Shown: positions 1 to 42,590 of the stretch, piece after piece
Layout of the letters: the number at the start of each line of letters is the position of its first letter
Numbering within the stretch: the first letter of the stretch is position 1
DNA from: an archaeon
GTDB lineage: Archaea; Thermoplasmatota; Thermoplasmata; Methanomassiliicoccales; Methanomethylophilaceae
DNA length: 42,590 bases
Direction of reading: 5' to 3'
NCBI GenBank assembly: GCA_024399155.1
Contig: JAKSHX010000005.1
Coordinates: forward strand, 1-42,590
The notes under the pieces: generated by a model
What the model was told of the DNA's origin: nothing
The model's database searches: none
What the model saw: only the letters and a program-made list of their open reading frames with translations
Program-made: the position numbers and the translations under genes

Positions 1-77
1 ATATATTATCCAACGAAGAATTGTCTCTCTTAGCCACACCGACGTCCTTTTCGATGTTGTTTTCTGTACTAGTAAAT
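1..77 (-). other. coding-like tail beyond the BspA-type gene, +1 frame, runs off window
   Basis: Read leftward, the +1 frame relative to the stop of the LRR gene (TAA at 80-78) stays open to the window edge. It encodes a hydrophilic peptide containing ENNIEKDV and later SSLDNI. A very similar peptide (DNTEKNV...SSDNI) is encoded in the tail region of the TPR gene at about 2190-2255, so this is probably not random sequence. It may be a frameshifted C-terminus of the LRR protein, or the remnant of another gene. It is cut by the window edge, so its extent is unknown. Confidence 0.35.
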
Positions 78-1871
78 TTATTGTCTATGTTCAGTTGAAG
101 TCTCAGGTGTGGATCCAGTCTCGCTATTTCCTGGATTGGTATACCAACTCGCAAATTCGCGAATTTTCCTTGATTCATCTTTGAAAAAATGTCTTTTGAT
201 ATACATAATTGAGTTTTTTATGTCATGAGTGATGTTGGACGTGGTTTCTGAATATGGTTCAAAATTTTCCTCATTCATTTTCACAGAATCTGGTATACTG
301 ATATATTCAAGGCTAGAGCATCCAAAGAATGCGTTGTTGCCAACAGTTTCCACAGAATTGGGTATGATGACAGTTCCAAGTGTTTTTACATAATCGGGTG
401 TGGTGACGGATTCAAGTGAAGTGCATTCAGCGAATGCACAGACACCGATTTTTTTTACAGAATTTGGTATAATGACAGATTTGAGTAAGGTGCATCGAGC
501 GAACGCACAGTCATTTATAATTTCCACGGAATTTGGTATAATGATAGATTTAAGGTTATCACATCCAAAAAATGTACCGTTGTCAATAGTTTTCACAGAA
601 TTTGGTATAGTAACAAATTCAAGTGAAGTGCAGTTAAGGAATGCATGGCAACCAATAATTCTTATAGAACTGGACATAGTGATAGATTCAAGTGAAGTGC
701 ATCCACTGAATGCGAAGTTGCCGATAGTTTTCAGAGAACTAGATATAGTGACAGATTTAAGCTTACTACATCCATCGAATGCATTGTTGCCGATAGTTTC
801 CATAGAATTGGAGATAGTGACAGATTCAAGGTCATCACATCCATAGAATGCGGAGTCATTAATACCCTTCATAAATTTTGGTATAATGATAAATTTAAGT
901 TTGCGGCATTTATAGAATGCACGGGTACCAACAGTTTTTGTGGGTTTTGCAACAGTTTTCGTGGAATTTACTATATTTGTAGATTCGAGTGAGGTACAGT
1001 CAGCGGATGAAGGGTTGCTGACATTTCTTGCAGGATTTGGTGTATTAGTAGGTGGGGTGCAGCGATGGGATGTGCTGTTATTGATAGCTTCTGTGGAATT
1101 GAGTGTACTATTGACTGTAGTGTAGTAAGCAAATGCATGAATGCCGATTTTTGCAGAATCGGGTATTTTGATAGATTTGAGTGAAACACATCCATCAAAT
1201 GCATGATCACCGATAATTTTTATAGAATTGGGTATAATGACAGATTTAAGATCATGACATCCGAAGAATGTATGATCACCAATGCTTTCGACGGAATTGG
1301 GTATAGTGATAGATTTAAGAAAAAGACAGTAATCAAACGCATGGTCACCGATAGTTTTCACGGAATCGGGTATGATAATAGATTGGAGCAAAATGCAGTG
1401 ATTGAATGTATAGTTGCCGATGCTTTCTGCGGAATTGGGTATAACGATAGACTCGAGTCTAGTGCATCTATCGAATGTATGGTCACCGATAGTTCTCACG
1501 GAATCAGGTATATTAATAGTTTTAAGTGAGGCACATTTATAGAATGCAAAATCACCAATACTTTCTACAGAATCTGGTATGGTGACAGACTCAAGATTTT
1601 TAAGATTTGCAAATGTGTATTTTCCGATGGATGTGACACCATCGCCTATTTCTACCGATCTTATGTTATTGTTTCCCCATTTTTCTGAATCCCAATTAAA
1701 ATCGTTCATACTTCCGGAACCGGTTATCGTTAGCTTTCCATCATTGAATTCCCAACTAAGGTTGCCGTGTGTTTCACTTGAATCCCCTGACACATCAAAA
1801 CACATGACACTAGATAAAAACAAAAATGCGATCGTTAACGTTCCGAATAGTATGCCTGCCTTATGGTCCAT
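78..1871 (-). CDS. BspA-like leucine-rich-repeat surface protein
   Basis: A 597-residue secreted protein. Residues 1-25 form a typical signal peptide (basic start, hydrophobic core, then FDVSGDSS). Residues about 85-550 hold some 17 LRR_5/BspA units of 23 residues, with a consensus of the form SIxIPxSVxxIGxxAFxxC. The array splits into about 7 and about 10 units, separated by a degenerate Thr/Asn/Ser/Pro-rich stretch at roughly residues 248-310. One unit in the second block (PDYVKTLGTVIIPNSV) is truncated. No sortase-like signal or C-terminal membrane anchor is visible. BspA-family LRR proteins are known in bacteria and protists, and are common in gut Methanomassiliicoccales, where adhesion is assumed; that role is inferred here. 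The gene stands alone, leftward, about 560 bp beyond the TPR gene. Confidence 0.85.
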   Translation of the reverse strand: MDHKAGILFGTLTIAFLFLSSVMCFDVSGDSSETHGNLSWEFNDGKLTITGSGSMNDFNWDSEKWGNNNIRSVEIGDGVTSIGKYTFANLKNLESVTIPDSVESIGDFAFYKCASLKTINIPDSVRTIGDHTFDRCTRLESIVIPNSAESIGNYTFNHCILLQSIIIPDSVKTIGDHAFDYCLFLKSITIPNSVESIGDHTFFGCHDLKSVIIPNSIKIIGDHAFDGCVSLKSIKIPDSAKIGIHAFAYYTTVNSTLNSTEAINNSTSHRCTPPTNTPNPARNVSNPSSADCTSLESTNIVNSTKTVAKPTKTVGTRAFYKCRKLKFIIIPKFMKGINDSAFYGCDDLESVTISNSMETIGNNAFDGCSKLKSVTISSSLKTIGNFAFSGCTSLESITMSSSIRIIGCHAFLNCTSLEFVTIPNSVKTIDNGTFFGCDNLKSIIIPNSVEIINDCAFARCTLLKSVIIPNSVKKIGVCAFAECTSLESVTTPDYVKTLGTVIIPNSVETVGNNAFFGCSSLEYISIPDSVKMNEENFEPYSETTSNITHDIKNSIMYIKRHFFKDESRKIREFASWYTNPGNSETGSTPETSTEHRQ

Positions 1872-2180
1872 AAGCCTATGGCAGGATTATATGATGTTAA
1901 ATACCTATGTATGTCTCGTGGTCCGAAAACCTATATTTGATGTAACTTACTGTATTTTTTACCGTTTTTCTCTTTATGATTATCACTGATATACAAATTA
2001 TTAAAATCATATCGGTATGTAAGTTCCGGAGAAAGGTCTGAAATAATTGACAGATATGACGAATGGTACGTGTGGCACATATAATCGTAAAAATAATGTC
2101 AGGCGGACGTTTTAATGTTTATCTTGTACACAATTTGATAGTATGTAATGCAATAACCGAAGTCACAACGGTCACTGCAA
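1872..2180. other. intergenic region upstream of the LRR gene
   Basis: About 310 bp between the start of the LRR gene and the decayed tail of the TPR gene. It should contain the leftward promoter of the LRR gene. I see no convincing ORF, RNA gene or strong hairpin in it. Confidence 0.5.
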
Positions 2181-2434
2181 TTAACGTTGTATAATGTTGT
2201 CCGATGAAACATCGCCCTTCCTGTTAGTTGTATCAACGTTCTTTTCGGTATTGTCATTTTGTTTTTGATATACCCGCTTTTTTAATAACTGAGTCGTTAT
2301 TAAGAGGCTTTTCCTCATCATTGGCACACTTCAAAAGTTGAAGAGCATGTTCGTTAATTGGTTTATAAACGGGTGCTTCATATCCCTCGAACACAGATAT
2401 AATTGATGTGTCGGATGGTGGGGTGTATGAGTCA
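2181..2434 (-). pseudogene. out-of-frame C-terminal extension of the TPR gene
   Basis: The TPR frame ends at a TGA (2434-2432) right after an A5 run. The +1 frame from that point is open for about 60 codons and reads like real protein (DSYTPPPSD, then EGYEAPVYKPINEHALQLL, ending AGISKTK at a TGA, 2256-2254). Shifting +1 again gives DNTEKNVDTTNRKGDVSSDN and so on to a TAA at 2183-2181. This last part resembles the tail encoded at 1-70. A one-base deletion at each point would fuse both segments to the TPR protein. It may be a decayed C-terminus, an assembly error, or less likely a recoded tail. Confidence 0.45.
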
Positions 2435-5400
2435 TTTTTCTGGTTCTTGCACCTGTATTTCCGTTTTTATCTTTGCCTTGATAGAAGATGTGCGTGTGGA
2501 TTCTTCAATGTTTGATATGTTATGTCTATCCGATGTAACAGTGATTAACTCATTCTCAGTAGGCTGTTTTGTCATAGATTGAGATTCGATTGTTGTCTCT
2601 GACACGTTCTTTATTTCTTTCTCATTTGTTGCTTCGATAGGTTTCTTATCAAACTTACCTGTGAAAGTAGGTTTTGGCATAACCAATGGTAAAACGGGCA
2701 TTGCAACAGTTTCCTTTGAATTAGCCATATTTAGTAATTCAGTAACTGTTTGCTTGACTCTGCTGTCAACGTTGTTATGTATACATTGATTGAGTATCTG
2801 ACTCAGCCCAGCTTTATTTTCTTTGGATGCAAATATTGTTGCCATCGCAATAATTGCTTCTGAGTGTGTCGGATCCACTTCCATAACTTGTTCAAGTATC
2901 TTTTCGGCTGATTGTTCTTCATTACGTTTCAAAAAAATAGCTGCTACCCTAACCATGGAAAAGGTATCAGTATTATCCATCTGATATGCGGATGTATAGC
3001 TATCAAGAGCGATATCGTCCATCCCTGTTACTTCCTGGCACATACCACATAGACGATATGTTTCAGATGTTTGTACTCCCAACTTTATAGCCGTCTCATA
3101 TGAAACGAGTGCATCAGAATAGTCTCCAAGAATCATGTGTGAATCTGCATTGAATTTCCATATGATAGGGTTAAAGTGCTCAATATTTGATTTTACCTCT
3201 TCGACAACGTCTAGTACAGCACTATGATTATCCATAGCCATGAGCGCAGATATCTTGAGAATATAAGAGTCAGAATCTGATTGATCCACACCTATTGCTT
3301 TATTCGCATACTCAAGCGATTCTTCTAGCATACCGTCATTAAGCATCATCTTTGAAAGATGTTGCAGAACCATCTTATCGTTAGGATTAATGGAAAGTGA
3401 TTCGGTAAGCGTAGCTCTCGTTTTTATGCTGTTTTCTGATATCTCTGCTTTCTTCATTAAATAGTTAACATTGCCTGACTGACGCAATTCATCATAAATT
3501 TTTTTAGCCATATCATAACTTTGTAATTTTACATATGCTTCTGCAAGAAAATTTTTGGTCGATATATCCTCAGGTCTAAAATCTAATATGGTCTTGCATA
3601 TAGATACTTCCTCATCGAACTTACCCTGAGCGTGATATATTGATCTCATCATGTCCAGGATCTCATAATCTTCATCACTGAGCTTATCCTTGCCGATATT
3701 TAAGTTAGCGAGAATGCCAATAGCTTCGTCTAAATTATTGGCTTTAATATGTGCTTTAGCGTATATAATCGTCGTTCTCCTATCATCCGGCGTGAAACTG
3801 AGTATATTTTTACATACTGTCTTTGTCGCTTCGGTGTCTCCTTCTATAAAATATAGGTTACGCAATGCCGCCATTATATCAAGATTAAGAGGTTCTATTT
3901 TGGACGATAATTCAGCAATTATTCTCGCTTCGGAAGGCCTTCCGAGTCTTAACAGTATATTTGCTTTGCGCATGAGTGAATAAACATTGTCTGGGTAAAG
4001 TAATATCACTCTGTTTAGAGATTTGATGGCTTCGCTAAATTCACCTATCTTTTCTTCAACTGCCGCTTTAGATATCCAATAAACAGGATTGTCCAAATCC
4101 ATCAGTACTGCCCTATCATACGAAATTTCAGCAGCTTCGTAATCCTCAACTTTTTCTTCAGCCATTCCTTTAGAATACCAGACTATCGGGTTATTGTGAT
4201 TGAGCTCTATTGCTTTAGTGTAAGATTCTATTGCATCATGATATTTTTCTATAGCATATTCCGCATTACCTTTGATCACCCACATATCTGCTAAATCACC
4301 GTAAATGTTGACGCATCCCGTTATGATTTCTACGGCATCCTTATACCTGACATTTTTGACTAGTGATGTTATAATCTGCATGAAAAGAGTTGCGTCTCTT
4401 TTTATCGATAACGCATGACGATAGGCATCCAGAGCCTCCCTATCTTTACCCATTTTTTCATAGATTATAGCAGAATCCTTCACGATCTCTGCATCGTTTT
4501 GATACAAATTTATGATATTTTGACACACCGCAAGTGCACCATCATAGTCCGGTGGATTTTTTAATTTTAGAGCGTCTTTTTTGAGGGCAAGCGCATCTCT
4601 ATTGTGTGGATGTTCAACGAGTATATCATCAATGTACTTTAGTGACTTGTCTATCTGATTCAATTTCATATAAATTTTAGATGTGTGAATCAAGCAGTCA
4701 ACGTCGTGTGGCATCTTCTTAATCGCTTTTCTAGCAAAAACACGAGCACTTACGTATCTTTCTGAAGCATAATCATTCTTTGATGAAAGTAGATCAAGGA
4801 TAGGATTCTTACTTTCCATCTCCCTTACTTTACTAATAAGACTAGATGCCTCGGAATGCATCTGTAGTTGGATTAGAGCAGAAATGCTTTTGACATAGGC
4901 ACCAAAGTCAGCATAGTCGCTGCACAGGTATGTGTTAATATATCTCATTAATCCAGATCTGTCAACTAATGCTACTTCAACCTCAATCATCAATTCTAAA
5001 AGTCTACGATCACAAATACATCTGTCTTCTAATCTCTTACATATAACCAGAGATTTTTCGTATTCCCCAGCAAGCAAATGTACTCTCGCTGTCTCCATAA
5101 GAATGGAAAAATTTTTGTTCTCACAAGCCTTGGAATAGTAGATCGTAGCCTGACTATAATTATTCTCACTGGCAGTTATCCTTGCAATGGCAAGATCGAT
5201 GTCACACTCCATGCCTTCACGAATCATTTTTTTGAGATTCATTTTAGCATTTGATCTGCTACCATTTCTCCATTCGTAGTATGCATTATAGAGTTCACAA
5301 AATCTACCTTCACCTGTACTGAATGATAAATCGTGCACATCGCCATTCATCACATCAGCAATCATTTTACGATATTTCCAACCACATCTTGGCTCAATTG

Positions 5401-5878
5401 TCTCCAATTCCTGGTATACAGGCATAAAACGATCATCGAATGAATGACACCTAATGAAATGCGATTTCGCCGATAATGTGTTATTTTCCGATATATCTAC
5501 CAAACCACGGTAATATTCCCATAGTGAAACGTCAGAAATCACTGTCATTTTATCGAGAATTAATTTAGCGGAATCATACTCCTTCATTTCGATGAGTTTC
5601 CCAGATACTTTTAAATAAGGAGCACTGCTCGTTGAACTACACTTGCTTAATAACTCAATAAAAATTTTTTTAGCTTCACTCGGAAAGTAAAGGTTGATAA
5701 GGTCGATTATTTTGCAGGCGATTTTCGGGTTTACAACCTTTTCGACAGATGTCATTATCTTACGAAATTTATCCGCATTTTTCTTATGACCTTTAATTGC
5801 AGCTGACTCTAGAGCGATAAGTTGCCTCCATATCTTTATGTCATTGTGTTTTGTGAGTATTGGGGTTTCCCCATCCAT
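2432..5878 (-). CDS. large tetratricopeptide-repeat protein
   Basis: An 1148-residue protein made almost wholly of TPR-like helical pairs. The clearest tandem 34-residue units lie at about residues 520-650, with motifs such as AIEKYHDAIESYTKAIELN and DYEAAEISYDRAVLMDLDNP. Less regular repeats extend from about residue 90 to 1040. The last 100 residues are low-complexity, rich in Thr, Glu, Lys and Ser. There is no signal peptide and no membrane segment, so it is probably cytoplasmic. TPR arrays are protein-interaction scaffolds; no partner can be read from the sequence. It starts at ATG 5878, about 100 bp from the divergent tRNA-Gly. The reading frame probably once ran further (see 2181-2434). 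Confidence 0.8.
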   Translation of the reverse strand: MDGETPILTKHNDIKIWRQLIALESAAIKGHKKNADKFRKIMTSVEKVVNPKIACKIIDLINLYFPSEAKKIFIELLSKCSSTSSAPYLKVSGKLIEMKEYDSAKLILDKMTVISDVSLWEYYRGLVDISENNTLSAKSHFIRCHSFDDRFMPVYQELETIEPRCGWKYRKMIADVMNGDVHDLSFSTGEGRFCELYNAYYEWRNGSRSNAKMNLKKMIREGMECDIDLAIARITASENNYSQATIYYSKACENKNFSILMETARVHLLAGEYEKSLVICKRLEDRCICDRRLLELMIEVEVALVDRSGLMRYINTYLCSDYADFGAYVKSISALIQLQMHSEASSLISKVREMESKNPILDLLSSKNDYASERYVSARVFARKAIKKMPHDVDCLIHTSKIYMKLNQIDKSLKYIDDILVEHPHNRDALALKKDALKLKNPPDYDGALAVCQNIINLYQNDAEIVKDSAIIYEKMGKDREALDAYRHALSIKRDATLFMQIITSLVKNVRYKDAVEIITGCVNIYGDLADMWVIKGNAEYAIEKYHDAIESYTKAIELNHNNPIVWYSKGMAEEKVEDYEAAEISYDRAVLMDLDNPVYWISKAAVEEKIGEFSEAIKSLNRVILLYPDNVYSLMRKANILLRLGRPSEARIIAELSSKIEPLNLDIMAALRNLYFIEGDTEATKTVCKNILSFTPDDRRTTIIYAKAHIKANNLDEAIGILANLNIGKDKLSDEDYEILDMMRSIYHAQGKFDEEVSICKTILDFRPEDISTKNFLAEAYVKLQSYDMAKKIYDELRQSGNVNYLMKKAEISENSIKTRATLTESLSINPNDKMVLQHLSKMMLNDGMLEESLEYANKAIGVDQSDSDSYILKISALMAMDNHSAVLDVVEEVKSNIEHFNPIIWKFNADSHMILGDYSDALVSYETAIKLGVQTSETYRLCGMCQEVTGMDDIALDSYTSAYQMDNTDTFSMVRVAAIFLKRNEEQSAEKILEQVMEVDPTHSEAIIAMATIFASKENKAGLSQILNQCIHNNVDSRVKQTVTELLNMANSKETVAMPVLPLVMPKPTFTGKFDKKPIEATNEKEIKNVSETTIESQSMTKQPTENELITVTSDRHNISNIEESTRTSSIKAKIKTEIQVQEPEK

Positions 5879-5976
5879 ATTCGGTGCAATAAATTTCGTG
5901 TATATTGTATTGATGTTTTGGATGGCATGTAGAAACTGATAAGGTTAAAATAGAAGTTGTAAAATGAAGTAGTTGG

Positions 5977-6051
5977 GCAGCTGTGATCTAGGGGCTAGGA
6001 TTCAAGCCTTCCAAGCTTGTTGCGCGGGTTCGATTCCCGCCGGCTGCACCA
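5977..6051 (+). tRNA. tRNA-Gly (UCC)
   Basis: A full cloverleaf folds by hand. The acceptor GCAGCTG pairs with CGGCTGC. The D stem is ATCT/GGAT. The anticodon stem CAAGC/GCTTG encloses the loop CTTCCAA, giving anticodon UCC. The T arm is GCGGG-TTCGATT-CCCGC and the discriminator is A at 6048. CCA is encoded at 6049-6051. No intron. It reads GGA codons. Confidence 0.95.
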
Positions 6052-6106
6052 TATCTATCTATTTCTTGTGCGAATATCAGTCTTGCTCTTATGATAGCGT
6101 CAAATA

Positions 6107-6808
6107 TTGATATTGCAATTGAGTTGTATGGTTCTTAGGATGATCTCTAACATTACGGTGAATATTCATAAAAAGAAAATAAAAAATATGAATATCAGGG
6201 TTGCATCAGACTTCCGTGTGCACCTATCTGTTCCTATGAAAACATCCGATTACGTAATTAAAGAGTTTACAGAAACGAAAAGAAGATGGATCAGTGCTCT
6301 TGTAAAACTAAAAAACACTTCTACTCAGCGTCATAGTAAGGATACGATGTCAGTGCTCGGGGTATCATATAAGGTACATTCATGCACAGATCTAAATCCC
6401 ATATGCCGAATAATAGATAAGGAAAATATCATGGTGGCATTTCCTGATAGTTATTCATGCTGTAAAAAAGAAACGTTCATAAAAGAATGGTACCGATCAA
6501 TTCTCAAGTCTATTGTACCTGATATTCTGAAAAAGTGGCAAGATACTACAGGAATGCATTGCTCTGAGTGGCAAACTAGGCAGATGAGAACTAGATGGGG
6601 CAGTTGTAATACTCAAACTAAAAAGATTTGGTTAAGTGTCAAACTTGCCAAAAAATCACTGCCATGCATAGAATTTGTAGTACTTCATGAGCTGACGCAC
6701 ACAGTCGTTCCGAATCATGGACCTGATTTTAAAGCAATATTGGATAAATACATGCCAGACTGGAGAGAACGCAAGAAACTACTCAATTCTGACATTATAT
6801 CTGAGTGA
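6107..6808 (+). CDS. YgjP-type zinc metallopeptidase (DUF45/M48-like)
   Basis: A 233-residue protein of the YgjP family (PF01863, gluzincin-like). The zinc site is clear in the C-terminal half: VVLHELTHTVVPNHG gives HExxH plus the downstream His, and it is preceded by the family signature TRWGSCNTQTKKIWLS. The N-terminal half matches the usual beta-rich part with RWISALVKLKN. The start is uncertain: ATG 6107 gives the longest form, but ATG 6140 (MISNITVN) also fits the family. Substrates of this family are not established; many members sit next to type I restriction systems, which is not the case here. Its 3' end overlaps the convergent nuclease gene by 14 bp. Confidence 0.85.
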   Translation: MILQLSCMVLRMISNITVNIHKKKIKNMNIRVASDFRVHLSVPMKTSDYVIKEFTETKRRWISALVKLKNTSTQRHSKDTMSVLGVSYKVHSCTDLNPICRIIDKENIMVAFPDSYSCCKKETFIKEWYRSILKSIVPDILKKWQDTTGMHCSEWQTRQMRTRWGSCNTQTKKIWLSVKLAKKSLPCIEFVVLHELTHTVVPNHGPDFKAILDKYMPDWRERKKLLNSDIISE

Positions 6809-7772
6809 CAAATAGTTTAGGTACATCATCTAATAATAACTCGAAATGAAAACCATTTTGCTCGTACGTCACGGATTTGGCACCGTTTAAAGCTATAGAC
6901 ATCATTAACCTTGTTATACAAGTACTAATGTTGGTGAGATCTGCCCCGCCCATGTACATTTCAATATACTTTCTGAAATGTAACATATACTCGCCGGGCA
7001 TATTGTCTATTCTATCTGAAGTCAGAGTATCAACTACACCTGTGTCTTTCTCAGACCACTTCGGAGTTACGCCTTTTTCAATGTATTTTTTGAACCATTC
7101 CTCTGCGGTCTTCATCTCTTTGGAAATATTTTTCTTTTCCACAATGAAAATTGTAGTGTTATCGGGGGTAGGAACAAACATTTTCGGAGAATCGTAATCT
7201 TTTTCTTGAAGAAAACCCACAGCAAACACTATCCTCTTCAATCCTGCAAGCTCTGCATACAGCGATGCTTGTAAGTAATAATCTTCTGGAATTCTTTTGT
7301 TACCGTCCTCATCATACCATTGTGCCCTATCTGACGATGTTTTAATTTCAAGGACAGAGTCTCTGCTACCATTTATGCGTATATATCCGTCTACCATCCC
7401 ACCGAATATATTATTTGACTTAAAATGATCATAATAGCAATCTTTTTTGTTTATAGGTTCCTCGACGGTGACTTTATCATACGATGGCATAAACATTTTA
7501 TCTGTGAATATTAAACTCCAGTTCTCTCTGATATAAGACCGAATAATTGGCTCAATGATATTTCCAGCCTCAGTGTATTTCGTTGTTGTATCATCCCAGA
7601 ACAATCTTGCAATAAGACATGCCGCCTTAAATTCTGACATGTACTTATTTTTTCCCAGTACGGAGAGGAACCTAGATCCAGTTATTTTTCCATGCTTTTT
7701 CGGATCAAATTCTATTATTTTCTCGTTGATATCAATTTTTTTAATGTTTGCACGTTTTATATTTATGCCCAT
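6795..7772 (-). CDS. YqaJ-type recombinase/exonuclease (PD-(D/E)XK, RecB-like)
   Basis: A 325-residue nuclease-fold protein. The N-terminal GSRFLSVLGKNKYMSEF is the entry motif of YqaJ-like phage exonucleases (GxSxxxxxLG). It is followed by EAGNIIEPIIRSY, which contains the conserved G-xxxE. The catalytic core is GMVDGYI...VLEIKTSS, supplying Asp and ExK, and then YYLQASLYAELAG, which is the QxxxY motif IV of RecB-family nucleases. YqaJ enzymes act as 5'-3' exonucleases in viral single-strand-annealing recombination. A stand-alone copy with no phage genes nearby suggests a domesticated gene or relic, but no annealing protein is seen. Starts at ATG 7772, with a long AT-rich gap upstream. Confidence 0.75.
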   Translation of the reverse strand: MGINIKRANIKKIDINEKIIEFDPKKHGKITGSRFLSVLGKNKYMSEFKAACLIARLFWDDTTTKYTEAGNIIEPIIRSYIRENWSLIFTDKMFMPSYDKVTVEEPINKKDCYYDHFKSNNIFGGMVDGYIRINGSRDSVLEIKTSSDRAQWYDEDGNKRIPEDYYLQASLYAELAGLKRIVFAVGFLQEKDYDSPKMFVPTPDNTTIFIVEKKNISKEMKTAEEWFKKYIEKGVTPKWSEKDTGVVDTLTSDRIDNMPGEYMLHFRKYIEMYMGGADLTNISTCITRLMMSIALNGAKSVTYEQNGFHFELLLDDVPKLFVTQI

Positions 7773-8332
7773 GATAACGCCACTACTACGAGTTTAACAA
7801 ATTTAATTATTATAAAAAATTGATTAAAAGTAGTAAGTAAAAATTGTTCAAACAACGTAAAGTATCGTTAGTTCACTAAAAATGCAAATATTTTTCCTTT
7901 TGCTGACGAAATTCACTATGAATCGTGAACAATGACATCGGAATAAGATGCTGACGAGTACTCTTTAAAATCATTTATTATTGCTTATGATGTTTATCAT
8001 GATTGTATTTGTATTTCAAAAATAGAGTTTTGGTCCATCAATAGTTGTTGTGTAATCTTTTTCTCAAAAAGGAACAATTTCTTTCCTATATTTCTCAAAA
8101 GACGTACATATAATCTTAAAATTTGCAGATCATCTGATCATGTGCGTTAATAACACCACTACATAATCTATTATCTCCCGCTTTTTTCTATAATTTGCAT
8201 TATACATTTTATAATTACACGAGTTTTTGTCAACAAACGATAGTGAATGATTTTCAATAAAAATTCATAATTCATTAATTTAACATATTAACAATTTTAA
8301 TGATGTACTAAGTGGCATTGAGAGAAAAATTA
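7773..8332. other. 560-bp AT-rich intergenic region
   Basis: It lies between the start of the YqaJ-type gene and the end of the DUF1848 gene, both leftward. The only structure I note is a short palindrome GATCATCTGATC near 8128. No convincing ORF on either strand, no tRNA, no CRISPR-like repeat. It should contain the promoter of the nuclease gene. Confidence 0.5.
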
Positions 8333-9256
8333 TCAAAAATCAGTAATGCGGGCACTCTTACGACTACCAATCTTGATTATCCTATCGCTGTCATTTATTT
8401 TCCCATACAAAAAAAGATTATTTGGATCGTAAACACGACGCTCCCTTTGGAATCCACTGCTATGATTTGCGTAGCAATAAATGCAATTGTGCATACACGT
8501 ATCATATGCGCCAATATCAATACATTTGACACATAGACATCCATCCCTGTAGGGGACGGACTGTTTTTCATAGGGAATATTAAGCGACTTTAATACTCCA
8601 CTGTCAATGCATCCTTTATGTTCAATGCCAAACCTGATATGGTCTGATGTTTCGCAGCATGATGTCACCACTATCCCTCTAGGATTAAGAACTTTGGGCA
8701 TCATCCTTAAAAATGATTCTTCGTCTTTCTTATTCGCAGGCCCCAGTATATTTTTTTCATACTTTTCCGATAGCTTGTCGTAATATGTGAGAAAACTGAA
8801 TGTACACTTTTTGGTCTTTCCCTCAAGTTTTTTAGACATGTGTGTAAGATTGTTATGGTGAAACTCCATGCCATACTTTCCAAAAAATATCACAGGGTCA
8901 TATCTCCACAACATTCTATCTGTACCAATCTTGTCAGATATTCGAATAAAAGAATCTATAACATCTTCGTATTTTGGCACATTTGGTTCTATGTCTCTTT
9001 CATAAGGATTGATAGTCACTTGAAATAACAACTGATAACCCATCTCGATAATTTCATCGAGGTAGTTCTCTAGCGGCATAGGATTTTTCGTAATGAATAT
9101 TATACAGTCTACATCTCTCTTCTTTAATGAAATGTCGTAAACTACACTCTTCTGTATAGGATTTCGAACGAACACACGACCACCACGCAGCCTGTTCATA
9201 AGCCATTCCATATGAAATGCTGGTATGTCTGTTCTCCTACTTGCACAAATTATCAT
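8333..9256 (-). CDS. DUF1848 family protein with C-terminal Cys cluster
   Basis: A 307-residue protein using the ATG at 9256, which gives the usual family start MIICASRRTDIPAF; a longer form from 9274 is possible. The N-terminal half has the DUF1848 pattern: SRRTDIPAF, RVFVRNP, then CIIFITKNP. The C-terminal part carries a dense Cys set, CLCVKCIDIGAYDTCMHNCIYCYAN, whose CxxxCxYC resembles a radical-SAM cluster motif placed at the wrong end. An iron-sulfur or zinc site is therefore likely. Relation to the SplB-like radical SAM group has been suggested for the family, but I cannot confirm an enzymatic activity. It is divergent from ogt across about 30 bp, so promoters overlap. Being beside two alkylation-repair genes hints at a repair-linked job. 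Confidence 0.75.
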   Translation of the reverse strand: MIICASRRTDIPAFHMEWLMNRLRGGRVFVRNPIQKSVVYDISLKKRDVDCIIFITKNPMPLENYLDEIIEMGYQLLFQVTINPYERDIEPNVPKYEDVIDSFIRISDKIGTDRMLWRYDPVIFFGKYGMEFHHNNLTHMSKKLEGKTKKCTFSFLTYYDKLSEKYEKNILGPANKKDEESFLRMMPKVLNPRGIVVTSCCETSDHIRFGIEHKGCIDSGVLKSLNIPYEKQSVPYRDGCLCVKCIDIGAYDTCMHNCIYCYANHSSGFQRERRVYDPNNLFLYGKINDSDRIIKIGSRKSARITDF

Positions 9257-9286
9257 TCCAATGCCATATTCCAAATCCGATAAATA

Positions 9287-9772
9287 TTGCTATTGGAATG
9301 CTCTCACGTGAGTTCAAAATGTATCCTTACAAGAATTGGATATGTTTGCATTTCTGAAATAAATGAAGAGATAATATCAGTAAAAATTGGATGTCGATCC
9401 CGTAAAAAAGATTCTACAAACACATTAAATAAAGCATTTAAACAGCTTCAAGAATACCTTGACGGCAAAAGAAGAAGATTTACGTTAAAATGCAGGCCGG
9501 AAGGTACAGATTTTCAAAAAGATGTGTGGAATGCACTTCAAAAAATACCATACGGAAAAACCATAAGTTATACTGAACTTGCAGATATGATAGGCCATCC
9601 TCGTTCTCAAAGAGCCGTCGGAAATGCTAACAAACACAACCCAATACCACTTTTCATCCCATGTCACAGAGTCATAATGGCAAATGGGAACATAGGTGGA
9701 TATTCTTCTGGCGTCGATATCAAAGAACAATTATTGAAAATTGAGGGATCGTATGATAGATGTAAGAAATGA
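9287..9772 (+). CDS. ogt: methylated-DNA-protein cysteine S-methyltransferase
   Basis: A 161-residue O6-alkylguanine-DNA alkyltransferase, a suicide repair protein that moves alkyl groups from O6 of guanine to its own Cys. The active-site motif IPCHRVI places the acceptor Cys near residue 126. The upstream helix-turn-helix part (FQKDVWNALQKIPYGKTISYTELA) and RAVGNANKHNP with the Asn hinge are present, and GGYSSG follows. There is no in-frame ATG at the start: candidates are TTG 9287, TTG 9293 and GTG 9308, so the exact N-terminus is open. The 3' end overlaps the AlkD-type gene by 20 bp, indicating a repair operon. In some archaea the homologue is named ogt or mgt. Confidence 0.9.
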   Translation: MLLECSHVSSKCILTRIGYVCISEINEEIISVKIGCRSRKKDSTNTLNKAFKQLQEYLDGKRRRFTLKCRPEGTDFQKDVWNALQKIPYGKTISYTELADMIGHPRSQRAVGNANKHNPIPLFIPCHRVIMANGNIGGYSSGVDIKEQLLKIEGSYDRCKK

Positions 9773-10427
9773 ATTGTTGGCACTTGCTGATATAAAAAAT
9801 GCAGAGTTTGAGTCAAAACTTATACCTGGCCACTTTAAATTTCTGGGAGTGAGGCTCCCTTTTATGAGAATTTTAGCTAAAAGAATTGCTAAAGACGATT
9901 GGCGTTCGTATCTTAGTAATTATGAACTAGAATATTACGAAGATCGTATGCTTATGGGTTTTATCATTAGCTATGCGAAAATGAGCTTGGATGAAAGACT
10001 AAAATATTACAAATTATTCGTCCCGCTGATCAATAACTGGAGTATATGCGATTCTTTCTGTACCACATGGAAACCACTGGATACGGATAGGCAGAAAGTT
10101 TGGAGATTTATCCTTCCTTATCTTAAAACTGGTGAGGAGTTTAAAATGAGATTCTGTGCCGTGATGATGTTAACCCATTTTATTGATGAAGAACACATTG
10201 ATAATATTATAATAAAATTGGCTAACGCGAAACATAGCGGCCGTTATTATAAAACAGGTGTTGCGTGGGCGATATCAACATGTTTTATAAAGTTTCCAGA
10301 TTTGACTTTTGAGTATCTGAAATGTAAAGATATATTCGATAACGAGACCTATAAAATGATTATAAGAAAAATTTGTGATTCATTCCGTGTGACAAAAGAA
10401 ATGAAAAATAGAATTAGGTCGCTGTAG
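9753..10427 (+). CDS. AlkD-type DNA alkylation repair protein
   Basis: A 224-residue COG4912 protein. AlkD-like HEAT-repeat glycosylases remove N3- and N7-alkylated purines. Family signatures visible are NAEFESKLIPG with VRLPFMRILAK near the N-terminus, then NNWSICDSFCTTWK, RFCAVMMLTHFI and YYKTGVAWAIS. The NW-xxCD-xxC variant is the form often seen in anaerobic Firmicutes, which suggests transfer from bacteria (inference). ATG 9753 is chosen because GAGGG precedes it at good spacing; a TTG at 9741 would add four residues. It overlaps ogt, so the two are translationally coupled. It ends in tandem in-frame stops, TAG TAA. Confidence 0.85.
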   Translation: MIDVRNELLALADIKNAEFESKLIPGHFKFLGVRLPFMRILAKRIAKDDWRSYLSNYELEYYEDRMLMGFIISYAKMSLDERLKYYKLFVPLINNWSICDSFCTTWKPLDTDRQKVWRFILPYLKTGEEFKMRFCAVMMLTHFIDEEHIDNIIIKLANAKHSGRYYKTGVAWAISTCFIKFPDLTFEYLKCKDIFDNETYKMIIRKICDSFRVTKEMKNRIRSL

Positions 10428-10463
10428 TAACATCACTCATATAATTTTGATTTCAGGTTATTA

Positions 10464-10926
10464 TTACGTTAGCGTTTTCATTACCAACATGCGCACAAAT
10501 GACCATTTACTTTTATAGATGTCTTTAAACTTCTTATTCGTGACTGCAATCACCATTCTCCTGGGGAGAACAGGAATTAGCATTTCAAACATTTTTGGAG
10601 CGTAAATGATCACTTTGTCAAAGATCTGAGTAATAAATTTAATTTGTCCAACAAAATCTTTCCTCCTTTGAAGACTTCTATATTTTTTACATGAGGGAAC
10701 GTTGTCGTATTTTCTCACCTGCGTAGTTAACGTATAAAACCAAACTCTCCTGATACCGTGTGATACATTAGATATAGCGTTTAATCTTTCAACAAGTTTT
10801 TTTTACTTCAGTCATCCTTCTGCCACCCATTCCAAACGTGCTAACAAAGTTGTTACTGAGAAATACGGTAGAATCGTTCGATATGATAAGAACTCTTTTT
10901 CTGAGTATAACCAATTGTTTGGGCAT
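10464..10926 (-). pseudogene. frameshifted gene downstream of hypD, unknown family
   Basis: An ATG at 10926 lies one base after the hypD stop and opens 45 codons (MPKQLVILRKRVLIISND..., ending TEVKKTC) to a TGA at 10791-10789. The break follows an A8 run (T8 at 10797-10804 on the plus strand). Removing one A joins it to an open frame reading LVERLNAISNVSHGIRRVWF, which runs through FITQIFDKVIIYAPKMF and PVLPRRMVIAVTNKKF to a stop at 10464. The restored protein would be about 153 residues, soluble and basic. I do not recognise the family. It is placed as the fifth gene of the folC-nth-hypA-hypD operon. It could be a pseudogene, a phase-variable gene or a sequencing error. Confidence 0.5.
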
Positions 10927-10927
10927 T

Positions 10928-12013
10928 TTAAATGCTTTTAAGTTTTGAAAAACGAAACGCTATGTTACAATTCCCTTCTGACGAAACCATACATGGTCCA
11001 GAGGGATTGGAAGGTCTGCAAACACTACCAAACATCGGGCATTCTTCAGAACGTATAAGTCCTCTAAGAACCTCCCCACACCTACAACCGTTAGCTTCTG
11101 ATTCTACATCTGGTGTCTTTGTAAGTATGTCTTCATGAACTTTTACCGCATCATGCGCGGAAAACTTTTCTTTAAAAGTAAGAGCACTTTTTTTAATAAT
11201 TGGGAAGCCTCTCCACCTTCTATCTTCCAAGTTGAAAGTCTCACTCATAAGTTTGCGTGCCTTTGGATTGCCTTTGGATTTTACGAGCCTTGTGTATTCA
11301 TTTTCCACCTCCGCTCTTCTTTCTTTAATCTGTTTGCATAACATGTACACAGACATCAAAATATCAAGAGGTTCAAATCCGGCAATAACCTGTGGTATGT
11401 GATATTTTGTGGTAAATGGCCAAAATACCTCCGTTCCTGTTATTGTTGCCACGTGTCCTGGGTCAATAAGTCCCTGAATTTTGGTTTCTCCCATAGTAAA
11501 AATTTTTTCTAGTACCGGTGGACAAATTCTGTGGCAACTGTATATACTAAAATTCTCCGGCACATCGTCATTTTGCAAAGGAACACATGTAGATGGTGCG
11601 GTAGTCTCAAACCCGACAGATACAAACGTTAAATCATTCTTTTGCTCTCTTGCCATTCTTACAGCATCTTTAATTGAATATACCACTCTGACATCCGCCC
11701 CATCGATTTTGGCGTCGTTAAGAGACCCTATTGTTGTCGGTATTCTCATCATATCTCCAAAAACACAAATGGTGGTACCATTTCTTGCCATAGTGATTAT
11801 GTCTGCCATTTCTTTGCTTGTAGTAACGCAAACAGGACAGCCAGGGCCCTGACGAATTTCTACACCAACATTTTTGAGCATAGGCTCCAACCCAAAACGA
11901 ACTATCGTGTCCTGATGAGTTCCACACACGTGCATAAAAGTACATTTTACATTCAAATCGTGTATCTTATCGAGTATTTTTCTGGCTGTTGTCTCATCCC
12001 TTAACTTGAACAT
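10928..12013 (-). CDS. hypD: hydrogenase maturation factor HypD
   Basis: A 361-residue HypD, the [4Fe-4S] scaffold that, with HypC, assembles the Fe(CN)2CO group of [NiFe] hydrogenases. Conserved motifs are MHVCGTHQDTI, GPGCPVCVT, FVSVGFETTAP, PGHVATITG and the C-terminal Cys-rich segment with GCRCGEVLRG and NPSGPCMVSSEG. The ATG at 12013 is chosen over 12052 because it gives the usual start MFKLRDETTARKIL and has GGAGA about 8 nt upstream. It overlaps hypA by 13 bp. HypC, HypE, HypF and HypB are not in the window, so the maturation set is split in this genome. Confidence 0.95.
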   Translation of the reverse strand: MFKLRDETTARKILDKIHDLNVKCTFMHVCGTHQDTIVRFGLEPMLKNVGVEIRQGPGCPVCVTTSKEMADIITMARNGTTICVFGDMMRIPTTIGSLNDAKIDGADVRVVYSIKDAVRMAREQKNDLTFVSVGFETTAPSTCVPLQNDDVPENFSIYSCHRICPPVLEKIFTMGETKIQGLIDPGHVATITGTEVFWPFTTKYHIPQVIAGFEPLDILMSVYMLCKQIKERRAEVENEYTRLVKSKGNPKARKLMSETFNLEDRRWRGFPIIKKSALTFKEKFSAHDAVKVHEDILTKTPDVESEANGCRCGEVLRGLIRSEECPMFGSVCRPSNPSGPCMVSSEGNCNIAFRFSKLKSI

Positions 12014-12390
12014 TCGTCTGTCTCCAATATTTTGAAATTTTTTACCATACATGCCTGACCTGCAATAATTTTTACTCTTCCGTTACATTTTGGACATGCA
12101 ATTACTGGAATATCATGTTCTCCATAATCGTTCTTAAGCATTCTGATACCCCCTTTATAGTCACATTCAAGGCATTTTACTATGATCTTTTCATATTCTA
12201 TAACTAATTTAGAGCCTTCTAACTCAGTATCTTTAGTCACTATTTCGTAAGCAAACTCCATTTGCTCTTCACCTAGATTCGTCATCTCACCAATAACCAA
12301 CGTCACTTCCTCAACCTTTACTGAATTGTACTTTTCTAATTCTTTAAGTACAGCAGAAACAAGATCTGAAATTACAGAAACTTCATGCAT
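12001..12390 (-). CDS. hypA: hydrogenase nickel-insertion protein HypA
   Basis: A 129-residue HypA, the nickel chaperone that works with HypB to load Ni into [NiFe] hydrogenase. The start is set at ATG 12390 because it yields MHEVSV, whose His2 is the nickel ligand; upstream in-frame ATGs at 12447 and 12423 would bury it. The zinc domain has two CxxC pairs, CLEC and CPKC. The segment VTLVIGEMTNLGEEQMEFAYE matches the family core. It lies 38 bp below nth and overlaps hypD, in a leftward operon. Confidence 0.93.
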   Translation of the reverse strand: MHEVSVISDLVSAVLKELEKYNSVKVEEVTLVIGEMTNLGEEQMEFAYEIVTKDTELEGSKLVIEYEKIIVKCLECDYKGGIRMLKNDYGEHDIPVIACPKCNGRVKIIAGQACMVKNFKILETDECSS

Positions 12391-12427
12391 CAAGGAACGT
12401 ATACAATCAATACTAAATAGCATATCG

Positions 12428-13087
12428 TCAGCAATTAGCCTGCCCATAATCGCACATGCATCTGATAGAACAATTGTTGCATCTCATTCTTCCAGGAATA
12501 CATACAACCTGCCCATGACGAACAAAGTAACGGTTAATGTCACTCCATCTTTCTTTTGGGGTTATATGCATTAGTTCCATTTCGGTATCGAATGGATTCT
12601 TAGTATGCACAATTCCCATAAGATTCATAATCCTGTGAACATGCGTATCCACACATATTGATGGAATACCCATTGCGTAGGACCTTACACAGGCAGCGGT
12701 CTTTCTCCCTACCATGGGAAGTTTAACAAGTTCTTCAGTATCACATGGAACTTTTCCATTATATTGATCCCTGATGATTTTACAACATTTGATTATAGCA
12801 GCGCTTTTCTGTTTGGGGAATCCGGCTGGTCTCACCAATTCGCAAATTATATCAATATTTGCATCCGCTATTGCCTCAACAGAGTTATACCTGCGAAATA
12901 AATTGTCGGAAGCTTTTCTGGTATTATCATCCTTGGTCCTTTGTGACAATATCGTTGCTATTAAAACATGAAATGGATCGATAGTCCATTCTGGATTTGT
13001 ACCATCGGATGAACGCCCGGGATATACCCCATTTTTATATTCATAGGCTAAAATGTCTAAAATCCGACAGATGTTTTTTTCATCCAT
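12428..13087 (-). CDS. nth: endonuclease III (DNA glycosylase/AP lyase)
   Basis: A 219-residue Nth that excises oxidised pyrimidines and cleaves the abasic site. The helix-hairpin-helix motif LPMVGRKTAACV contains the catalytic Lys, and VDTHVHR contains the catalytic Asp. The C-terminal [4Fe-4S] loop has the canonical spacing C-x6-C-x2-C-x5-C, starting in CIPGRMRC. The substrate-binding SQRTKDDNT segment is present near residue 50. The start overlaps the end of folC by 31 bp, so coupling is likely. Members of this family are widespread in archaea and bacteria alike. Confidence 0.95.
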   Translation of the reverse strand: MDEKNICRILDILAYEYKNGVYPGRSSDGTNPEWTIDPFHVLIATILSQRTKDDNTRKASDNLFRRYNSVEAIADANIDIICELVRPAGFPKQKSAAIIKCCKIIRDQYNGKVPCDTEELVKLPMVGRKTAACVRSYAMGIPSICVDTHVHRIMNLMGIVHTKNPFDTEMELMHITPKERWSDINRYFVRHGQVVCIPGRMRCNNCSIRCMCDYGQANC

Positions 13088-14316
13088 TTCAAAGCGCCCT
13101 CTGCCATGATAAATGAACCGGTGATAAGAACTAATTTACCGTTCCTCTCAGAAAGGCTTAGATCGATAGCCTTGTAAATATCCGGCTGAACTAAGGTTTT
13201 ACTTACGTATTTAGACATACTCTTCTCAATTTTTTCTATTGGTGATGCTCTTTCAGATACTGGCACTGTCACTATGACTTTTGATGCAATTCTTCCGATA
13301 TTTTCTGCGATACCATCAATATCTTTATCGGCAAGTACTCCGATGACGACGGTAACTTTCCCGTATATTTTTTCAATGTTATCAGCAAGAACCTTGCTTC
13401 CTGCTTTGGTGTGTGTCACATCTAAAATGATCGGATAATCTTTTAATTTCTGCATCCTGCATGGCCATTTAACTTTCCTTAGGCCTTCCTTTATGCTTGA
13501 AATATATTTCTCGCTTTTTGGAAGTTCATTAATTGTATCGATTGCCATGGCGGCATTAATAGCCTGAAAATCTCCAGGTATACCTATATCATAACTTTCT
13601 CCGCGATATTTCATAATTACGTTATCTTTGGTAATAGAGATGATGTTTGGAGCGTCTATTTTAATAAGTTTCGATCTAGATTCCGACGCGGTAGCCGAAA
13701 TAACTTTTAAAGACACTCCATCATTGCAAGTGACCACTGGAACACCTTTCTTGATTATTCCAGCCTTTTCTGTAGCGATCTTTTCTATCGTGTCGCCGAG
13801 ATACTGTACGTGCTCCATACTTATATTAGTGATAATCGAAACATCTGGTGTTATTACATTGGTAGCATCAAACCTTCCCCCCATACCTGTCTCGATAACA
13901 GCGTACTCAACCTTTTGTTCTTTAAAATATAAAAATGCTAAAGCAGAAGTAACTTCAAAGAATGTACACTTCATACCCAACCCGCTCATATCGTCAACTA
14001 TTGGCCTTATTATCCTCGCCATTGTTTTAAGATCCACATCTGAGATTTCTTTCCCGGATACTGTAATTCTTTCGTTGAAATTAATTATGTGTGGTGAGGT
14101 AAATAGCCCTGTTTTTACACCCGCCTCATTTAAAATCGAGGCGATCATAGCACTTGTAGACCCTTTTCCATCGGAACCAGCAATGTGTATTTTTCTGAAT
14201 GAATCCTCTGGATGCCCTAACTTCTGTAGCAATGTCTTCGTGTTTTCTAAACCAAACTTAATACCATTTTTATTAAGACCATAGAGCCAATTGAGAATTT
14301 CATCCTTAGTTTCCAT
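13057..14316 (-). CDS. folC: folylpolyglutamate/dihydrofolate synthase family protein
   Basis: A 419-residue Mur-ligase-like protein. The P-loop AGSDGKGSTSAMIASIL sits at about residues 46-62, followed by GLFTSPHIINFNERI and the family signature VIETGMGGRFDATNVI. The C-terminal domain has ILDVTHTKAGSKVLADNI in place of the usual DGAHNP, an altered loop worth noting. FolC adds glutamate to folates or pteroate. In an archaeon, presence of a folate-type enzyme suggests use of tetrahydrofolate, or a polyglutamylating role on another pterin. First gene of the leftward operon with nth, hypA and hypD. It ends in TAG. Confidence 0.9.
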   Translation of the reverse strand: METKDEILNWLYGLNKNGIKFGLENTKTLLQKLGHPEDSFRKIHIAGSDGKGSTSAMIASILNEAGVKTGLFTSPHIINFNERITVSGKEISDVDLKTMARIIRPIVDDMSGLGMKCTFFEVTSALAFLYFKEQKVEYAVIETGMGGRFDATNVITPDVSIITNISMEHVQYLGDTIEKIATEKAGIIKKGVPVVTCNDGVSLKVISATASESRSKLIKIDAPNIISITKDNVIMKYRGESYDIGIPGDFQAINAAMAIDTINELPKSEKYISSIKEGLRKVKWPCRMQKLKDYPIILDVTHTKAGSKVLADNIEKIYGKVTVVIGVLADKDIDGIAENIGRIASKVIVTVPVSERASPIEKIEKSMSKYVSKTLVQPDIYKAIDLSLSERNGKLVLITGSFIMAEGALKWMKKTSVGF

Positions 14317-14558
14317 TTTTTATCACTTTTATCATTTTGTCAATTGAAACTTTTTTGGATTTTGTTGTTTTCTTGGATAAGTCGTGCATCTACAACATAC
14401 ATGTGTAATTTTTCCTTCTAGATGAGATATTAGGTTGTTCAATTATATCCGCAACCCTTTTCAAATTCGAATTATGTTTCTAATACATATTTAGGCCATT
14501 ATCTGAAATAAAGATGTGCTTTCATTCTATACCAGGATCTTAGTAATTAATTTAGATT

Positions 14559-14717
14559 CTAAAACATATAGGTGACACGACGTAAAATCTTACAGTATTT
14601 TTTTATCATTGATTCTCTGTCATATGGTCCCTTAGAACGATACTCTGTGTACCCTTTCTGTGTCATTGTCTTTACAATAGATTCTAACACGCCTCCAAGA
14701 TTGAAAGAAATGTTCAT
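14559..14717 (-). CDS. small ORF, possible remnant of a ribbon-helix-helix regulator
   Basis: Fifty-two codons from ATG 14717 to a TAG. The peptide begins MNISFNLGGVLESIVKTM and continues TQKGYTEYRSK. The pattern is faintly like archaeal ribbon-helix-helix regulators (a beta strand followed by LEsIVktmvqKGYaes), but the second helix does not match well. It sits in the 500-bp gap between divergently placed folC and topA. Low certainty that it is expressed. The rest of the gap (14317-14558 and 14718-14812) shows only promoter-like AT-rich sequence. Confidence 0.25.
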   Translation of the reverse strand: MNISFNLGGVLESIVKTMTQKGYTEYRSKGPYDRESMIKKYCKILRRVTYMF

Positions 14718-14812
14718 ATCATACGAGATATACCAGTGATGGCAACACCCTTGCTATTACAATCTTTTTATTCATCTGTACTTTTATAAGTCGGAATGAA
14801 TACAGATAACTG

Positions 14813-17068
14813 ATGAGAAAACTCGTTATTACAGAAAAAGCTAACGCAGCAAGAAGGATCGCTACCATTCTTTCTGACGGAAAAACTAAAAGTACAAAAG
14901 TAGAAGGTGCAACAGTACTCACCTTCTCTACAGGAAATGATGATTACAACATGATCAGCCTTAGTGGACACGTCATCGAACTTGACTATCCTCATGATTT
15001 TGATGATTGGAAAGCTACATCTCCAATAGATCTCATATATGCACCTCAAATTAAAACTGTAAAAGTCAAAAAGACTCTTGATGCAATAGAAGCCTTAATG
15101 AATTCTGTCGACGAGATTATCATTGCCACTGATTTTGACAGAGAGGGAGAACTTATTGGTCTAGAAACTGTAAAAATCGCAAATGTGGACATGAGTAAAG
15201 TAAAGAGAGCAACGTTTAGTTCATTGACAAAAACTGAGATAGAAACTGCTTTCGCGAATCTAACATTGCCTGATGAAAAACTTGCCGAGGCTGCGGAGGC
15301 AAGACAGATCATCGATCTTTCGTGGGGAGCGGTGCTCACAAGACTTATTTCGTTATCATCAGGACAATTAGGTAATAACTTCATGTCTGTAGGAAGAGTT
15401 CAAAGTCCTACTCTAAAACTCCTGGTGGATAGAAACGAAGAAATTTTAAAATTTGTTCCTACACCTTATTGGAACGTCGTATGTAAATTTGCAAAAATTA
15501 CATGTAAAGCCAATCATACATCTAATCCATTTCTAAACAAAAATGAAGCAGAAACAATATACGCAAAATGTAAAGAGCAAAAGGAGGGAATAGTAGCATC
15601 ATATGAATGTGACATTAAAGATGAGTTTAGGCCCTCTCCATTTGACACCACTCAAATGCAGGTTGAGGCTAATAAAATCGGCATTCGTCCCGCAACAGCA
15701 ATGAAACTTGCCGAGGATCTGTACATGGGGGGATACATTTCATACCCTCGTACGGAAAATACAGAATACCCCAAAACTCTCAATCTAAGAAACGTTCTTC
15801 AAAAACTTACAAATTCTGATTTCAAGAATGATGCCGAAGAAATACTTGCACAAGATAAAATAATTCCATCGAAAGGAAAAAGAATAACAACCGATCATCC
15901 TCCAATATACCCTACCGCTAGTGCAACGTCAGACAAGATAAAAGGAGATAAATGGAAATTATACGAACTTATTGTAAGAAGATTTCTTGCAACTCTTGCA
16001 TCAAATTCCAAGGTAGAAATAACAAAATGTTCTATAAATGTTGCAGATGAGAAGTTTGACGCTGAAGGTTATGTAATAAAGACAATGGGTTGGAAAAAAT
16101 ACTACAAAAAATACATCACTATTCCTAAAATTCGTATTCCCAGACTGAACATTGGTGATAAAATAGAAATAGAATCTGTTGAGATTGACGAAGACAGAAC
16201 AAAACCACCGTACAGGTACAATCAGGGCTCACTCATTCAAGAGATGGACCATCTCGGTCTTGGTACTAAAAGTACGAGACATGACATTATCAATAAACTC
16301 TATTTAAGAAATTACGTCCAGGGCAGCTATATGGTCCCCACTGCCAGCGGTATTGCACTAACAAAATCTCTAGAAAAATATGGGAAAGGCATCACGGAAC
16401 CTGGTATGACTGCTGACTTAGAGACAGATATGTTAGAAATCAGCAGTGGAAAGAAAAATCTTCAGAATGTCATCAAAAAATCACAAGATATACTTCATGA
16501 AGCTGCAACCGCTCTAGAGAGTAAAAAAGAGATAATTAAAAGTGAAATTGATGCCGCACTTAAGTCACAACTGTATATAGGCATCTGCCCAAAATGTGGT
16601 AAAAAAATGATGATCAAAAGGTCAAAAAATGGAAACTTTATTGGATGTGATGGTTTGCCTGACTGTCCCTCTGCCTATCCACTCCCTAAAGGTGCAACAA
16701 TACAAACTGTAGATACAAAATGTGAAACATGTGGTCTCCCACAACTTAAAGTGATAAGGAGATTGTCTTCACCGCAAACCCTGTGCATTGATCCTAAATG
16801 TCCAAGTAATACTAAAATGACATATCTCGGTACATGTCCAAAATGTAATAAAGGACACATAAGAATTATGTACTCAAAGACAGGAAGACGTTTTGCTGGA
16901 TGCACATCGTGGCCTGATTGTAATGCAACTTATTCATTAAGTTCAAAGGGTAGTATCACCCCCACTGAAAAAATCTGTAAAATTTGTAATGCCCCCATTA
17001 TCAAGATTGAAAACTATGAGAGGTGCATTGATACTAAATGTGCCAGAAAAACAAGTGATGAAACGTAA
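14813..17068 (+). CDS. topA: DNA topoisomerase I (type IA) with C-terminal zinc ribbons
   Basis: A 751-residue type IA topoisomerase that relaxes negative supercoils by single-strand passage. The N-terminal TOPRIM domain has the metal-binding motif ATDFDREGELIG at about residues 103-114. The catalytic Tyr is Y311 in GGYISYPRTEN. Further core motifs are DLSWGAVLTRLIS and VGRVQSPTLKLL. After residue 580 there are four Cys4 elements: CPKCG...CDGLPDC, CETCG...CIDPKC, CPKCN...CTSWPDC, and CKIC...CIDTKC. These zinc ribbons typically bind single-stranded DNA. It reads rightward alone, and a weak hairpin (AATCAC/GTGATT, 17085-17102) follows its stop. Confidence 0.95.
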   Translation: MRKLVITEKANAARRIATILSDGKTKSTKVEGATVLTFSTGNDDYNMISLSGHVIELDYPHDFDDWKATSPIDLIYAPQIKTVKVKKTLDAIEALMNSVDEIIIATDFDREGELIGLETVKIANVDMSKVKRATFSSLTKTEIETAFANLTLPDEKLAEAAEARQIIDLSWGAVLTRLISLSSGQLGNNFMSVGRVQSPTLKLLVDRNEEILKFVPTPYWNVVCKFAKITCKANHTSNPFLNKNEAETIYAKCKEQKEGIVASYECDIKDEFRPSPFDTTQMQVEANKIGIRPATAMKLAEDLYMGGYISYPRTENTEYPKTLNLRNVLQKLTNSDFKNDAEEILAQDKIIPSKGKRITTDHPPIYPTASATSDKIKGDKWKLYELIVRRFLATLASNSKVEITKCSINVADEKFDAEGYVIKTMGWKKYYKKYITIPKIRIPRLNIGDKIEIESVEIDEDRTKPPYRYNQGSLIQEMDHLGLGTKSTRHDIINKLYLRNYVQGSYMVPTASGIALTKSLEKYGKGITEPGMTADLETDMLEISSGKKNLQNVIKKSQDILHEAATALESKKEIIKSEIDAALKSQLYIGICPKCGKKMMIKRSKNGNFIGCDGLPDCPSAYPLPKGATIQTVDTKCETCGLPQLKVIRRLSSPQTLCIDPKCPSNTKMTYLGTCPKCNKGHIRIMYSKTGRRFAGCTSWPDCNATYSLSSKGSITPTEKICKICNAPIIKIENYERCIDTKCARKTSDET

Positions 17069-17749
17069 TATCCTTACAGTGTAAAATCACACCTCGGTGA
17101 TTAACATATAATATTGACGCTCGTGAGAACCCATAACCTTCTCACTTATCTTTGAAATAAATATTATGGACTGTTCGTTGCAATTTCAGAATTTTTAATA
17201 AGTTTTCAAGTTGAATTGTGGCATATCGCTGTTTAAAGAGATTTTAAATTTCGTAATGTTATTGTTGTCATGCTTCTATGCAGACATCAGAATAACATAA
17301 TCTACGTCAATGCTGCATCAGGGGTTGTCTGCTCAACATAATTTTCGTCAGAATACTTGTGATCTATTCTGACTTTATAATACAAAATTAGAACAACTCA
17401 TCTGAACCTTGTAATCTAAATTGTGATAAATAATCTGATTAATGCTTTTTTAAATATTTTGCTAACTGTGAGTTTGAAACAGGGGCGTGGTGACGGTTTC
17501 TTTCTTAATAATAGATCTTGTGCAGTATCGAAGCTTTGCTTCAAAAGTGATTAGATAATGATTGAAATACATTGATGGTGCACGTACCCCTTTTAAATTC
17601 TTAACCTTGAGGCGTTACCGTTAATAATGTTGATCGAGCCGGACTGATTGATGATTGTTAATCGTTTTCACAAAAAATGTCTGGTTTCCGGGACAATTGA
17701 TGGTTTCCGATGCATCTATTTGATGTAGGAAAATATTTACGATCGTGTT
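17069..17749. other. 680-bp intergenic region after topA
   Basis: No convincing ORF in six frames. Two small features are seen: the weak inverted repeat at 17085-17102 just after topA, and a GAAGC-TTT-GCTTC hairpin near 17530. A short direct repeat TGGTTTCCG occurs twice near 17680-17710. No tRNA or array is visible. Confidence 0.5.
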
Positions 17750-18019
17750 TTAGGGTGACATATCACATAGATCTGCATCTTTTTTAATGTCCATAAAGCG
17801 GTCGTTCATCTCATCAATGTCTTTAGATATCCGTTGATTTCGACATTTGGGACATTCAAGTTCTTTACCTAGTAGCAATTTCAGTTTCATCTGGGCAGAA
17901 TCCACTGCAACAATACATCCGCACTTACAGTATATTGTCTTCATTCTGTTGATACCTGGTACGGTAAATGCAGTGTTTTTTGCATTCGTCAAGCGGCGAA
18001 TATTGTCAGTAGAAACCAT
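17750..18019 (-). CDS. small zinc-ribbon protein, function unknown
   Basis: An 89-residue protein. The Cys pairs in YCKCGC and ECPKC, about 22 residues apart, form a plausible zinc ribbon, and the C-terminal 30 residues are acidic and helical (KDIDEMNDRFMDIKK). The zinc part resembles those of TFIIB-type or rubredoxin-like ribbons in spacing only. ATG 18019 is taken as start; ATG 17944 (MKTIYCKCGC) would keep the zinc module and drop the basic N-terminus. I do not recognise a named family. It has no close neighbours, with gaps of 680 and 400 bp on either side. Confidence 0.6.
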   Translation of the reverse strand: MVSTDNIRRLTNAKNTAFTVPGINRMKTIYCKCGCIVAVDSAQMKLKLLLGKELECPKCRNQRISKDIDEMNDRFMDIKKDADLCDMSP

Positions 18020-18423
18020 TCACTACTCCCCATTGTGGCAGAAGAACAGTCATGATTGTTGTAACTTCAGCATGTTCCGATGCGCAGCACCTCATGATAC
18101 ATGTAACATATAAGAGTATTCGTGTAACCATAGTCAGTAATATTTACATGATTTTAACGACTATTCTATCCAGTTTTACGATTTGCCTATAAACTGGGTA
18201 TAACTAGATGCCTTTAGCTGATGATTTTCTTTAAAATGAAATTTCCAATGGATCTTATGTTAACGCATATTTTGATTGGTCAAATCTTTATAAGTAAGTT
18301 AATAGGCATTATAAAGACCGAGTTTTTCAGTGGAAATAAAGGGGTCTGTGATTCTGTGACATCGATGTCATAATGTGACAGTTGTTGATAATCAAAAATG
18401 CCTGTTTGATCAGGCTTTAAAAT
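18020..18423. other. 400-bp intergenic region with a 14-bp perfect palindrome
   Basis: It lies between the start of the zinc-ribbon gene and the end of enolase. It holds the perfect palindrome TGACATCGATGTCA at 18357-18370, flanked by two near copies of TGTGAC/TGTGAT (about 18346-18352 and 18373-18379), and TATA-like sequence CTTTATAAG near 18289. The eno terminator closes the region. No ORF is convincing. Confidence 0.45.
18394..18415 (-). terminator. terminator downstream of enolase
   Basis: Read leftward, AAAGCCTG-ATCAAA-CAGGC is followed by ATTTTTG. The five-bp GC-rich stem with a T5 tract lies 9 nt after the eno stop. Confidence 0.65.
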
Positions 18424-19689
18424 TTATAATGTAAAGGCTTTTTTTCCGAGGAAAATTGCTTTTGAACCGAGGTCTTCCTCGATCCTCAAAAGTTGATTGT
18501 ATTTCGCGGTACGTTCACCGCGTGAGGGCGCCCCAGCCTTAATTTGTCCAGACCCCCATCCAACTGAAAGGTCTGAGATACTGACATCTTCTGATTCTCC
18601 AGAACGATGTGAAACTACAACGGAATATCCGTTATCGAAGCACATCTTAGCAGCGTCTCCGGCCTCTGTAACAGTGCCAATCTGGTTGACCTTAAGAAGC
18701 ATAGCATTAGCAGCTTTTGTCTCTATTCCTTTAGAAAGACGATTTATATTTGTCACAAAAAGGTCGTCACCCACAATCTGCACATTAGAACCGATTTTTT
18801 TTGTAAGTTCTGATGTAGTCTCGAAGTCGTCTTCAAAAAATGGATCTTCAATACTGATGAGCGGATATTTCTGAGTGAGCATGACATAGTAATCAACTAA
18901 TTCTCCTGCAGAAAGTTTCAATCCATCTACCTCATACGTCCCATCATAATAAAACTCACTTGATGCTGCATCTAGCGCAAGAAATACATCTACTCCGGGT
19001 ATATATCCCGCATCGGAAATCGCCTTGAGAATCGTCTCTATCGCTTCAGTAGCCGTATCAACTGGTGGTACAAAACCTCCTTCATCACCTAAATTAGTGG
19101 CAAACACTCCATACTCTTTCTTTAGATTAGATTTGAGTGACATGTATACTTCGGATGACACCCTTAAACATTCCGAAAATGACTTAGCTCCAGCGGGCAC
19201 TATCATGAATTCCTGTATCTTCAATTCCCCTCCAGCATGCTTCCCACCGTTGATAATATTGAGCATTGGTACCGGAAGAGTGACACCATTATCGCCGATG
19301 TGTTGATACAGCGGAATACCTGCTGCTATCGCTCCCGCTTTCGCTACTGCCAATGATGTGGCAATAATGGCGTTAGCCCCAAGTCTTTTCTTATTTTCAG
19401 TACCATCAAGATTTATCATTGCTTTATCAATGTCTCTCTGGTCTTCAGGATCCATTCCCGTAATTAATTTAGCAATATCTGTGCGTACATTCCTAACAGC
19501 GGTTTGAACTCCTTTACCTCCAAATCTTTTATCTCCGTCGCGATATTCATGTGCCTCCCAAGAACCTGTAGACGCTCCAGAAGGGGCAATAGCTGTAATT
19601 CTGTGTCCTGCAACTGTGATTTCCGCCTCAACGGTAGGGTTTCCTCTAGAATCTAATACCTCTCTTGCCCATACTTTTTCGATTTTCAT
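18424..19689 (-). CDS. eno: enolase (2-phosphoglycerate dehydratase)
   Basis: A 421-residue enolase of glycolysis/gluconeogenesis, interconverting 2-phosphoglycerate and phosphoenolpyruvate. Motifs are all present: AREVLDSRGNPTVE at the N-terminus, APSGASTGSWEA (the mobile loop), NLGDEGGFVPP, IEDPFFEDDF, VGDDLFVTN, LLKVNQIGT with the catalytic Lys, and VVSHRSGESED. Length is normal. It starts 13 bp below the receiver-DUF835 gene, so the two are probably co-transcribed, and it ends at a clear hairpin terminator. Confidence 0.98.
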   Translation of the reverse strand: MKIEKVWAREVLDSRGNPTVEAEITVAGHRITAIAPSGASTGSWEAHEYRDGDKRFGGKGVQTAVRNVRTDIAKLITGMDPEDQRDIDKAMINLDGTENKKRLGANAIIATSLAVAKAGAIAAGIPLYQHIGDNGVTLPVPMLNIINGGKHAGGELKIQEFMIVPAGAKSFSECLRVSSEVYMSLKSNLKKEYGVFATNLGDEGGFVPPVDTATEAIETILKAISDAGYIPGVDVFLALDAASSEFYYDGTYEVDGLKLSAGELVDYYVMLTQKYPLISIEDPFFEDDFETTSELTKKIGSNVQIVGDDLFVTNINRLSKGIETKAANAMLLKVNQIGTVTEAGDAAKMCFDNGYSVVVSHRSGESEDVSISDLSVGWGSGQIKAGAPSRGERTAKYNQLLRIEEDLGSKAIFLGKKAFTL

Positions 19690-19702
19690 TTTAAATCCTC
19701 GT

Positions 19703-20590
19703 TCACATCATACGCTCCATATCGCATAGTAGTAACTCTTTATCCTTATCTGTAAGCGAATTTTCATTTGTTGAGATAATGAGCGTCGATGTCTTTTCAG
19801 CAAAGTCACTTAATATTTGGTGAATCATTGTCATGACATTGTTTGACCCATTAGTATCTATAATTGGGCTTATGTTGTCAAACACAATAACTGGTTTACT
19901 CTTTTCTCTAATAAAACTCTTGATGTGATCCATAACAGTGCCCAATTTGGATATTCTTATATATCCAATCTTGGACTTAACAGATAGACCGATAACATTC
20001 ACGACTTCATCGTCATCATTTTTAAATTTTTCATTTATCGTTTTGATCTTTCCGGTGGTGATTACCATGACGTTGCAATCTTTAACAGCAAAGTACCGTG
20101 CAAGTTGGTAAACTGATACCGGTTCCTCCTCAAATATTAGATAAGATTTACCGAACTTAGCTCCAGAGATATCGTCTACTGTCTGTCTTGATTGCTTAGA
20201 AAACAGCCTGGTGATTAAGTTTTTGCTCTTATTAGATTTGTCTACTGTGTCTTTGCTTATGTTTCTAACTAATTGAATAATTTCACTGCTCTTAAACGGC
20301 TTTTGTATGGATCCTTTAATGAACGGTATGTTGTCCGGAATGAGCTCTTTTTCCTTTGTGAGAATAATTACCTTAGTATCTGAATTCTTAGGAAGTGAGT
20401 CTAAAATTCTTAAGCTATTCTCCCCTCCTACCTTAAAAGCCAGGAGAATTATATCTGGGTTAAAAGAACTTAATTTATCAATGGCTTCCAATATTGTACC
20501 GACTTTATCGGTCTCAAATCCGTCTAAACTAAGAATTTCGCCAATTATCTCCTGAATTGCAATGTTGTCGTCAACTATCAATACCCTCAT
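19703..20590 (-). CDS. degenerate response-regulator receiver domain fused to DUF835
   Basis: A 295-residue two-domain protein. Residues 1-118 are a CheY-like receiver: IVDDN supplies the acidic pair D7-D8, VIILTKE the conserved Thr, and QKPF the conserved Lys. The phospho-acceptor Asp is missing: the expected LLD reads LLA (Ala51, codon GCT, one change from GAT). Residues about 148-295 match DUF835, an archaeal domain with a RecA/KaiC-like look (SYLIFEEE, PVIVFDNISPIID, TLIISTNENSL...ELLLCDMERM). It probably signals without phosphorylation, or is constitutive. SD GGGGAG precedes ATG 20590. It lies between rpl40e and eno in one direction. Confidence 0.8.
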   Translation of the reverse strand: MRVLIVDDNIAIQEIIGEILSLDGFETDKVGTILEAIDKLSSFNPDIILLAFKVGGENSLRILDSLPKNSDTKVIILTKEKELIPDNIPFIKGSIQKPFKSSEIIQLVRNISKDTVDKSNKSKNLITRLFSKQSRQTVDDISGAKFGKSYLIFEEEPVSVYQLARYFAVKDCNVMVITTGKIKTINEKFKNDDDEVVNVIGLSVKSKIGYIRISKLGTVMDHIKSFIREKSKPVIVFDNISPIIDTNGSNNVMTMIHQILSDFAEKTSTLIISTNENSLTDKDKELLLCDMERMM

Positions 20591-20610
20591 CGATTATCTC
20601 CCCGATAAGT

Positions 20611-20649
20611 GGTACCTAAGTACCGCAAGCACCGGTTTGACCGATGCTT
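20611..20649 (-). promoter_or_regulatory. tandem hairpins in the leader of the receiver-DUF835 gene
   Basis: Two adjacent inverted repeats lie 20-60 nt upstream of the start codon. One is GGTAC-4 nt-GTACC (20611-20624). The other is a ten-bp stem, AAGCATCGGT/ACCGGTGCTT with a 3-nt loop in the leftward sense (20627-20649). In the leftward transcript the longer stem is fully paired counting one G-U. No T tract follows on the minus strand, so it is not a standard terminator of rpl40e. It may be a processing or attenuation element. Confidence 0.4.
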
Positions 20650-20726
20650 TTTGTAAAGCGTTTAGCGACTCAACGTACTGTTAATAGATGTGAGGCTGTA
20701 AAGCCGAAAAGATGAACAGGTAATAT

Positions 20727-20876
20727 CTACTGTTTCTTGCTTTCTTTCGACTTGGGTCTAATGGCGCTTGATCCACATTTACGGCATCTCTTTGCGCTCT
20801 TTGCATTTGTGGCATAACAATCCATACAAACAGTCTTGTCTAAGAATCTACTTTCAGCTTCTTTAAAGCGTGCCAT
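20727..20876 (-). CDS. rpl40e: 50S ribosomal protein L40e
   Basis: A 49-residue protein too short for a default ORF scan. It reads [20 protein letters not shown], continues [17 protein letters not shown] and ends [11 protein letters not shown]. The zinc ribbon C17xxC20...C31xxC34 and the AxxxxRCRKCGS signature are diagnostic for archaeal L40e. It ends in TAG. Leftward, 136 bp above the receiver-DUF835 gene. Confidence 0.95.
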
Positions 20877-21007
20877 TCAATTCCCTCTGAATCCTCTCAA
20901 TTATTACTCTGTATATATATGATTGGATAAAACTAGCGTCTAAATAGGTAAACATACACTTTTCGTTCTCCCTTTATCTTATTATTCTTGTATCGATATT
21001 CATACAT

Positions 21008-21436
21008 ATGGTCCAAGAAAGTATGACTGACCTTTATCGACAAGGTTATGACTGTGCGCAATGCGTTTGTATGCAATTCATAAATGAAATAGACTGTGAT
21101 AAGGAAACAGCAATGAGATCGATATCCGCCATGGGTATGGGACTCTTAAAAGGCAGTATATGCGGTGCTATAATAGGTGCGCTGGCAATAATAGGTCTAA
21201 GGTATGGCAACTCATCACCTGATATGGCTAATAAGGGTATGGTTATAATCAAGAGGTCACAGTTTTTTATGGAGTTTGAGAAACTATACAAAGGATTGAC
21301 ATGTCCTGAATTAATGAAATTGGATGTTCGCAACGATGAGGAAAATCTTAGGGCGTATTCAGAAGGCATATACGAACATTTTTGTCCAAAACTTGGAGCT
21401 GATATAGTTAATATTCTAAGTAAGATCCTTAATTAA
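21008..21436 (+). CDS. C_GCAxxG_C_C family putative redox protein
   Basis: A 142-residue protein with the family pattern: YDCAQCV (first Cys), then GLLKGSICGAIIGALAIIGL, corresponding to the GCGCGAxxGA loop, then TCPEL and HFCPKLG. The first Gly-Cys of the core is replaced by SI, so the motif is SICGA rather than GCGCGA, leaving one Cys fewer in the loop. Family members are thought to carry redox-active or metal-binding Cys; function is not established. ATG 21008 is used; ATG 21023 is an alternative. No operon partners; about 200 bp follow before the convergent TIM-barrel gene. Confidence 0.75.
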   Translation: MVQESMTDLYRQGYDCAQCVCMQFINEIDCDKETAMRSISAMGMGLLKGSICGAIIGALAIIGLRYGNSSPDMANKGMVIIKRSQFFMEFEKLYKGLTCPELMKLDVRNDEENLRAYSEGIYEHFCPKLGADIVNILSKILN

Positions 21437-21631
21437 CTCACATCTCACTAAAAATATAAGTTCTGAAAAATAGTCACGTTGCTGTCCCTCACATTTCTAT
21501 TTTGTTCTTATGAAATAAATACACAACCATTGTTAACCAGTGAAAAGCAGTGTTTCACACGACTATAAATTTCGACAGTTCCTTACATGTACCTGGATGC
21601 CGGTGAAAATTGACGTTGTAAAGTTTTATAG

Positions 21632-22549
21632 TTATACAAATAACGAACGTTGCTGTTCATAATCCTTTTGAAATTTTTCACCAGATGTGCCCATCTCATG
21701 AGTTATAAAATCAGGCTTAAAAATATCCGTTATCTTTCTGACATCCTTGATTGACCACGGCCTATGCATGTCCATGTCGCATACGAACTTATATGCAACT
21801 TTCAGACGTTCTGTGTATGGCAAATCGTGAAATTTAGTTTTATCATATCTTCTTATGTACCCACTGGAATTGTTATAATGAAGATGGATGGTTTTGACAG
21901 CATCGATCATGTCTGACGAATAATTCTGAAAAATCTCTGACAGGAGGTTTATTGCTTGAAGTTCATTTTCGGATTTCTGCGTGGTAACTAAGAGGTGACC
22001 TATATCTAGACATAATCCCCAATTATCAAACTCCAATTTGTTACAAAGAAACCTAAAATTTTTGTCATCTAAGAGTTTCAGTCCAGGCCACCATTGATTT
22101 TCAAAATGAATCCTAAATGGCGGTTCCCCACTGGTGTATTCCGATACGACTGTATTGATAATCTCAGCAAGTGCAGCTAAAACCTCTTGATCGGTATCTG
22201 AGTATTTGTCATCTAACAACTCATTAAGATTGACGCTTCCAGCATGAATGACCCCATATGCTGGTTTTAGCCGTGTTGCGCACCTTATTCCAGTTCGTAT
22301 GGCATCTATAATACTTTCCCTATCCTTCCCATAGTGTGTAAATAGAACCTGATCATCATAAGTCTTGGTCTTTCCACTCCACACACTGTACCAATCAGTG
22401 GCATACGGAAGATGTACGGCAAATGCTTTTGGCCATGCCGATGGATTGAGGTCAGAGTATCCTGTTAAAAGCTCTAGTCCATCTCCATGAATAAGCCTTG
22501 GATATTTTCCTGATTTAGAATATATTGAATAATTGACAAGATGCTTCAT
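21632..22549 (-). CDS. TIM-barrel protein, sugar phosphate isomerase/epimerase-like
   Basis: A 305-residue protein of the xylose-isomerase-like (AP endonuclease 2) superfamily. Supporting strands are FAVHLPYATDW, YGVIHAGS, FRIHFENQWWPG, WGLCLDIGHLL and KTIHLHYNN, which carry the His, Glu and Asp residues expected at the metal site, and a final FITHEMGTSG with the last metal Glu. The substrate is unknown. ATG 22549 is chosen because it lies one base after the TAA of the DUF4443 gene, giving MKHLVNYSIYSK; the frame is open further upstream. It is the third gene of the mat operon, so a role around S-adenosylmethionine or folate-like metabolism is conceivable but unproven. Confidence 0.7.
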   Translation of the reverse strand: MKHLVNYSIYSKSGKYPRLIHGDGLELLTGYSDLNPSAWPKAFAVHLPYATDWYSVWSGKTKTYDDQVLFTHYGKDRESIIDAIRTGIRCATRLKPAYGVIHAGSVNLNELLDDKYSDTDQEVLAALAEIINTVVSEYTSGEPPFRIHFENQWWPGLKLLDDKNFRFLCNKLEFDNWGLCLDIGHLLVTTQKSENELQAINLLSEIFQNYSSDMIDAVKTIHLHYNNSSGYIRRYDKTKFHDLPYTERLKVAYKFVCDMDMHRPWSIKDVRKITDIFKPDFITHEMGTSGEKFQKDYEQQRSLFV

Positions 22550-22550
22550 A

Positions 22551-23135
22551 TTAAAGTAATTCAAATGCCGCAGTAAGAGCTGCAATCGTTGCGGTGTTTT
22601 GGTCGTTCGCCGAACCAACAATAAGAGCGTCATTTTCTGTGATGTTAGTTATTTCACGAATCTTGGTAGCTACCTCAAAATTTTTTTCATCCACATTCCA
22701 ATCTGGGGGAACCATAAGAGCACCATCACGAATGACGAATGTTGTACATCCGTTGGAACCGACTTTAATCCCAGCATCACGTTGTTGCATACCATTCTCA
22801 ATTTTGTCAGCTACACCATATACAAGTACACTTTGACTATAATTTCCTAAGATAAAATCATTTAAATCGATATCTATAACCTTCAGAGGTATATCTTCAA
22901 AAAAACTTAACCCCCAACGAGTTATAGTAATGCCTGTTTGCTTAGTATTTATCATATCCCATTGACGAAGTATTTCAAGGATGCGTCGCATACTTCCCTC
23001 ACCAACACCGATTTTTTTTGCAAGCCTTTTACGACCTATCCTCTTTCCGTCAGACAGGACATAAAATGCCCAGTAAACGTTGGCATCGGTAAAGCGAAAC
23101 ATTGGTCCATACTGCGACGCGTCAACTATTTTCAT
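22551..23135 (-). CDS. winged-helix DUF4443 protein
   Basis: A 194-residue archaeal protein. Residues 20-80 form a winged helix (DANVYWAFYVLSDGKRIGRKRLAKKIGVGEGSMRRILEIL and so on), and the remainder fits DUF4443 (SNGCTTFVIRDG, NDALIVGSANDQNTATIAALTAAFEL). The C-terminal part looks like a small ligand-binding domain. This suggests a transcription regulator or metabolite sensor, but no ligand is known to me. It starts 5 bp after the mat stop and ends one base before the TIM-barrel start, so all three are one operon. Confidence 0.7.
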   Translation of the reverse strand: MKIVDASQYGPMFRFTDANVYWAFYVLSDGKRIGRKRLAKKIGVGEGSMRRILEILRQWDMINTKQTGITITRWGLSFFEDIPLKVIDIDLNDFILGNYSQSVLVYGVADKIENGMQQRDAGIKVGSNGCTTFVIRDGALMVPPDWNVDEKNFEVATKIREITNITENDALIVGSANDQNTATIAALTAAFELL

Positions 23136-23140
23136 GTTGA

Positions 23141-24367
23141 TCAGAAAGTTCTCACGTTACCATTGATGATAAGATCTGTAACTTTATCAACATTATTGAG
23201 CCAATCATTAGCGATAGATTGCGCTTCCTGTTTCCATTGACCTAATTTGTCACTCTCAGTTGCAGAAACAATTTGAATATTACAATTGAGAGGGTCAGAT
23301 ACTGGTTTGCCGATCTGTGATAAAATTCTCACGCGGACTTCCACTTCTGGAGATACTTTTTTTGCAACATCTTCTGCGATGAGTTTGGACATTATATTGT
23401 ACAATTTTCCAATATGAGTTATAGGATTTTTTCCTGATGTCGCTTCCATCGACATTGGCCTATATGGGGTGATCAAACCGTTGCATCTATTACCTCTTCC
23501 GACAGATCCGTCGTCTCCCATCTCCTGTGACAGTCCAGTAACAGTCAGGTAAAAAATATTATTTTTATAGTTATCGCCAGTGTTAATATCTAAATGGAAA
23601 TTAATGTTTTCTCCAGATTTATCTATGATGTTAAGTGCATTCTCGTTAACCTTTTCGTGTAACTGTTCAACCACCGACTGATAGTGCGATTTGTCAGGAA
23701 TGTATCTATCAACCATCGCACATGCAATTGTCATGGTAAGATCTTTACCCACTCTCGATCCCATAACTTTAACATCTTGTCCAGTCTCCGGAAGGATCTT
23801 CTTAAACTTGGGGTCGTTGATCATTTCTTCAGTCTGGAGAACAAGTTTATCTGTTATGGAATAGGGTGCATATCCCACACCGAATGACGTATCGTTTGCA
23901 ATAACGCCAGATGTTTTGTATATGCCTGTCAGATCATCGGAACATTCTCCAAACTCAGCATCGAGTATTATATCAGCATCTGTATCAACATTAGGAAATG
24001 TTTTCCTTATGTATTCCCTCGCAGCTTTAAGTGCAATAGATCTGCATGGAAGTTCGATGAGTTCCTTGTTAACAGTTATATCTGCAGTTACACGTCCTAC
24101 GAGAAGAATATATGTGGGATCAATGACAACTCCCCCGCCAAACCTTGGTGCTGACTTACCGGCAACAATCTGTGTCTCATCTGTGTTATGATGAAGGACT
24201 GTTCCTACTTCTTTCTTATACATTTTGCAAAGTGTCCTAGATACTGTTTCAGCTAGTGCATCTGCAATAGAGTCGGGATGACCAATTCCTTTCCTTTCCA
24301 CTATTTCTATCTCTTTAAGCGGTGCGGGTATCTCACGTACATCTTCAACATAAACATTTTTAACCAT
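23141..24367 (-). CDS. mat: archaeal S-adenosylmethionine synthetase
   Basis: A 408-residue archaeal-type methionine adenosyltransferase (COG1812) making SAM from ATP and methionine. The archaeal signatures are [49 protein letters not shown], GTSGxN-like [15 protein letters not shown], and [18 protein letters not shown]. Length is typical. First gene of a leftward operon. Its promoter lies in a 109-bp divergent region; a TATA-like TTATATATAA sits at 24411-24420, which fits a transcript starting roughly 20 nt before ATG 24367. Confidence 0.97.
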
Positions 24368-24410
24368 AATATCACTGCATAATTAGCAATACAAGAATAT
24401 GATACTAAAG

Positions 24411-24463
24411 TTATATATAAAGTAAATTGACATAGTTGACATAAATATTCTTATAAGAATATT
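24411..24463. promoter_or_regulatory. divergent mat / HTH-CBS promoter with 20-bp operator-like palindrome
   Basis: The sequence AATATTCTTATAAGAATATT at 24444-24463 is a perfect 20-bp palindrome ending 13 bp before the HTH-CBS start. Its centre (TTATAA) sits about 25 bp from that start, where a TATA box for a leaderless mRNA would be. A bound dimer would thus block the regulator's own promoter. The mat TATA element (24411-24420) is only about 25 bp away. A direct repeat TTGACATA-TTGACATA lies between them (24427-24443). Confidence 0.7.
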
Positions 24464-24476
24464 ACATTTATTATTT

Positions 24477-25040
24477 ATGGAATTTCCAACTATAGCTGAG
24501 ATCAAAAAAATCAGAAAATCACTTGATATTACACAAGAAAAATTGGCATCTGAGTCGGGCATCAGTCAGAGTACCATCGCAAAAATCGAAAAAGGGACGA
24601 TCTCTGCAAGATATACGACAATAGTAAAGCTATTTGAAACCCTTGATAAAATGAGATTTATTGAAAAAAAGGATTTTTACGCTTCCGATGTGTCATCAAA
24701 AAATATAGTTTCAATTCAAAACAATATGACTGTGAGAGATGCATCAGAATTAATGAAATCTACTGGCTATTCACAACTTCCGGTTCTAGACGGAGAAAGA
24801 CCAGTGGGAAGCATCTCGGAAAAGGAAATATTTGAGCTCGTAAGAAATGGGATGACAATGGATGAACTTTCTAGAAAACCTATCAATAAAATCATGGGAA
24901 AATCTTATCCTGTTGTCACTGAAAATACACCTATTGGGACAGTTACGGCACACATGGCAAGTTCCAATGCTATACTAGTCACGAAAAATGGTAAAATCGT
25001 TGGTATGATCACCAAGGCAGACCTGCTTAAACTAATCTGA
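24477..25040 (+). CDS. HTH (XRE-type) regulator with paired CBS domains
   Basis: A 187-residue regulator. Residues 5-60 form an XRE-like helix-turn-helix (IRKSLDITQEKLASESGISQSTIAKIEKG). Residues about 70-187 hold two CBS motifs (NNMTVRDASELMKSTGYSQLPVLDGERPVGSISEKEI and NTPIGTVTAHMASSNAILVTKNGKIVGMITKADLL). CBS pairs bind adenosyl ligands such as AMP or SAM. It is divergent from mat across a palindromic operator, so it is probably an autorepressor and a mat regulator sensing an adenosyl compound. The ligand is inferred. Its 3' end overlaps the convergent RNase Z gene by 14 bp. Confidence 0.85.
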   Translation: MEFPTIAEIKKIRKSLDITQEKLASESGISQSTIAKIEKGTISARYTTIVKLFETLDKMRFIEKKDFYASDVSSKNIVSIQNNMTVRDASELMKSTGYSQLPVLDGERPVGSISEKEIFELVRNGMTMDELSRKPINKIMGKSYPVVTENTPIGTVTAHMASSNAILVTKNGKIVGMITKADLLKLI

Positions 25041-25950
25041 TATTGCTGCGAGATACAGATAACATTTGAAAATCATTCGGTGCGATTACGTTCCCAAAAA
25101 TTGCCTTTGCTTCAGCGATACTATATTCTGAATCATCATAACGATTGCTGATATGAGTTAGTACCAGCATGCCTATGTTGCATGCCAACGCTATTTCTGC
25201 AGCTGCTTTTGCCGTGGAATGGAAATATGTTTTTGCTAATTCTATATCTTTTTCTATGTATGTAGCTTCGTGAATTAGAAGGTCTACACCATTAGCATGT
25301 TTTTTAACGGCATCGCATGGAGCCGTGTCCCCCGTATAAACCATTGAACATCCTTTGATTGGTTTACCCATAACCATTTCGGGACTCACACCTTTAACAG
25401 TCTCCCCTGCTTTTAACCTTGAAAAATCCTCATTGGGAATTAAATTCAACTTCTCAGCCTTTTTTTTGTTTATTGTACCTGGTCTATCTTTCTCCCTGTA
25501 CACATATCCTATGGATGGAACATTATGTACTGTCATAAATGTAGAAACCGTGAACTCATCAAAATTGAATAATTCGCCACCCTTCAATTCAATGACTTGA
25601 ATTTCAAACTTTAGTTCACCTTCACAGGCATTTAACATATCAGTTAATGAGTGTTCCAGCCCATTTGGACCGTATACTGTAACTGTTTTAGTCCTCCCTG
25701 ATAGCCCCATTGTTTGTAACAATCCAGGCAACCCTAAAATATGGTCACCGTGCATATGTGATATAAAAATTCTATCAATCTTCATAAATGACATTTGAGA
25801 CATCATTAATTGACGCTGGGAACCTTCTCCACAATCAAAGAGGGATATTGAACGCCCTTGCCTAACGGCTAAACACGAAGTCGACCTTTTCCTAGATGGA
25901 ATTGATGCCCCTGTACCTAGAAATAGAATATCGAACATTAAATTGCTCAT
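25027..25950 (-). CDS. rnz: ribonuclease Z
   Basis: A 307-residue metallo-beta-lactamase-fold endonuclease that trims tRNA 3' trailers. The zinc motif HMHGDHILGLPG and the N-terminal LGTGASIPSRKRSTSCLAV are diagnostic. Further ligands appear in MVYTGDTAPC and LVLTHISNRY, with the HEATY motif (LIHEATYIEKD). It starts by ATGA overlap with the small Cys/His gene upstream. ATG 25938 (MFDILFLG) is an alternative start. tRNA-Arg in the window lacks encoded CCA, in keeping with RNase Z plus CCA addition. Confidence 0.96.
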   Translation of the reverse strand: MSNLMFDILFLGTGASIPSRKRSTSCLAVRQGRSISLFDCGEGSQRQLMMSQMSFMKIDRIFISHMHGDHILGLPGLLQTMGLSGRTKTVTVYGPNGLEHSLTDMLNACEGELKFEIQVIELKGGELFNFDEFTVSTFMTVHNVPSIGYVYREKDRPGTINKKKAEKLNLIPNEDFSRLKAGETVKGVSPEMVMGKPIKGCSMVYTGDTAPCDAVKKHANGVDLLIHEATYIEKDIELAKTYFHSTAKAAAEIALACNIGMLVLTHISNRYDDSEYSIAEAKAIFGNVIAPNDFQMLSVSRSNIRLV

Positions 25951-26153
25951 CCCATATAGTCGGGAATGTCTTTTTTCATCTGTTTTTTTACCTGCTTATA
26001 ATGGTTCTTGCAAAGATGTACTCTTCTACACTTGAGTAATTCACTCTTAAGTTTAAGGCCAGTTTCGATGACCGTTTTTACATTAACGGACCTTTCTACT
26101 GGTTTGTCACAATCGGCAATATCACAGGTTTCTTCTTTTACTACATGAGACAT
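25947..26153 (-). CDS. small Cys/His protein upstream of rnz
   Basis: A 68-residue basic protein with C10-x4-C15 near the N-terminus and C48-x2-H51 near the C-terminus, a plausible single zinc site (TCDIADCDKPVERSV ... LCKNHYKQVKKQMKK). Its C-terminus is Lys-rich and could bind nucleic acid. Its stop overlaps the rnz start in ATGA, so the two are translationally coupled. I do not recognise a named family; a role in RNA processing is only suggested by the neighbour. Confidence 0.7.
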   Translation of the reverse strand: MSHVVKEETCDIADCDKPVERSVNVKTVIETGLKLKSELLKCRRVHLCKNHYKQVKKQMKKDIPDYMG

Positions 26154-26337
26154 GATACGTGGGATGTACGGTTACAAATATATGGTTTGTTGAGTTGACG
26201 TTAGTACATCATTAATTCTTGCTAGTTACATGATCTGTCAACATTTCATACGTGGTCAACGTATATGTTATCTTTCAGAAACATCGTATGTTCGAGGCCA
26301 GTGATACTTTTAAAATCTATGAGCATTATGGTGTGCC

Positions 26338-26787
26338 ATGGAAGAGGCAACATTGTCTGTCATCGTTATGGCTGTCGGGACGGTATTGATGGTAATAGAG
26401 GTTCTCAGTCCAGGTGCATTTTTAATTATCCCAGGTACGACCCTTGCTGTCGTTGGTGCTATAGGCTGCATGGTACCAGGTTTTCTTTATAGTATACAAT
26501 CGCCAATAACGGCAGCGGTATTAGCAGTGTCAAGCACTCTTATCACTATCAAATTGTACCAAAAACTAGCGGAACCGGTACCACCTGCTACCACTACGGT
26601 GACGGAATTACTGGTGGGAGAAAAAGGAAGGGTAGTTGTTGCCACTAATCCTGACAACCTAAAAGGTAAAGTTGCAATTGGGACGGATGTTTGGAGTGCA
26701 AATTCGAATGAATTTATAGAAGTTGGTACGGACGTTGTTGTAGTTTCAGCAAGGGGAGTTCATATTACAGTGAAAAAAGTGAGGTAA
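26338..26787 (+). CDS. NfeD-like membrane protein (short form)
   Basis: A 149-residue protein of the short NfeD type. Residues 5-70 hold two to three hydrophobic segments (LSVIVMAVGTVLMVIEVL, FLIIPGTTLAVVGAIGCMV and SPITAAVLAVSSTLITI). Residues about 88-149 form the OB-fold domain (LVGEKGRVVVATNPDNLKGKV...VVVSARGVHITVKKV). No serine-protease domain is present. NfeD proteins pair with SPFH/stomatin proteins, and here the slipin gene follows 5 bp after, in the classic operon. It sits in the cytoplasmic membrane and probably organises membrane microdomains with its partner. The stop is a triple TAA. Confidence 0.85.
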   Translation: MEEATLSVIVMAVGTVLMVIEVLSPGAFLIIPGTTLAVVGAIGCMVPGFLYSIQSPITAAVLAVSSTLITIKLYQKLAEPVPPATTTVTELLVGEKGRVVVATNPDNLKGKVAIGTDVWSANSNEFIEVGTDVVVVSARGVHITVKKVR

Positions 26788-26792
26788 TAATA

Positions 26793-27872
26793 ATGGGTGA
26801 TAAAATAGTCATACTGCTGCTCGTAGTAATTGTTGCACTTGTCGGGTCGATTCTCAGTGGTGTCAAGATTGTGCAACCTTATGAACAAGCCATATACATG
26901 AGGCTTGGTAAGTTCATTAGGGTTTTGAATCAGGGTTTAAATTTTGTGTGCCCTCTAATTAATGAAATCGTAAAACTAGATTTGCGTACACAAGTTCTTA
27001 ATGTTCCGCCTCAGGAAGTTATTACTAAAGATAATTCACCGGTTAATATTGATGCAATAATTTATACCAGAGTCACTGACCCCAAAAACGCATTTTTTGA
27101 AGTTGCAAATTATCAAACTGCCACAGTTTATTTGGCGCAAACGTCTCTCAGATCTATAGTCGGAGAAATGGAACTTGATCAAATTCTTTCCAATAGGGAA
27201 AAAATTAACGTTCAGTTAAGAGACGTTCTTGATGAGGCAACCGACAAATGGGGTGTAAAGATCGAAGCGGTTGAAATTAAAGAAGTTAATCCAGCTGCGA
27301 AAGTCAAAGACTCTATGGAAGAACAAACATCCGCTGAAAGACGTAAACGTGCTGCAATTCTTGACGCAGACGGAAAGAAAAGGGCAGCCATTCTAGAGGC
27401 AGAGGGTAAGAGACAATCAATGATCCTGGAAGCAGAGGGTAAGAGACAATCAATGATCCTGGAAGCAGAGGGTAAGAGACTTGCTACCATTTTAGAAAGC
27501 CAGGGTGAGGCTCAGAAACTCCGTATCCTTACGGTAGGCGCTGCAGCGATGGATTCTAAGGCACTGTCCATAATGTCAATGAACACATTGAAATCAATTG
27601 GAGACGGGCAAGCTACGAAAGTATACTTCCCTCTAGAGATGACAAAGGTTGTCGATGCAATATCCCAGTATATGGGGTCTGGAACGTCTATTCCTGATAG
27701 GGAAGTTGCCAACACATCAGACATTGAGGCGGCGGTGGGCAAGGCAGATGATATTCTCGGACCGATTCCATCAGCTTCAGAAATCAAGTCACAAATTTCT
27801 AAAGTCGATGAGAGGATCAATAGAGAAAAAAAGGAAATCGAAACAGTCGTCGAAAACGTTCGAAATGAATAA
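26793..27872 (+). CDS. SPFH/Band 7 (slipin/stomatin) protein
   Basis: A 359-residue membrane scaffold protein. Residues 4-22 are a transmembrane anchor. Residues 22-185 are the SPFH domain (VQPYEQAIYMRLGKFIRVLNQGLNFVCP and so on; LDLRTQVLNVPPQEVITKDN; LRSIVGEMELDQILSNR). From about 186 an Ala/Glu/Lys-rich coiled coil has 11-residue repeats of the type ILEAEGKRQSM, containing a perfect 33-bp DNA duplication. The C-terminus from about 290 is less conserved and acidic. It forms the usual pair with NfeD upstream, and a strong terminator follows. Confidence 0.92.
   Translation: MGDKIVILLLVVIVALVGSILSGVKIVQPYEQAIYMRLGKFIRVLNQGLNFVCPLINEIVKLDLRTQVLNVPPQEVITKDNSPVNIDAIIYTRVTDPKNAFFEVANYQTATVYLAQTSLRSIVGEMELDQILSNREKINVQLRDVLDEATDKWGVKIEAVEIKEVNPAAKVKDSMEEQTSAERRKRAAILDADGKKRAAILEAEGKRQSMILEAEGKRQSMILEAEGKRLATILESQGEAQKLRILTVGAAAMDSKALSIMSMNTLKSIGDGQATKVYFPLEMTKVVDAISQYMGSGTSIPDREVANTSDIEAAVGKADDILGPIPSASEIKSQISKVDERINREKKEIETVVENVRNE
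27401..27480 (+). repeat. 33-bp tandem repeat within the slipin coiled coil
   Basis: Two identical 33-bp units (27401-27433 and 27434-27466), plus a 14-bp partial third unit to 27480. Each unit encodes 11 residues, EGKRQSMILEA, one hendecad turn of coiled coil. Perfect identity at synonymous sites points to a recent duplication. Confidence 0.9.
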
Positions 27873-27881
27873 ATAAAATAT

Positions 27882-27905
27882 CTGCCCGGAAGGGCAGCAC
27901 TTTTT
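27882..27905 (+). terminator. terminator of the nfeD-slipin operon
   Basis: CTGCCC-GGAA-GGGCAG followed by CACTTTTT, starting 10 bp after the slipin stop. A six-bp GC-rich stem with a T5 tract. Confidence 0.75.
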
Positions 27906-27949
27906 CTAGTGATAAAGATAGTTGTAGTGTGGTTTGACGGTATACAATC

Positions 27950-28597
27950 ATGGTAAAGGTATCCTCTTCAATATTGTCATGTGATTTTTCTAAATTGGGT
28001 AAGGAGATTGAAAAGTTAGAAAAGGCTGGTACTGACTGGATACACCTGGATGTAATGGACGGAATGTTTGTTCCTAATATCACTATCGGGTCTCCCGTTA
28101 TCAAAGCCATCAGAAAGATAACAACGTTACCATTTGATGTTCATTTAATGATTGAAAAACCAGAGAGGTACATTGATGATTTTGTCAAAGCTGGTTCAAA
28201 TTATCTCACTGTACATGTTGAAGCGACAGATGACATTATGGCTACTATTAACAAAATACATGATTATGGTGTAAACGCTGGAATATCCGTCAACCCTGAA
28301 ACACCGGTCTGTATGTTAAATGAGTACCTTGATAAAGTAGATTTGGTACTGGTAATGGCTGTTCATCCAGGATTTGGAGGACAAACATTTCGCGAGGAGG
28401 AACTTTCAAAAATATCTTATCTGAAGGACTATAAAAAGGAACATAACCTAAAATATGATATATCGGTCGATGGTGGGATCAATAGTAGAACTGGTAGAAA
28501 ATGTGTCGATGCTGGTGCCACCGTTTTAACTGCAGGAAGTTACCTCTTCAACACAAAAAACATAATGTCTGAAATATCTCTCTGGCACAGCTACTAA
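27950..28597 (+). CDS. rpe: ribulose-phosphate 3-epimerase
   Basis: A 215-residue TIM-barrel enzyme interconverting ribulose 5-phosphate and xylulose 5-phosphate. Motifs are SSSILSCDFSKLGKEI, the metal and catalytic site HLDVMDGMFVPNIT, FDVHLMIEKP, VMAVHPGFGGQ, and DISVDGGINSRT. Length is typical. It stands alone, rightward, between the nfeD-slipin terminator and a 400-bp gap. In an archaeon it suggests a partial non-oxidative pentose phosphate route. Confidence 0.95.
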   Translation: MVKVSSSILSCDFSKLGKEIEKLEKAGTDWIHLDVMDGMFVPNITIGSPVIKAIRKITTLPFDVHLMIEKPERYIDDFVKAGSNYLTVHVEATDDIMATINKIHDYGVNAGISVNPETPVCMLNEYLDKVDLVLVMAVHPGFGGQTFREEELSKISYLKDYKKEHNLKYDISVDGGINSRTGRKCVDAGATVLTAGSYLFNTKNIMSEISLWHSY

Positions 28598-28995
28598 TTA
28601 AGTGGTATCATTTTGGACATGTTAGTAATCGAAATGTGTATTGGGTGTAGTGCGAGTTAAGGTTTATTAAATTTGTTTGTTTTTTCATTTTAAATATTGT
28701 TGATCTTTGCTAGAAGAGACGTTGTCATACAGACGCACATACGTTGCGAAATTGAGTGAGAACGTAATTTCGAATTCAAGGAATTAACTTTAGAGGTTTA
28801 TAGTGCTAATTTTGACAATAAGTGCTAAATTTACACATACAAAAATGCAAAAAAAGAAGTAAGGTTACCTTGAAACCTTTCAAATTTGTTATATGGGGGG
28901 ACGAATCCGATGTGCCTATACTGAATTAGCACTATCCAACACACCGCTTATATACAAAACGCTAAGTTAATATTATCGTTTGACATGTTATATTT
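28598..28995. other. 400-bp intergenic region before the membrane peptide and fen
   Basis: AT-rich. A direct repeat AGTGCTAA occurs at about 28801 and 28821, and its inverse TTAGCACT near 28926. It should contain the promoter of the downstream pair. No ORF or RNA gene is convincing. Confidence 0.4.
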
Positions 28996-29187
28996 ATGTT
29001 GAGTGGAAGAAACGGTTTCTTGCTAAGTAATTTTGCTCTTTCAACAATCGTTTTCGCCGTACTTATTATCATATTTGCAGTTTGTGCGCTATCTAGAGTG
29101 GATATATGGGTTGATGTATTGATATTGATAGTCATGATGACAGTTGGGTTTTTTGGTATTCTTCCTCATATATCTGAAGAAGAGTAG
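28996..29187 (+). CDS. small two-helix membrane protein upstream of fen
   Basis: A 63-residue protein with two predicted membrane helices, at about residues 13-32 (ALSTIVFAVLIIIFAVCAL) and 37-56 (WVDVLILIVMMTVGFFGIL), joined by a short loop RVDI. The tail is acidic (HISEEE). No family is recognised. It ends in TAG nine bases before the fen ATG and in the same frame; the TAG overlaps the GAGGTG ribosome-binding site of fen. Co-transcription with fen is likely. Confidence 0.6.
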   Translation: MLSGRNGFLLSNFALSTIVFAVLIIIFAVCALSRVDIWVDVLILIVMMTVGFFGILPHISEEE

Positions 29188-29196
29188 AGGTGCGGC

Positions 29197-30225
29197 ATGG
29201 GAGTTAATCTCTCTAGTTTAATCGAACCGGAAAATATAGAACTCTTAGACCTCTGCGGGAAGACTATTGCAATAGATGCATACAACACAGTATATCAGTT
29301 CCTTTCAATAATTAGACAACCAGATGGTCATCCTCTCACTGATAGCAATGGAAGAATAACGTCACATTTATCAGGGCTCTTTTATAGAACAGTTAGTCTC
29401 ATTGAGGCAGGAATAGAACCTTCCTTTATTTTTGATGGTAAACCACATGAACTTAAAATGAATACACTGGTTGAACGAAAAAAAAGAAGAGAAAACGCAG
29501 AGAAAGAATGGGAACAAGCCGTCAAAGATGGAGATAAAAGAAGGGCATTTACCAAAGCCCAACAAACATCCAGAATAACTCCAGAAATCCTGGATTCATC
29601 AATAAAATTACTGCATCTCATGGGTATCCCAGTAGTATATGCACCAAATGATGGAGAAGCTCAGGGAGCATATATGTGCTCTAAAGGTGATGTCTGGGCA
29701 TCAGCATCCCAGGATTTTGATTCATTATTATTCGGAGCTCCTAAGCTTGTAAGGAATATAACAATTACAGGAAGAAGAAAAATTCCTGGAAAAGATCTTT
29801 ATAGGGATGTTAAAACAGAACTTATTGACTCTGCTGAATTCTTAGAAAAATTAGGTATAACAAGAGAGCAACTAGTAGATATTTGCATACTTATGGGAAC
29901 AGATTTTAACACTGGTATATACGGAATAGGCTCTAGGAAGGGACTTAAACTCATTAAAGATTATGGTAATATTGAAAATGTGCTGAAACACATAGGTCAA
30001 GAAATTCCGATGTACCAGGAGGTCAGAGATATTTTTCTTAATGGAGAATATTCCAACAATTATGACCTCAGGCTCAAAGAAATGGACCGTGACGGCATTA
30101 TAGAATTTTTAACTGACTATAATTTTTCAAAGGAACGTGTAGAGTCTACTTTAGATAAAATAGACGACTCTAGAAAAATCAATATCGCCAAAAAACAACA
30201 AAAATCTCTTGACACTTGGTTTTAA
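29197..30225 (+). CDS. fen: flap endonuclease 1 (FEN1)
   Basis: A 342-residue structure-specific nuclease of Okazaki fragment maturation and repair. The N (XPG-N) region contains IAIDAYNTVYQF and SFIFDGKPHELK. The I (XPG-I) region has VYAPNDGEAQGAYM and ASQDFDSLLFG, supplying acidic metal ligands. A helix-hairpin-helix follows (ILMGTDFNTGIYGIGSRKGLKLIKDYG). The C-terminal QKSLDTWF is a PCNA-binding PIP box. SD GAGGTG lies just before ATG 29197. Its stop abuts that of the convergent DUF126-Nudix gene with no gap. Confidence 0.97.
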   Translation: MGVNLSSLIEPENIELLDLCGKTIAIDAYNTVYQFLSIIRQPDGHPLTDSNGRITSHLSGLFYRTVSLIEAGIEPSFIFDGKPHELKMNTLVERKKRRENAEKEWEQAVKDGDKRRAFTKAQQTSRITPEILDSSIKLLHLMGIPVVYAPNDGEAQGAYMCSKGDVWASASQDFDSLLFGAPKLVRNITITGRRKIPGKDLYRDVKTELIDSAEFLEKLGITREQLVDICILMGTDFNTGIYGIGSRKGLKLIKDYGNIENVLKHIGQEIPMYQEVRDIFLNGEYSNNYDLRLKEMDRDGIIEFLTDYNFSKERVESTLDKIDDSRKINIAKKQQKSLDTWF

Positions 30226-31038
30226 TCAGTTATTCAATAGTTTCTTAATAATTTCGACCGTTTTGTCTACAAGATCTAGTTGAGCCAGTTCGTTATAGTC
30301 TACAAATTTATATTTATCATTCTCGAAATTTGGCTTTGCATTTTGATTTTCTATGTAAAATAAAAACGGGATAATTTTCCAGATAGTTCTGTCCTCTCTG
30401 ACAAAAATTGGATCTATTGTTTTAACAGAATGACTGAATTTTATACCAGTTTCTTCATAAATCTCTCTCATTGCAGCAAACTCTGGCTTTTCATTTGACT
30501 TTATCTTTCCTGAGCAGAGTCCCCACGTGCCGGAATGTGAATACATATTTGGTGAACGCTTAAATGTCAAAATTTTTTCGTTCATTATGATTACTGAAGA
30601 AACACATTCAATAACTTCTATATCTTTAATTTCAACAGTACCGGAATTGGCGTCAACAACAACTTTGTCGCCATCATTAATTAAGTCTGTATCAATCATA
30701 TCAACCATTGGAATAGAGGATATCACTGCGCCGGTAGCGATTATAATTTCGGCAAATGTATTGATTATTGCTTTTGGTGCGTTGCCGTGAACTTTTAGGT
30801 CATACATAACAAAAGAACCAACCGTGCTACCTTTTCCACTGGGAAATACCAATATTTTGTCAGCAACACTACATCTATCTCCCCTTATCTTTAAATCGCC
30901 AGTTACTGGGTCTACTTCACCAAGAAAACTTAATGGCTTATCCAATTTGAGTACAGTACCAGTAACTATTCCTCTGCAGATGCTCCTTCCGGGGATCTTC
31001 AGTATACCACCTTCAGTAATTGTGTAATATCTTTGCAC
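30226..31038 (-). CDS. phosphomevalonate dehydratase small subunit (DUF126) fused to a Nudix domain
   Basis: A 270-residue fusion. Residues about 10-138 are the aconitase-X swivel domain (DUF126): IPGRSICRGIVTGTVLKLDKPLSFLG, then FPSGKGSTVGSFVMYDL with the conserved Ser, and APKAIINTFAEIIIATGAV. Residues about 145-270 are a Nudix hydrolase with an intact box, GX5EX7REIYEETGI (starting GKIKSNEKPEF). The small subunit completes phosphomevalonate dehydratase with the large subunit, whose gene overlaps it by 40 bp. The Nudix partner should act on a diphosphate; whether it works on pathway intermediates such as isopentenyl diphosphate or is a housekeeping MutT-like unit is unknown. Confidence 0.85.
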   Translation of the reverse strand: MQRYYTITEGGILKIPGRSICRGIVTGTVLKLDKPLSFLGEVDPVTGDLKIRGDRCSVADKILVFPSGKGSTVGSFVMYDLKVHGNAPKAIINTFAEIIIATGAVISSIPMVDMIDTDLINDGDKVVVDANSGTVEIKDIEVIECVSSVIIMNEKILTFKRSPNMYSHSGTWGLCSGKIKSNEKPEFAAMREIYEETGIKFSHSVKTIDPIFVREDRTIWKIIPFLFYIENQNAKPNFENDKYKFVDYNELAQLDLVDKTVEIIKKLLNN

Positions 31039-32171
31039 ATTACTTTCTGTGAACAGAGAGTTTGAAGATAATTGCCGGCTTTACAAGAATTTGTACCAGT
31101 ACAAGAAAACGATTTCTCAATGGGAGAAACAACCATACAGGTATCTGTCAAAACTAGTCCGAATTCTTCTATGATTTTTACGTCTTCATGACATTTTTCT
31201 TTAACTGCACTGGAAGTGCAAAACCATATCTCAACATCTTTTTTCTTTTTCTTACTCCTAATCATCAATGCAATTTCATGTATCTCTTTCTCAGTTAAAT
31301 GAGGACATCCTAACGAAATTAACTGTATATCATCAGTTGTATTCAACTTGTCATAAGCCTCCTTTAATTCATCTTTTCCAACATAAATCACTTCTAATTC
31401 ATCAATATCGAAATCTGCATATTCAGGCGTTACACCATCAACATGAAACATCGCCACTGAGCCTGATGATGCCATAGCTCCAGCCATAGTTTTAGCTTCC
31501 TCTAACCCAGGTTTTATTCCTCTAAAATAAGGAATCTTATTACCTATAATCGAACCCACTGCCTGCCCTAGTAATGAATATTCGAATACAGATCCACCAA
31601 TGTTTACATCGATAACTACATCAGGCTTTCTATTCTTCTTCAAATGTAATCCATAATTTGCGGTTTTTCCTAAAATTGCCGCAGCTAATGCTCCGGGTCC
31701 ACCTTCCCTATTAGTTCTGGCCCCTATCATAGAATTAACGTACGATAATGCAGAAGATTCTGCCCAGGCGACATGATCCCCTAACTTGGGTACATTTACA
31801 CCAGTATACGGTGTACAAGAACACGTGGTGTTGACTCCCATGGATTTGTATAATTCTATTATACGTAGCTGTTTCTTGGCAAAATCCTCAGATATATGCA
31901 TTTCTGACCATCTATTTCTGTCCATTCCGACAGGATTGAGCGTTGATTTTACCTTTACTTTGGCGCCACCTTTTACAACATCTTCTAAATAAATGAGTCC
32001 CCCATCACCAATGGTTTTGTACGATGCACCTGACAAATGAGCTGAAGTAATATTTACAAGATCCTCTGCACCGTATATTTTACCGATTGCAGTTATGAGT
32101 TCCATTGCTTTGCGGGCACTTTCTCCTGACTCACCTTTAAGGATCGCCTCTTCATCTTTCGTGAGGTTCAT
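30999..32171 (-). CDS. phosphomevalonate dehydratase large subunit (aconitase X catalytic domain, DUF521)
   Basis: A 390-residue protein of the aconitase-X family. In archaea the two-subunit enzyme dehydrates mevalonate 5-phosphate to trans-anhydromevalonate 5-phosphate in the archaeal mevalonate pathway (described first in Aeropyrum). Signatures visible are TSAHLSGASYKTIGDGGL, NPVGMDRNRW, TCSCTPYTGVNVP with cluster Cys, SSALSYVNSMIGARTNREGGPGA, and late SCTGTNSCKAGNYL. The iron-sulfur Cys set is complete by eye. Overlap with the small-subunit gene shows co-translation. The expected decarboxylase (UbiD-type) and isopentenyl phosphate kinase are not in the window. Confidence 0.9.
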   Translation of the reverse strand: MNLTKDEEAILKGESGESARKAMELITAIGKIYGAEDLVNITSAHLSGASYKTIGDGGLIYLEDVVKGGAKVKVKSTLNPVGMDRNRWSEMHISEDFAKKQLRIIELYKSMGVNTTCSCTPYTGVNVPKLGDHVAWAESSALSYVNSMIGARTNREGGPGALAAAILGKTANYGLHLKKNRKPDVVIDVNIGGSVFEYSLLGQAVGSIIGNKIPYFRGIKPGLEEAKTMAGAMASSGSVAMFHVDGVTPEYADFDIDELEVIYVGKDELKEAYDKLNTTDDIQLISLGCPHLTEKEIHEIALMIRSKKKKKDVEIWFCTSSAVKEKCHEDVKIIEEFGLVLTDTCMVVSPIEKSFSCTGTNSCKAGNYLQTLCSQKVMCKDITQLLKVVY

Positions 32172-32328
32172 GAGTTACCTGATGTACCTTTATTAATAAG
32201 TCATTGACTAATGTTCCTATCATCTTTCTACATCGGCCCGTGTTCATAAGCGCGAATGGTTATAAAGCAAATGTTTATAACACGACTAGTTGAGGGCAGT
32301 TACAGCCCTATTAACGGAGAGACTCGTG

Positions 32329-35300
32329 ATGATAAAACAAGTCCGTGAAAATTATGTCGCACCGACAATAGAAAAAGAGATTCGCGATTACTGGGATTTT
32401 TCAGATGCATACCATAAAGTGAAAGATTATCGAGCAAACGGGGAAAAATTCTACTTTGTCGATGGCCCGCCGTATACATCGGGACATGTTCACATGGGAA
32501 CGGCACTTAATAAAACCATCAAAGATATCTTGCTAAGGTATTGGAGGATGAATGGATACAATGTTCGTGACCAGCCGGGATTTGATATGCACGGGCTTCC
32601 AATTGAGGTTCAAGTTGAGAAAAAGATCAACGTGCCTGGAAGAGTAAACAAAAACGGACGATCTGATGAAGTTGGCATCAGATCCAAAAAGGAAATTGAA
32701 AGCATTGTCGGTATTGATAACTTCGTCAATGCTTGTGAACATCATGCTCTCACACTTCATGAAGAGATGACCAAAGAATTTAAAGATCTGGGCGTGTGGA
32801 TGGATTGGGAACACCCATACCAAACGATCAAAAACGACTACATAGAATCTGCATGGTGGACCATTCAAAAAGCAGACGAAAAAGGACTTCTTGACTCATC
32901 TAGTAGGGTAGTTGCATGGTGTCCAAGATGTGAGACTGCACTGGCTGAAGCTGAAATTGAGTATTGGGATGAAAATGACCCCTCAGTCATGATAAAATTT
33001 CAACTCATCGATGACCCGTCTACATCATTATTGATATGGACGACTACTCCATGGACTATTCCTGCTAATCTGGCAGTATCAGTACATCCAAACATGGCGT
33101 ATGTTAAAGCTATGTTTACCGATGGAAAAAAATTCGATAAAATCATTTGCATGGAATCTCAAGCAAACTATGTAATGAAAAAGGGAGGATTTTCATCTTT
33201 TACTGTATTGGAAAGATACAATGGTAAAGATATGGTCGGAATGGCTTACAAACCCCCATTTGATATCGATCCAAAATTGTTATGTGAATCTGATTATCTT
33301 TTCAAAATAGTAAACGCAGACTATGTGGAGCAAGATAATACTGGTCTTGTACACACGGCACCAGGGTTTGGTCCGGATGATTACGAAACTGGAAGTAAAT
33401 ACGGTATCATGCCATTCTGTCCAGTTGAAGAATCTGGAAGATATACAGATGAATTCCCTATGATGGCTGGTCGAAAAGTGAAAACTGTCAACGATGATAT
33501 CATAGAATATCTCGATAGAAAGGGATTCCTCTTCAATTCTGAAAAAATTAAACACAGATATGGACACTGTTGGAGATGTAAAACTTCAATCATCTATAGG
33601 AATACTAGACAATGGTTTCTCTCGATACCGAAAGTCAAAGAAAAGATGATTGAAGAAATTGATAGAGTTAAATGGATACCTGAATGGGCAGGTTCTACCA
33701 GAGAAAAAAATTGGGTAGACGGCGCTAGAGACTGGTGCATATCGAGACAAAGATACTGGGGTATCCCCATACCAGTTTGGAAATGTATTTGCGGAGAAAA
33801 AAAAGTTATTGGACAAATCTCAGAGCTTAAGGATGGTGACGGATACGTAGATGGTATGAATCTACATAGACCTTGGATTGATAGAATTACATTCAGGTGT
33901 CCCAAATGTAACAATGTGATGAAAAGGGTGCCAGACATTCTCGATGTGTGGTTTGATTCTGGAATTGCAGCATGGGCGTCAATGGGGTACCCAGCTAAAA
34001 AAGATGAGTTCAATAAATGGTGGCCGTGTAAATTTATCGTTGAGGCACATGATCAAACTAGAGGATGGTTCTATTCACAACTTGGAGCGGGTGTGATTTC
34101 ATTTGACAGGGCACCGTATGACGAAGTGATGATGCATGCATGGATCCTCGATACAAAAGGACAAAAAATGTCTAAATCATTGGGCAATGTAGTCGAGCCA
34201 AAGGAAGTAGCTTTAGAATTCGGCGCTGATGCCATGAGATTATATTCTATTAAAGCAAACCCTCCTTGGGACAATACGTGTTTTCAGTGGGATACCAAAA
34301 AGAATCCACCTATGAAGGATGGACCAAAAAATGCGTGGAAAACCCTAAACATATTTTGGAACGTCGTAAAATTTGCCACTATGTATATGGAAATTGATAA
34401 TTTTGATTTTAAGAAGTACAGTCCTTCCAATATGGAACAACATTTTAGACCTGAGGATCACTGGATATTCTCACGCACAGAAAAAATGAAAGCATCTGTG
34501 ACAGAATGCATAGAGTCGAGGGAATTACATAAAGCTGCACGTGCCATCGAAGACTATATAATAAAAGATCTATCAAAATGGTACGTCAAACTTATTAGAG
34601 ATAGAAGTTGGACTGAGGATGATGACTCACAGATTGATAAATTTGCATCATACTGTGCGTTGTACTACTCGATTATGCAAACCGTACTTGTGATGGCCCC
34701 GTTTACTCCACACATTTCAGAGGAGATTTACCAACACGTAAGTGGAGAACGACTCACTGTCCATATGGAAGATTGGCCCGCTGTAAATACGTCATATATA
34801 CGTAATGATCTCGAGGCTAACATGAGTGTCATTCAAGAGTTGGTCGAAAATATAGCTACTGAGAGAGCAAAAATGGGCAGTAAACTTAGGTGGCCTCTTA
34901 AACAAGTATATGTCTGTGGGAGAAACCAATCTGCGAATAACGCCATACAAATGTTCGAGGATATTTTGAAGCAGCAAAGCAATGTAAAAAATGTTGTCTA
35001 CGTTATGCCAGAAGATATACCAGAAAACAAAGAACTTTGTACCTATAGCGAAGGACAAATAGCCATAGACTTCGACGTAACACCAGAAATAGAGGCGGAA
35101 GGATACGCCAGAGAGTTGATTAGAAGGATTCAACAAATGCGTAAAGATATGAAGTTAAATATCGAACAATTCATAGATATTCAGGTAAGCGCTGATGAAC
35201 GTCTTGTAGAATTTTTCAGAACTTGGGAAAATGTTATAGCCATAGAGGTTAGAGCAAAATCAATAGAATTCACCAAACCTGTTGAAGGAATGAAATGCTG

Positions 35301-35346
35301 GGACATTGTTGGAAAAAATGTTAAGGTTGCAGTCACCCAGGTTTGA
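32329..35346 (+). CDS. ileS: isoleucyl-tRNA synthetase
   Basis: A 1005-residue class I synthetase. The HIGH-type motif is PPYTSGHVHMGTALN near residue 45, and the KMSKS motif is KGQKMSKSLGN near residue 615. The CP1 editing domain (LIWTTTPWTIPANLAVSVHP) and WFDSGIAAWASMGYP are present. A zinc-type cluster CWRCKTS lies in the middle. The ATG at 32329 has GGAGA about nine nt upstream and gives the family start MIKQVRENYVAPTIEKEI; the longer frame from 32290 is not needed. A TATA-like TTTATAACAC sits near 32273. It is convergent with tcdA. Confidence 0.97.
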   Translation: MIKQVRENYVAPTIEKEIRDYWDFSDAYHKVKDYRANGEKFYFVDGPPYTSGHVHMGTALNKTIKDILLRYWRMNGYNVRDQPGFDMHGLPIEVQVEKKINVPGRVNKNGRSDEVGIRSKKEIESIVGIDNFVNACEHHALTLHEEMTKEFKDLGVWMDWEHPYQTIKNDYIESAWWTIQKADEKGLLDSSSRVVAWCPRCETALAEAEIEYWDENDPSVMIKFQLIDDPSTSLLIWTTTPWTIPANLAVSVHPNMAYVKAMFTDGKKFDKIICMESQANYVMKKGGFSSFTVLERYNGKDMVGMAYKPPFDIDPKLLCESDYLFKIVNADYVEQDNTGLVHTAPGFGPDDYETGSKYGIMPFCPVEESGRYTDEFPMMAGRKVKTVNDDIIEYLDRKGFLFNSEKIKHRYGHCWRCKTSIIYRNTRQWFLSIPKVKEKMIEEIDRVKWIPEWAGSTREKNWVDGARDWCISRQRYWGIPIPVWKCICGEKKVIGQISELKDGDGYVDGMNLHRPWIDRITFRCPKCNNVMKRVPDILDVWFDSGIAAWASMGYPAKKDEFNKWWPCKFIVEAHDQTRGWFYSQLGAGVISFDRAPYDEVMMHAWILDTKGQKMSKSLGNVVEPKEVALEFGADAMRLYSIKANPPWDNTCFQWDTKKNPPMKDGPKNAWKTLNIFWNVVKFATMYMEIDNFDFKKYSPSNMEQHFRPEDHWIFSRTEKMKASVTECIESRELHKAARAIEDYIIKDLSKWYVKLIRDRSWTEDDDSQIDKFASYCALYYSIMQTVLVMAPFTPHISEEIYQHVSGERLTVHMEDWPAVNTSYIRNDLEANMSVIQELVENIATERAKMGSKLRWPLKQVYVCGRNQSANNAIQMFEDILKQQSNVKNVVYVMPEDIPENKELCTYSEGQIAIDFDVTPEIEAEGYARELIRRIQQMRKDMKLNIEQFIDIQVSADERLVEFFRTWENVIAIEVRAKSIEFTKPVEGMKCWDIVGKNVKVAVTQV

Positions 35347-35366
35347 AAATTTTGCGTACACCTACG

Positions 35367-36071
35367 TCATTTTTTTATGATGTACCTTATTGCTTCATTC
35401 GCAAGAGTCATACCAAACACGGCTGGTATCGTGGGTAGAGATCCTAAAATGTTTTTTCCATGAGTGTTTATATTAGGCGATCTAACAGAAACAGGTTCTT
35501 CAGAGTATACACAAGTGATGCAGTCTGTGTTGATATCTTTTAAGCGTGATCTTACAGACGATGCAAGCGGACAAACTTTAGTCTTATTCAGTGTTGCAAC
35601 TTTAATAGACTGTGTGCTAAAGTGTAGTGCAGCACCCATAGATGAAAATGTTTTAATTTTCATATTTGCAGCGGTCCTGAGAAGTGATACTTTGTGTTCT
35701 ATTGTGTCTATTGCATCTATCAAAATGTCAGGACGTGGATCCAAAATTCCCGGTGCCGTTTCACTGGATATCAAACAAACCACCGCTTTCGCATCGATAG
35801 ATGGATTAATTGATCTGGCACGTTCTAATGCCACATTGGCCTTGAATTTTCCAATAGTATCCGTTGTGCATAAAATTTGTCTGTTTAAATTACTTGGATC
35901 AAATAAGTCGATGTCTACTACTTTTATGTGACCAACACCCGCTCTCACAAGACCTTCCAGAGCAAATCCTCCAACTGCTCCTACGCCACATATTACAGCA
36001 TAAGTATCCCTGAGCGCATTTACGCCCTCTTGACCGATGAGTAACATTGTTCTTGATTCGATACCCAACAT
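35367..36071 (-). CDS. tcdA: tRNA threonylcarbamoyladenosine dehydratase (TcdA/CsdL, E1-like)
   Basis: A 234-residue ThiF/MoeB-family adenylating enzyme. The nucleotide loop is VICGVGAVGGFALEGLVRAGVGHIKVVD, and the downstream motif DLFDPSNLNRQILCTTDTIGKFKA is that of TcdA proteins. DAIDTIEHKVSLL, SSMGAALHFS and the C-terminal GSLPTIPAVFGMTLANEAI complete the match. TcdA turns t6A37 of tRNA into cyclic ct6A. The family normally occurs in bacteria and eukaryotes, so its use here may reflect transfer; other ThiF-like roles cannot be excluded. Its last codons (A-rich) also form the T tract for a possible ileS terminator. Confidence 0.85.
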   Translation of the reverse strand: MLGIESRTMLLIGQEGVNALRDTYAVICGVGAVGGFALEGLVRAGVGHIKVVDIDLFDPSNLNRQILCTTDTIGKFKANVALERARSINPSIDAKAVVCLISSETAPGILDPRPDILIDAIDTIEHKVSLLRTAANMKIKTFSSMGAALHFSTQSIKVATLNKTKVCPLASSVRSRLKDINTDCITCVYSEEPVSVRSPNINTHGKNILGSLPTIPAVFGMTLANEAIRYIIKK

Positions 36072-36382
36072 TACTCTATATATCCAGCGAAAAATTAATA
36101 ATGTTTTACTTTTGTATTAAAGGAAGATATATCGCAATTATATCATGTGGACTATTAGCGAAGACGTTTCATGTTATCGTGTTTCCTTAGTGAATTCTTA
36201 CACATACAATGTACATTCATCATTAAAGATTGAGCGTGTACATATGGGTCACAAGTGTGTTATCAACCCCACGAAAACACAAATTTATAGATACGATTGT
36301 AACGGCGTGGGTCGCGTTGTAGTCGTTCAGTCCATCAAAGTTAATATATGAAATATGAAAAAGGAGTATTTTGACATTTAAA
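36072..36382. other. 310-bp region with no supported gene
   Basis: It separates the start of tcdA from the Cys-rich small gene. It must hold the tcdA promoter. A 68-codon rightward frame (36145-36351) is open but its peptide shows no recognisable pattern, and I leave it out. Confidence 0.4.
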
Positions 36383-36535
36383 TTACATGTCAGTCCAGGC
36401 AATGTTACGGATACAAAATGGAGATTTATTTTTATTCTCTCTGTGAAACGCCACACACTCGCAACATTTTCCGTGTCTGGGACATTTTTCATTGGGACAA
36501 TTGCAATTTTTTGTAATTAAACTGTACTCACACAT
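36383..36535 (-). CDS. small Cys-rich protein (DUF6485-like)
   Basis: A 50-residue protein that a default 60-codon scan misses. It begins MCEYSLITKNCNCPNEKCPR, then HGKCCECVAFHRENKNKSPF and ends CIRNIAWTDM. The order CxCPNxxCxxHGKCCECVxxHRE...PxC matches a small family found in anaerobes and annotated as cytosolic or DUF6485 protein (from memory). Seven or eight Cys with two His in 41 residues suggest a metal or iron-sulfur site. No operon partner is visible. Start ATG 36535. Confidence 0.7.
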   Translation of the reverse strand: MCEYSLITKNCNCPNEKCPRHGKCCECVAFHRENKNKSPFCIRNIAWTDM

Positions 36536-36827
36536 ATGTTTATGATAGTACAATACAAATAAAAGAACTTATGCTATTGAATTTTTGTATCGATAATATT
36601 TTTAAAAATGTTATGAATTCAGCAAATCTTAAGAAGTAAATTCCTTAGTTATATATGCTTTTAAATGTCAAACAAAATGATATGTCTGGTACCGAGCTGA
36701 AAATATACCGTATAAATTTTTTTGGTAGCAGTAGTTAGATTTCGGATTTACAAAATCCTCGATTTGAGGATGTGTGGCATCTTTTCATAAAATCAAATTC
36801 ATCGAGTATATACATCTAATTTGTTGT

Positions 36828-37091
36828 TTAGTGGTACTTTAAAATTATCAGGTCAGAAAGTTTCAGGTCTCTTAAAAATTCTATTTGACTCCTTATATGG
36901 TGTTCTTCCTTAACATGCTGTGATGCATCGCATTGATGAATGTTGTGATCATTAATTTTCAACTTGCCGTTAAATCCAAGAACAAACGCGAGTATAATAC
37001 GATAAATGACTTCGGTAGGTGCGAAGCCATATATTTGATTTTCAAAAATGTGCCTGAGACGTTCTTCATCATCTGAAAATAAAGTCTTCAT
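36828..37091 (-). CDS. hypothetical protein
   Basis: An 87-residue ORF starting MKTLFSDDEERLRHIFENQ. It has an acidic start, a hydrophobic stretch (TEVIYRIILAFVLGFNG), a His-rich middle (NDHNIHQCDASQHVKEEHH) and a final amphipathic helix (RSQIEFLRDLKLSDLIIL). Composition is protein-like and it reads cleanly from ATG. I do not recognise a family. It lies 40 bp below a decayed ORF in the same direction, so it may belong to the same lost operon. A hairpin ATCCTC-GATTT-GAGGAT follows 54 bp after its stop (about 36758-36774). Confidence 0.45.
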   Translation of the reverse strand: MKTLFSDDEERLRHIFENQIYGFAPTEVIYRIILAFVLGFNGKLKINDHNIHQCDASQHVKEEHHIRSQIEFLRDLKLSDLIILKYH

Positions 37092-37130
37092 ACGTCGACT
37101 ACGACATAGCTCTTTTGCGATTTCGATAGG

Positions 37131-37387
37131 CTAAAGCTTAGATTTCATGTTAAAGATCGGTAATCCGGAGTGGGATCTGATTTTCCTGATCTGTTTATCA
37201 AGTTTTCTTATCAATAAGTGCATTTTGAGGGATTAATGATTCATGATCTAATATTTGCCAGATGAACTTTTTCGTTGATCTCATGCACTTCTGCAACCGG
37301 AAAACATGGGCAATTCTCCATAGTCCTTATTGTCTCTTGTAATTTTATCCATCGCAGTGTTACCATGTGTACAAGTACAATGTACAT
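37131..37387 (-). pseudogene. decayed small gene with two apparent frameshifts
   Basis: From ATG 37387 a 48-codon frame runs to TGA 37243-37241 (MYIVLVHMVTLRWIKLQETI, then MENCPCFPVAEVHEINEKVH). In the +1 frame it continues ESLIPQNALIDKK, hits TGA after an A4 run, and in the next +1 frame continues DKQIRKIRSHSGLPIFNMKSKL to a TAG at 37131. The composite of about 85 residues is basic and helical and reads like one protein. Family unknown. The rest of 37092-37660 shows nothing further. Confidence 0.35.
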
Positions 37388-37660
37388 TTTGTCGCTAACT
37401 TATTGTTTTAAATATTGTAAAAGGTCAAACCAAAATTGTGTTTATGTGGATGAAACAAACAAATTGTATACTTACCAATTCCATAGGTGTGAATAATGCA
37501 TTAAAAACAATCTGGATTCACGTTTTTAATCTGTGAGGTTTAAACATCATATTGGTATATTTGATAGGTTTATACAAAGTAACTCTTTTCAAACTAGCGT
37601 CTAGGTATATAGCTCGAAGAGGATGAATATCAACGTGTATTGAAAAACTGTGATGAAATG
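37388..37660. other. intergenic region before tRNA-Arg
   Basis: AT-rich, no convincing ORF. A 73-codon rightward frame (37275-37496) is Cys/Ser/Tyr-rich and overlaps the decayed gene on the other strand; I treat it as spurious. Confidence 0.4.
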
Positions 37661-37734
37661 CGGACCTGTCGGGATTTGAACCCGAGTCAGAGGCTCCGGA
37701 GGCCTCTATGCTATCCAAGCTATACTACAGATCC
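37661..37734 (-). tRNA. tRNA-Arg (CCG)
   Basis: Read leftward, the acceptor GGATCTG pairs with CAGGTCC (one G-U). The anticodon stem GAGGC/GCCTC encloses CTCCGGA, giving anticodon CCG for CGG codons. The T arm is CGGG-TTCAAAT-CCCG, and the discriminator is G. CCA is not encoded (GCAT follows). The D stem GTAT/GCAT has an A-C mismatch at position 12-23. No intron. Confidence 0.92.
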
Positions 37735-37821
37735 CTGAAATAAAGAAGATAGAAGAAAGTGAATTCGCTGGCATGTTCATTAGTTTTAAAGTTCTCGTTA
37801 AAAAGAAGTAAAAAAAGTTTT

Positions 37822-38004
37822 TTATTCTTTGTTGAATTGAGTATATCCGCATTTTCCACATGACACGCGGTTTTTATGCGTCGCCATAAATATACCCGGT
37901 CCGCATTTAGGGCAAGCGGTCTTAATTCTTGTAAGTGAATCTCCCTTAATGTCGTATGCGTTGGACTTCTTGACTGAGTTCTTAGACGTTTCTTTTTTTG
38001 CCAT
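37822..38004 (-). CDS. rps27ae: 30S ribosomal protein S27ae
   Basis: A 60-residue protein, MAKKETSKNSVKK at the start, then a Cys4 zinc ribbon, CPKCGPGIFMATHKNRVSCGKCG, and YTQFNKE at the end. The arrangement CPxCGxGxFMAxHxxRxxCGKCGYT is diagnostic. It follows rps24e by 4 bp and ends the rpo7 operon, with tRNA-Arg 87 bp below. Confidence 0.97.
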   Translation of the reverse strand: MAKKETSKNSVKKSNAYDIKGDSLTRIKTACPKCGPGIFMATHKNRVSCGKCGYTQFNKE

Positions 38005-38008
38005 TTAA

Positions 38009-38326
38009 TCACTCCGATGGTGCTTTTGGTGCAACATACTCAGGTTTTTGCATACCGTTTCTCTTAAGAATATAATCAGGCTCTACTGTTTGCGCTTCTT
38101 CCTTTGTTGCATAAATTTTGGCATATCCATTTGATTTTCCAGTTCCATAAACAGTCTCAATGCTGTTGAGAACAACCGTGTCTCTTTTTACCTTTGCAAT
38201 TTTCGCTATTTCGTCCACAACTGCCTTTTTGCTGGGCGTTACTTCTCCGACGTGATCAATAACAAAGTAAATTTCGGTTCTTTTAAAAGCCATGTTTTCT
38301 TTCTTTTTTACAATTTCTATCTTCAT
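38009..38326 (-). CDS. rps24e: 30S ribosomal protein S24e
   Basis: A 105-residue protein starting MKIEIVKKKENMAFKRTEI. ATG 38326 is chosen since its ATGA overlaps the dpcK stop and gives the normal start; the frame is open upstream within dpcK. FVIDHVGEVTPSKKAVVDEIAKI and YGTGKSNGYAKIY match S24e. The tail (KRNGMQKPEYVAPKAPSE) is of normal length for archaea. Confidence 0.96.
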   Translation of the reverse strand: MKIEIVKKKENMAFKRTEIYFVIDHVGEVTPSKKAVVDEIAKIAKVKRDTVVLNSIETVYGTGKSNGYAKIYATKEEAQTVEPDYILKRNGMQKPEYVAPKAPSE

Positions 38327-38820
38327 TCGAATTCCTCCATCTGTTTCCAAAGTTCCTCTACTTTCTTTTTGGTGGCAATATCTGTAGAAACTACCATCAT
38401 TCCTCTGCCTGGACACCCATATACCACTTCTATATCATTAGGCGAATGAAGAACACATGGTATAAATGCCAGGTCCTCCTCCCCTTCAACATAAATAAGA
38501 TTCGTATCACCGGTTTTTAAAGAGTTTTTTATCGTGTTGTTGAGTTCGTTGGTTATAACACCAGCGGGATTTCTAACGATTCTCTTCTTTTCTTCTTTAA
38601 CTAAAGATGAAAACTCTGTCATTATGTGTCTTTCTGTGTATCCATCATAAATGGACAAAAGGGGGCGCATGCCTTTTTTCCTCACGGTCAGCGATACCAT
38701 GTCACCGATGGTGATCATTCTCTTGTCATTATGGTGGGAAAGGTCGTTCTCTTTTAGATCACGACCTAGAATCTCTTTAAAAATCTCTTTTTTTCCTTCG
38801 GGAATTCTGCGCCCAGTCAT
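38323..38820 (-). CDS. GTP-dependent dephospho-CoA kinase (archaeal, DUF359)
   Basis: A 165-residue archaeal-type dephospho-CoA kinase (COG1909), the last step of CoA synthesis, using GTP instead of ATP. Matching segments are ITIGDMVSLTV, PLLSIYDGYTER, VRNPAGVITNEL, and IYVEGEEDLAFIPCVLHSP followed by VVYGCPGRGMMVV. The acidic residues near GD and GEEDL correspond to the metal and nucleotide site of the family. It sits between spt4 and rps24e, as in many euryarchaea, with one-base and four-base junctions on either side. Confidence 0.93.
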   Translation of the reverse strand: MTGRRIPEGKKEIFKEILGRDLKENDLSHHNDKRMITIGDMVSLTVRKKGMRPLLSIYDGYTERHIMTEFSSLVKEEKKRIVRNPAGVITNELNNTIKNSLKTGDTNLIYVEGEEDLAFIPCVLHSPNDIEVVYGCPGRGMMVVSTDIATKKKVEELWKQMEEFE

Positions 38821-38821
38821 A

Positions 38822-39016
38822 TCAGCGAACTCTCAACGCAAACTTACCATTGAACGTAATGCCCATTCTTTTGGCAATATCCGACTTAGTGTGGTCTATG
38901 ATAACAAGGTATCCCTGCCACTCTTTTGATGTTTGCCCCCCACAAACTGAACAGACGTCTTCTGTCGTTATACGACTACACTTTTTGCATGCCTTCATTG
39001 TGGGCCCTTTTACCAT
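38822..39016 (-). CDS. spt4: transcription elongation factor Spt4 (RpoE'')
   Basis: A 64-residue zinc protein that pairs with Spt5 to promote elongation. The zinc ribbon is CKKC...CSVCGG, and the tail is WQGYLVIIDHTKSDIAKRMGI, which is diagnostic. The start at 39016 (MVKGPTMKACKKC) is supported by TAATG overlap with rpo7 and an AGGAG about nine nt upstream; ATG 38998 would be the shorter form common in other archaea. Confidence 0.95.
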   Translation of the reverse strand: MVKGPTMKACKKCSRITTEDVCSVCGGQTSKEWQGYLVIIDHTKSDIAKRMGITFNGKFALRVR

Positions 39017-39579
39017 TACACTTCGCTCCTTTTCTTCTCATCTTCAGCGATCCATTCTAGTTTACCAAGGCCCACCTGACCACGCGTAACTAAACCGATC
39101 TTACTGTCCTGAGGATTTTTTTCATTGATATCCATACTGATGATTCTGGCTCTTACTCTGTCCCCTACACTCAATGTTCTTTTCGAATCTTTTCCGATGA
39201 GTCTTTGGTTATCCTCATCGACATCGACACGTTCATTCATTACTTGACTGATATGAAGGAGTCCGTCAAGAGGACCGAATTTAATAAATGCTCCGTATTT
39301 GGTGATCTGAACGACATTACCTTCGATTATTTCATTCTCTTTAAATCTGAAAACAAGTTGATCGAACTTAACAGTTTGATAAACCGATCCGTCTCCATGA
39401 ACGATACAACCCGGCCCTACCGGTTGAACATTTTTTATAAGAACGGTTAACGACTTATCAGATCCGAATTGTCCTTCATAAAGCTTCCATGTAAGGACAT
39501 CAATCACGTCATCAATGTTCTCATTGAGCTTGGAAGGGGGAATCGGAACAACCCTTTCAGCCTGTGTTATCATATACAT
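39016..39579 (-). CDS. rpo7: DNA-directed RNA polymerase subunit Rpo7 (RpoE1)
   Basis: A 187-residue subunit of the RNA polymerase stalk (partner of Rpo4). The N-terminal RNP-like domain starts MYMITQAERVVPIPPSKL. An S1 domain follows from about residue 80 (EIIEGNVVQITKYGAFIKFGPLDGLLHISQV), where the YGAF motif binds RNA. ATG 39579 gives the usual MY start; an upstream frame extends to 39714 but has no family match. First gene of the operon rpo7-spt4-dpcK-rps24e-rps27ae. Confidence 0.96.
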   Translation of the reverse strand: MYMITQAERVVPIPPSKLNENIDDVIDVLTWKLYEGQFGSDKSLTVLIKNVQPVGPGCIVHGDGSVYQTVKFDQLVFRFKENEIIEGNVVQITKYGAFIKFGPLDGLLHISQVMNERVDVDEDNQRLIGKDSKRTLSVGDRVRARIISMDINEKNPQDSKIGLVTRGQVGLGKLEWIAEDEKKRSEV

Positions 39580-39647
39580 AGAATATACCTTGGATGCACA
39601 TGGATTATAAAAATTATATTTAAAGATAATCGAAACAGCATACAATG

Positions 39648-39674
39648 AAAAAATATATGGGGTATTAAGCCCCA
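39648..39674 (-). terminator. terminator downstream of the pyrophosphatase
   Basis: Leftward, GGGG-CTTAATA-CCCC (39659-39673) is followed by an AT-rich run with T6 (39646-39653 on the plus strand reads as A tract). It starts about 8 bp after the hppA stop. Confidence 0.6.
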
Positions 39675-39680
39675 ATGAGT

Positions 39681-41840
39681 TCATACAACGTACAAAACTG
39701 CTGTGACTAAACAAATAGTCGATAGCAGTTTGATTAGGACATGAATTGATGGTCCAGCTGTATCTTTGAATGGATCGCCGATTGTGTCACCAACAACTGC
39801 AGCGGCATGTGCAAATGACCCTTTACCACCATGATTTCCTGCCTCAATGTATTTCTTGGCATTATCCCACGCTCCTCCTCCGTTGTTAAGAAAATTGGCC
39901 ATCAAAATGCCGACGATAGTTGCAACCATTACGAGCCCACCTACTGCATATGGTGAGATATGTTGAAATTCTTTGGGAAGAACATATCTGTATAATATAC
40001 CAAAAATTATAGGTGTCAGGATGGGCAAAATGGCAGGTACTACCATTTGTTTAAGTGCGGAACGTGTCGCAATATCAACACAACGTCCGTATTCAGGTTC
40101 CTTTTGTCCTTTCATAATAAGACCGTCAGCAAACTGCTCACGAACTTCTTGAACCATTTCTCCAGCTGCAGTACCGACCGCACGGATAGCTAAAGAAGTA
40201 AAAAAGAAAACGAGGGCTGCACCGATAAGACCTCCAACGAAAATCAAAGGATTACTGAGTATGACGTGATTCATCTCTGTCTCAATGCCAGTATCATTTT
40301 TCTCTGCAATAATCTCGAAAAATGCTGCGAACAATAAAAATGCTGCCAACGCAGCTGAAGACATTGCATACCCCTTAGTGAGCGCTTTGGTAGTATTACC
40401 GATGGCATCGAGCTTATCTGTTCTATTCCTTACTTTCTTGGGTTGATTAGACATTTCTACAATGCCACCTGCATTGTCAGTGATTGGTCCAAACGTATCT
40501 TCAGCAAGGATAAATCCTGATGACGCAAGCATTGAAATTGTAGCGATTGCAGTTCCATAAAGACCGAGTGTAAAACTACCTCCATTAACAGAGAAAAATC
40601 CAAGCGCATATGTTACCACGATGGCTATACCGATGCATATTACAGGTATAACAGTAGATTCCAAACCAACAGATAACCCCATAATGGCATTTGTAGCTGG
40701 CCCTGACTCGGATTGTTGAGCAATTGCCTTAACGGGCTTATGGTCACCTGTGTAATATTGCGTAACATATACTACAATAAGGCCGAGAACAATACCTACA
40801 ATTCCGGCAACAGCAAAGTTAACCCAGTTAATGTTTGTTATGTCTTTTAGTAGCCAGTAACATGAAAAAATCATGGTAATGACAACTAACGCCATGGTTA
40901 CGTAGTAACCTTTGTTCAACGCGGGAATAATTTCAGCATTTTCATTTTTGAGACGGACACAAAGGATTCCAACGATAGATGCAAGGAGACCGAGTGCCAT
41001 GATGACAAGTGGAAGATAGATAAAATTTAGGCTTTGATTGTATTTGAAAACTGCAAGACCGATGACCATCGCACCGATGATCTCAGCTGCGGTGGATTCA
41101 AATATGTCTGCACCGCGTCCTGCACAATCTCCAACATTATCCCCAACCAAATCTGCAATAACCGCAGGGTTTCTAGGATCGTCTTCAGGAATACCAGTCT
41201 CAACTTTTCCAACAAGATCAGCACCGACATCTGCAGCTTTGGTATAGATGCCTCCACCTAATTGAGCGAATAGGGCTGCCATAGATGCACCAAAGGCAAA
41301 GCCAACTACAGAATGGAGGGTAAGTGTCATATCATTACACCATATACTGTAAACATAAAATACAGAAAAAAGACCTGCAAGTGAAAGAACAGACACAGCA
41401 ATACCGGAGATCGCTCCCCCACGGAATGATGTCTTAAATGCCTCTCCGAGCGACCGCATAGCAGCTGCAGAGGTTCTGATGTTAGAATTAACTGATACTT
41501 TCATCCCGATATATCCAGAAAGGATTGAACAACTAACACCAAGAACAAACGCAATTGCTACTTTGTAATTTAGATAATTTTTAAAATCGTCGATAAACCC
41601 GATAGCCGCTATGATAATAGCGATAACGACTGCAATAATCGTAATCGTTCTATATTGCCTCTTAAGATAGGCCATCGCACCTTCCTCAATCTTATCAGAG
41701 ACGGCCTGCATTTCAGGCGAACCTTTATCCTTTGAGAAAATCTGCCTGATAAAGATGAAGGCGACGATGAGTGCAATAATGGTGGCAATAGGTACTATGA
41801 ACAATAGATTATCACTTGTAAACTGTACCATGTTTGACAT
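39681..41840 (-). CDS. hppA: membrane-bound pyrophosphatase, K+-independent proton-pumping type
   Basis: A 719-residue membrane pyrophosphatase with some 15-16 helices. It couples PPi hydrolysis to ion export. Active-site motifs are KAADVGADLVGKVE, DDPRNPAVIADLVGDNVGDCAGRGADIFES, and FGPITDNAGGIVEM. The type-determining motif reads GNTTKALTKGYA: the Lys after GNTT marks K+-independent enzymes, all known to pump H+, while K+-dependent ones have Ala there. GDPFKDTAGPS near the C-terminus holds the last catalytic acidic residues. It probably recycles PPi from biosynthesis to energise the membrane. It stands alone, between an upstream MetV-like gene and its own terminator. Confidence 0.95.
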   Translation of the reverse strand: MSNMVQFTSDNLLFIVPIATIIALIVAFIFIRQIFSKDKGSPEMQAVSDKIEEGAMAYLKRQYRTITIIAVVIAIIIAAIGFIDDFKNYLNYKVAIAFVLGVSCSILSGYIGMKVSVNSNIRTSAAAMRSLGEAFKTSFRGGAISGIAVSVLSLAGLFSVFYVYSIWCNDMTLTLHSVVGFAFGASMAALFAQLGGGIYTKAADVGADLVGKVETGIPEDDPRNPAVIADLVGDNVGDCAGRGADIFESTAAEIIGAMVIGLAVFKYNQSLNFIYLPLVIMALGLLASIVGILCVRLKNENAEIIPALNKGYYVTMALVVITMIFSCYWLLKDITNINWVNFAVAGIVGIVLGLIVVYVTQYYTGDHKPVKAIAQQSESGPATNAIMGLSVGLESTVIPVICIGIAIVVTYALGFFSVNGGSFTLGLYGTAIATISMLASSGFILAEDTFGPITDNAGGIVEMSNQPKKVRNRTDKLDAIGNTTKALTKGYAMSSAALAAFLLFAAFFEIIAEKNDTGIETEMNHVILSNPLIFVGGLIGAALVFFFTSLAIRAVGTAAGEMVQEVREQFADGLIMKGQKEPEYGRCVDIATRSALKQMVVPAILPILTPIIFGILYRYVLPKEFQHISPYAVGGLVMVATIVGILMANFLNNGGGAWDNAKKYIEAGNHGGKGSFAHAAAVVGDTIGDPFKDTAGPSIHVLIKLLSTICLVTAVLYVV

Positions 41841-41903
41841 CTAGTAACACCTTTAATGTTGCTTATGCCCTTAATCTATCTCTATATAAAAGGCATACGG
41901 ACA

Positions 41904-42347
41904 CTAAACGAATGGTGATGAACGCTCTGTTATCTGAGATATTGGTATATCTTTTTCTAGAGTTACAAGCACAGGTTCCCCATTATCGGCAATGTATCCC
42001 CAACCGTACGTAGTTATTGGGTTAGTCGTTTTTTTGTTAAAGATTTTTTCAACGATCTTAGAACCAATTGAACATGTTATAGATAGTACGACGTCTGGCT
42101 CGTTATATTTAATGATGTTTCTTTTACCAATAACGTTACTCTCAATACAAGACGCTGAAACTGCGACTGTATCGACTACCTCAACACCGTCTTGAAAAAG
42201 TCGTTTGGCAAGTTTTTCACATGATTCTAGACCACCTAAACGATTACATAATCTGGCACATGTGTTACATGTCCAAATAAGCACTTTCTTTTTTTTAAAA
42301 AGAGTACTTAATTCGGAATAATCCATACTCCTGGCTATAATTAACAT
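41904..42347 (-). CDS. MetV-like (methylene-THF reductase C-terminal domain-like) Cys protein
   Basis: A 147-residue protein. The N-terminal segment KVLIWTCNTCARLCNRLGG, followed by SCEKLAKRL and AVSASCI, resembles the MTHFR_C-like (MetV) module, which carries Cys clusters and a Gly-Gly turn. The remainder (VVLSITCSIGSKIVEKIF, TTYGWGYI) fits a Rossmann-like fold. MetV partners MetF in methylene-tetrahydrofolate reduction, and folC in this window is consistent with folate use. Only half of the usual MetV is present and no metF is adjacent. Start ATG 42347 is used; ATG 42326 (MDYSELS) is possible. A different Fe-S protein family cannot be excluded. Confidence 0.5.
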   Translation of the reverse strand: MLIIARSMDYSELSTLFKKKKVLIWTCNTCARLCNRLGGLESCEKLAKRLFQDGVEVVDTVAVSASCIESNVIGKRNIIKYNEPDVVLSITCSIGSKIVEKIFNKKTTNPITTYGWGYIADNGEPVLVTLEKDIPISQITERSSPFV

Positions 42348-42387
42348 CGCATTTATGTATAGGAGTTATCATACATAGCCGATTCGA

Positions 42388-42590
42388 ATGACCCTCATGA
42401 CGACTAACGATGCCATTGGTCTAGTTTTAGTTTACGGGTTAATTATTGTTACACTCGTTTTAAGCGCTGTTGTCGAAAAAAAATATACAAATTTAGATCC
42501 AAGAAAGATCGTTCATATAGGGATAGGTAACTTCGTATTCGTTTGGTGGATGTTTACACAATCTTGGGTTATGCTAGCTTTTTTCACCAT
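42388..42590 (+). CDS. dolichol kinase/phosphatidate cytidylyltransferase-like membrane protein (5' part)
   Basis: The first 67 codons of a rightward gene, cut by the window end. Residues 10-30 form a membrane helix (AIGLVLVYGLIIVTLVLSAV). It is followed by the characteristic motif LDPRKIVHIGIGNFVFVWW, where RKxxHIxxG is typical of CTP-dependent polyprenol/phytol kinases (SEC59/VTE5-like). In archaea these proteins are linked to lipid precursor phosphorylation. ATG 42388 or ATG 42397 could be the start. The full length is unknown. Confidence 0.65.
   Translation, partial: MTLMTTNDAIGLVLVYGLIIVTLVLSAVVEKKYTNLDPRKIVHIGIGNFVFVWWMFTQSWVMLAFFT

Follow-up and report, generated by a model that had tools for sequence, protein, structure and literature searches.

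The small subunit of phosphomevalonate dehydratase (PMDh) and a Nudix domain are encoded here as a single archaeal protein. We propose that this is an old and stable fusion that probably unites a PMDh subunit with an autonomous MutT-like pyrophosphohydrolase, one that most likely acts on nucleotides and does not perform a step of lipid synthesis. Across about 200 genomes each half has been kept or lost without the other, so that the fused hydrolase is probably a separate housekeeping enzyme. While the component families are known, the architecture and the reciprocal decay of its halves appear to be undescribed: the searchable open literature on AcnX and PMDh, on the mevalonate pathways of archaea and on the Nudix clan, a scope outside which subscription papers and domain databases fall, does not mention the fusion.

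The fusion gene and its partner

The window is the whole stretch of DNA analysed, 42,590 nucleotides in length; handles beginning with G, C, L and f denote genomes, contigs, loci and families. The features that matter here are as follows.

30999..32171, minus strand: AcnX, the large subunit of phosphomevalonate dehydratase, 390 aa; PF04412, E=2.5e-146
30226..31038, minus strand: fusion ORF, swivel (PMDh small subunit) plus Nudix, 270 aa, GTG start
30622..30999, minus strand: swivel domain, aa 14-139; phmmer match to 7cnr_B over aa 14-138
30811..30837, minus strand: GKGSTVGSF motif, aa 68-76, placed by alignment
30235..30612, minus strand: Nudix domain, aa 143-268; PF00293 at aa 148-264, E=7e-13
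30442..30510, minus strand: Nudix box GX5EX7REUXEEXGU, aa 177-199, GKIKSNEKPEFAAMREIYEETGI, exact fit
30397..30399, minus strand: Arg214, found in all aligned members of the fusion family (100%)

The original prediction described a swivel (DUF126) domain joined in frame to a Nudix domain with an intact catalytic box, in a gene overlapping that of the large subunit, and all of this is borne out. The ORF runs from swivel through to Nudix with no internal stop, carries PF01989 (AcnX_swivel_put, aa 36-112, E=5.5e-26, Pfam) as well as PF00293, fits the hydrolase box consensus exactly, and by its coordinates shares 40 nt with the AcnX ORF. The GTG at 31038 is the sole usual start codon upstream of the swivel domain; the alignment with the Thermococcus kodakarensis (Tk) homologue begins at about residue 14 of the fusion ORF, and the start position is uncertain by some 13 residues. 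On the opposite strand an ORF at 29197-30225, FEN-1-like by eye, converges on the fusion ORF, the two stop codons abutting with no gap (window 30223-30228). Near the left end of the window the minus strand encodes a BspA-type leucine-rich-repeat protein (78-1871) and a 1148-aa TPR protein (2432-5878).

Both PMDh subunits have clear counterparts of solved structure. The AcnX neighbour is homologous to TkAcnX along its whole length (7cnr_A, the closest solved chain, E=1.4e-103, aligned over aa 1-387), and the chain closest to the swivel is TK1248 (7cnr_B, E=6.4e-32, phmmer); a Foldseek search with the swivel half of the AlphaFold2 model likewise returned 7cnr_D and 7cnr_B. Ser71-Thr72-Val73 of the swivel align with Ser62/Thr63/Val64 of the T. 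kodakarensis small subunit, in which the motif residues are Ser62(S), Thr63(S) and Val64(S) and Ser62(S) lies near C2 of the substrate (PMC8184944). The swivel thus has the fold and the Ser-Thr-Val catalytic motif that define a small subunit of AcnX type II. By homology, the swivel half would complete the active site together with AcnX and supply the catalytic serine, and the enzyme would dehydrate mevalonate 5-phosphate to trans-anhydromevalonate 5-phosphate. Like the known PMDh small subunits (TK1248, 7CNR/7CNS; Aeropyrum pernix Ape_2089), the protein has a GKGSTVGSY/F swivel encoded directly after, and overlapping, the AcnX gene. Those subunits, however, are stand-alone proteins of about 130-140 aa, whereas here the Nudix domain adjoins with almost no linker.

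The Nudix domain of the fusion also looks catalytic. By analogy, E192, E195 and E196 of the box would be the metal-binding glutamates, and each is kept in 97-98% of about 107 aligned fusion-family proteins. Arg214 is present even where the box is dead or the swivel has decayed, and is absent from the stand-alone Nudix relatives compared. The AlphaFold2 model, built from a seven-row alignment, has a mean pLDDT of 78.8, with the Nudix half mostly at 85-93, and Foldseek matched this half to Methanosarcina mazei MutT (3grn, E=6.4e-11).

Spread and origin of the fusion

The fusion is present in 60 of 61 relatives and in all 26 genera, nearly always at full length; organism-named records among these relatives are Methanomassiliicoccales, Methanomassiliicoccaceae or Thermoplasmatales assemblies. 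Among 200 genomes of the class it recurs in most families, usually beside AcnX. The search for swivel-Nudix architectures that had been suggested, carried out here over Thermoplasmatota, therefore revealed a fusion that is neither unique to this assembly nor split by a stop in its homologues. An artefact of assembly or gene calling might be suspected in a genome as fragmented as that of the window (176 contigs). The same architecture in 60 of 61 relatives, several of them single-contig genomes, excludes chance or misassembly; we rejected an assembly artefact and regard the probability of any such artefact as negligible.

In sister classes of the phylum, the swivel is a separate protein encoded beside AcnX, and a stand-alone Nudix protein of about 130-170 aa is encoded away from it. 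The latter is 39-48% identical to the Nudix half, with neither a swivel nor Arg214, and is the probable donor of the fused domain. In the swivel tree, 68 of 70 fused swivels form one clade (98/93) together with two swivels of family f18 that have no Nudix; two f30 sequences group with stand-alone swivels on a branch as long as 1.32, a placement that may be artefactual or reflect a second fusion. Our reading is that a single main fusion, of a swivel gene to a stand-alone Nudix gene, took place close to the base of the class Thermoplasmata and that losses followed.

Both halves are under purifying selection. In pairwise comparisons within AcnX-bearing lineages, omega ranges from 0.03 to 0.29 in the swivel and from 0.06 to 0.22 in the Nudix domain; an outlying swivel value of 0.43 comes from one near-identical pair with dS of only 0.04. 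The suggestion that the join is a passive accident holds to the extent that a historical joining fits best, but the product is stable and selected and is not recent.

Reciprocal decay of the two halves

The swivel can be lost while the Nudix domain is kept. In 17 genomes without AcnX (7 in f13, 10 in f14; absence here meaning below the profile cut-off) the Nudix domain is intact and the catalytic motif of the swivel is lost, and in f13 pN is 0.38-0.43 in the swivel half against 0.13 in the Nudix half. In nine more genomes the swivel of the fusion ORF has lost its motif or is missing, the Nudix domain is kept, and another swivel is available. This substitute stands alone beside AcnX in G143, G137, G109, G170, G084 and G074, is separate and beside a divergent AcnX in G064, and is a second copy of the fusion in G097. 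The remaining genome, G200, might have been taken for an exception, with AcnX present and the swivel decayed; this was ruled out, since its AcnX ORF of about 505 codons (L176, C26) carries an N-terminal swivel of its own and is thus a fusion of the reverse kind. G069 is kept outside these counts because its AcnX runs off the contig end. In the Nudix tree, swivel-less and decayed forms arise from within the fused ones at several points, and the starred branches force at least four changes. G084 also encodes another AcnX, divergent and accompanied by a swivel of its own (L042, C1:1558500-1564000), probably a different dehydratase.

Loss has also taken place from the other side. G002 and G003, both from the window's own genus, have RGVREKF and RGIKEKF where the catalytic REUxEExG is expected, and these two small, incomplete genomes retain the swivel, AcnX, UbiX, UbiD and IDI-2 despite the dead box. 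The box is degenerate in G116 as well, and in one of the two G097 copies, the other being intact. The f18 swivels nested in the fused clade have no Nudix domain behind them. More widely, AcnX occurs without a strong Nudix match in f7, f12, f16, f18 (including single-contig genomes), f21, f26 and part of f11, and a strong Nudix match without AcnX in f13 and part of f14. Family f22, probably Thermoplasmatales, has neither; Thermoplasmatales use mevalonate 3,5-bisphosphate decarboxylase (PMC5177888). A single absence in an incomplete genome is no proof, but the pattern repeats across lineages. The halves thus decay independently: the swivel keeps its motif where AcnX has no other partner, and the Nudix box is maintained in its own right.

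AcnX, UbiX, UbiD and the fusion are found together in almost all genomes of the order. The window's assembly (G000, 96.6% complete) has no match to UbiX (TIGR00421) or to the UbiD family (PF01977), both of which are present in three further genomes of the genus; the gap may be one of assembly or a true loss of the AMPD step. It suggested a correlation in this genus between loss of UbiX and decay of the Nudix domain, but none was found: the boxes of G002 and G003 are dead in the presence of both UbiX and UbiD. AcnX, a stand-alone swivel and UbiX lie in tandem at G084:C1:2575587-2577698 and G074:C1:1618571-1620682, an arrangement that ties PMDh directly to prenyl-FMN synthesis at the level of the genome.

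What the Nudix half may do

Nudix substrates cannot be read from sequence. The best profile and structure matches of the fused domain are MutT, NudG, NudI, Ap4A hydrolase and M. mazei MutT, while no NCBIfam Nudix equivalog (MutT, NudG, NudI, RppH, ADPR-ase) is reached, all falling far below their cut-offs. The domain resembles MutT-like proteins (3GRN, NudG/ORF135, NudI, Ap4A hydrolase 3I7U) in fold, in its canonical box and in being matched best by them; it differs from them in its 15-26% identity in the structure matches, in lying below every equivalog cut-off and in its clade-specific Arg214. The genes around the stand-alone relatives offer a weak clue. In a single family the Nudix gene directly follows purQ; otherwise the neighbours are a PIN-ATPase gene in another family and a UbiA-type prenyltransferase on the opposite strand only. 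We infer that both halves are active, and the profile and structure similarity, with this weak neighbourhood evidence, suggests a nucleotide substrate. The Nudix half would accordingly be a metal-dependent pyrophosphohydrolase, most likely engaged in house-cleaning of nucleoside di- or triphosphates. Two facts speak against parts of this reading: the fusion has been retained beside AcnX across the entire order, which is not required of a purely accidental join, and YmfB/NudJ, an enzyme that acts on DMAPP, is among the nearest folds.

Of the conceivable roles of the Nudix half in isoprenoid synthesis, supply of DMAP is the best candidate. DMAP can serve UbiX as a prenyl donor in making prenylated FMN, the cofactor of the UbiD-type decarboxylase AMPD, the enzyme next after PMDh, and IP is the product of AMPD. 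The Nudix half might turn DMAPP (or IPP) into DMAP (or IP), and the fusion would then couple the pathway to the supply of its cofactor or to the control of flux. E. coli NudJ (YmfB), among the top structural matches (Foldseek rank 3), does convert DMAPP to DMAP for prFMN (PMC12359138), and UbiX requires DMAP or DMAPP depending on the species (PMC6541611). The coexistence of AcnX, UbiX, UbiD and the fusion in nearly the whole order, and UbiX adjoining the stand-alone swivel in G084 and G074, also fit. But NudJ shares only the Nudix fold and about 23% identity with the domain and is not fused, and the genome patterns here track neither AcnX nor UbiX: f13-g43 keeps an intact Nudix domain where AcnX and UbiX are both missing, AcnX and UbiX occur with no strong match to this Nudix family in f16 and in the complete genomes of f18, and in G002 and G003 the box is dead although UbiX and UbiD are present. 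With Nudix presence dissociated from UbiX/UbiD in both directions, DMAP supply was rejected as the general reason for the fusion, and we consider the coupling doubtful. Most of the contrary cases lie outside the window's order, and the two inside it are the small, incomplete G002 and G003; for this order alone we thus keep a narrower version, itself unlikely, in which the fused Nudix domain acts on a C5 prenyl diphosphate, turning DMAPP into DMAP or IPP into IP, for example, and links prenyl-FMN supply or flux to PMDh. Family f1, to which the window belongs, has a fast-evolving Nudix domain, with a long branch in most members; most f1 domains retain the box without the DWEH and TVPxL motifs of their relatives, so that the substrate there may differ. 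In the narrower version, Arg214 and the altered f1 pocket motifs would mark a change to a C5 prenyl substrate.

It is also conceivable, though quite improbable, that the Nudix half serves as a sensor or as a scaffold, binding a nucleotide or a prenyl diphosphate and tuning PMDh, with turnover not its main role. Non-catalytic Nudix domains are known in multidomain proteins, the domain has long been retained beside AcnX in most of the class, and the protein is full length where the box is degenerate (G002, G003, G116 and one G097 copy). Binding alone, however, needs none of the catalytic glutamates that almost the whole family keeps, and the Nudix half persists where AcnX is gone. As for the proposal that the domain is isomerase-like, type I IPP isomerase is indeed a Nudix-fold protein. 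But isomerase boxes read GX5EX7RRX2YEXGU or longer, while the fused domain has a hydrolase box, and type II IPP isomerase (TIGR02151) is matched in all 41 genomes of the order (39 above cut-off; in the window's genome at C112:11556-12557), so that the suggested check of whether species with the fusion lack other IPP isomerases came out negative. Type I (TIGR02150) rises above its cut-off in none of the 41, the window's genome having no match whatever; the type I enzyme shares the Nudix clan with the fused domain and differs from it in the box. We rejected the type I role, whose likelihood is very slight. The tie between a pyrophosphohydrolase and isoprenoid synthesis that had been predicted from the overlap and the fusion thus stands for gene order with AcnX, which is old and widespread; as a necessary role of the Nudix domain in the pathway it is contradicted by the reciprocal losses.

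Implications

A widely conserved fusion is normally taken as evidence that its parts share a pathway. With two autonomous modules, as we favor here, this inference fails, given that the fusion has decayed from either side. If a prenyl diphosphate were nonetheless the true substrate, the Nudix half would instead be a site of control, or a step of cofactor supply, in the mevalonate pathway of archaea. The decayed lineages constitute a natural series of single-domain mutants for testing both halves.
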